Origin: Nitrososphaerales archaeon
GTDB taxonomy: Archaea > Thermoproteota > Nitrososphaeria > Nitrososphaerales > Nitrososphaeraceae
Direction of reading: 5' to 3'
Length of the DNA stretch: 39,135 bases
NCBI GenBank assembly: GCA_029237525.1
Contig: JARBAU010000060.1
Location: forward strand, 1 to 39,135
The notes under the pieces were generated by a model that was not told the origin of the DNA, ran no database searches, and saw only the letters and a list, made by a program, of their open reading frames with translations. Shown piece by piece: positions 1-39,135 of this stretch (the first letter of the stretch is position 1; every line of letters starts with the position of its first letter). Both the position numbers and the translations under genes were made by a program.

Positions 1-2
1 AC

Positions 3-329
3 CTACCAAAAATAGACCCCGTGCTCATTCATGAGTTATTAGTCCGCGAACAAGAAAAGACAGAACGAGCTCCATTTTACATGGTTGAGGTATTTACCAA
101 ACAAGGTACTGATACACAATGGTGTAAGGACCACATTTGGAATACCTGTGGGACTGTTCCTGCAATCTATGATAAAGGGACTCACTATGCAACCAATATG
201 AGATTGACGTGTGATATACTTAAAAAGTTAAATGACTTCGATTTTGTGATTGATGTTGCCGGTAATTATACAGGATCACCCACTGGCACTGGTGCGTCAC
301 ACGAACGCAGAATCAAAGCAGGCGAGTAG
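3..329 (+). CDS. Conserved hypothetical protein, 5' end cut by window edge
   Basis: The reading frame is open to the left edge, so the gene probably starts outside the window. A GTG at 21 could also start a 102-residue protein. The visible part is compact and soluble, with no membrane segment. It has two Cys (in QWCKDHIW and WNTCGT), several aromatic residues and an Asn/Gly/Thr-rich tail (NYTGSPTGTGASHERR). I do not recognise a characterised domain. The even hydrophobic pattern and good codon use argue that it is a real protein. No downstream gene is coupled to it: about 270 bases follow before the next possible ORF. Function unknown. Confidence 0.7.
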   Translation, partial: LPKIDPVLIHELLVREQEKTERAPFYMVEVFTKQGTDTQWCKDHIWNTCGTVPAIYDKGTHYATNMRLTCDILKKLNDFDFVIDVAGNYTGSPTGTGASHERRIKAGE

Positions 330-598
330 AAATAAACGAGAAAGTGTATCGATGTTGGATCCTTATCTGCTTGATAAATAACGCACCTGCGTTGGATAAA
401 AGAATGTCACAATCAATCTCGGTAAATCCATGAACGAGTAATCAAAGTATATGGTATCGCAGCTTCGAGACTTGCACATTATCCTTTCAATGTCTATCTG
501 GGGGCCAACAGTTCATTAGATAAAATTTAGCAGCAATCCTGACGAATCATAAATAAACTTGATAAAAATAATTATAGTAATCACCCAATATCTAAACT

Positions 599-745
599 AT
601 GATAGAATCTCTAGTATTGTATCCATTGATAGGATTTGCGACAACTTATTTGGCACTGGAAGTGGCATGGCACCTTACTGCGTGCAAAATTAAACACAAG
701 ACCATAAAACCTTCCCTTTTTAGGCAAGTTGGATTGGTGAAGTGA
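599..745 (+). CDS. Possible 48-residue membrane miniprotein
   Basis: An ATG-started frame encodes 48 residues, starting MIESLVLYPLIGF and ending in a basic tail (KIKHKTIKPSLFRQVGLVK). One hydrophobic stretch (residues 4-24) could be a membrane helix, followed by a His/Cys pair (WHLTAC) and a positively charged C-terminus. An AT-rich TATA-like stretch lies at about 562-575, which would place the transcript start close to the ATG, as in leaderless archaeal genes. It stands alone, with no operon partner. Function unknown; it could be a chance ORF, but the amphipathic design and basic tail favour a real small membrane protein. Confidence 0.4.
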   Translation: MIESLVLYPLIGFATTYLALEVAWHLTACKIKHKTIKPSLFRQVGLVK

Positions 746-1556
746 CAAAAGGTCACACTGAATGTGCCGATATAACTCCCTTTAATTTGTCTCGGGGGGT
801 ATTCATAACATTGTGTTAATAAAGCTGTGATTTACATATTGAATAGAAATAAATGCGCTGCTGAAAAATTTCCAACCTAAGATCTCTTAATACTGTGTTG
901 AATTTGCAAAAATAATATTTCAATAAAGGATCGTTCTGAATCATAGGACAATATCGCTGTCATTATTATGGTTAAATCAATGTTAGAAATGTTAATAAAG
1001 TTAAGAAACCACATCTCCGAAAAATAATGAAAGGGCTTCAAGATTTGAAGCTGAATTGAATAATATTGAAAAGAACTATAACAAATCTCTATCCATCTCC
1101 CATTCTTTCACTATGATTGTAGTAGGTTCCTTAATTGATAATAACGCCATATTCAGAAAAATATCTCTTGATAATTCAAATAACTAATCAGATACTATTC
1201 GATCCGGCAAAGACGATGCTCCGGGATGGGAGCAGTTACGAACTACACAGGAGCCACACAATTTAATGCCGAGATTTCTGTATGCATTATAATTGGAAAT
1301 TTATTAAATAAAATAATACAATGAAACTGTTTGAACCTCTGTAAGTTCTAAGGTTGTAAGTTTACAAAGCTGACGACTTGATAAAGATATACCGAATAAA
1401 GAATTGGTTTCATCCAATAATTTATTACAAGTTCAGATCCTTTTCGTATATTCTTTCCTGCTATTCCAGCTTTGAATTCTAACTTCTAGGATTGCTTAGC
1501 AAAAATCATCTCTATTATTATGAATAAGATGGGTTGCTTAAATCTAAGTAGTCGTA

Positions 1557-1709
1557 ATGATTAGAATAGAAATACTGCAAATTGCATTTATAAAACTATT
1601 GAAAAAGATATTAGAATCGATCAAGGCAAATATTTGTGTCATAGGAATGATTGTAGGATTAGTCTTTGTCGTCAGTCTATTCCTGTTACCGTTACACGAG
1701 AGATGGTGA
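1557..1709 (+). CDS. Possible 50-residue single-pass membrane miniprotein
   Basis: An ATG-started frame of 50 residues: a basic amphipathic N-terminal half (FIKLLKKILESIK) followed by one clear membrane helix (about residues 29-46, IGMIVGLVFVVSLFLLPL) and a short HERW end. The design, basic first half then hydrophobic helix, suggests a small membrane protein with its N-terminus in the cytoplasm. There is no neighbour on the same strand within 250 bases and no obvious ribosome binding site. Function unknown, and a chance ORF is possible. Confidence 0.35.
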   Translation: MIRIEILQIAFIKLLKKILESIKANICVIGMIVGLVFVVSLFLLPLHERW

Positions 1710-1962
1710 TGACCATTGTGAAGACCGAAAATATAAAGAAAGTATGGGCAGATATTTTATTATAGGATTGATTGAGTGTCTAACTAATACTATCTGATCT
1801 TTTCCATAGGACCAAAGCCTCAAGCAAGTTGGGCAAGACAATATGGTCAAACAAGACTGGCAAATCTAAATTATAGGACAGAAGACTGGCCCACCATTCT
1901 TCTGGAAGAATAATCAGAAATAACTTAGAGCAAGTATATTCTTAAAACTCATAAATTGCTAT

Positions 1963-2235
1963 ATGACATGTTTCACAACGAACAACAAAACAATCCTAGT
2001 TATAGCTGTGACAGCCGTTTTTACCATCATGATAACCTCTGCAATAGTGAGTGAAACTGCATTTGCTAAATGCAAAAAGTCTAGATCCGGAAGCGGCTTA
2101 CATAGTAGACAGACAATTTCTCAAGCAGATGTTTGTGGAAATGGTAGCGGCGCTCTAGATATTCATTGTCAAAATCTTGCAAACCAGGTTCAGGGCAATG
2201 GTAACGCAGTTAACATCATAGGAGTTCAAAATTAG
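1963..2235 (+). CDS. Small exported protein with CGN/QGN motif
   Basis: A 90-residue protein from ATG. A hydrophobic signal or anchor segment spans about residues 10-32, ending in an Ala-rich ETAFAK that looks like a signal-peptidase site. The mature part is short and polar: a basic patch (KCKKSRSGSG), then a Cys-containing module DVCGNGSGALDIHCQNL and the tail QVQGNGNAVNI. The same layout (signal, CGN, a second Cys about 11-13 residues on, then QGN with Asn-rich tail) recurs in the protein at 27269, so the two probably belong to one exported family. The two Cys could form a disulfide outside the cell. Monocistronic. Function unknown. Confidence 0.7.
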   Translation: MTCFTTNNKTILVIAVTAVFTIMITSAIVSETAFAKCKKSRSGSGLHSRQTISQADVCGNGSGALDIHCQNLANQVQGNGNAVNIIGVQN

Positions 2236-2609
2236 TCGATATCTAACCAAGAAACATAAATATTAGCGAATCTATCTTACAACTTTTTGTTAATAAATAT
2301 GAATATTCCCGCATGCTAACGATAACGTCAAAGAATCATTAGGCTAATACCAGTGTCGATAGTGATTTTCCCCTGCGAACGATTATTCAAAACATATGTT
2401 TGATCTTAAGGAGTATCTATAACTACATATAGAATTCGCTGAACATTATGCTTTGGTTGCTTTGGTTTATGATGAGTATCTACTATCGAAAATCTGAGCC
2501 TGTTTCTAAAGGCTGGATGATCAAACACAACGAACTAGGTTATTCCTCTGTCACGATCGAAAGTCTATTATGAAAGATAGTAATTGACAAAATAGTACGG
2601 ATCGGGTAT
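2236..2609. other. Intergenic, no gene seen
   Basis: AT-rich spacer between the small exported protein and the oxidoreductase. No ORF of convincing composition, tRNA or strong hairpin was seen. It should hold the promoter of the oxidoreductase, but I cannot point to a clear TATA box. Confidence 0.4.
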
Positions 2610-3707
2610 ATGACAGACAAATTAGTTAGTAAGGAGATCCATCTCACGCACAGACCAAAAGGATTTGTTACTGAGCAAGATTTCGAGATTGTTCAAGTTG
2701 AGCTGCCCGAATTGAGAGAAGGGGAAATTCTGGTGCGTAATATCTGGATGTCGGTTGACCCTCATATGCGGATATTCCTGGCACAAGGAACACGATCGAC
2801 ATCTGTATACAAGCTAAATAAACCTCTGAGCGGCGGATGTGTAGGTCAAATCATAGCGTCAAAAAGCGACAAATTTAAGGAAGGTGATTTTGTCTTGGCA
2901 GACAATGGTTGGCGGGAGTATTGGATTTCAAATGACAATACCAATAATAACAACAATGTTACGGTGATTGATCCGAAGATCGGCCCTATACAACACTTCT
3001 TAGGACTACTGGGGATAACTGGCTTTACCGCTTACATCGGGCTTTTCAAAATTGGAGGACTTAGGGAAGGAATAGATACAGTATTCGTTTCTGCTGCTGC
3101 AGGAGGCGTAGGTTCTGTAGCGTGTCAAATAGCTAAAATAAAAGCATGTCACGTCGTAGGTAGCGCCGGCACAGAAGATAAAGTAAAATGGCTTCTCGAT
3201 GATGTCAAGATAGACTATGCATTTAACTATAAAAGATTAGATGAATCAATAATTGCACACTCAACCACAGACGAACACAATGATATTTCATCCGAATTAA
3301 AAAGAGCATGTCCTAATGGTATTGATCTTTACTTTGACAACGTTGGTGGTAAACACTTAGAAGCAGCAATAGATAACATGAGTCTTTTTGGAAGGATTGT
3401 ATTATGCGGCGCAACCTCGGTATATGATTCCATTGGAACAAACGCGAACTCTAGCTTGCCTTCAGGGCCATCCAACCTTTCCCTAGCTATATCAAATCGA
3501 CTTAGGTTACAGGGATTCGTTTATAGCGATCACAATAATATAATACCTAACTTCCAACAATCTATGTCAAACTGGATACGCGAAGACAAAATAAGCTTGA
3601 AAGAGACGATATACGATGGATTAGAGTCTGCCCCAAAAGCATTCTTAGGCTTGTTCAAAGGAGAGAATATCGGCAGAACGTTAGTTAGGATTGGATCCAA
3701 AATTTAG
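2610..3707 (+). CDS. NADPH-dependent MDR oxidoreductase (prostaglandin/alkenal reductase-like)
   Basis: A 365-residue zinc-independent medium-chain dehydrogenase/reductase of the leukotriene B4 12-hydroxydehydrogenase / prostaglandin reductase type. Such enzymes reduce the C=C bond of alpha,beta-unsaturated carbonyls with NADPH. An N-terminal GroES-like domain (about 1-125, with the family's N-R-W-x-S-V-D-P-like segment at 44-51) precedes the Rossmann domain. The nucleotide loop AAAGGVGS is at 162-169, and FDNVGG follows later. Length is typical. An Asn run (NDNTNNNNN, about 108-116) sits between the domains and is likely a lineage-specific loop. No Zn-binding Cys cluster is visible. The gene stands alone. 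A detoxifying role against reactive aldehydes or quinones is likely, but the substrate is unknown. Confidence 0.88.
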   Translation: MTDKLVSKEIHLTHRPKGFVTEQDFEIVQVELPELREGEILVRNIWMSVDPHMRIFLAQGTRSTSVYKLNKPLSGGCVGQIIASKSDKFKEGDFVLADNGWREYWISNDNTNNNNNVTVIDPKIGPIQHFLGLLGITGFTAYIGLFKIGGLREGIDTVFVSAAAGGVGSVACQIAKIKACHVVGSAGTEDKVKWLLDDVKIDYAFNYKRLDESIIAHSTTDEHNDISSELKRACPNGIDLYFDNVGGKHLEAAIDNMSLFGRIVLCGATSVYDSIGTNANSSLPSGPSNLSLAISNRLRLQGFVYSDHNNIIPNFQQSMSNWIREDKISLKETIYDGLESAPKAFLGLFKGENIGRTLVRIGSKI

Positions 3708-4105
3708 TATCTGTGTAACCTAGTCATCAAACGATTAAATCTTTTCCAAAAATTTATTTTGAAAACTGAACTTGATTTTCTTTTTTACATACCAATCCTC
3801 TAATCCCGCAAAGTTTTCAGACATGTGCACAATTTTTCATATCTGTTGTATTCATGAATAATTCGGAAATTGTCAAATCTTCACTGTTATAGTGCGTTTC
3901 AACGTGAGGTATTTGTGAATTCTATCGTCTGTAAATTACGATCTGTATAATAGTGTCAATATCAAGACGACAAAATATGAGTTTGAAGAATTCAATCACT
4001 CAGAATAAGAACTAGACCATGTCCATACAAGGTTCCAGAATTATGGATTTGATAGACATAGGTTGAAATGTTTATAGAACTTTACCATTAAATCTAAGGC
4101 TAACT
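3708..4105. other. Intergenic, no gene seen
   Basis: About 400 AT-rich bases between the oxidoreductase and the broken MaoC-like gene. No convincing frame, tRNA or strong inverted repeat was seen. Confidence 0.4.
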
Positions 4106-4568
4106 TTGAAGTTTGATGAGTTTAAAGTAGGTCAATTATTTAAATTATTTAAATCGAAAATTCAAATCAATGAGGAAGAGTTCTAGCAATACCTTGCATT
4201 TTCAAAAGTAAAACACATTTTACATCAAAACCTAAAATTAGCCGAAAAAGAAGGCATGAAAAGTCCTTTTCTGCCTGGTAGAGCCACTTTGGCTCGTGCC
4301 GAAGGTGAAATGACTCAGCTTGATGAATTCTCTAATAATATTATGTTACTTTATGGAATGGACGGGGACACAAGTTGGGACAATCTGAACACGCGATTTC
4401 TAGGCGAGGTCTTGGTAGAAGATGATCTTGAAGTTGAATATCGTGTTTCGGACAACAAAGAAGGGAATGGGACTGGTGGTTACCGTTTAATTTCAAAGTA
4501 CATTTTTATAGTACAACGTTACAGATTTCGATATCTTCACCTTTAAGGGTATGTCTTATAGTAAATAA
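4106..4568 (+). pseudogene. Broken MaoC-like (hot-dog fold) dehydratase gene
   Basis: From a TTG at 4106 one frame reads LKFDEFKVGQ... up to an in-frame TAG at 4184-4186. The same frame then continues with AFSKVKHILHQN, KLAEKEGMKSPFLPGRATL and, further on, LNTRFLGEVLVEDDLEVEYR. These match the layout of MaoC-type enoyl-CoA hydratase or acyl dehydratase domains: an F-x-V-G-Q-like start, a segment around H, the A-x-x-x-G-x-x-x-P-x-x-P-G motif, then the F-x-x-x-V-x-x-x-D-x-L-x-V beta strand. Near 4490 the frame loses family likeness, and a shifted frame ending at 4568 looks better, which suggests a frameshift as well. An ATG at 4256 gives a 96-residue ORF, but that would lack the N-terminal third. 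I call it a decayed gene. Sequencing error is the alternative. Confidence 0.6.
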
Positions 4569-4570
4569 TT

Positions 4571-4765
4571 ATGGGTCTATTTGGATTTATTTTATTGATT
4601 GTAGTAGTTTTAGCAATTATTGGATTGGGTTGGAGGTTATTTTCCTCAGGAGTGCTCAGTGGGTTTGAGAAGGTGATAAATGTAGGTCAACCTTTGGTTA
4701 AAAATTTGACCGATCAGGCGAAACAATACGTTAATAACCCAAATGCTAGAGTAACGACGAATTAG
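4571..4765 (+). CDS. Small single-pass membrane protein
   Basis: A 64-residue protein from ATG with one strongly hydrophobic N-terminal helix (about residues 3-24, FGFILLIVVVLAIIGLGWRL). A polar, mildly amphipathic C-terminal half follows (VLSGFEKVINVGQPLVKNL, then a Gln/Asn-rich end). The layout suggests an inner-membrane anchor with a short helix on the cytoplasmic or pseudoperiplasmic side. It starts two bases after the end of the broken MaoC-like gene, but the two need not be linked. I think such small proteins recur in this group of archaea, but I cannot name a function. Confidence 0.65.
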   Translation: MGLFGFILLIVVVLAIIGLGWRLFSSGVLSGFEKVINVGQPLVKNLTDQAKQYVNNPNARVTTN

Positions 4766-4852
4766 TAACCAGAACGTTGATCTTATTATGTATTACCAAT
4801 TATAATATTTTTGAATAACCCAAATGAATGGTCAAACACACATTTTTGGAAA

Positions 4853-6268
4853 TTAACTGTATTCATTATCAATATCTTTAGATAAGGCCCTCTTCCTTTT
4901 AGTACTCGTTCCGATTTCTCGGGTATTAGCTGAAATAATTTCTATTAACGTCGCCTTATTATTTGAATCAGCTTTTGGTCTGAGTAGTCTTCCAAGTCTC
5001 TGGATGAATTCTCTACTGCTACCTGTTCCGCTGACAATAATTCCGACCTCGGCATCCGGAACATCTACTCCTTCATCCAGGACTTTGGATGTTACAATGG
5101 CCTTATACCTCCCCTCCTTAAATCCTGATAGTGCATCTTTTCTCTCATCTTTACCTGACTTGTAGGTAATAAACGGTATCAGGAACCTATCTGCGATGTC
5201 ATAAACTAACTTGTTGTGTTGGGTAAAAATTATTGTCTTACGACCTTTATTTTGTTCCAATATTTTTCGTAATTCTTCTAGTTTTGATTTGCTATTCAAA
5301 GCAATTTCGATGGCCCTGCTTCTAGCTAGCAAGGTCTCTCTGGCAACTTTATTTCTGCTCGACATCATTATTAGCTTTTGAAATGCACCGGCATATGCCA
5401 TTCGCAATCCTACTTTTTTGAGCCCAGACTGGTAGATACCAATCCATTTCTTGTATTCTTCAACCTCCTCCGGCTTCATATCTACTTCTCTTCTTTCAAG
5501 TTCATACATGGCCAGATGTCTATTTTTTGCGAGATCTCTTGGATGCACCTGGTATACCACTCCACCAACAAGTCTTGGCAATTCTTTGTGCAAATCGTCT
5601 TCTCTTTCAATTGTAGCTGTTAATCCCAAACGAAATGGAGAAGCAAGTTGTTCGGCTATTAATCTGTAACCTGGTGCGGCTAGATGGTGGACTTCATCAA
5701 ATATTACCAAAGCAAACCTATTACCAAAACTGGCTGCCCTTAGGTATGCTGAATCATATGTTGAAACCGTTATCATTTCAATATTGTCCGATCCTCCTCC
5801 TAGATTTCCAATCTTAATCGCATTAGAATAAGCAAAAAATTTTGTAAGTACTGAGGTCCATTGATCCATTAAATCGATTGTGGGTACTACTACAAGCGAT
5901 GAAGCATTCACTTTTTCCAGTGCTTTTATTCCGATTATGGTCTTACCTGATCCTGTTGGCAACACTACGCAACCTCTTTTTTTTGCTCTAAGCCAATTTT
6001 CAAGTGCATGGGTTTGATAGTCCCTAAGTGAAACACGATTCTGGTGTTCCAATCTAGAATCAGTTTTGATTTGAGGAGATGGAATTAAATCCAAGACTCT
6101 ATCCTCGTAAGACAATTCACTCTGTTTCAAATAATCTAAAATATTTTGATAGTATAACGCCTGAGCCCTGAAAACTCCAGACCTAGAATCGTATATGGAA
6201 TATGGGATATGGCCTATACCTGAGATTATTATCGTCCCGTTATCATATTTTAGTGTAGTCTTGAGCAC
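4853..6268 (-). CDS. xpb: XPB/Rad25-type SF2 DNA helicase
   Basis: A 471-residue superfamily 2 helicase of the archaeal XPB family. The N-terminal about 80 residues look like the damage-recognition-type domain (YDNGTIIISG, SGVFRAQALYYQ). Motifs in order: Walker A PTGSGKT (104-110), DEVH (191-194), LTAT (217-220) directly followed by the XPB hallmark Arg-Glu-Asp (RED, 222-224). A thumb-like insertion comes next (about 245-300), then the second RecA domain with TSKVLDEGVDVPDAEVGI and QRLGRLLRP. Archaeal XPB opens DNA in repair or transcription and often pairs with the nuclease Bax1; no Bax1 gene is visible here. The minus-strand gene stands alone, with 346 bases before the next gene upstream. 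A second, more divergent relative lies at 37514. Confidence 0.92.
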   Translation of the reverse strand: MLKTTLKYDNGTIIISGIGHIPYSIYDSRSGVFRAQALYYQNILDYLKQSELSYEDRVLDLIPSPQIKTDSRLEHQNRVSLRDYQTHALENWLRAKKRGCVVLPTGSGKTIIGIKALEKVNASSLVVVPTIDLMDQWTSVLTKFFAYSNAIKIGNLGGGSDNIEMITVSTYDSAYLRAASFGNRFALVIFDEVHHLAAPGYRLIAEQLASPFRLGLTATIEREDDLHKELPRLVGGVVYQVHPRDLAKNRHLAMYELERREVDMKPEEVEEYKKWIGIYQSGLKKVGLRMAYAGAFQKLIMMSSRNKVARETLLARSRAIEIALNSKSKLEELRKILEQNKGRKTIIFTQHNKLVYDIADRFLIPFITYKSGKDERKDALSGFKEGRYKAIVTSKVLDEGVDVPDAEVGIIVSGTGSSREFIQRLGRLLRPKADSNNKATLIEIISANTREIGTSTKRKRALSKDIDNEYS

Positions 6269-6614
6269 AACAGATTTAGATATGTGGACTTATTAGAATT
6301 TCTTGTTCATTTTGCTTTTTTCATGTCCTGTTAGTTGAATTGATGTTATAAATCTGTCAATCGTTTGTTTAGTTGTGTATAGACTGCATTTTTCTACTGC
6401 ATTCTAATTGATGACATACTGAATTAGTATATCATGTCCACTTCGTCATTGCCGTCTAGAATGATAGACAAACAAACGGGAAATAGGTTATTACAAAATT
6501 AGAGATTTATTCTGTGAGTTTAGCTTGGGATATTTGTATTAACACGAGTCAAGTTTTACCTGAACCCCGATGAAACTAGCTTGCGAACTCAAGCCATACT
6601 TCTGCCCTTCTCCT
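6269..6614. other. Intergenic between two minus-strand genes
   Basis: No gene seen. The sequence contains a spaced inverted pair (CGTTTGTTT near 6362, AAACAAACG near 6470), about 100 bases apart. That distance is too long for a simple hairpin, and I give it no function. The helicase promoter should lie here on the minus strand. Confidence 0.35.
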
Positions 6615-7784
6615 CTACATAGTTGGAACGTTGTTTGGTACTTCCTCTAATGCTGGCAATATTGATGTAGAGGAGTTCTTCTCAATAATTTCGTCAATAG
6701 TCTGATTCATAGCAGCTTCCGCAATATCACTCGAATGCTCAGCAGTTCGTCTTATATCCTCTAATATAAGCCTGATATTGATATTGACAAGTGGATCGCG
6801 AATAGTCTTTTTCTCTTCTTCTTTTTCTAATAATACAATTATGTCATTTTCCAATACGCGCAAACTTTTTGCTCTATCTACGGTCTTATCTGCAAGTACA
6901 TAATCTCTTCGCAAAAATGCCTCAACTGCATCGTTTAAAGCAGTTAGTGATATCTCACTCATTTTTTCTATTTTACGAAACATTTCTATAGGGATCTTTT
7001 CTTTGATCTTAATACAGCTATCAGCAATTCCATATGCATGATCGGCTATTCTCTCGATACTCTTCACTGTGACCCTGTAGCTTAAACAATCTGATGGCTT
7101 CTTAAGCCCTATTTCACGAAGTATTCGCTCGTTTTGAGTTGCTATTACCAGATTTCTGAGAATATAAAGACTGAACCTGTCAACCTCATCGTCTGATTTG
7201 ATGACCCCTTGTGCTATTTCATAATTCAATTCAGCAAGTGAAGAAAGCGCATCTCTATGCATAGAAGAAGCTATCAGAAACATCCTTCTAACCGCCGTGT
7301 TAACAGATAGCTCTGGGATACTGATTAAAATTTGAATTGTGATAATGTCCGAGGCATCAGCAATTATTTCAGTTCCAACCAGATTTCTACGAATAACTTC
7401 CCGAATCGCATCCCTCTGAATTGGGTTGATTCTTCCAATTTTAGATTTTAAATGAATGACGCTATAGCCGGCTAGATAAATTGACACAACTTTGCGTTTC
7501 AGAGATGCAGAATCTTCATTCTGAAGTACTAGGGCAGTAACTTCATCCGAAGACCCGCCCGAGGCGGACGTCCTTCCTCTCCTGGGCTCAGGTAAAATAG
7601 ACAAAGAATTATTTGCCTCACGTATAATTACTACTGGATCTCCAGCTTTCAGATGCATTTCAGTTAGCCATTTTTTTGGCAGCGATAGAATGTAAGTTGA
7701 TCTACCCGTAAATTGTATTTTACGTACTTCATTGTTTTTAGAGCCAGGATCGTAAGAGCTCAATAAGATAGGTAAGGTGGGCAC
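6615..7784 (-). CDS. AbrB-PhoU fusion, candidate phosphate regulator
   Basis: A 389-residue protein with a GTG start. Residues about 18-67 form an AbrB/SpoVT-like swapped-hairpin DNA-binding domain (RKIQFTGRSTYILSLPKKWL, then AGDPVVIIRE). Two PhoU-type helical bundles follow, with the family's E/D-rich helix ends at about 240-257 (SIERIADHAYGIADS) and 342-358 (EDIRRTAEHSSDIAEA). PhoU bundles bind metal clusters and sense the state of the Pst transporter in bacteria. In archaea the fusion with AbrB is thought to serve as a transcription regulator. The pst operon lies 3.6 kb away on the other strand, with its own stand-alone PhoU. A perfect palindrome lies 26 bases upstream of the start and resembles one before pstS, so autoregulation is plausible. 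Confidence 0.88.
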   Translation of the reverse strand: MPTLPILLSSYDPGSKNNEVRKIQFTGRSTYILSLPKKWLTEMHLKAGDPVVIIREANNSLSILPEPRRGRTSASGGSSDEVTALVLQNEDSASLKRKVVSIYLAGYSVIHLKSKIGRINPIQRDAIREVIRRNLVGTEIIADASDIITIQILISIPELSVNTAVRRMFLIASSMHRDALSSLAELNYEIAQGVIKSDDEVDRFSLYILRNLVIATQNERILREIGLKKPSDCLSYRVTVKSIERIADHAYGIADSCIKIKEKIPIEMFRKIEKMSEISLTALNDAVEAFLRRDYVLADKTVDRAKSLRVLENDIIVLLEKEEEKKTIRDPLVNINIRLILEDIRRTAEHSSDIAEAAMNQTIDEIIEKNSSTSILPALEEVPNNVPTM

Positions 7785-7809
7785 AAATAAACATGTTATG
7801 CCAATCTTT

Positions 7810-7825
7810 CATATAGTTCTATATG
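7810..7825 (-). promoter_or_regulatory. Palindrome at the AbrB-PhoU gene start, candidate operator
   Basis: CATATAG-TT-CTATATG is a perfect 7-2-7 inverted repeat. It starts 26 bases upstream of the GTG of the minus-strand AbrB-PhoU gene. A TATA-like stretch (minus strand CTATATAC, near 7838-7846) lies about 24 bases further upstream, so the palindrome would cover the transcription start, a typical repressor position. The core ATAG-NN-CTAT is shared with the palindrome before pstS. Confidence 0.5.
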
Positions 7826-7842
7826 TCATAGACTGAGGTATA

Positions 7843-7859
7843 TAGATCATTTAGATCTA
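7843..7859. promoter_or_regulatory. Second palindrome upstream of AbrB-PhoU
   Basis: TAGATC-ATTTA-GATCTA is a perfect 6-5-6 inverted repeat that overlaps the predicted TATA region of the AbrB-PhoU gene. The same arms (TAGATC...GATCTA) form the core of the longer palindrome at 17918-17944 before an exported-protein gene. It is a possible second operator; short AT-rich palindromes also arise by chance. Confidence 0.3.
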
Positions 7860-8156
7860 ATGGCTTTGGATGTAATCTAGATATACATTCGGACGCAAAA
7901 TTCAAAATTGAGCAAATCTTGGACGGAATATGGAGTGTACTAGTTTGAATTTAACAACATCGCTTTCAAGAATTTTATTCTGCCTCACCTGCCTACTAAC
8001 AGAATTTTTCCTTAGTAATTCAAAAGTAATCATTTGATCTTGTCCTCTAAATAGTTCGTGCCTTACTATATATACTATTTAGATGAATCTTTCGGTTTCC
8101 GGATAAATGCCTCCACGCAGGTTACAGACTTTAAAAATCAAGTATTAGGTACAGCC

Positions 8157-8262
8157 GGAGTGTGAACGGGATAGCCAAGCCGTTCCGAAAAAAAATCGGC
8201 CCATCGCTGAAGGTTTGAAACACTGACAAAAGGATTGCAAGTAGACATGCACTGCAATTAGA
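8157..8262 (+). ncRNA. Candidate small structured RNA
   Basis: There is no ORF here, but stem-forming segments are dense: GAACGG/CCGTTC (8164-8169 with 8080+100-8185, loop of 10), CCGA/TCGG around a run of A (8185-8199, an alternative to the first) and ATTGCA/TGCAAT (8234-8258). A good archaeal box A-like sequence, CTTTAAAAAT at about 8129-8138, lies about 25 bases upstream of a predicted start near 8157-8160. I could not match it to SRP, RNase P, 5S, C/D or H/ACA RNAs. On the minus strand the T8 run (8188-8195) could end the tRNA transcript instead, so part of this could simply be a tRNA trailer. Confidence 0.3.
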
Positions 8263-8267
8263 TTAAG

Positions 8268-8342
8268 TGCGAAGTGCGGGATTTGAACCCGCGATCCCGA
8301 GCTTGGGAAGCTCGTACCTTAACCAGGCTGGGCTAACTTCGC
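8268..8342 (-). tRNA. tRNA-Gly (anticodon CCC)
   Basis: The minus strand folds as a full tRNA. The acceptor stem is GCGAAGT paired with ACTTCGC, with A as discriminator base. The anticodon stem is CGAGC/GCTCG around the loop TTCCCAA, giving anticodon CCC, which reads the Gly codon GGG. The T-arm is GCGGG-TTCAAAT-CCCGC, and the D-loop contains the GG pair. No intron and no encoded CCA, as expected for most archaea. A TATA-like stretch (minus TTTATATAAT, near 8396-8405) and a nearer AT-rich box lie upstream. Confidence 0.95.
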
Positions 8343-8688
8343 GATATTCATTCTAAAAGCAAAAGCCAAAAATAATAATCTTTGCGAAAACAATCATTAT
8401 ATAAAATATTTGATTTATGCTGTCTAATTATATCATTCCTATAAGCAAATGAGACAGTATTAACCATTTGTTCTTAATAATATGAATGAATTCTTATCTA
8501 TTTTGCAAGATCAAGTCAGACCTCGGTACGATCCTTGCTTATGATTATCACGTTTCTCTTAAGTATCGAAATTTGAGATGATCTTCTATTTTTATTGAAA
8601 AATAAATTCTATTACAAGGGATTTGCCAATCGGCAGTATTGCTAGATACAGTAGTTATTTATGCTCCATTTATCTGATAATTAATTAA
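8343..8688. other. Divergent promoter region of tRNA-Gly and the HEPN-like gene
   Basis: AT-rich spacer with several TATA-like stretches (for example 8396-8405) that could serve the tRNA on the minus strand. Near 8481 a short plus-strand frame reads MNEFLSILQDQVRPRYDPCL and then stops. It is too short to call. Confidence 0.35.
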
Positions 8689-9252
8689 TTGTCGATCTCA
8701 AATAGGGGTAGCAAAAATACCAATGAACCACTAGCAAAGATTGTTGAATATGACGTTAATATCCGAGGTGCATTTTTTGTTAATCTGGTTTCAATCGATG
8801 GAATAATTAAAGAAATTATATCACACCATTTCTGTTCTGATGGGGGTAGCGAAGAAAAGCGCATGCAATTCATATCACTAATCTTGAATGAAAGAACTTT
8901 GACCACTCCTGAAACTATTCACATGCTTGAAGAAATTCTAAAGAATAATTATCCAGATTTAAATCAGGAATACTCAAAGTTTGTTAATGAACTGAAAGAG
9001 ATCGTAGAATTTGGAAAATGGCTTTCTCATTCGAATCTTGATATATCGAAGGGATATATTGCAAAATTGGATTTTACAAATGAAGATAGGATTCAATTAA
9101 TATCATGTGATAGCACAGGGCATACAAATTATAAAGAGATCACTAAAGCCGAAATGGATGAGAAACTTGTGGATTGTTTAGATGTCTATCTTGCTCTGGA
9201 GGAAATCCGGGCTGAGGTCAGGGATCGAGTCTTAACAGGCCGCAGAAACTAG
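8689..9252 (+). CDS. HEPN-like helical protein, degenerate active site
   Basis: A 187-residue protein with a TTG start. The N-terminal two thirds look all-helical (about residues 25-120: IRGAFFVNLVSIDGIIKEII, FISLILNERTL, then ELKEIVEFGKWLSHSNLDIS). This resembles proteins in which a long helical pair ends in the HEPN ribonuclease motif R-N-x-x-x-H before Ser. Here the aligned segment FGKWLSHS keeps His114 but has Gly for the Arg and Lys for the Asn, so nuclease activity is doubtful. The C-terminal third (SKGYIAKLDFTNEDRIQLIS and on) could be a small beta domain. It lies about 350 bases from tRNA-Gly, with no antitoxin-like partner gene. The family assignment comes from pattern only. Confidence 0.6.
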   Translation: MSISNRGSKNTNEPLAKIVEYDVNIRGAFFVNLVSIDGIIKEIISHHFCSDGGSEEKRMQFISLILNERTLTTPETIHMLEEILKNNYPDLNQEYSKFVNELKEIVEFGKWLSHSNLDISKGYIAKLDFTNEDRIQLISCDSTGHTNYKEITKAEMDEKLVDCLDVYLALEEIRAEVRDRVLTGRRN

Positions 9253-9636
9253 GCATAATTTTCGAAAGGCAGGTTTTGCCAGCAAAATCCATCTTCCTTG
9301 TGCGGATACCCATTATACTTTTACATTAATTATGACATTTTTTAGATTCTGACGTAAGTTCTAGGTCTTCTTATCCCTAGAAGGAAGATTGAAGTATTAT
9401 GATTAACAAATTAACCTTTGTCGTAAGGGAATTCTGTTTGCATTGTTATATTGCGCAAACGGTTGAGTAATTGAGATGGGACAAAGACTAATAATGTTCT
9501 AAAGTAAAATTAGATGGACTATCAATTAAATTCGTTTTAAAATTTCAAGTACTATAACAAATTTAGAATGTACATGTGATTCGAAATCGTACAGATTCTC
9601 ACCAATGATCGAGATCGTGATGAATCTGTTATAATA
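9253..9636. other. Intergenic upstream of TFB
   Basis: A short imperfect hairpin directly after the HEPN-like gene (GGTTTTGC...GCAAAATCC, about 9272-9290) may help termination. The rest is AT-rich with no gene seen, leading to the TFB promoter. Confidence 0.35.
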
Positions 9637-9645
9637 CTTATATAA
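9637..9645 (+). promoter_or_regulatory. TATA box of the TFB gene
   Basis: CTTATATAA is close to the archaeal box A consensus. It lies 36-44 bases before the ATG at 9682, which predicts a transcript start near 9667 and a leader of about 15 bases. Confidence 0.55.
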
Positions 9646-9681
9646 CTGAAATATCCATAATATTATTACTTATTCTCAAAA

Positions 9682-10590
9682 ATGATGAAAAATTCAACGA
9701 TATGTAAGGTGTGTAATAAAGACGGTAAAACCATAACCGATCCCGAGTCTGGAGAGATCATTTGTAGCAATTGTGGAATGGTTATTTTAGAGAATGCTCA
9801 GGAAAGTCGAGCCGAATGGCGCGCATTTAATGTTGACGAGGCAAAGACAAGAAGCAGGACAGGTATGCCCATCTCTCTGGCAAGGCATGATATGGGACTT
9901 GCCACCATAATTGGACGGGCAGATAAGGACGCAAGCGGCCGTGGTTTAGAATCTTCAGTTCGTTCAACCATGGATAGATTGCGGGCTTGGGACTTTAGAA
10001 CTCAAGCTTATTCTCCATCAGATCGAAATTTACGTCATGCATTTAGTGTGCTTGAAAGGGTTAAAGACAAACTTGCATTGTCAAACGCAATAGTTGAAAA
10101 GACTGCTTATATTTATAGGAAGGCTCAAGAGCGAGGACTTGTACGTGGAAGAACTATACCTTCAGTGCTTGCCGCGTCAGTTTATATAGCCTGCAGGGAA
10201 ATGGGGACATCGCGGACACTAAATGATATTGCGGTACTAAACAATATCAAACGTAAAGAGTTAGCAAGAACTACGAGACTGTTAATCTTGGAGTTGGATA
10301 TTCGAGTACCCATGATAGATCCGATGAAGTGTATTGCAAAAGTAGCTAATAGGACAAGGCTTAGTGAGAAAACAAAGAGACACGCTATGAATATTATGAG
10401 TCATGTCACAAAAAGCGGCATATCCGCTGGCAAAGATCCGATGGGATTGGCGGGTTCCATTCTATATTTGTCTTCAAAGAATTTTGGTGAGGATATTACG
10501 CAGATGGACATCGCTGAAGCAGCGGGCGTAACCGAAGTAACGATACGAAACAGATTCAAGGATCTCAAAAGCAGACTGGACCTAAATTAG
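9682..10590 (+). CDS. tfb: Transcription initiation factor TFB
   Basis: A 302-residue archaeal TFIIB homologue that bridges the TBP-TATA complex and RNA polymerase. An N-terminal zinc ribbon (C8-x2-C11 ... C28-x2-C31) is followed by the B-reader/linker (AEWRAFNVDEAKTRSRTGMP) and two cyclin-fold repeats (about 105-195 and 205-298). The second ends in a helix-turn-helix (DIAEAAGVTEVTIRNRFKDL) that would read the BRE. Two ATG codons stand in tandem at the start, and the second is equally possible. Length is normal for the family. Archaea of this group often have several TFBs, so this may be one paralogue of several. The gene is monocistronic with its own TATA box, and converges on the zinc-ribbon gene. 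Confidence 0.96.
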   Translation: MMKNSTICKVCNKDGKTITDPESGEIICSNCGMVILENAQESRAEWRAFNVDEAKTRSRTGMPISLARHDMGLATIIGRADKDASGRGLESSVRSTMDRLRAWDFRTQAYSPSDRNLRHAFSVLERVKDKLALSNAIVEKTAYIYRKAQERGLVRGRTIPSVLAASVYIACREMGTSRTLNDIAVLNNIKRKELARTTRLLILELDIRVPMIDPMKCIAKVANRTRLSEKTKRHAMNIMSHVTKSGISAGKDPMGLAGSILYLSSKNFGEDITQMDIAEAAGVTEVTIRNRFKDLKSRLDLN

Positions 10591-10705
10591 GCCACGGAAT
10601 TACTAGATTGTATGTATTGTCTGTAAACCTTATAATTTTCACGTACGTAAGATCTGGATAATAGAACATAATTATGTACCAATATATCACATAATATTAT
10701 TTCTA

Positions 10706-11266
10706 TCATTGTCTGTGTCCGCATTTACTGCAAAACTTTGCGTTTATTGGAATCTGGCAGTCACACACATTACAGATTTTATAATTTTGCAAGATTGTAT
10801 TCACTGTCCTAGTAGATTCTTTAGCATGAATGCCGCTACGTTGTGGTTTGGGTAGCGTGTATTGATCTTCTTTAGGCTCATTTTCCTGACTTGATTTACT
10901 CTGTCCTGCATTGCCACCAATATCTATGAACCCTCCAATTCCAAATCCTGAACTGGGAGTAGAGCCGGAGGTAGAATCAGGCATCATTTCTCCGCCTGTG
11001 GAATCTTTAATAGATGTTCCTTTTTGAATAGATGTCTTCAATTCTAAGAGAACTCTAATCATAAGAAAATTCGAGGCCGAAAATGAAATGATGTATGTCA
11101 AAAAATTAGTTATGACTTCTTTTTCATTCATGTTTTCATTCTTATATCGTTCAAATAATTCCGAAAAATTTTTGAATAAATTCATGGTATCGATATTCTG
11201 GCTTTTCAGTTTCTCAGACAATGCTCCGAGAACATCTACACCGAATGACAATTCAATTACTAACAA
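10706..11266 (-). CDS. Protein with C-terminal zinc ribbon
   Basis: A 186-residue protein with a TTG start. The first about 80 residues are predicted helical (ALSEKLKSQNIDTMNLFKNF, then a more hydrophobic NFLTYIISFSASNFLMIRVL). A low-complexity Ser/Gly/Thr linker follows (about 95-135, GSTPSSGFGIGGFIDIGG), and then a C-terminal zinc ribbon CNVCDCQIPINAKFCSKCGH, of the kind found in many archaeal proteins of unknown role. The hydrophobic stretch may pack in a helix bundle rather than cross a membrane. It is divergent from pstS, sharing a 127-base promoter region with it, and convergent with TFB. Function unknown; the shared promoter region hints at co-regulation with phosphate uptake but does not show it. 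Confidence 0.7.
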   Translation of the reverse strand: MLVIELSFGVDVLGALSEKLKSQNIDTMNLFKNFSELFERYKNENMNEKEVITNFLTYIISFSASNFLMIRVLLELKTSIQKGTSIKDSTGGEMMPDSTSGSTPSSGFGIGGFIDIGGNAGQSKSSQENEPKEDQYTLPKPQRSGIHAKESTRTVNTILQNYKICNVCDCQIPINAKFCSKCGHRQ

Positions 11267-11357
11267 GATACGAACATATTAATTCATTGAAAATCTGTGA
11301 ATTAAATTTGAAATTAGACGAATGTGTAGGATGAGGTGAAATTACAATAAATACATA

Positions 11358-11380
11358 GTTCTACATAGGTCTATGTGAAC
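11358..11380 (+). promoter_or_regulatory. Palindrome at the pstS start, candidate Pho operator
   Basis: GTTCTACATAG-GT-CTATGTGAAC is an inverted repeat with a single extra T in the left arm; its inner part ACATAG-GT-CTATGT is perfect. It lies 13 bases before the pstS ATG. An AT-rich TATA-like stretch (AATAAATAC, 11346-11353) is just upstream, so the palindrome would cover the transcription start. The core ATAG-NN-CTAT and the spacing from the TATA-like box match the palindrome at 7810-7825. Confidence 0.5.
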
Positions 11381-11393
11381 TCTATCCAGAACC

Positions 11394-12554
11394 ATGATAA
11401 CTAACTCTATCATATCAAAAATAATGTCAAAATTCATCAAGAACTCTCTTGTAATTGTAGTTATGACTTCATTGCTTCTTACCGGAGTCATGACAGTGAG
11501 TATGTCTCAACGGTCGTTTGCTCAGCTTCTTCCAAAGCAGATGCAGACACCAGGTCAGACAAGTATTAATGGTGCAGGCGCAACCTTTCCGTTCCCATTA
11601 ATTGATACATGGAGGGTCGAGTATCAGAAAGTAAAACCAGATGTGAATATTAATTATCAATCAATAGGTAGTGGTGGAGGAGTCAAACAATTTACTGCTA
11701 AAACGGTAGATTTTGGCGCTTCAGACGCCCCACTAACGGCTGCAGAAAGAGCAAAGGCCACTAATGCGGTGCATATACCGGAAACAATTGGTTCAGTAGT
11801 AGCAGCCTATAATATTCCAGGTATTCCTGACAAAGGACTCAAGCTCACTGGTCCAGTCCTTGCAGATATCTTTTCAGGAAAAATAAAGAAGTGGAATGAT
11901 CCACAAATCCAATCCTTAAATCCAGATAAGAAACTTCCAGATGCTAACATTGTAACAGTCCATAGATCAGATGGATCCGGCACAACTTTTGTGTGGACAA
12001 GCTTTCTATCCAAGTCAAGCCCCCAATGGAATCAAACTATTGGAGCCTCCAAATCCGTTCAATGGCCTTCAGGTGTAGGTGCTCCTGGTAATGAAGGTGT
12101 GGCAAATGCAATAAAGGGCTCACCTAACACGATCGGGTATATTGAACTGAACTATGCCCTAAATACTAAAACACCTTATGCATTTATTAAAAACAGCGCA
12201 GGGAAGTTTGTTGAACCAACCCTGGATACAGTGAAGCAAGCAGCAACCGATGTGGCATCAAAAGGTTTGCCAAAGGGAGATGCATCGTGGGAAAAAGTAA
12301 CATTACTTAATGATAAGGCAAGCGGAGCTTACCCAATTGCAAGCTTCACTTATTTGCTTATTCCAAAAGACCTGGGCAAGAGTCCCAACATGAACGAAGC
12401 AAAAGCAAAGGCATTAGTTGACTTCATAAAGTGGGCAATCACTGACGGTCAGAATTTTTCGTCAAAACTAGGATATGTTCCTCTTCCAGACCAAGTTGTC
12501 AAAGCTGATCAGGAATCACTCAAATCTCTAACCTTCAATGGAAAACCTATCTGA
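11394..12554 (+). CDS. pstS: Phosphate ABC transporter substrate-binding protein
   Basis: A 386-residue periplasmic-type phosphate-binding protein. An N-terminal signal/anchor (about 14-43, LVIVVMTSLLLTGVMTVS) ends in SFAQ. There is no lipobox Cys, so it is probably released or held by an uncleaved helix. The phosphate-binding motifs of the family are present: GAGATFPFPL, IGSGGG, DFGASDAPL and RSDGSGTTFVW. The lobes and length are typical. Start: the ATG at 11394 gives a long basic N-terminus; the ATG at 11424 (MSKFIKNS) is a good alternative. It is the first gene of pstSCAB-phoU, has a candidate operator at its promoter and ends in its own hairpin/T-run, which fits production in excess over the permeases. 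Confidence 0.95.
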   Translation: MITNSIISKIMSKFIKNSLVIVVMTSLLLTGVMTVSMSQRSFAQLLPKQMQTPGQTSINGAGATFPFPLIDTWRVEYQKVKPDVNINYQSIGSGGGVKQFTAKTVDFGASDAPLTAAERAKATNAVHIPETIGSVVAAYNIPGIPDKGLKLTGPVLADIFSGKIKKWNDPQIQSLNPDKKLPDANIVTVHRSDGSGTTFVWTSFLSKSSPQWNQTIGASKSVQWPSGVGAPGNEGVANAIKGSPNTIGYIELNYALNTKTPYAFIKNSAGKFVEPTLDTVKQAATDVASKGLPKGDASWEKVTLLNDKASGAYPIASFTYLLIPKDLGKSPNMNEAKAKALVDFIKWAITDGQNFSSKLGYVPLPDQVVKADQESLKSLTFNGKPI

Positions 12555-12562
12555 ATGCAGAT

Positions 12563-12600
12563 TATCATGGTCCAACCATGATATCTCTCTCTTTTTATTT
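12563..12600 (+). terminator. Hairpin plus T-run after pstS
   Basis: TATCATGGT-CCA-ACCATGATA forms a perfect 9-bp stem with a 3-base loop (12563-12583), followed by a pyrimidine/T-rich tract. It begins 9 bases after the pstS stop. It would end or attenuate transcription between pstS and pstC. T-runs alone can terminate archaeal RNA polymerase; the stem may mainly protect the pstS mRNA end. Confidence 0.6.
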
Positions 12601-12687
12601 TACTATATAGACTATTTTGATCTATATTTTGACTATATGTAAATCTAATATAATGATCGATTCTTCAAAAACAATAGACAGTTATTT

Positions 12688-13704
12688 ATGACAAGTGGTT
12701 CTGTTCATATTAATACAGATATCAAGAAGAAAGTCTCGTCTTTTCTTGTAGGCAGTAATAAAAACAGAAGATTTGGTGACAAGTTATTTCATGGTCTAGT
12801 CTTCGGGACTGCTGCATACACTTTATTCATTATAGTTATTGTAGTGTTCTCGGTGGGTGCAGGATCTATAAAGATTTTTTCTCAAGAAGGATTTATTGGT
12901 TTTGTGACGGGTACTGCATGGAATGCAGTCGAAGGCCGGGAGTCCTATGGTGCGCTTCCATACATTATTGGAACTTTGATGAGTTCTGGCATCGCATTAC
13001 TAATTGGCGTACCTATGAGTATGGGTGTAGCATATTTTCTGGTAGAGATGGCCCCTTCCAGAGTAAGTGGACCCTTATCTTTTATAATAGAATTACTAGC
13101 AGCTGTTCCTAGTATAATCTATGGGCTGTGGGCCCTCTTTGTATTCAGGTTCTTGATAAAGGATTGGATAGAAACGCCTTTGTACAATACCTTGGGTTCA
13201 TATATTCCATTTTTTAATCAAGCACCGTTTGGTCTTGATGTATTTACCGCTGGAATAGTTCTTGCAATAATGATAATACCTATTGTTTCATCGATTAGTA
13301 GAGATGTCATGAAGGCTGTTCCAGATTCTCAAAGAGAAGCAGCATACAGTCTTGGAGCAACAAGATGGGAAACATCTAGGATGGCCGTCTTTCCGTATGG
13401 CAAGTCAGGCCTGTTAGGAGCTTCTATTTTAGGTTTTGGCAGAGCAGTAGGTGAAACTATGCTTGTCACACTTATAATTGGAAATGCAATAGGGCCTTCT
13501 GCGATTCCTACTACATTATTTTCCCAGAGTCAAACACTGTCAAGCTTGATCGCTAATGAATTTAACGAAGCATCATCCGATTTACAGCTATCTGCACTAA
13601 TTGGTCTTGGGGCGGTCTTGCTCATTATAACCATGATTATCAATATTGGTGCGAGAATTATGGTTTCAAGAATGGTGAAGGTAAGTCCAGGAGGCAGGGA
13701 GTAG
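12688..13704 (+). CDS. pstC: Phosphate ABC transporter permease PstC
   Basis: A 338-residue inner-membrane permease with six predicted helices (first at about 37-61, LVFGTAAYTLFIIVIVVFS). The coupling (EAA) loop REAAYSLGATRWETSRMAVF lies before the last helices; it docks on the PstB ATPase. Pairs with PstA to form the phosphate channel. The long soluble N-terminus (about 35 residues) and the large loop around residues 150-180 are within the family's range. The 133-base gap from pstS holds the hairpin, and then an AT-rich stretch with repeated CTATAT words (12602-12640) that may be an internal promoter. The pstA start follows four bases after the stop, so the two are translated as a pair. Confidence 0.94.
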   Translation: MTSGSVHINTDIKKKVSSFLVGSNKNRRFGDKLFHGLVFGTAAYTLFIIVIVVFSVGAGSIKIFSQEGFIGFVTGTAWNAVEGRESYGALPYIIGTLMSSGIALLIGVPMSMGVAYFLVEMAPSRVSGPLSFIIELLAAVPSIIYGLWALFVFRFLIKDWIETPLYNTLGSYIPFFNQAPFGLDVFTAGIVLAIMIIPIVSSISRDVMKAVPDSQREAAYSLGATRWETSRMAVFPYGKSGLLGASILGFGRAVGETMLVTLIIGNAIGPSAIPTTLFSQSQTLSSLIANEFNEASSDLQLSALIGLGAVLLIITMIINIGARIMVSRMVKVSPGGRE

Positions 13705-13708
13705 TAGC

Positions 13709-14704
13709 TTGAGTAGTAGTAATAATCCCTCATCTAGGAAGGAGAAGTCGTCAGGAGAAAGACCAAGCAAAGCTGGTAACAATTTCAGACAAACATTTCA
13801 GGAGATATCAATAAAACATGCCAGTCGACGGAGAATCACTAACAAGATTGTAAGTATCATTGCGATTGTTTTTGTAATTGGAGCCATAATTCCCTTGGCA
13901 AGTATTCTTTTCGAAGTGATTAAAAATGGTGTAGCTGTATTAAGTGTTCAGTTTCTCACCCAACCGCCAGGTGCTATAGGTTCCGATGCTGGGGGGATTG
14001 GCCCAGCGATTCAGGGGACGCTAATTACTGTTGGATTGGCATCCTTGATAGGAGCTCCTATTGGAGTACTTTCTGGAGTCTACCTATCAGAATTTGCTAC
14101 AACCAGCAGCGTTAAGGGCCCAAAGCAAAGAGCGATCAGCTTCTTTGCTAACACTATCAGACTATTCAATGATGTACTTACTGGTTTACCATCGATAGTG
14201 ATTGGTATAGTAGGATATGTGGCAATAGTTCTGGCACTAAACTCTTTCTCTGTATGGGCAGGTGCTTTTGCACTATCCATAATAATGATACCCATCGTAT
14301 CAAGAGTATCAGAAGAGACGTTAAAGCTAGTGCCTAATTCATTACGTGAAGCTGGGTATTCCCTAGGAATTTCAAAAACAAAGATTACGCTTTTCATTGT
14401 CCTAAAAAATGCTAAAGATGGAGTTCTGACCGGTGTTATCTTGGCTATATCGAGAATTGCAGGGGAAACCGCGCCTCTTATAATGACAATACTTGGCACG
14501 AGCCTCTTCTTTACCAGTCTTACCGGTCCAGTCGATGCACTGCCCTTGAGAATATGGAGATTGGCTTCACAGCCATATGAATCTGCTCATGGTTTTGGAT
14601 GGGGCGCAGCGTTAGTACTCATTCTCATCATTCTTGCCCTAAGTGCAAGCATAAGGTTGATTGCACGTGGAAAAGGCATTAGAGTAAGAACTGAGACTAT
14701 ATAG
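13709..14704 (+). CDS. pstA: Phosphate ABC transporter permease PstA
   Basis: A 331-residue permease with a polar Ser-rich N-terminus (about 1-45) and six predicted helices. The EAA loop is REAGYSLGISKTKITLFIVL, and the following SRIAGETAPL is typical of PstA. Start: a TTG four bases after the pstC stop, preceded by the purine-rich AGGCAGGGAG at 13689-13701, which can act as a ribosome binding site. The first 13 bases (TTGAGTAGTAGTA) are repeated exactly at the likely pstB start, so the two proteins begin almost alike. Acts with PstC and PstB in high-affinity phosphate import. Confidence 0.94.
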   Translation: MSSSNNPSSRKEKSSGERPSKAGNNFRQTFQEISIKHASRRRITNKIVSIIAIVFVIGAIIPLASILFEVIKNGVAVLSVQFLTQPPGAIGSDAGGIGPAIQGTLITVGLASLIGAPIGVLSGVYLSEFATTSSVKGPKQRAISFFANTIRLFNDVLTGLPSIVIGIVGYVAIVLALNSFSVWAGAFALSIIMIPIVSRVSEETLKLVPNSLREAGYSLGISKTKITLFIVLKNAKDGVLTGVILAISRIAGETAPLIMTILGTSLFFTSLTGPVDALPLRIWRLASQPYESAHGFGWGAALVLILIILALSASIRLIARGKGIRVRTETI

Positions 14705-14709
14705 TGTAC

Positions 14710-14747
14710 TTAGAACACATTCGGCTATCAAGTCTATATTGTTCTAA
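14710..14747 (+). repeat. Inverted repeat between pstA and pstB
   Basis: TTAGAACA (14710-14717) and TGTTCTAA (14740-14747) are perfect 8-base complements around a 22-base loop that contains CTATCAAGTCTATAT. It can form a hairpin in the mRNA between pstA and pstB, or be an operator for pstB. There is no T-run, so it is a poor terminator. The GTTCTA word also occurs in the palindromes before pstS and the AbrB-PhoU gene. Confidence 0.4.
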
Positions 14748-14801
14748 ATGAAATATGTTGGGAATGCATAACTACGCCTTGAGATTATAACAGGTTTGCG
14801 A

Positions 14802-15653
14802 TTGAGTAGTAGTAGCAACGAGGAAGTTACACGTTATTCCCCTCAAACTAGTGATAATGACAAGAGAGTAGTTGTTGCACCTGCGACCACGCAAACTAAA
14901 ATCAAACTTTCAATTCAGAATGTTAATGCATGGTTTGGAAAAAAGCATGCCGTAAAAGGCGTTAGTTTGGAAGTCAAGGAAAATAGCGTGACAGCTTTTA
15001 TTGGACCTTCTGGGTGTGGTAAAACTACCCTTCTTCGTTGCATAAATCGTATGCATGAAATGACTCCGAATGCAAAAGCAGAAGGTAGAGTAATTCTTGA
15101 CGGTGTTGATGTTTATGATAAATCATCTGATCCTGCTATGGTAAAACGACGCATAGGCATGGTTTTCCAAAAACCAAATCCATTTCCAACCATGAGTATT
15201 CACGATAATGTAGCCGCAGGATTGAAACTTAATGGCATTAGGGATAAGAAGTTGATTAATGAAGTCGTAGAGCAAAGCCTCAAAGGAGCAGCACTTTGGG
15301 ATGAAGTAAGGAACGACCTTCATATGCCAGGAATGGGTTTGTCAGGCGGACAACAACAGCGCCTTTGCCTCGCTAGAGCACTAGCGATGCAGCCTGAGAT
15401 ACTATTAATGGATGAACCAACATCTGCACTAGATCCTATTGCGTCCTCTAAGATTGAAGATCTTGTCCAACAACTGAAAGAACATTTAACCATTATCATT
15501 GTAACTCACAATATGCAACAAGCAGCGAGAGTATCGGAACAAACTGCTTTTATGTATCTTGGCGAATTAATTGAATATAATCCTACCAGAGATATATTTA
15601 AGAATCCACAGAAGGAATTGACTGAAAAGTACATCTCTGGAAGATTTGGATAA
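14802..15653 (+). CDS. pstB: Phosphate ABC transporter ATPase PstB
   Basis: ATPase of the phosphate importer, with all motifs intact: Walker [10 protein letters not shown], the PstB-typical Q-loop [12 protein letters not shown], signature LSGGQQQR, Walker [13 protein letters not shown] and switch His in [11 protein letters not shown] choose the TTG at 14802 (MSSSSNEEV) because its first 13 bases repeat the pstA start. A TTG two codons earlier (14796) is in frame. A polar tail of about 35 residues precedes the core, longer than in bacterial PstB. The gap of about 100 bases from pstA holds an inverted repeat. phoU follows after 63 bases. Confidence 0.95.
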
Positions 15654-15716
15654 GAAATTACTGATTCTAATAGCGATGTTCATTTAAAGGCGATTTTGTG
15701 GGTAATCTGATCATGG

Positions 15717-16376
15717 ATGTTGTATTTTATGCCTAGGCTGCTAGATCTTGGCTTAGACCGTATTCGCAATATAGTTACGGATATGGCAAAATTATCGGAA
15801 GGTTCAGTTTTTTCTGCCTTGGAAGCATATGAAAGCAACAACATTGCTAAAAAGCACATATTTGAACTGTCAGAAAAACTCAGAACCCTGCAAGATGAAG
15901 TGACTGACCTTGCAGTAGAATTGATAGCACGGTATCAACCAGTAGCTACTGATCTAAGGTTTATCAAATCTTGTATGGAAATAGCATATGGATATTCTAG
16001 ATTTGGACGTTACTCCTATGACATCGTGGATGTGCTTGAAACTTTGACTCCGTTAACGGACTGCGATAAGAATGCTGTATCTGAAATGGCAATGACTGTG
16101 AGAAAAATGATTCTATTGAGTGTGAATGCATTAGAATCAAGAGATAAAATGGCTGCACAGGATCTTTATCAGATGGATGACACCGTTGATACTCTTTATA
16201 GAAAATATTTGAGGGAACTAGTTTCGAATTTGACAAAGGATTCTTCAGGCAAACCACGATGCTATATCTCGAATCTACTTATTCTAAGATATTTAGAAAG
16301 AATAGCAGATCACGCTTGTTATGTAGGGGATTCTGTTTATTATATTATAACTGGTGCTTCCAGTCCAAGGCGATAG
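15717..16376 (+). CDS. phoU: Phosphate signalling protein PhoU
   Basis: A 219-residue stand-alone PhoU made of two three-helix bundles. The first ends in VELIARYQPVATDLRFIKSC, and the second has LLILRYLERIADHACYVGDS; the repeated E/D-x-x-x-D pattern binds metals. In bacteria PhoU restrains Pst and links it to the phosphate signal. Here no PhoR/PhoB pair is nearby, so a role in controlling transporter activity or phosphate toxicity is likely. The start may be 15717 or the ATG at 15729 (MPRLLDLGL), which fits the family better. It is the last gene of the pst cluster. A second, AbrB-linked PhoU lies at 6615-7784. Confidence 0.93.
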   Translation: MLYFMPRLLDLGLDRIRNIVTDMAKLSEGSVFSALEAYESNNIAKKHIFELSEKLRTLQDEVTDLAVELIARYQPVATDLRFIKSCMEIAYGYSRFGRYSYDIVDVLETLTPLTDCDKNAVSEMAMTVRKMILLSVNALESRDKMAAQDLYQMDDTVDTLYRKYLRELVSNLTKDSSGKPRCYISNLLILRYLERIADHACYVGDSVYYIITGASSPRR

Positions 16377-16845
16377 TTATTAGCAACTGGTACGACTGAT
16401 GACTTGGGCTTTTGAACCAGGCCAAAAATCATCAAGTCTAACTACACACAATTTTATTTGCTACAAGCATTATGTATTCATACGCAGTATATTCTAGTAA
16501 TAGCCTTTTAAATAATCATAACTAAAGCATCTATCAATATCTCCTGCGAGGATTATAAAGGATTAATCAGTCTAGATATCTCCCAAAGCTTATTTTATCT
16601 TTTGTAATGCTTAATAATTCGAACAAAAGATCCTCCTAAATTGCTAGCCGAAGATATAGTTCCTGAATATGATCTCTGATCGCAAGGATTGGCATTGGCA
16701 ATGTCGAGGGATGATTATCTTTAATGACAATTTCATTAATTTTGGTCCCCAAAATTATATAATATAGTCATGTAAATCTGAAATACATTGCATAACATGA
16801 GGGCAGTTATTCAGACAATTGTTAGCTCTGGAGTGTATGTAAAAC
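16377..16845. other. Intergenic after phoU
   Basis: No gene seen. Near 16397-16438 an imperfect inverted repeat (GACTGATGA ... TCATCAAGTC) could form a hairpin that ends the pst transcript. The rest is AT-rich and should hold the response-regulator promoter (TATA-like TTATATAAT, about 16755-16763). Confidence 0.35.
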
Positions 16846-17385
16846 ATGAACATCCTAATAGCTGAAGATGAGCGTGATATTGCGCTGCTCTACAAAGAAG
16901 CTCTAGAGGCAAGAAAACACAAAGTTACGATCACCCACAATGGCGAAGAGTGTCTAAAAAAATATCATGATGTATATCACAATGTCAAATTTGGGCGGGC
17001 ATCATCCCAGTCTCGCAATCGCTCTGATAATGATTGCCCCTTTGAAGTATTGGTTTTAGATTATAGGATGCCACAAATAGACGGATTCGAAGTCGCAAAA
17101 GAAATACTAGCGGTAAATTCACATCAGCGGATAATTTTTGCATCTGCTCATGTTAAAGAAACACTTGAAGATAGTATAAAACAACTGAAACAGGTCGTAG
17201 AATTGATGCAAAAGCCTTTTACTATAAAGGAATTAATTGATACGATAGAAGACAAGGAAGTATATACTGAATTACAGAAACTCAATGTGGATTTAGACAT
17301 TGTCAGAGCAAGTAAGCCAACACATGAACAAATAATGGATTTACTCGAGAGATTAAGAAAAATTGAGAAGATGCGGACATTTTAG
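16846..17385 (+). CDS. Single-domain response regulator with insertion
   Basis: A 179-residue CheY-like receiver. The acidic pair E7/D8 (LIAEDE), phospho-acceptor D72 (LVLDYRMP), switch Ser100 (IFASAH) and Lys123 (MQKPF) are all present, so it should be phosphorylatable. Between helix 2 and strand 3 there is an extra polar loop of about 20 residues (44-63, KFGRASSQSRNRSDN) that normal receivers lack. A C-terminal helical tail (about 135-179, ELQKLNVDLDIV, MDLLERLRKIEKM) probably forms a coiled coil for dimer or partner contact. No DNA-binding domain and no histidine kinase gene nearby. It follows the pst cluster by 470 bases, but a link to phosphate is not shown. Confidence 0.88.
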   Translation: MNILIAEDERDIALLYKEALEARKHKVTITHNGEECLKKYHDVYHNVKFGRASSQSRNRSDNDCPFEVLVLDYRMPQIDGFEVAKEILAVNSHQRIIFASAHVKETLEDSIKQLKQVVELMQKPFTIKELIDTIEDKEVYTELQKLNVDLDIVRASKPTHEQIMDLLERLRKIEKMRTF

Positions 17386-17518
17386 GATTTAAGATTTAGA
17401 AATTGGCTACTGTTTGACATCAATGCCTGTGAAAGATAATATATCTGCGGGCATATAATACATGCTACAGTTGTTTCGATATTTTGCAAAGTGGGGTACA
17501 GGTTATTCGCATTTGAGT

Positions 17519-17929
17519 TTATGATGGTGCTGCCGTGAGATTAAAATGAGCTTCGCCTGTTGCACCCACTATTGACCCTCCACAATTCTTATAACTTTCT
17601 TTACTATAATTGGTAATACATGCAGTTACCCTCTCTCCATTATGGAAAAAGCCCGGTATGGCATCTCGTTGGATGTTATTTGATAGAAATAGGATCAGTC
17701 GCCATGCATTAGGCTGCCCTTTCTCTCCAGTCACACCAATCTTTACATTATTGAATATGTGTTTGTTTTTTAAGTGAAAGAAGAATTTCACCACCGAAGA
17801 GTCATAATTGGTATTGTTTGCAGCTTTTGCATAATCATAATGTAATAGTAATAACACAGATAGTATTAATCCAGCTATCATGGTAATTGAAAGAGGAATC
17901 ATCACGCTACGGTTCATGCAATAGATCAT
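17519..17929 (-). CDS. Exported protein of unknown function
   Basis: Up to 136 residues. The ATG at 17917 (MNRSVMIPL) gives 132 and is the likelier start because a palindrome ends right before it. A signal/anchor helix (about 9-30, MIPLSITMIAGLILSVLLLL) leads to an Ala-rich site (YAKAANN). The mature part is about 100 residues, probably beta-rich (VVKFFFHLKNK, VKIGVTGEKG, RVTACITNYS), with two Cys that could pair, and ends in NLTAAPS. Asn-x-Ser/Thr sites are frequent, as in other exported proteins here. Monocistronic on the minus strand. I recognise no family. Confidence 0.68.
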   Translation of the reverse strand: MIYCMNRSVMIPLSITMIAGLILSVLLLLHYDYAKAANNTNYDSSVVKFFFHLKNKHIFNNVKIGVTGEKGQPNAWRLILFLSNNIQRDAIPGFFHNGERVTACITNYSKESYKNCGGSIVGATGEAHFNLTAAPS

Positions 17930-17944
17930 ATAAAGATCTATTGC
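17918..17944 (-). promoter_or_regulatory. Long palindrome at the exported-protein start
   Basis: GCAATAGATC-N7-GATCTATTGC is a perfect 10-7-10 inverted repeat. On the minus strand it ends right before the ATG at 17917 and follows an AT-rich promoter-like stretch (17945-17960). It could be an operator over the transcription start or a hairpin in the mRNA leader. On the plus strand a T-run follows, so it could also act as a terminator in that direction. The core TAGATC...GATCTA recurs at 7843-7859. Confidence 0.5.
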
Positions 17945-18244
17945 TTTTTATTATTTTACTTTGTTTTCCAGTACTACCCATTGCTAAGCCAGAGATAAGA
18001 ATTTGTTCAGCTAAAAATGCGACTATATTCGGAAACCAATCTTAAACTGGTTTCTGACCCGTTGTTCTCATGCTAAAATCCTAAGCACTAATTTGGAAAA
18101 AGTTCCTTTAATTGATCAGCCATCATTATCATATCAGATTGGTTAATCATTATCATTATAATAAATCAACAAAGTTATTTCTACTCAAGCAAAACAAAAA
18201 TACAGATACTGATCGATTTATCGATTTGGTTCTAACATTTCAGA
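17930..18244. other. Intergenic with one extra hairpin
   Basis: No gene seen. Besides the palindrome at its left end, GAAACCA (18032-18038) and TGGTTTC (18048-18054) form a 7-bp stem with a 9-base loop. Strand and role are unclear. The ABC ATPase gene ends at its right edge. Confidence 0.4.
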
Positions 18245-19354
18245 TTAATCTTTTTTACGCAGTAGCCTGTTACCTGTTTCTGTGGCAAAGAAATGGATTC
18301 TTGGATAAGGTAAACCGATAACGACCTCTTTTCCAATATTCGGATCAAAGTTCGAATCAATATTTGTTACTCTAATAGTATCAGTACCAATATTAACTTC
18401 GACAAGGGAATCATCTCCCAAAAGTTCAGTAAATAGTATCTTACCTTTTATCTTGATACCGATAAAGTCATTATCGTCACTCTCCAAGAGTATCACGTCT
18501 CTGGGTCGTATTCCAAGTGTGACGTTTTCTGAAGAATGCTCTATGTCCCAATTTGATTGAGGGATTTTTAGAATGATGTTGTTAGATTCTAGTGTTATAC
18601 CAGAATTCTCCTCGGTGATCTTGCATTTTATGAAATTCATAGATGGACTTCCTACAAAATCTGCTACAAATGTGTTAGCAGGTTTTTGATAAACTTCTCC
18701 TGGAGTACCGATTTGCTGGATCAATCCACTCTTCATTATTGCAACTTGGTCAGCCATACTCATTGCCTCAATCTGATCATGGGTAATGTAAAGAGTAGTT
18801 ATCCCTACTTTCTTTTGTAACTTCTTAATCTCAGCTCGCATATAGGTGCGAAGTTTTGCATCAAGATTGCTTAGTGGCTCATCCATAAGGAAAATCTTTG
18901 GTTCTCTTACTAATGCCCTTCCTAATGCTACTCTCTGCATCTGACCTCCACTTAATTCTTTGGGTTTCCTGTCAAGAAGACTTTCTATATCTAACAGATT
19001 CGCAACATTTCTGACCTTATCATCTATCTTTTCCTTTGGTACCTTTCTCATCTTTAATGGAAATGCAATATTGTTATATACAACCATATGAGGATAGAGT
19101 GCATAATTCTGAAATACCATCGCAACATCGCGATCCTTTGGAGGTAAATTGTTTACTAGTTGATCCCCAATGTAAATCTGACCGCTTGTTGGATTGACTA
19201 GACCTGCGATACATCTTACCGCAGTAGTTTTACCACAACCAGATGGGCCTAAGAGCACCATAAACTGACCAGAATCAACTTTTAAAGAAAATTCATCTAG
19301 CGCGTTAGTGTTCCCATATCTCTTAGTTAGACCCTCAATCCGTAGACTAGTCAT
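18245..19354 (-). CDS. Sugar-type ABC importer ATPase (MalK/UgpC family)
   Basis: A 369-residue ATPase of the CUT1 importer class. Walker [11 protein letters not shown]-loop in MVFQNYALYPHM, signature LSGGQMQRVALGRAL, Walker B IFLMDEPLSNLD and switch His in YITHDQIEAMSMAD are all intact. The C-terminal about 130 residues form the regulatory OB/TOBE-type domain of MalK/UgpC (NVTLGIRPRDVILLE, then GDDSLVEVNIG). It is divergent from the binding protein and permeases at 19556-22645 and should serve them. Such ATPases can power several importers, so it may be shared. The 201-base region between the divergent starts holds an operator-like palindrome. Confidence 0.93.
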   Translation of the reverse strand: MTSLRIEGLTKRYGNTNALDEFSLKVDSGQFMVLLGPSGCGKTTAVRCIAGLVNPTSGQIYIGDQLVNNLPPKDRDVAMVFQNYALYPHMVVYNNIAFPLKMRKVPKEKIDDKVRNVANLLDIESLLDRKPKELSGGQMQRVALGRALVREPKIFLMDEPLSNLDAKLRTYMRAEIKKLQKKVGITTLYITHDQIEAMSMADQVAIMKSGLIQQIGTPGEVYQKPANTFVADFVGSPSMNFIKCKITEENSGITLESNNIILKIPQSNWDIEHSSENVTLGIRPRDVILLESDDNDFIGIKIKGKILFTELLGDDSLVEVNIGTDTIRVTNIDSNFDPNIGKEVVIGLPYPRIHFFATETGNRLLRKKD

Positions 19355-19499
19355 AACAAATCTGTTGCATGAGTCGATCTTTCTAAGTAAGATATTAACC
19401 TTCTCATGTAGCGATCCTTCTATGCCAATCTTGTCTACATCATCTCATGAATACTTATCTAGCTTAAATCAAGTACATTTTTGACAGCACAGAATAAAG

Positions 19500-19532
19500 A
19501 TCCTAGTTAGGATAAGTAATAACACTTAAAAG
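19500..19532 (+). promoter_or_regulatory. Operator-like palindrome and TATA box of the ABC importer
   Basis: ATCCTA-GT-TAGGAT (19500-19513) is a perfect 6-2-6 palindrome. A TATA-like ACTTAAAAG follows at 19524-19532. It is about 24 bases before the ATG at 19556, so the mRNA may be leaderless. A palindrome just upstream of TATA suits an activator, or a repressor that blocks TFB. Confidence 0.45.
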
Positions 19533-19555
19533 CTATATTGTCTTGAAGTGTCTCA

Positions 19556-20878
19556 ATGAATATAAATAAAAGGGTTACGTTTACTGCTCTTTTTCTAATT
19601 ATATCTCTAGTTTTTACGATGACTTCAAGTTTTGCTTTTCCAGTATCAGCGCAAAAAAAGCAAGTCACACTCACAGCTATATTGGCTGAGCCAAAAGACC
19701 GATGGGATCTCCTCTTTAATACTGCACTTCAAAAATTAAAACAGAAACACCCGGATCTTGATATTAAGCTAGATTCTAGAGTTTTGCCTTATGATGCCAC
19801 TAAGACTCAAATTTTAACAGCAATGGCAGGTAAAAGTCCAATTGATCTTATATCTGTGGATCAAATCTGGCTAGGTCAATTTGCTCAAGGTGGGTTTTTG
19901 ACGGATCTCTCGGATCGGGCTAAAGCTTGGGGAAGGCAAGGTGATTGGTATCCAACAAATTGGGAGGGAGGTAAATACAATGGCAAAATCTACGGCATCT
20001 GGGCATGGACTGACATCAGGTCTATGTGGTATTGGAAAGACCTGTTGAACAAAGCAGGCGTCAATCCAGAGACATTGCAGACATGGGACGGTTATATTGC
20101 TGGTTCAAAAGCACTCAGTAATTCATTAAAAGGTCAAGGGATTCAATCAATGCATCTAGTAGGCGCTAGCCATTCTCCAGATATGTGGTATCCTTACCTA
20201 TGGATGTTGGGCGGAGATATACTTAAGCAGAAAAGTGGACACCCAACAAAAGGCACCTACTGGTATCCTACTTTTAATAGTACACAAGGCGTAAAGGCGC
20301 TAGGATTTCTAAAGCAACAAGTTGACGCAGGGATCAAACCACAAGTGAATCATTTTTGGGGTCAGGAATTTGCAGATAGAAAGTTCGCAGTGATGTTAGA
20401 AGGTTCCTATCTGCTTTCGACATTTCCACGTGAGCAATGGCCCACTATAACTCAGAAGGTCGGGATGCTGCCTGTCTTTCCAGTCCCAGATAAAAATACT
20501 AAAAGTACATCAATGATGGGTGGATGGATTCTAAGCATTCCTCAAACGTCACAAAATAAAGATCTAGCTTGGGAATTGTTAACTACAATGGTCGATCCAA
20601 GCGTGCTTACTCCTATGTTACTGAAAACGGGTTATCTCCCAACTCAGAAACCGATTGGAGAAGGTCCATATGCAGCCAAAATGAATGCATCTATTCCTTA
20701 TTATAAGGAAATGATATCAATGATCCCAACTGCGCATAGTCGACCTAATATTCCAGAATATCCACAGATAGCTGATAATATCAAGCAAGCAATTGATGAA
20801 GTATATTACGGTATGAAGGACCCAAAGCAAGCTCTTAATGATGCCGCTGCAAAGTCGGCTAAAGCCTTAGGTTGGTAA
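19556..20878 (+). CDS. Extracellular solute-binding protein (family 1, CUT1 importer)
   Basis: A 440-residue substrate-binding protein of the maltose/glycerol-3-phosphate type. The signal peptide (about 1-33) ends in PVSAQ, without a lipobox Cys. The mature part shows family marks: an early charged strand/helix (LQKLKQKHPDLDIKLDSR), SPIDLISVDQIWLGQFAQGG, the many Trp/Tyr residues typical of carbohydrate binders (TDIRSMWYWKDLLNKAG, DMWYPYLWMLGGD) and MMGGWILSIPQTSQNKDLAW. Two downstream permeases and the divergent ATPase complete the system. The Trp-rich cleft suggests a sugar, polyol or glycerophosphodiester, but no motif fixes the substrate. Confidence 0.92.
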   Translation: MNINKRVTFTALFLIISLVFTMTSSFAFPVSAQKKQVTLTAILAEPKDRWDLLFNTALQKLKQKHPDLDIKLDSRVLPYDATKTQILTAMAGKSPIDLISVDQIWLGQFAQGGFLTDLSDRAKAWGRQGDWYPTNWEGGKYNGKIYGIWAWTDIRSMWYWKDLLNKAGVNPETLQTWDGYIAGSKALSNSLKGQGIQSMHLVGASHSPDMWYPYLWMLGGDILKQKSGHPTKGTYWYPTFNSTQGVKALGFLKQQVDAGIKPQVNHFWGQEFADRKFAVMLEGSYLLSTFPREQWPTITQKVGMLPVFPVPDKNTKSTSMMGGWILSIPQTSQNKDLAWELLTTMVDPSVLTPMLLKTGYLPTQKPIGEGPYAAKMNASIPYYKEMISMIPTAHSRPNIPEYPQIADNIKQAIDEVYYGMKDPKQALNDAAAKSAKALGW

Positions 20879-20912
20879 CGAAACTGTAGCACCTCACTAA
20901 CTTTTTCTAAAC

Positions 20913-21779
20913 ATGTCAAATATACTTGCAAAGGCTGAGCCATATCTTTTTCTTACACCTGCGTTCGCAATATTACTGGTATTTTTGATATTTCCACTTT
21001 TTTGGAATATTTACATCTCATTTCATGATGTTTCTTTTATTACAATTCTAAAGAATTGGGAATACAGCGGATGGAAGAACTTTATTGATTTATTTAATGA
21101 TCCAAATTTTTATACTTCTTTAAAAATTACCGTACTGTTTGTTGCAGGGTCGGTTGCTTCCCAATTTGCCTTAGGAATGCTCATGGCGGTACTACTAAGT
21201 CAGAAAGTGCGAGCCGCGGGGGTATTTAGGGCGATCTTTGTTATACCATGGACTATCTCAGCTGTTATAGCGGCATTTTCATTCAAATTCATTTTAGATT
21301 ATAATTTTGGAATTCTAAATTATATACTTCAACAAATAGGCCTACAACCAGTGGGATGGCTCACCGATCCTAATATCGTGATCTGGTCTTTGGTATTAGC
21401 TAATATGTGGTATGGAACTCCCTTTACCATGCTCTTCATAACTGCTGGACTTTTGTCAATAAATCCTTCTATATATGAGGCAGCAGTGATAGATGGGGCA
21501 ACGAAATTAAGATCTTTTCTTTATATTACACTTCCCTTGCTCCGACCTTTCATCGTTATAAATCTCATTCTGATTACAATGTGGTCGGTAAACTTCTTTG
21601 ACTTGCAGTTGGTCATGACTGGAGGGGGACCGTTATTTGCCAGTACGACTGCGTCGCTTTATATGTATAGGCAGGCATTTGAATTCGGACTTCTTTCGAA
21701 GGGGGCAGCTGCTGGATTAATCCTGATAATAATTAATATATCAGTTGCTTTTGTTTATCTGAAGCTTCTAAGAAGATGA
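20913..21779 (+). CDS. ABC importer permease (MalF/UgpA type)
   Basis: A 288-residue permease with six predicted helices, the first at about 11-30 (FLTPAFAILLVFLIFPLFW). The EAA coupling loop is EAAVIDGATKLRSFLYITLP, which docks on the MalK-like ATPase. It is short like UgpA-type permeases and lacks the long extra loop of MalF. It starts 34 bases after the binding-protein stop, and its own stop overlaps the next start (ATGA), so the two permeases are translationally coupled. Confidence 0.92.
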   Translation: MSNILAKAEPYLFLTPAFAILLVFLIFPLFWNIYISFHDVSFITILKNWEYSGWKNFIDLFNDPNFYTSLKITVLFVAGSVASQFALGMLMAVLLSQKVRAAGVFRAIFVIPWTISAVIAAFSFKFILDYNFGILNYILQQIGLQPVGWLTDPNIVIWSLVLANMWYGTPFTMLFITAGLLSINPSIYEAAVIDGATKLRSFLYITLPLLRPFIVINLILITMWSVNFFDLQLVMTGGGPLFASTTASLYMYRQAFEFGLLSKGAAAGLILIIINISVAFVYLKLLRR

Positions 21780-22645
21780 TTGGAGCTATGCAAAAAGCAA
21801 CAATTAGAAATAATCGAGTTTGGTTCTTCGCAGAGAGGACATTTATATATGCATTGATTGCAATAGTGCTTTTCCTTACCATTGCTCCGCTTGTCTGGGT
21901 TTTTTCTACGTCATTTAAGCAAAACGAGGAGTCGATTAGTTTTCCCCCAAAATTTCTGCCCGAAAACGCAACACTTGATAATTACAAATTTGTGTTGACT
22001 GATCCGGGTCTATTACATAGTCTCATGAATAGTTTTATTGTGAGTATAGGCAGCACAGTCTTAAGTGTTACAGTAAGTGCGTTAGGTGGATATGCATTTG
22101 CAAGATTTGAATTCAAAGCAAAGAATTTGATCATGAGCGTGATATTGGGTCTGTTCATGATACCTGTGGTTATAAATATAATCCCATTGTACACTATGCT
22201 TTCTGCCGCAGGCATGCTCAATTCTTCCTTAGCTTTGATTCTGACTTTCCAGATCCTTATAATACCCCTTAACATACTATTATTGAAAAACTACTTTGAA
22301 ACGATACCAAAAGATCTAGAAGAATCAGCATTGATTGACGGTTGTTCGAGATTGGGAGTATTGAGGCGAATTACCATGCCCTTATCTATGCCTGGATTTG
22401 CCATCGCTGCAGTATTGGCCTTTCGATTTTCATGGAACGAATTCATACTTCCTATAGTATTAGCAAATAAGCCCGACTCAATGGTGTTTCAGGTTGCCCT
22501 TTATCAGTTCATATCATTATATCGAATAGAATGGGGATATTTAACTGCTGGAATTACACTTGCTATTATTCCAGTTCTGATACTGATGCTTGCCTTTCAG
22601 AAACAAATGATCAGAGGTTTAACACTAGGTGCAATCAGGGAATAA
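21776..22645 (+). CDS. ABC importer permease (MalG/UgpE type)
   Basis: A 289-residue permease, the second half of the membrane channel. Six predicted helices; the first runs at about 17-38 (IYALIAIVLFLTIAPLVWVF). It has the MalG-typical STSFK segment and PENATLDNYKFVL loop after helix 1, and the EAA loop EESALIDGCSRLGVLRRITMP. The ATG overlaps the upstream stop by four bases. An in-frame ATG at 21788 (MQKATIRNN) is an alternative start. It is the last gene of the unit and converges on truD with a 189-base gap. Confidence 0.92.
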   Translation: MIGAMQKATIRNNRVWFFAERTFIYALIAIVLFLTIAPLVWVFSTSFKQNEESISFPPKFLPENATLDNYKFVLTDPGLLHSLMNSFIVSIGSTVLSVTVSALGGYAFARFEFKAKNLIMSVILGLFMIPVVINIIPLYTMLSAAGMLNSSLALILTFQILIIPLNILLLKNYFETIPKDLEESALIDGCSRLGVLRRITMPLSMPGFAIAAVLAFRFSWNEFILPIVLANKPDSMVFQVALYQFISLYRIEWGYLTAGITLAIIPVLILMLAFQKQMIRGLTLGAIRE

Positions 22646-22834
22646 TTGTCAAATTAAAATTGTGTCAGTCAAGACTATTACCAATGAGCCGAATCACGGC
22701 CAATACAAAACTAACAATCAAAAAATCAAATAAACGATAATATAATTAGACAATTCATTAAATAGTCTGCAATTTCACACCATATAATATTGTGTCATTT
22801 GATATAGTATTGTATGAAAACATAGTACACTTTA

Positions 22835-24091
22835 CTAAAATCCTGAATTTATAGGATCAATCGGCTTCATTATTTCTCTAAGTAGTATCGTAGCATACGA
22901 GCCTGCCGACAGTTTAAATGATAAAACTAATGAATTGAAATAGTGGAAATCTCTACAAAGTAGGGGTGCCTGTCTGAACCCACCTTGAGCACTTAGCTCA
23001 TCCATCTCCCTAATATAAAAATTCCTTGGTTGAATACCTTCCTCTTTTAGAATATTATTTGTAATCATTTCGAACCTTCCTTTACCTGGTTGGAACGTAT
23101 AACCTGCCATTCTAATTGCTGGAACAAGTTTTGATGCGTCATCAACAGATTGATTAAATTTTCGTACCTTCCCGAAAATGTTATCTTGTTCCAACTCAAA
23201 GCATAAGTCTCCATGTTTAGGAACAGAAATCTCCTCTCCATTCATAATCGCATTGCTTAAACATTTATTGAAAAGATAAGCTTGATATGCTTGAACGAAG
23301 AGTCTACGAATTGATATAGGAATAGATCTCAGCACAGGTATTGATTCTTTTCCTTTTACTAATGCGGATAACATCATAAATTCTATGTCCATCCATTTTG
23401 GCAATTGTTTGTATATGTAAGGATAGCTTGTTGGATCTCGCAGCCTTTTTCTTAACTCCTTACTAACTTCAGAGTCGTATTCAGTCGTATATGATAGTAA
23501 TAGTTCTACTGCTTTTCTGAAATTTCGCTTGACAATTTCTTTTCCAACTAGATGAGTCACCAATCTCTCTCTTCCAAATCTTTGCAATCCATAAAAATTA
23601 GCAACTTTCGTGATCTCTGGCATAAACGATAAGACGTCGGAAGATCTTGGTTTTTCGATTGTTATAACAAAATGGTTTCCACCAAGTAGAGATTTTTTTA
23701 GTGGTGTTTTACTGAATCCTAAAAGGGTTATCATGGTATTATGTGTCTTTGCTACTCTTGGCGGCTTTTTTGTTTGCTCAGAACTCACATATTGTATAGT
23801 ATGTGCTTTGGCATCCTTTATTCCCATGATTTTTAGCCGTATTCCTAATTTCTTTTCAATTTCGATCAAGGCGTGGTTTGAATCTATGTTATTTTTCTCT
23901 AGCGTATAAATCGGGTATCTGTATATACCGTCTTGATTAGATGACAAGTTTTCGAGAAATCGTTTATCTACTACTTCAGATACTTTGAAGTCCTCGTTGC
24001 TATTTTTTATTGAACCACCAATTCCCTTAAATTTAGTACAGTAATGTAGGATTCCGGCTTGTTTATCAATATCTGGAGATTCTAACACCAA
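22835..24091 (-). CDS. truD: tRNA pseudouridine synthase TruD
   Basis: A 418-residue TruD/Pus7-family enzyme that makes pseudouridine in tRNA (position 13 in known members). Visible motifs are the N-terminal SNEDFKVSEV, the catalytic motif GIKDAKAHTIQ with nucleophile Asp93, VANFYGLQRFG, and the QAYLFN segment followed by the TRUD insertion domain. The start ATG is right at the first family-like sequence. radA starts its own frame 112 bases upstream of this ATG on the same strand, so the two may share a transcript. Confidence 0.95.
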   Translation of the reverse strand: MVLESPDIDKQAGILHYCTKFKGIGGSIKNSNEDFKVSEVVDKRFLENLSSNQDGIYRYPIYTLEKNNIDSNHALIEIEKKLGIRLKIMGIKDAKAHTIQYVSSEQTKKPPRVAKTHNTMITLLGFSKTPLKKSLLGGNHFVITIEKPRSSDVLSFMPEITKVANFYGLQRFGRERLVTHLVGKEIVKRNFRKAVELLLSYTTEYDSEVSKELRKRLRDPTSYPYIYKQLPKWMDIEFMMLSALVKGKESIPVLRSIPISIRRLFVQAYQAYLFNKCLSNAIMNGEEISVPKHGDLCFELEQDNIFGKVRKFNQSVDDASKLVPAIRMAGYTFQPGKGRFEMITNNILKEEGIQPRNFYIREMDELSAQGGFRQAPLLCRDFHYFNSLVLSFKLSAGSYATILLREIMKPIDPINSGF

Positions 24092-24203
24092 ACAATTCGT
24101 TAGTTAACCACATAAAAAGTACTTGAGAGGACAGATGACAAATAATAGTTATTGAATTTGATTTCAGGATGCTTTGATTTGTTGTCTGTGATAACGATAC
24201 GCT

Positions 24204-25316
24204 TTACTCGAAGATTTCATCTTTAGATGTTTTCTTGTTATTTTTCTTTACATCTTCTATGTCATCGCTGCCTTTTTCACTTACGGTAAATCTTACATCT
24301 GAGTAAGGATGATAGGGCGAATCTATCATCTTTGCTATTCTGTTCTCGCCTGATTTTCGAAGATATATTCTATATGTTGAAGCATGTCCTAAAACATTTC
24401 CACCAGCTGCTTTTGTGGGATCTCCAAAAAAGGTATCTGGTGATGATTGGACCTGGTTAGTTATGACTATGGCAATATTGTATATCTCTGACAGTCTAAT
24501 TAGCTTGTGCAAGATCGAATTGAGTCTCTGTTGTCTGTCCGCTAACGTTCCTCTACCAGAAAACTCTGCTCTATGAAGTGAAATTATGCTGTCTATTATA
24601 ACCAATTTAGCCTTAAAATCATTGATATATTTACCCAAATCTTTTATTATCAATTCCAAGTGTGAACTATTGTATACTTTGCATACTGCAACACTTTTTA
24701 GTACATGCATTGGATCAAAATTTCTCGCTCTAGCTATCTGATTTAGTCTTTCTGGCCTAAATGTCCCCTCTGTATCTATATAGATTACATTACTATCTAA
24801 TCCAGAGGCTTCTATGGGTTGCCTAGCTATTGCACACAAGGTGTGACATATTTGCGATTTACCTGAGCCAAATTCTCCATAGAATTCTGTGACTGCTTGT
24901 GTCTCAATTCCTCCTAATAGCAACTCGTCTAGAACTTTGGAGCCTGTAGAGCAACGTAACATAGATCTTCTTTTCTCAAGAGCAGCATCAGCAGTTATGA
25001 ATTCCTTTTCCAAGACATTAGAGTCTCTCAATAGCTTTTGTGCAGCCATAATGAACGCTGCCGCGCTATCTTTAGAAGCATTGATTTCTACAGCTAATTC
25101 ATCTGCACTTGTCACGGCTAAATCCATCACTGAGATAATGCCCGCATCCTTCAATTTTTTTGCTGTCGTTGGGCCAATTCCTTCAATATCTTGAATCTCT
25201 AAATCAATTGGAGATTCTGTACTTGGGTTCATTCTTATAATATCCTCATTAACATCCTCATTATTATTATTATTATCATCAAATTCGTTTTCAATATGTG
25301 ATTTCTTCTCTACCAT
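24204..25316 (-). CDS. radA: DNA repair and recombination protein RadA
   Basis: A 370-residue archaeal RecA/Rad51 homologue that forms filaments on single-stranded DNA and drives strand exchange. A low-complexity acidic/Asn N-terminal tail (1-40) precedes the helix-hairpin-helix domain (about 43-95, EGIGPTTAKKLKDAGI). The polymerisation linker and ATPase core follow, with Walker A GEFGSGKS (147-154), Walker B KLVIIDS (237-243) and the L2-region segment TFFGDPTKAAGGNVLGHAST. The C-terminus is Lys/Asp-rich. The tail with its Asn run is longer than in many RadA proteins. The ATG opens the frame, and a polypurine/polypyrimidine tract lies about 55 bases upstream. Confidence 0.96.
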   Translation of the reverse strand: MVEKKSHIENEFDDNNNNNEDVNEDIIRMNPSTESPIDLEIQDIEGIGPTTAKKLKDAGIISVMDLAVTSADELAVEINASKDSAAAFIMAAQKLLRDSNVLEKEFITADAALEKRRSMLRCSTGSKVLDELLLGGIETQAVTEFYGEFGSGKSQICHTLCAIARQPIEASGLDSNVIYIDTEGTFRPERLNQIARARNFDPMHVLKSVAVCKVYNSSHLELIIKDLGKYINDFKAKLVIIDSIISLHRAEFSGRGTLADRQQRLNSILHKLIRLSEIYNIAIVITNQVQSSPDTFFGDPTKAAGGNVLGHASTYRIYLRKSGENRIAKMIDSPYHPYSDVRFTVSEKGSDDIEDVKKNNKKTSKDEIFE

Positions 25317-25664
25317 TTTTTTCTATTTTGTTTTATCTATGTACTGGTATTAATAATATGGACACTGGCTTGGGGAGGGAGGGAGGTAAGTAGCTAGCGA
25401 CTATTACACAGTTAGATCTATGATGAATTGAATAGCTGAGTATCCCTATACCTCAGACCTTTCGATTAATCCTAAGTAAATATTTTGTATAAGATGATTA
25501 GCATGTTAAACAAACATGCTGATCTAATAGACCAACGACATCGTACGACGGCGTCATTTACCATCGTAGGTAAGAAGGTATGAGGGAACTCTAAACCGAG
25601 TTTCCTGTGCATAACACCCAACTATGTCAAATCACATGTTTGGTAATCCCACTTAGATTCAAGA
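25317..25664. other. Structured intergenic region upstream of radA
   Basis: No gene. It holds a G-rich tract (25372-25386: GGGG, GGG, GGG, GG with single A spacers) and three separate hairpins: CTGAGTAT/ATA-C-CTCAG (25436-25456), AGCATGTT/AACATGCT (25500-25520) and GGAACTC/GAG-T-TTCC (25585-25605). Their density in an AT-rich background suggests an unrecognised RNA or regulatory leader. I could not match it to SRP, RNase P or snoRNA-like families. The radA promoter should be at its left end on the minus strand. Confidence 0.4.
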
Positions 25665-26717
25665 TTATGATCTATACTCGTCTCCACAATCGCCGATTCT
25701 CTCAAACAAGTTGTTTGATTTTTTACAGACATAATCTATGTCATTCAAATCCGATTTGTCCAAAATAAGATCAAATACTTGCTTGTTATCACTTATATGA
25801 TCGACTATCCCAAGCCTTACACCTATAATAACCCCTGCCACTCCTGGCTTATCAAGAATGTAGCGAGTTGCTACATTTGCTATGCTTACATTATGCTTTT
25901 GTGCGATCCTATTGAGATTTGATAGTAACTCTTGAAATAGTCTCCATCCACCCCAAGCGTCTATCATACGTTTGTATTTACGCAAGCTCATTGTGTTTAA
26001 CTCTGTGCCTAGCGGCTCTGCCCTTCCCAAATATCGTTCGGAGATCAACCCACCGCAAATAGTTCCGTATGCGAGGAGACTGATTCTGTGTGCAAGACAA
26101 AATGGTATCATTTTTACCTCTGGTCTCCTATCAATGATTGAATACTGAATTTGATTAGAGATAATTTTTAGATTCGAATCTGATATGATTTGTAGCCTTT
26201 CAGTATCAAAATTTGTAAGTCCAATATTCTTTATCAAGTGTTCATCCTTCAGATCGAATAGATATCTGAGTGCATCCATATAATACGGATTGTTATAGTC
26301 CCACCAATGGAACTGAAGCAAGTCCAAGGAGCTCACATTCATTTTGTGAATAGATCTTTCTATATTTTCTTTAGTTATGGAACGAGTAATATGCATCGGC
26401 TGAGGCACCCATTTTGTTAAAGCTTGGATCGTATCCAACTCTTTGATGCCTCTCGACGTAGATAGTCTTCGTCTAAATATACCTATGAAGTCTTCGGCTG
26501 GCCCGTAAATGTCTGCCAGATCCCAGCTTTTTAATCCTACATCATGATATTTCATCATGTCTGCTAGGGCCAACTCTTGATCTATATATCCGTGTCCACC
26601 TGCAACCTGCCACATACCATTAAGTATTTTGCATATTGCAAATTCAGGCGTGATGTATAGATAGTTCTTGTTAGTTTCATTCAATTTACATTCCCATCTT
26701 CTACACAAAACAACCAA
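25665..26717 (-). CDS. Aldo/keto reductase
   Basis: A 350-residue (beta/alpha)8-barrel NAD(P)H-dependent oxidoreductase. The full catalytic tetrad can be seen: Asp66 and Tyr71 (WDLADIYGPAE), Lys102 (ALTKWVP) and His137 (LQFHWWDY). The cofactor-binding end carries NQIQYSIIDRRPE and GVIIGVRLGIVDH. The W-rich WWDYNNPYY loop and the early GGHGYIDQE give it its own subfamily flavour. The substrate cannot be told; detoxification of carbonyls or sugar metabolism are common roles. The N-terminus may be over-long: the first 20 residues do not look like the family. Monocistronic, minus strand. Confidence 0.9.
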   Translation of the reverse strand: MVVLCRRWECKLNETNKNYLYITPEFAICKILNGMWQVAGGHGYIDQELALADMMKYHDVGLKSWDLADIYGPAEDFIGIFRRRLSTSRGIKELDTIQALTKWVPQPMHITRSITKENIERSIHKMNVSSLDLLQFHWWDYNNPYYMDALRYLFDLKDEHLIKNIGLTNFDTERLQIISDSNLKIISNQIQYSIIDRRPEVKMIPFCLAHRISLLAYGTICGGLISERYLGRAEPLGTELNTMSLRKYKRMIDAWGGWRLFQELLSNLNRIAQKHNVSIANVATRYILDKPGVAGVIIGVRLGIVDHISDNKQVFDLILDKSDLNDIDYVCKKSNNLFERIGDCGDEYRS

Positions 26718-27268
26718 ACAAAAAAATTTGACGCTACCATTATAATCATTTTTTTCTAAAATGAGAAATAAATATTAGAGGTAGAATCATCATTTATATT
26801 CCAACTTTTCACTTTTAGTTTCTAGCCGACATTTTAATGTTATTTTAATAGGGTAGTACATTGAATTCAAAATCATAACGACGCTGTTGTTGTTGTTGTA
26901 CACCCATCAATATTCTCTAGCTAAAGTCAAAGAATGATATAATATCTGCAATGAAATAATCTGTCCCATGGTGTTACAACAAATTTAATACTTGAAGATT
27001 GCTTTTAGATAGAGTATATCTGATTATTGGCATCTGTGTTGTATACATTCAAAAGGTATTTTTAAATAAATCATCTAAAAAATATTGTATTCCGCTAAGC
27101 TGCCAGCCGAAGTATACAAAAGCGTAACAAAGAAATGCATGTGGTTTCAAGATATGCTATGAGAGATAATAAGCTATTTGAAATATAGAACAAATATAAG
27201 ATTTAACATGACATAAAATACCTCCTAATGCAGATAAACCATACATTACAAGATTTACTGCCATACTC
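26718..27268. other. Intergenic, no gene seen
   Basis: A 550-base AT-rich region between the divergent aldo/keto reductase and small exported-protein genes. A short GTT repeat (about 26885-26898) is the only low-complexity element. No coding frame or strong hairpin was found. Confidence 0.4.
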
Positions 27269-27526
27269 ATGAAAGGTAAAGGAATCATACTAAGGACTAT
27301 TATAATTGTAATAACATTAGGGTTGTTAGTAATAACCATTGGAATTGGACACCAGTTAAATGCACTGGCGAAAGAATATAAGAAAACACAGACCGTAACT
27401 CAGCTAAATAATTGTGGAAATTATATATTACCATCCAATGTAACCTGTTCTAATTCAAATTCTGAGATACAAGGAAATCAGAATAACCTAAACACCATTG
27501 CTTTTTCGTTGCTTCCATTTCCTTAG
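27269..27526 (+). CDS. Small exported protein with CGN/QGN motif
   Basis: An 85-residue protein from ATG. A basic start (MKGKGIILR) and a long hydrophobic helix (about 8-28) lead to a polar mature part. This has the module NNCGNYILPSNVTCSNSNSE, then IQGNQNNLNTI, and ends in a hydrophobic LLPFP. The order Cys-Gly-Asn, second Cys about 11-13 residues later, then (I/V)QGN and an Asn-rich end is the same as in the protein at 1963-2235, which suggests one exported family. The Cys pair may be a disulfide. Function unknown. Confidence 0.65.
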   Translation: MKGKGIILRTIIIVITLGLLVITIGIGHQLNALAKEYKKTQTVTQLNNCGNYILPSNVTCSNSNSEIQGNQNNLNTIAFSLLPFP

Positions 27527-27577
27527 GATGGGCTTAGATTAAAATATATAATGCATACGTTGAATCAGCAATACTAG

Positions 27578-27760
27578 ATGGTGACATGTGGTTGCCGTTG
27601 TATAAAATGCAAGAATCAAAATCTCGAGAGCTACGAGTTTGTGGCGGAAGATGGTTTTGATGATATGCATCATACCTGTGTGTCATGCAATACTCATTTC
27701 AGTCACGTTGATGGTGAAGTATTTGTAACGTGCATTACATGTAACTATTCAATAGAATAA
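27578..27760 (+). CDS. Cys-rich mini zinc-finger protein
   Basis: A 60-residue protein with three C-x2-C knuckles (C8/C11, C34/C37, C52/C55), extra Cys at 4 and 6 and several His (HH32, H40, H43). One or two zinc-ribbon-like sites are likely. No signal peptide, so probably cytoplasmic. The ATG follows a TATA-like AAAATATATA (27541-27550) by 28 bases, giving a very short leader. It follows the exported protein by 51 bases but probably has its own promoter. A nucleic-acid or protein-contact role is a guess. Confidence 0.6.
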   Translation: MVTCGCRCIKCKNQNLESYEFVAEDGFDDMHHTCVSCNTHFSHVDGEVFVTCITCNYSIE

Positions 27761-27911
27761 GGTTTCGCAAACGCTATTGTGTAGAATGAATTTACAATTT
27801 TACAATCTGTCATTATAAAATGGAAATCAAGTGGCCCTGGCTCGTCTATTCTTTTCTTGTTATTCTAAGTGAGTGGAACTATATCATATTATGTACGAAT
27901 TCTGAATTTTC

Positions 27912-27961
27912 TAATATTTGATATAATCAGTGATCTTCAAGGATTATATTATCAAATATTA
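27912..27961. repeat. Long imperfect hairpin
   Basis: The left arm TAATATTTGATATAATC (27912-27928) pairs with GATTATATTATCAAATATTA (27942-27961) over 17 bp with one 3-base bulge; the loop is 13 bases. It lies between the zinc-finger gene and a miniature ORF at 28006. It could be a transcript end, an RNA hairpin or the relic of a small inverted-repeat element. It is not followed by a T-run on either strand. Confidence 0.55.
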
Positions 27962-28005
27962 TGATGGCCACAGTTATCCTGTTTAGTTGTCAATAAAAGA
28001 GAATA

Positions 28006-28119
28006 ATGTTCTGGATTTATTCTAATGATCGTAACGACAAGAATCAGATAGCAAAGCTTCGAATTCAAGTTGATCACGAATCAGATTGTGCTAATTTACT
28101 TAATCAAGAAGTTTACTAA
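28006..28119 (+). CDS. Possible 37-residue miniprotein
   Basis: An ATG frame reading MFWIYSNDRNDKNQ..., then KLRIQVDHESDCANLL, and a stop. It is polar and protein-like in composition, with no membrane helix. It begins 45 bases after the long hairpin and ends just before the convergent CHRD gene. It may be a true miniprotein or the end of a decayed gene. Function unknown. Confidence 0.28.
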   Translation: MFWIYSNDRNDKNQIAKLRIQVDHESDCANLLNQEVY

Positions 28120-28138
28120 TTATTTTTTTATGTTACTA

Positions 28139-28669
28139 CTATTTGAATATCTGTCCTATGATTTCCTCTTTTGAATTCTGTTCTGGATAAACGTTCGCTC
28201 CATAAGCATCTCCAGATTTAATTATGTTCACAAGGTCTGAAATTTGTTTGCCTTTTAATGGGTCTTCCAACTGGCTAGCCGTGATACTACCTTGCATTAA
28301 TGCTCCATTCTTTATCCAAGTTGGTGTTGCACATTTATACAAAATTGCTACAACTGGACCGGTTTCTACTTGATTGCCTTGACGTATATATGCCATAGTT
28401 AATTTATCCATATTCTGAATATCCACAGTATATCTCATAGTCTTTTGATCGCAGCTCAAGCTAAATTCGACAGTTCCATTACCTTTGGTATTCTTGGATG
28501 GAACTTCATTACTACCAGATAATTTCGCTGAAAGTTTTTCGTTTACTTGAGCAAAAACCAACATGGGGGAAAGACTGGTCAGCGTACTCCCTGCAATAAT
28601 GGCTGGTATTAACGCAATAACTACTAATACCGTTGTCGAATTGATTGCATTTCTTAAACTCACAATCAT
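28139..28669 (-). CDS. Exported CHRD-domain protein
   Basis: A 176-residue protein. The signal peptide (about 1-41) has a long hydrophobic core and ends in LVFAQ. The mature part is one CHRD domain, the beta-sandwich first seen in chordin: it opens with KLSAKLSGSNEVPSKNTKG (the E-V-P mark), then GNGTVEFSLS, MRYTVDIQNM and the late GSITASQLEDPLKGKQISDL. Two Cys (CDQK, YKCATP) may pair. CHRD proteins are exported in many bacteria and archaea, and their role is poorly known. Monocistronic, minus strand. Confidence 0.85.
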   Translation of the reverse strand: MIVSLRNAINSTTVLVVIALIPAIIAGSTLTSLSPMLVFAQVNEKLSAKLSGSNEVPSKNTKGNGTVEFSLSCDQKTMRYTVDIQNMDKLTMAYIRQGNQVETGPVVAILYKCATPTWIKNGALMQGSITASQLEDPLKGKQISDLVNIIKSGDAYGANVYPEQNSKEEIIGQIFK

Positions 28670-28758
28670 TATGTAATAATGGTTTATACTAGGACAATAT
28701 TAAGTCAGATATTATCTGTAATAGCATGATCTATTTATTTGAGATAACTCCCGTCTAA
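28670..28758. other. Short spacer upstream of the CHRD gene
   Basis: AT-rich; should carry the CHRD promoter on the minus strand. Nothing else seen. Confidence 0.3.
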
Positions 28759-29040
28759 ATATTTGAAGATATAATTGACGAAAAATTTGAGATATTATTG
28801 TCAGAATTAACCTTGTCAAGCTTCGATATTCATAAAATTAACGTCGACAATGAAGTTTCCTGTGCAGATAATATAAAGGCAGTGGGTAATGAAATTACCA
28901 AAGCAAGTCCGACAGCGATTGTTGTCAATTGGCATCATTTATAAAGAAATAACAAATGATGGTACACTTTTTTGATTCATAAAATCTACCTTCATGCTGA
29001 AATACTTGCTAATAAGGGTATTATCGATTGTGATAAGTAA
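28759..29040 (+). pseudogene. Relic of an unidentified gene, broken into frames
   Basis: A 61-codon frame with no good start (28759-28944) reads like protein: FEDIIDEKFEILLSELTL, then FDIHKINVDNEVSC and NEITKASPTAIVV, before a stop. A shifted frame then gives IGIIYKEITNDGTLF, and a third gives HKIYLHAEILANKG up to 29040. Together they look like one gene of about 90 codons with at least two frameshifts. I cannot name the family. Confidence 0.35.
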
Positions 29041-29110
29041 CTCCAAATTAGTTGCGCGTGAGTAATATATTCAGAGAATTCTAGATGAAGAGATCAAGAT
29101 AACAAATTGT

Positions 29111-29365
29111 CTAATTTATATTTCTTTTTATGTTTAATATTAGGTCTATAAAATTAAAGCATCGAATGGTGTTAACAATGTTTATTAACGCGAGTAATTC
29201 GGAAAGAATTCGATCCACTGGATATTGATCTTCTCTGAGTGGATAATTAAAAACCATTAGCAATCGATTAATTACTACAACATGCTCAATGTCGGTTTCT
29301 GCTAGGCGTCGATTAGTTAATATCCATTGTTGGAAAACAGGATTATAATAGTTCCAAAATTTCAT
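29111..29365 (-). CDS. Hypothetical 84-residue protein
   Basis: An ATG frame with convincing amino-acid make-up: MKFWNYYNPVFQQWILTNRR, then IEHVVVINRLLMVFNYPL and RILSELLALINIVNTI. It looks helical and soluble, with no Cys cluster or signal. The frame is closed by a stop ten codons upstream. It stands alone. It may be an intact small gene or the remaining part of a longer one; the tail (FIDLILNIKRNIN) is AT-driven and less convincing. Function unknown. Confidence 0.4.
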   Translation of the reverse strand: MKFWNYYNPVFQQWILTNRRLAETDIEHVVVINRLLMVFNYPLREDQYPVDRILSELLALINIVNTIRCFNFIDLILNIKRNIN

Positions 29366-29513
29366 GTCCTGATTTTCAAAAACGTTCTATTGTTGCAAAG
29401 CTATAGTTAAAACCAACAATATGTGATAGATCCGCGAAGAATGTTGAACATCCAGTTTGTAAGAAATGTATTTAATGAGGCTACTTGATGCTTAATTGTG
29501 GCGGCCATCGGTA

Positions 29514-29882
29514 ATGATACGAGGCAATAAACTAGTAGTTCTAATACTCATGGGAGTGCTTTTGTCATCAGCAGTTGCTGGTGCTATTTCATTTTACAAT
29601 AGAGCACCTAGTACTAATAACAATAGTGATAGCATACCATTAATAAACTCACGACTTAATAGCGTGGTCAACTTTTGTTTGAAATCATTGCCAAAAGGAT
29701 ACGCTGCCTGTGATGGTCAATTAGGTCCTGCCGTCGATAAAATATGTTCGGACCACGCTGGCCAGCCTATAGATGCATGCAGTGATGGGAAAGTTGCTCA
29801 ATATTACAAAGTTAGAAGTACTGAAATCGCAAAGAATTCTACAATCTCAAACGGAATCAGAAACAAAACTAATAGTACATGA
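29514..29882 (+). CDS. Exported Cys-rich protein of unknown function
   Basis: I choose the ATG at 29514 (MIRGNKLVV), giving 122 residues; a TTG at 29496 would add six. A signal/anchor helix (about 6-24, KLVVLILMGVLLSSAVAGA) leads into an Asn/Ser linker (NRAPSTNNNSDS). A compact four-Cys module follows (NFCLKSL, YAACDGQLGP, DKICSDHAG, DACSDGK), likely with two disulfides. The Asn/Thr-rich tail (NSTISNGIRNKTNST) has several N-x-S/T sites that could be glycosylated. No known family recognised. Confidence 0.65.
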   Translation: MIRGNKLVVLILMGVLLSSAVAGAISFYNRAPSTNNNSDSIPLINSRLNSVVNFCLKSLPKGYAACDGQLGPAVDKICSDHAGQPIDACSDGKVAQYYKVRSTEIAKNSTISNGIRNKTNST

Positions 29883-30231
29883 TGCCAATGCTGAATTTCA
29901 AATTTGATACAATACAGGTCTATTTGATTTATGATTTTTAAAGTCATGATGAGCTATAAACCAATCTCAGCTAACATTATTAGCCAAATCATAATTTTCG
30001 TTGCTAGATAACATTCATTATGGATTTCTCTTGATATCATAGTAAATATGCTAGGTCAGTCAAGGATCGGATTTGCTTTAAACCTCCTATAGACTATTCA
30101 ATCCACATTTTTCCTTAGTCTAGAGCAAGCCATCTTTGTAGAATCCAACTTCATAACATAATAAACTATATTTAACTAAACAATATTATCAATTATATTC
30201 GAGATTACAATAGCTAAGACGTGACGACAAC
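29883..30231. other. Intergenic with the uspA promoter
   Basis: No gene seen. AATTATATTC (30191-30200) is a fair TATA box, about 35 bases before the UspA ATG. The word CTATAGACTATTC (near 30089) resembles sequences around the pst promoters, but it is alone. Confidence 0.35.
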
Positions 30232-30717
30232 ATGTCAGAAATAAATAAAAAGCATCTTTTTTCCAAAATTCTAGTTGCGATTGACGGATCTGTGATTGCC
30301 TTAAGAGCTGCAGATTCGGCAATATCTATTGCCAAACAGCAGAATCTTTCTAATATTATCTTAATCCATGTATTGCCACAAGACATTAGATACGATGATT
30401 TAACAGATAGAGTAGATCCGGAGATCCCGAGTCCGGTCAAAGGTGCGGTTGAGTTAGCCAGTTTGGAAGCTCAAGAATGGTTTAACAAGATTAAGGAACG
30501 GCAGACAGATGATGCCAAAAAAATTGATATACGAACCGAAGTACTTGTTGGTACCAAATCAGTTGCTAAGGAAATCCTAACCTATGCAGAGAACAATAAC
30601 GTTGATTTGATAGTGATTGGCACCAAGGGAATGTCCACATTTAAGAAAGTGCTACTTGGAAGTGTTGCCTCCTCTGTGTTAACCCATGCTTTTTGCCCTG
30701 TAATGATAGTTAAGTAG
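30232..30717 (+). CDS. Universal stress protein, UspA family
   Basis: A 161-residue single-domain Usp protein. The first strand FSKILVAIDGS is typical, with Asp18. The ATP-binding signature G-x2-G-x9-G-S is intact (GTKGMSTFKKVLLGS, then VASSVLTHAFCPVMIVK). It should bind ATP and dimerise. Usp proteins in this group of archaea are many, and most have no known specific role. Monocistronic, with a TATA box at 30191-30200. Confidence 0.93.
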   Translation: MSEINKKHLFSKILVAIDGSVIALRAADSAISIAKQQNLSNIILIHVLPQDIRYDDLTDRVDPEIPSPVKGAVELASLEAQEWFNKIKERQTDDAKKIDIRTEVLVGTKSVAKEILTYAENNNVDLIVIGTKGMSTFKKVLLGSVASSVLTHAFCPVMIVK

Positions 30718-30975
30718 GTTTTATGTTAGCCTGTATCAATTTTAAAAATGAGGTCCGCTGCTATTATTTGATATCATGAGCGATCCGAGTTATAATGCTA
30801 GCTGCCGCATCTAAATGAATCAATTAGGTTGTGATAAGGTAAAGATGTTTGGTTGGAATTCAGTCCTAAGATTGCATCGCCAATTGATTCTCATGTCATA
30901 ATTAGATGGTTACATGTAAGCCCTTTTATCAACTTCTATTCATATCCAACATTTTATAGTCTTGAAGTCCTCACC

Positions 30976-31863
30976 ATGTTAGCATTGAATTTTAGGACGT
31001 TCTCAATAATCTTGACAGCTATCATCTGTTTGATGCTTATAGGTTCTCAATTATTAATTGGCTTATCCTATGCACAAAGTAGCAATATCGAGAAAGGGTC
31101 TAATGCAACTATGGCGGTTAAGTCCAAACCACAGGGAGTAAAAATTACATTTCCCTCTCAAGGACAAAGGGTTACTGGTGATAAAAATCTCACTTTAAGT
31201 GGTACGTCTACGTATAATAATCGCGATTGTCAAGTTTCAATTATCGTAAATAATATAAAGCCATATCAACGTGTTATTGGAACAGGTCAAAAAGGTACAA
31301 ATGACTATTCGACATGGAAATTCCCTCTTAACGCTAAATATACGACGCTTAAGGCTGGATCTAGCAACAAGGCTACAGCAAAGTTAACTTGTATCGATAA
31401 ACCAATGAATTTGACAAAATATTATAGCGTAAATTTTACTAGCTCATCGAATTCTCCCTCGACATCGCTTGTTCAGCAGTCTGGATTGAAGAATGGGTCG
31501 AATTCAACTACTAGCAATACGAATAAGACACAGACACAGTTCTCATCTCAAACACAACACGAGTCTACAATATTGAATCCTTCTTATGCTTCAACGAAAG
31601 AGTCTAGTAAATCATTAAGGACTGAACAAAAGAGTGATCATAATGATACCGTCTCTGGTACTGATGCTGATAATCATAGACTAAATCACGAATCAACGCC
31701 GGGATCAAACGACTCGATGATAAATGAAGCTAAAAGCCCCTTTGTCCTTTCCACACCTACAATTGATAACAATTCATCGGTCTCATCAGGTTCAACTCAA
31801 TTACAATCAGATAGTCATTCAAAAAATAACGATCAGAATTCCCATCATCATCACAAGAATTAA
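30976..31863 (+). CDS. Exported Ser/Thr/Asn-rich protein with beta-sandwich-like domain
   Basis: I choose the ATG at 30976 (MLALNFRTF), giving 295 residues. The frame stays open upstream to a TTG at 30853, but that part does not look like a signal. The signal peptide (about 1-34) ends in LSYAQ. One folded domain follows (about 50-155: GVKITFPSQGQRVTGDKNLT, then STWKFPLNAKYTTLKAG), probably an Ig-like sandwich with two Cys. The last about 140 residues are low-complexity Ser/Thr/Asn/Gln with many N-x-S/T sites and a His cluster (SHHHHKN) at the very end. It suggests a glycosylated surface or matrix protein; the His tail might bind metal. Confidence 0.68.
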   Translation: MLALNFRTFSIILTAIICLMLIGSQLLIGLSYAQSSNIEKGSNATMAVKSKPQGVKITFPSQGQRVTGDKNLTLSGTSTYNNRDCQVSIIVNNIKPYQRVIGTGQKGTNDYSTWKFPLNAKYTTLKAGSSNKATAKLTCIDKPMNLTKYYSVNFTSSSNSPSTSLVQQSGLKNGSNSTTSNTNKTQTQFSSQTQHESTILNPSYASTKESSKSLRTEQKSDHNDTVSGTDADNHRLNHESTPGSNDSMINEAKSPFVLSTPTIDNNSSVSSGSTQLQSDSHSKNNDQNSHHHHKN

Positions 31864-32391
31864 GCAGATATCAATTAATTGTCGGACCCATATGCCTATC
31901 AATTTATACGATCTTCAGATTTGATAAGTGATAGGTCTGTTCTGAATAACTGTCCTCGAATAACAGAACCCATTATTGTGCAGCTAGAAAAATTTATTTA
32001 TTTTATGCCTGACACAGATCGATTTGTAACCGATAACTGCCCTATTAGTTTAAAAGTTCAGAGCTGGGATCGAACTTTATTATATAATGTCAAAAATTTA
32101 GCCAATCGCCTTAGTTGTAACAACCCTTTTTGCTGGGACAACCAATTGTTATATTATTCTATATCATTTAATAAATTATAATTGACCAAATTTGGTCCAT
32201 CTACTATTATAGTTGAATCATCGTCGCGAAATGCATTCACGTCGACGCAAAGGTCACGAGATTATTACGAATTCTGGCGTCAAGGATGAAAAATCTTAAA
32301 GGTTACAATTTTGTCTTGGTTTTTTGACCAATTTGAAGTTTATTTTTTACATCTTGCTTCATGTAACTAGGTTTTATAGTATATTCTTGGT
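31864..32391. other. Region with weak ORFs and operator-like repeats
   Basis: A TTG frame (31879-32181) gives 100 residues but has no recognisable domain, and I do not call it. A 22-codon basic ATG frame at 32231-32299 (MHSRRRKGHEIITNSG...) is protein-like but tiny. The region holds a self-complementary 14-mer at 32184-32197 and a related half site near 32324. Confidence 0.35.
32184..32197. promoter_or_regulatory. Self-complementary 14-mer, candidate operator
   Basis: GACCAAATTTGGTC is fully palindromic without a spacer. A partial copy (TTGACCAATTTGAAG) lies near 32324, about 65 bases before the ATG at 32392. It could be a regulator site for the mini-ORF at 32231 or the gene at 32392. Confidence 0.35.
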
Positions 32392-32718
32392 ATGTTGAAT
32401 TTACTTCGATTTCTATTCGGAGGAGAACCACTCTTTGGCAGTTCCAATAAGGGCATATTCAGGAATCTAGAAGTGAGCAAAGAAGAGATTTTCCCTAATA
32501 CAAAAATCGATTATCCAGAGAGGACTCACAGAGAGACAATCTCTAGTAATGTTACAGATGAAATGAGAAGCTACGGCAGCACAGACTTAAGATTTGGTTA
32601 TCGTGGAAAACTCGAGAACCCAAATACAAAAAAAGTCGAAGATACTCCAGGAAATTCCAAAACGTACAACCCTAACAACAAAACGCGCATCCAAAACCAA
32701 TTAAAGCCACAAGATTAA
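32392..32718 (+). CDS. Hypothetical 108-residue protein
   Basis: From ATG. A short hydrophobic start (MLNLLRFLFGGEPLFG) is followed by a charged and polar body (LEVSKEEIFPNTKIDYPERT, then DEMRSYGSTDLRFGYRGKLE). The basic tail ends in NNKTRIQNQLKPQD. The first 15 residues are too short for a membrane helix and might be an amphipathic anchor. A TATA-like GTTTATTTTT lies near 32338-32348. I recognise no domain. Monocistronic. Confidence 0.5.
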   Translation: MLNLLRFLFGGEPLFGSSNKGIFRNLEVSKEEIFPNTKIDYPERTHRETISSNVTDEMRSYGSTDLRFGYRGKLENPNTKKVEDTPGNSKTYNPNNKTRIQNQLKPQD

Positions 32719-32765
32719 GACCTGTTTCTAATAGATAATTGCCAGTTTAACTGCACATAATCTAG

Positions 32766-33048
32766 ATGGCAGAACAAAACTTTCAACGGCTGCTTAGATG
32801 CAGAAGCCGTGCGGGTAACATAGACTTGGCCTTCTCTTCTATCGAAGATAAAAAATTAGTGAAAGCTGTCAATACAAGCTGTAATGAATAGATGATTAGA
32901 ATACGATCAGATATTATTAAGATTCAATTGAATAATTGGAATTAAAGAGGCTTTATCGTTGACAAAATCCCTAAAAAACCTAAATTATATGGGATGGAAA
33001 GTTGAAGGTACAATAATAGATAGTCTGCTCATATTCATAGATATCTAG
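32766..33048 (+). pseudogene. Small broken gene upstream of the PII-like gene
   Basis: An ATG frame (32766-32891) reads MAEQNFQRLLRCRSRAG, IDLAFSSIEDKKLVKAV and stops at a TAG. The same frame goes on at once with MIRIRSDIIKIQLNNW. A shifted frame then gives IGIKEALSLTKSLKNLNYMG and KVEGTIIDSL up to 33048. Together they would make one protein of about 90 residues with one stop and one frameshift. The size and layout (beta strand, charged helix, strand, long helix) remind me loosely of small KEOPS Pcc1-like proteins, but I cannot claim it. Confidence 0.4.
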
Positions 33049-33070
33049 GTAACATAAAATTTTTTTACCT
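33047..33070 (+). promoter_or_regulatory. Promoter and inverted repeat of the PII-like gene
   Basis: AGGTAA (33047-33052) and TTACCT (33065-33070) are perfect complements around the TATA-like CATAAAATTT (33053-33062). The predicted transcript start is about 33085, next to the ATG at 33091. A factor bound to both arms would hide the TATA box. Confidence 0.4.
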
Positions 33071-33090
33071 CTGTTACACTAGCTAATGCT

Positions 33091-33462
33091 ATGGTTGGGG
33101 ACGAACTGACGCTACCATTTGAAGTGGCTTACTCTGAAAAGCCCGGTAAAAAATCAAAAAATATGAAGAGACTCGCTGTTATCGTAAAGCCTGAAAATGT
33201 CGCGGAAATTATTGCTTCACTTAAAGAAATGGGACTTGAAGCAACAATTTACGATGTAAAGGGGGCTACTAAGGAGAAGGAACGAATTGCATCCGGCAGG
33301 GGTAGTGGCACTTTTGAGCTTGCTTATACAACCAGGAAAGTTGTGGCCACTGTGGTTAATTCTGATAGTGTTGATCAAGTCGTAGAGAGAATGAAAAGGG
33401 CTATGGCAGGCGAGAAAGCAGTTGTCATGATATCACCAGTAGATGATCTTGTCATGATTTAA
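33091..33462 (+). CDS. PII-like signal protein with divergent T-loop
   Basis: A 123-residue PII-superfamily protein. The core starts at residue 25 (MKRLAVIVKPENVAEIIASL) and follows PII closely: DVKGATKEKE, TRKVVATVVNSDSVDQVVER and AGEKAVVMISPVDDLVMI. Such trimers sense ATP/ADP and 2-oxoglutarate and control nitrogen or carbon uptake proteins. The T-loop (about 60-80, KEKERIASGRGSGTFELAYT) lacks the canonical Tyr of GlnB/GlnK uridylylation and is Gly/Ser-rich, so partners and modification must differ. The first 24 residues are an extra tail; the TATA position supports the ATG at 33091, but the ATG at 33163 would give a classic PII length. No ammonium transporter gene is adjacent. Confidence 0.87.
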   Translation: MVGDELTLPFEVAYSEKPGKKSKNMKRLAVIVKPENVAEIIASLKEMGLEATIYDVKGATKEKERIASGRGSGTFELAYTTRKVVATVVNSDSVDQVVERMKRAMAGEKAVVMISPVDDLVMI

Positions 33463-36201
33463 GGCAAACGACAAGTTGCAAATATTACGAATTATTATCA
33501 ATTGGTCACTGATGATAAAATAATTTTGCTGCAATATGGTGTAAGCTATTAAAATAATAATAATCAAACAAGGATAAGTCTAAGGACGACTTGACTAATT
33601 AGTCCACCAAGAAGATGGAATTCAGATCAATGTTCTAATACGGGCAGACTTATTTCTGTTTTTGTTAACTTGTCTACTTGGAAAATAGGCAATTAATTAA
33701 TGACGGTCAGAATTCAGTCCTAGTTGAGATTATATCTACTGACATGCGATCTAGTGGAATGAATTTTATTTACAGAAATAATGCTCAATTATAATGAACA
33801 GTATCTTGTAGAGAATTAGTGATTGATAAAGATCAAATAATATATAGCACATCCCCAGTCCAAAGTTCGACTTATTAAATGTCATATACAATAATTACTG
33901 GATTGGCTTATCATTCAATGGATGTAAGTGCTGTCTTGATATTTTGGTACGAACTAGTCGAAAATGGTTAGACTGTATATACATCTAATTATTGAAAAAG
34001 TCCAGACACAATTCTATCTATATCCCAATGTCGTAGCAAAATTAACTGCCCTACTACGTGAACATAACAATGTGATGTTGCAGGGAATAGATGAATGAAA
34101 TAATGCGGAGACAGATTCTGGGTTTATACTGTAAAGAGCCAATGAATACTACAAGACAATTTATCTCCTTATGTTCATTACCGGACGTCAAAAGAAGAAT
34201 TATTGATGTACTAGAATGTGTCTATTTTGGTATTGGGTTAAATGGTATCCGGCCCCTTTATCCTTGCTTTGAATAATCAAAGTATATTTCTGCCACTTGC
34301 TCAAATGATTTATTGTTTATAATGATCTTGGATAATGAGATATCAGACTAATTGATTTTTAATTTTGGATATGCATACTCAAGTATAGTTACATAATACT
34401 TTGTAGAAGGAAAGATCTATGACTTGGTTCTCAGGTGCGGCCATTTCAACACTTTCACATGCAGAATAAAAACTTGACAGCACGAAGCAAAAGATGATTG
34501 CGAAACCTTGAATCTCCGAGTTCTCAATCTGTACCTATTCGCTATTAATGGATTCATGTATGATTGGCTGAAAAAAAATCCTATTTGGATTGAAGCGAGG
34601 GCTGTCTTGCTGCATTCTTATATTATGTGTGTTAAGGAACATAGTTAAGTCGAGGTAAAATACTTGACTTTTCCTAGTTGCAATGCAATTCTCGTCGCTG
34701 GCTTGCGCAATTACTGTAATTGACTCACTATACCTAGCTCAAGTCATGTTGATTGCAGTGCCAGCGACTTATATCTTATTCAAAAGAAACTTTGGCAAAT
34801 ATCTTATCCGATGCATGATAGAAACAAACATGCTTGACTATCGTTGACGTCGGCGACACTATGATCTATAAAAGTATTGTCACCAATTCAAGTGGTAACA
34901 ATGCCTCTGGTGCGATTTATTAATATAACATTGTATTAGTGCATCGTATCAATCTGCTGGGAACTAACTAGGAAATTATCCCCTAGTTGGTGCCACTACT
35001 CATGATTAGAAATATAATTAGAAACTGAATAAAATTTCACGAATACAAATAGTTATGAATTCAGTCACGACATTACCAACGTTAGTACCATTAGGTACTG
35101 AACGAGCATCTATTTTGTTTGAAATGTGTGATGTAACACGGATCAGGGAAGCACTACAAACACGCGCTTTAGTTCTGTTTCATAACTTGCACTGGTATCT
35201 TTGTTGTGCATAATCACCTATAATATATGCTCAATCAATTGAATTTTTCTTTTAGATGATACCATGATCCTAATTTGATGACCTATCATCTCAAGAAATA
35301 CTAATCTAGAAGTTATCGGGTGTGCGTAGATTAGAGCAGATCCTATTGGTAGATTGTTTGTGTTGATGTTCAACTAGATCACAAAATTGCTAAGATCTGA
35401 TATTTCCAATTTCTGCAAACATTTTATTACCATTCTTGTGGGTAATACTGCTCGGTTTCGACGTAGCACCATGGCACAATTTCGATCGTTAAAGGCCTGT
35501 TACGATTCATTGTTTGATTGTATTTTTGGGAACACTCGCAATTGACAAAGGCCTTTTTCGATTTCCTATTCATAGAATTACGTTGAAAAGTAGCAGAGAT
35601 TTCTGCAATTTTATCCAAGACTAATTTCCAAGTTATACATTTCATCAAAAACTATGTATTATTTGAAAGGTTTAAATCGGGCTCAAGCTGAATAATTATC
35701 AATCATAAGGTTCGTATAGTTAACTTCTAAGCAAACCACAAACTATAATATTCATATTTTCTAATATCTTTCGAATCTGGCTGCAGTTAATTTTGAAATA
35801 TCTATGTCTGGAATCCTACTTCGTCGTGCATCGTTTTTACCCCTTCATTTGATCATTGAATTATTTTCTAAGATCGAACTATGCAAAAATTGTATGCAGC
35901 GATGATTTTTGTTGTCGACACAAAGAAGGTACGGTAAGCTAGTTTAATACTAAATCACAATCGAATAATACTAAAGTTAGTATACTAGTTTGACGACAAG
36001 AAGTTAAATTCATGTGTAATAATCTGATATCTGTTTCGAACAATTTAACTGCATTATGTCTAGGATTGGAAGTAAATAGGCTATATTCCAATCCCTGTAT
36101 CGAACCTCACATTCACAATATCCATCCTAAGCGGGAGTGCTCGAATGTGGTTTCTATTATTGGAGTAATCTTTCGCTATGATGATTGGAGAACATCATAT
36201 A
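33463..36201. other. 2.7-kb region of gene relics
   Basis: No intact gene is convincing. Short protein-like frames without complete domains include about 33703-33795 (QNSVLVEIISTDMRSSGMNF), 33965-34098 (MVRLYIHLIIEKVQTQFYLY, overlapping an unclear frame at 34091-34276), 34834-34923 (IVDVGDTMIYK ... NASGAIY, reminiscent of a shrunken cupredoxin) and 35055-35213 (MNSVTTLPTLVPLGTERAS...). A spaced inverted repeat lies at 34694-34768, and a small hairpin AGTACC-ATTA-GGTACT at about 35084-35099. The picture is of a decayed accessory segment. Confidence 0.45.
34694..34768. repeat. 75-base element bounded by GC-rich inverted repeats
   Basis: GTCGCTGGC (34694-34702) and GCCAGCGAC (34760-34768) are perfect 9-base complements, GC-rich in an AT-rich region. 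Pairing can extend imperfectly inward. Inside lies a second palindrome, CAATTAC-T-GTAATTG (34708-34722). It could be a folded RNA or a tiny inverted-repeat element. No ORF runs through it. Confidence 0.45.
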
Positions 36202-36594
36202 ATGAGTAAAACCAAAATTATGATTCTTGACTATACGAAGAATCTAGATGAAAGTGATATCTATTTAACACTAATGACTGTACTCCGAAATAACGGATTC
36301 GAAGTAGATTCGCTGAAGGATCCAACTACTGCATTAAACCGAATTGCATCTGGAATATATGATTTAGTATTGCTAGATTTGGCAATGTCATATATGAACA
36401 ATTTTGATCTTTATCAGAAAATAAAAAGAATAAATCATAAAGTTAAAATCTTTCTACTTAGTTCAGGTATGATAAATCATGATTTGATTAGGGGCGACTT
36501 GTCTCCAGATCCTGATAAAGCCTCTTGTTACATTTTGAGGAAACCATTCGAAAATGAACATTTGATGGGATTATTGAGTACTATACTGAATTAA
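36202..36594 (+). CDS. Divergent response-regulator receiver
   Basis: I choose the ATG at 36202 (MSKTKIMILD), giving 130 residues; earlier ATGs add only a short polar tail. It is a single receiver domain: phospho-acceptor Asp in LVLLDLAMS, switch Ser in FLLSSGM and Lys in LRKPF are present. The acidic pocket is reduced to one Asp followed by Tyr (ILDYTK), where most receivers have two acidic residues, so Mg binding and phosphorylation may be weak. No output domain, no kinase nearby. It borders the decayed region and may be a recent or degrading paralogue. Confidence 0.75.
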   Translation: MSKTKIMILDYTKNLDESDIYLTLMTVLRNNGFEVDSLKDPTTALNRIASGIYDLVLLDLAMSYMNNFDLYQKIKRINHKVKIFLLSSGMINHDLIRGDLSPDPDKASCYILRKPFENEHLMGLLSTILN

Positions 36595-37037
36595 CTTGTC
36601 AGTCTTTAAAAATCCTATACAACATTCATATTCAAGAATTAAAATACCTCTATAGACCTGTTGTTTAATCTAAATTTAGATCATCAAATTGTTATTGTAA
36701 TTCAGCTCGCTCTCTGACAGCATATCTATAACATTGATCTCTTTTGACTAGTACATAGAGCTAATTGTTAGATATCTTCTAATTGTTATCAGATCTTTTA
36801 TCTTAAATTTCATTTATTGGTGAGATTGGTTTTATATTGACTAACGTTCATATCTGCCTGATTCGCATATATTATCTAATTATCTAGTCAGAAAAACTCT
36901 TCTTTGGCATGTCAAATCCATATAAATGGCTGCGATCTACATATTCTAATGAAAGTAGCAACTAATCCCATTTTATGACTTGATATTCTGGCTCTACAGT
37001 AATACTGATAAGCAATAGCAACATAATTTACCCTACT
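36595..37037. other. Intergenic, no gene seen
   Basis: About 440 AT-rich bases. No protein-like frame or strong hairpin was found. A TATA-like stretch close to 37020 may serve the next gene. Confidence 0.35.
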
Positions 37038-37388
37038 TTGAACACTCTCGTCATAACAACGTTAACACTCTCCATAATGATATGTGGCCTGCTCTTGTAC
37101 TCGCAACAAAAAGCAAATTCTGATTCATATATAGAAAACCTTGCAAACTCCTTCTTTAACCAAAATAATAGTACGTCTGCTCCTCACAATAGCGCAAATC
37201 ACATCGATTCAAATAAAGCTGTCTCCAATAAAATTACTAACTCTAATAATACTTCATCGGCTGTTGCTAATTCCCAACAATTATTATCTATGAAACAGAT
37301 TTGTCTAAATTCCTCAATCGTTGCAGATCAGTTTGCCAAGCAGCAGTGTGACGCAACAATATCCAGTAAATTTCTGAGAATAAGATGA
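37038..37388 (+). CDS. Small exported Asn/Ser-rich protein
   Basis: A 116-residue protein with a TTG start. A signal/anchor helix (about 3-22, LVITTLTLSIMICGLLLYS) precedes a low-complexity Asn/Ser/Thr/His middle (about 40-78) with many N-x-S/T sites. A short C-terminal module follows, with two Cys (MKQICLNSSI, AKQQCDATI) and a basic end. The general plan, signal, Asn-rich linker and small Cys module, is shared with the protein at 29514, though not its sequence. Monocistronic. Function unknown. Confidence 0.58.
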   Translation: MNTLVITTLTLSIMICGLLLYSQQKANSDSYIENLANSFFNQNNSTSAPHNSANHIDSNKAVSNKITNSNNTSSAVANSQQLLSMKQICLNSSIVADQFAKQQCDATISSKFLRIR

Positions 37389-37513
37389 ACGTGTAATATG
37401 TGATGTCTTGATCAGCTGATTAGCAGAATTAACATCACCTATAATTTCTTCATACCTAACATTTATTTTAATCAAACACGAGGGTATTTCTAATTTATAG
37501 AACTGAAATGCTT

Positions 37514-38968
37514 TTAGAAATATTTGTCTAAACCACGACTATGTTTAGGAAGTTCGTCATTACTTTCCTGCCTTTTTGTCTTCTTGCCGTTGTCTTTATC
37601 TATCTCAGTTGCTTGCTTTACCATTTTTAAAGTGCTAGAATCATGAGTCTGCGAAAGGTATATCGTATATATCAGTGCAGTATCCTTCTGTTCTGTCTTT
37701 CTGATTACCCTACCTATTCTTTGTACAACTTGGTTCATATTTGATGTTGTTGCTAATATTAATGCTATTCTTACCTCCGGCACATTATAGCCTACTTCTA
37801 GTGTATGTACTGAGAGTAACGGATAAAATTCCTTACCCCAAACTGATAATATCTTTTCTCTTTCATTAGTGTTGAGTGTACTATCAATCGTCATGGAATT
37901 TATCCCCTTATTTTTTAACAACATTTCTCTTAACTTCTGAATTGAATCAATAGTCTCACTGAATACCATTATCCTTTCATCAGGGTGTTTTGAAATAATA
38001 TCACACGCCATGGAAAGCTTATTTTCGGCACAATTGATCAAGTTTTTTCTCATTCTGACTTCGTCGAACCAGCTTCTTGCCAATCTAGATCTGACTCCTT
38101 TTTGTCTAAGTATTGAAGCAATAACACTGGGGTTGGAGGATCGGAGGTAACGCGAAACTTTTCTGATTTCGAATGTGCACCTGTCATAAATTTTCCTCTC
38201 TTCTACAGTTAGCTCAGCCTTGATTGGAATAACAACTGGTCTTGCCAATCTTCTATCCACCACAGCTTCTTTTATCATGTATTTTTTTACAACGGGCATA
38301 AGCGATAAGATTGTATTATATTTAGGATCTATTTCATCGATGGTCGCCGTTAAGCCTAATAAAGCCCATGGTTTAGGATTGCTCCCTAGATTTAGTGCAG
38401 ATTTTACTGTATCAAATATGCCTCTTAATACGGTAGCAGTATCGCTTACTAAGTGTACCTCATCAAATATTACCATATCAAAACCGTAAATTAGATCAAG
38501 GCTATTTATTATGCTGTGATACGTCCCGATAGTAATCTGACGAATTTGCTTCCGTTCTCCAAAATACGTTCCAATGTAGTCTTTGGCTAAGCCATAACTA
38601 ATAAGCCTCTTGATATTCTGCTCGATTAATACTATACGAGGTACTAAAAAGAGGATATTAAACTGATTGGAAGTAGTTAGAGGATGAATATGTGTCCGGT
38701 TTTCTTTGGTCTGTTCTACTTTTATTGACCTTTTAGCAGCAATTTGAGCTGCTCTCCTCGCACATTCGAGGGCTATTTCCGTCTTGCCAGTACCAGTACT
38801 ATATACTATGGATCCTTTGCAATCGGATGATAGCCATGCATTTACTGCTTCAATTTGATCTCGAGCAAGTGTAAATGGAAAATTAATTGAGATCATTTGG
38901 AATGATTTTTCCGATGAGTATGAAGTGGTTGAAGAAATCTTATTTGCGGTGGTTCTAGACTCATCCAT
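37514..38968 (-). CDS. SF2 helicase, XPB-like but without RED motif
   Basis: A 484-residue superfamily 2 helicase. Motifs: the Q-like TLARDQIEAVNAWL, Walker A STGTGKT (57-63), DEVH (169-172), LTAT (206-209), and in the second RecA domain MVFSETIDS, VHTLEVGYNVPEVRIAL and QRIGRVIRK. The overall plan resembles archaeal XPB-like enzymes, but the residues after LTAT are IDEID, not the Arg-Glu-Asp of true XPB, and there is no N-terminal damage-recognition domain, only a Ser/Thr-rich tail. A coiled-coil-like insertion (about 245-330) lies between the lobes. The C-terminus is charged. Role in DNA repair or nucleic-acid remodelling is likely; the substrate is unknown. Confidence 0.85.
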   Translation of the reverse strand: MDESRTTANKISSTTSYSSEKSFQMISINFPFTLARDQIEAVNAWLSSDCKGSIVYSTGTGKTEIALECARRAAQIAAKRSIKVEQTKENRTHIHPLTTSNQFNILFLVPRIVLIEQNIKRLISYGLAKDYIGTYFGERKQIRQITIGTYHSIINSLDLIYGFDMVIFDEVHLVSDTATVLRGIFDTVKSALNLGSNPKPWALLGLTATIDEIDPKYNTILSLMPVVKKYMIKEAVVDRRLARPVVIPIKAELTVEERKIYDRCTFEIRKVSRYLRSSNPSVIASILRQKGVRSRLARSWFDEVRMRKNLINCAENKLSMACDIISKHPDERIMVFSETIDSIQKLREMLLKNKGINSMTIDSTLNTNEREKILSVWGKEFYPLLSVHTLEVGYNVPEVRIALILATTSNMNQVVQRIGRVIRKTEQKDTALIYTIYLSQTHDSSTLKMVKQATEIDKDNGKKTKRQESNDELPKHSRGLDKYF

Positions 38969-39135
38969 TTACTATAGCCGTAGTTACATGACATCACGTA
39001 TTGAAAAGTGTTATTATTCGTCGTAAGATATTGAGAATAGAAAGTGGCGCGAAATGTAGTTACTGACACGTAATTATTTAATCGCGTATTAAAACTAGTT
39101 AAATAAAGAAATTTTGACCGTGAAGTATGGAGGAA
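38969..39135. other. Right end of window, promoter region
   Basis: Upstream of the minus-strand helicase. AT-rich TATA-like stretches (near 39075 and 39098) point to the right, and an ATG at 39127 could begin a gene that runs off the window. The remaining nine bases are too few to judge. Confidence 0.3.

Follow-up and report, generated by a model that had tools for sequence, protein, structure and literature searches.

The window analysed here is a 39,135-nt stretch of contig JARBAU010000060.1 from a Nitrososphaerales archaeon. It contains an AbrB-PhoU gene on the reverse strand (6615-7763) and, on the forward strand, pstS (11424-12554), pstC (12688-13704, TIGR02138), pstB (14796-15653, recognised from its ORF and ABC-ATPase sequence) and a phoU gene without a DNA-binding domain (15717-16376, PF01895 only). 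The AbrB-PhoU product carries on one chain an N-terminal AbrB/MazE-type domain (PF04014, E 4e-8, residues 24-68 of the GTG-start ORF), with invariant R, Q, TG, SLPK, W and GD positions, and a C-terminal part that matches PF01895 twice. In its predicted fold it matches PhoU structures, 1t72 among them. Confidence in the AF2 model is low over the AbrB part, with residues 1-25 below 50, which perhaps reflects a swapped-dimer fold. A neighbouring tfb gene was considered as a dedicated factor and dropped, as it is not conserved with pst.

Two palindromes lie upstream of these genes, where a sequence-only reading had placed them. CATATAGTTCTATATG, at 7810-7825, is a palindrome with perfect arms (7+2+7), and ACATAGGTCTATGT, at 11363-11376, is a 6+2+6 palindrome. 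The arms of the longer GTTC...GAAC repeat said to enclose the latter are present, but their register is off by one base, AGTTC-T-ACATAG being one base longer than CTATGT-GAACT. The core shared by both, ATAG-NN-CTAT, occurs twice in the window against a mean of 1.34 in shuffled sequences, and 37% of the shuffles contained at least two copies. The core by itself is thus within chance, and only its position and conservation exceed chance. At the best other near-matches to the palindromes in the same genome (C226, C142, C202, C213, C298, C375 and others) no recognisable phosphate genes were found. On both counts the short palindrome was dropped as a predictor of the regulon.

In the AbrB-PhoU promoter the palindrome reads CATATAG-AA-CTATATG on the reverse strand (7810-7825) and forms two half-sites. 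A conserved TATA-like box, TTTATTT (7785-7791, reverse strand), follows about 19 bp downstream and was assigned from its conservation and its distance to the start. The sister genome G002 has TATATAGATCTATATG at the position of the palindrome. A third half-site, CTATATAC (7838-7845, reverse strand), lies 29 bp from the last half-site and aligns with an exact CTATATAG in G002 and most relatives; this stretch, 7845-7838, is probably what had been read as the TATA box. The start of the gene is likely TTG 7763 rather than GTG 7784 of the ORF list, because TTGAG[CT] is conserved there.

In the pstS promoter the palindrome ACATAG-GT-CTATGT (11363-11376, forward strand) is followed, about 20 bp downstream, by the TATA-like box GATAACTAA (11396-11404, forward strand), which occupies the same position as ATTAATAA in relatives. 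The palindrome is included in a 47-bp block (11348-11394, forward strand) identical to that of G002, in which the 10-bp repeats TACATAGTTC TACATAGGTC are followed by TATGTGAAC. ATG 11394 reads AAG in G002, so that pstS probably starts at ATG 11424. The predicted starts of both genes are therefore probably wrong, and each likely start lies about 28 nt from its own TATA-like box. Further along the operon, an array of half-sites upstream of pstC runs on the forward strand from CTATATAG (12603-12610) to CTATATG (12633-12639), spanning 12603-12639. The same arrangement is found upstream of pstC in G041, and CTATATAG is found there in G095. Another forward-strand copy of CTATATAG (14697-14704) lies about 100 bp before pstB and overlaps the stop codon of pstA.

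The palindromes had been described as lying over the predicted starts and downstream of TATA-like boxes. The predicted starts are not conserved, and the conserved TATA-like boxes lie instead 19-20 bp downstream of both palindromes. Nor is the ATAG-NN-CTAT palindrome the unit that relatives share. An element conserved and concentrated at phosphate genes was indeed found in them, but it is larger than the palindrome and is made up of half-sites at helical spacing around CTATATAG, with a conserved TATA-like box about 20 bp further downstream; the two palindromes of the window are variants, neither of them an exact CTATATAG. With neither the short palindrome as unit nor its proposed placement supported, the simple operator model loses its support.

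Pattern searches and selected genome stretches served to map the regulon. In Nitrosopumilaceae CTATATAG has only 6-10 copies per genome and is rarer than its composition control. Within this family it was found upstream of 39 of 43 genes for pstS and two AbrB-PhoU paralogues, and upstream of all five DUF47-Pit phosphate operons, counts that are not independent since the promoters are related by descent. Both paralogue controls were negative: CTATATAG was upstream of none of 15 non-Pit DUF47 genes and none of 21 genes for a third AbrB-PhoU paralogue, whose AbrB domain has diverged. The second AbrB-PhoU paralogue had the site in 20/20 cases in Nitrososphaeraceae and 11/11 in Nitrosopumilaceae, and in deep families within the class Nitrososphaeria CTATATAG is likewise found upstream of AbrB-PhoU genes. 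The exact sequence was present in only 13 of 50 pstS promoters of Nitrososphaeraceae and in none of six Pit-type promoters of that family. Its rarity and the paralogue controls rule out CTATATAG as a general TATA box. Some sites in Nitrosopumilaceae lie at genes without a visible phosphate link. A conserved copy near ilvE was checked as a known RNA and gave no Rfam match.

The spacing of the half-sites is also conserved. A two-part pattern gave 12 matches across 81 genomes, each of them directly upstream of pstS and each with the same 25-bp gap, and such patterns hardly occur outside AbrB-PhoU, pstC and pstS promoters. The alternatives to the 25-bp gap are 15 and 36, so that the variation is mostly by one helical turn. 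A half-site periodicity of 9-10 bp in Nitrososphaeraceae is strong, yet it is inflated by related sequences and by one tandem array (L004) and is only suggestive. The site of the second AbrB-PhoU paralogue falls on the TATA position.

The AbrB-PhoU gene is divergent from or adjacent to pstS, and the pst-linked paralogue is lost together with pst: three AbrB-PhoU matches were found in 32 of 36 Nitrosopumilaceae genomes with pstS versus 1 of 15 without. The genome G095 keeps pst and the site while lacking the pst-linked paralogue, which rules out that paralogue as a requirement. The second paralogue, whose AbrB domain is of the same kind and whose gene has a site of its own, is present in G095 and must therefore serve there.

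We regard it as moderately probable that the palindromes are parts of a phosphate-regulon promoter signal kept across the class Nitrososphaeria, that AbrB-PhoU binds it, and that binding activates the transporter genes. The evidence favours AbrB-PhoU as the candidate binding protein, because AbrB-PhoU genes of several paralogue clades carry the site themselves, because of the gene's linkage to pstS and its loss with pst, and because the paralogue with the diverged AbrB domain has no site in 21 cases. Dimers would bind CTATATAG-like half-sites through the N-terminal AbrB domain. Protein on the half-sites just upstream of the TATA-like box of pstS, pstC and the DUF47-Pit operon would aid TBP/TFB under phosphate scarcity, the PhoU part sensing phosphate or the state of the transporter. 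The same sites at the AbrB-PhoU genes suggest autoregulation, and at the second paralogue, with its site at the TATA position, autorepression would be possible. More tentatively, a one-protein switch may operate throughout the class, in which the PhoU part reads the transporter or phosphate directly, the AbrB domain binds helically phased CTATATAG arrays at the interchangeable Pst and Pit systems and at its own gene, and general (X) and pst-linked (Y) paralogues share sites. What the genomes show is that the sites are conserved, specific to certain genes and regularly spaced, and that the genes are linked; from this we infer which protein binds, in which sense it regulates and which signal it reads.

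The same element and protein could work in the opposite sense, AbrB-PhoU being a repressor in phosphate-rich cells that leaves the DNA on starvation. This account, the closest to the operator first proposed, would suit the site at the TATA position of the second paralogue and the role of bacterial PhoU as a negative element. The half-sites of pst promoters lie upstream of the TATA-like box and are helically phased, an arrangement that better suits an activator, and haloarchaeal pho-boxes are reported in PMC6560208 to be essential for up-regulation. Activation of the transporters is thus likelier, and we consider repression unlikely.

It is more doubtful still that another transcription factor binds a true phosphate signal, of which AbrB-PhoU is merely one target. 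The site retained in G095 without the pst-linked paralogue would agree with this, and binding by AbrB-PhoU is itself read from sequence; but G095 has the second paralogue, the site tracks AbrB-PhoU genes in deep families, and the neighbouring tfb gene does not follow pst. That the palindromes and CTATATAG are mere AT-rich core-promoter (TATA) sequence with a chance likeness we hold to be very improbable. The window shows no enrichment of the core, near-matches to the palindromes are common in the genome and AT-rich DNA easily forms them. Against this, CTATATAG occurs less often than its composition control and is nevertheless specific to phosphate promoters, the two-part patterns are nearly confined to pst and AbrB-PhoU, and pstS has a separate conserved TATA-like box downstream. 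The negative paralogue controls refute the AT-rich account in general, and it may apply to single copies.

In the bacterial PhoR-PhoB system the Pho box upstream of pst promoters repeats its half-sites at intervals of about one helical turn, and the regulon comprises transporter and regulator. The system proposed here resembles it in both respects. Unlike in PhoR-PhoB, DNA would be bound by an AbrB domain fused to PhoU, and the promoters are archaeal TATA promoters. The OmpR/PhoB output domain (PF00486) was found in none of 11 genomes by a search that was positive in 10 of 14 control genomes, which fits the earlier suggestion that AbrB-PhoU replaces PhoR/PhoB. Of the known systems, the haloarchaeal pho-boxes with their PhoU regulators come closest. 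PhoU-family proteins are treated as transcription regulators there too (Halobacterium salinarum pst1, pst2; Haloferax volcanii PhoU2, HVO_2374), and the pst promoters contain a conserved cis element, the pho-box, for which the statement on up-regulation in PMC6560208 cites Furtwangler 2010. The signal described here differs from that account in being CTATATAG-centred and helically phased, in reaching the Pit operon and the regulator genes, and in belonging to another archaeal phylum. An AbrB-type DNA-binding domain is shared with TK2245 of Thermococcus kodakarensis, a SpoVT/AbrB protein with a PhoU domain listed among chromosome-associated proteins (PMC7325993), and with Sso7c4 of Sulfolobus, a DNA-binding AbrB-fold dimer (PMC5222340); the passages on them in these papers describe no phosphate regulon or recognition site. 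Ca. Nitrosopelagicus brevis has Pst and Pit at one locus beside phoU, one of three phoU genes (PMC9239043), which match the three paralogues and the Pst/Pit targets found here; the account of the locus in that paper gives no cis element or DNA-binding role. We found no earlier description of this phosphate control system.

Ammonia-oxidising archaea abound in soils and oceans, and their ocean populations can be told apart by phosphate transport genes: according to PMC9239043, Pst and Pit are swapped at the phoU-side locus with the highest population divergence. The shared signal suggests how exchanged Pst/Pit cassettes could obey common control. With a named cis element and a candidate regulator, phosphate regulation in the class becomes directly testable, and the CTATATAG signal offers a way to flag phosphate-responsive genes in uncultured genomes from their sequence.

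Both palindromes named in the sequence-only reading, CATATAG-TT-CTATATG at 7810-7825 and ACATAG-GT-CTATGT at 11363-11376, were confirmed; the larger GTTC...GAAC repeat is present, with its arms one base out of register. The ATAG-NN-CTAT core is not enriched in the window (2 occurrences against 1.34 in shuffled sequence), the genome holds many near-matches to the palindrome, and no recognisable phosphate genes lie at the best of these. The palindrome motif as stated is therefore weak, and what needs explaining is its position at two phosphate genes rather than the motif itself.

An EM motif search was performed on the upstream regions of 49 AbrB-PhoU and 50 pstS genes of Nitrososphaeraceae. In both sets half-sites precede a conserved TATA-like box, arranged as ...CTATATGA...CATAA-nn-TGTTTATT for AbrB-PhoU and ...CTATGTGAATTATATnG...ATTAATAA for pstS. 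The element is conserved upstream of both genes in relatives, in the form of CTATATAG-type half-sites: CTATATAG occurs in 32 of the 49 AbrB-PhoU promoters (1.7 expected) and 13 of the 50 pstS promoters (0.7 expected), and in 20/20 promoters of a second AbrB-PhoU paralogue, mostly with TATATAG about 20 bp later. The pattern CTATATAGN{8,26}CTATRTGA gave 14 matches across 61 Nitrososphaeraceae genomes (11 immediately before AbrB-PhoU, one immediately before pstC and two elsewhere), and its reversed control gave 19. Exact copies of CTATATAG in the window lie upstream of pstC (12603), upstream of pstB (14697) and within the radA coding sequence (24776). The AbrB-PhoU promoter of another relative (L004, genome G008) carries expanded half-sites as a tandem 9-bp array, CTATATAGT CTATATCGT CTATATAGT ATATATAGT ATATATAGT ATATATAGT.

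Start codons and TATA-like boxes were inferred throughout, in a window that is one of the 400 contigs of a draft genome of 3.7 Mb, whose named relatives belong to Nitrososphaeraceae. Conservation places the boxes at 7791-7785 on the minus strand (AbrB-PhoU) and 11396-11404 on the plus strand (pstS), 19-20 bp downstream of the palindromes and ∼28 nt ahead of plausible start codons, namely TTG 7763 for AbrB-PhoU (TTGAG[CT] is conserved in several genera) and ATG 11424 for pstS. In the sister genome the 47 bases upstream of pstS (11348-11394) are identical, with no alignment farther upstream, and the predicted pstS ATG at 11394 reads AAG. The box previously taken for TATA is probably 7838-7845, a third half-site where the sister genome has exact CTATATAG. 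With TATA-like boxes and plausible starts downstream of the palindromes, the elements are upstream sequences and not, as had been proposed, operators downstream of TATA and over the start.

In Nitrosopumilaceae (group f2, a family name read here from genome sizes and gene content), each genome of 1.5-1.7 Mb carries just 6-10 copies of CTATATAG, fewer than the composition control. It was found upstream of 11/13 pst-linked AbrB-PhoU genes, 11/11 second paralogues and 17/19 pstS genes, and no other 8-mer is as frequent in these 43 promoters (39/43). Homologous promoters do not count as independent cases, and many of the genomes compared are metagenome assemblies. The pattern CTATATAGN{16,46}TAATCTATG had 12 matches in 81 genomes. 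Each lies immediately before pstS, and although 16 to 46 bp were permitted, the gap is 25 bp every time. Elsewhere the gap at pstS is 15 in three genomes, 36 in another and 28 in a fifth, where the second half has diverged; most of these changes amount to roughly a helical turn, as would be expected if a protein sat on one face of the DNA. CTATATAG also lies upstream of AbrB-PhoU in four further families of the class (f3, f6, f7 and f9).

The remaining CTATATAG sites, annotated in four Nitrosopumilaceae genomes, include pstC and a DUF47 gene with the gene of a PHO4-family Pit transporter after it (PF01865, PF01384); for some sites no connection to phosphate is apparent, and a few are intragenic. 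A DUF47 family search found CTATATAG upstream of 5/5 Pit-type genes of Nitrosopumilaceae and 0/15 other DUF47 genes, and at Nitrososphaeraceae Pit-type promoters the exact word is absent (0/6; variants at most). It is also absent upstream of all 21 genes of a third AbrB-PhoU paralogue (∼28% identity). This paralogue (L064:5048-6061, contig C134 of the same genome; upstream regions in L306-L325) has a conserved promoter block of its own, which reads approximately ATATAAAAATAATGTTTAATTAGTTTAAATG in Nitrososphaeraceae and has an AT-rich relative in Nitrosopumilaceae; it may be a distinct site for autoregulation. An exported protein of ∼543 residues without Pfam match, in or near Nitrosopumilaceae phosphate loci (L135:1498-3129, L167:1927-3558, L241:1683-3311), has CTATATAG upstream and adjoins DUF47-pit in G103, which is without pst; it is a candidate phosphate-related surface protein. 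About 310 bp from ilvE, several Nitrosopumilaceae genomes (L227, L233, L237, L242) share GATCTATATAGATCAG...CTCTAAATA...CGCGTGTTTAGGGTAACGCCGG, which has no Rfam match and resembles a promoter with the beginning of a stable RNA that lacks annotation.

The strongest candidate for the protein acting at these sites is AbrB-PhoU, since one chain joins an AbrB/MazE DNA-binding domain to PhoU domains (fold confirmed against solved structures), CTATATAG precedes AbrB-PhoU genes belonging to three clades of the paralogue tree, the gene is divergent from pstS in families f4, f5 and f9, and the paralogue without the site has the most diverged AbrB domain. Three AbrB-PhoU matches also occur in 32/36 Nitrosopumilaceae genomes with pstS versus 1/15 of those that lack it (Fisher p 3e-8, with no correction for shared ancestry). 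Genome G095 keeps pst and the site and lacks the pst-linked paralogue; AbrB-PhoU can be the binder there only if the second paralogue also acts at this site. A PhoB-type output domain was absent in 11 genomes. The neighbouring tfb gene (transcription factor B) was rejected as a dedicated factor because it is not conserved with pst: it adjoins pstS in the window (9682-10590) and in the distant G091 (L170:4599-5528), and at no other pst locus searched. AlphaFold2 predicts a confident alpha/beta domain without Pfam annotation between AbrB and PhoU (residues ∼74-145 of the TTG-start protein), possibly sensory or for dimerisation.

The element is conserved, specific, phased and linked, and AbrB-PhoU dimers would bind its half-sites. 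At pst and pit promoters the protein would act immediately before the TATA-like box and, when phosphate is limiting, would most likely activate transcription; this agrees with the haloarchaeal pho-boxes, which PMC6560208 reports as essential for up-regulation. It would also autoregulate its own genes; in the second paralogue's promoter the site is at the TATA position, where bound protein would block initiation. The sign of regulation is the weakest step of this mechanism. This kind of system is already known, as pho-boxes are known in Halobacterium and DNA-binding PhoU regulators beside pst have been predicted in Haloferax (PMC6267482). No earlier description of the CTATATAG element was found in the literature searched, in which subscription papers are under-covered, so this is not proof of novelty. 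In Ca. N. brevis, Pst and Pit are exchanged for one another at a single locus next to a phoU gene (PMC9239043). An element common to the promoters of both systems would allow either cassette to come under the same control.
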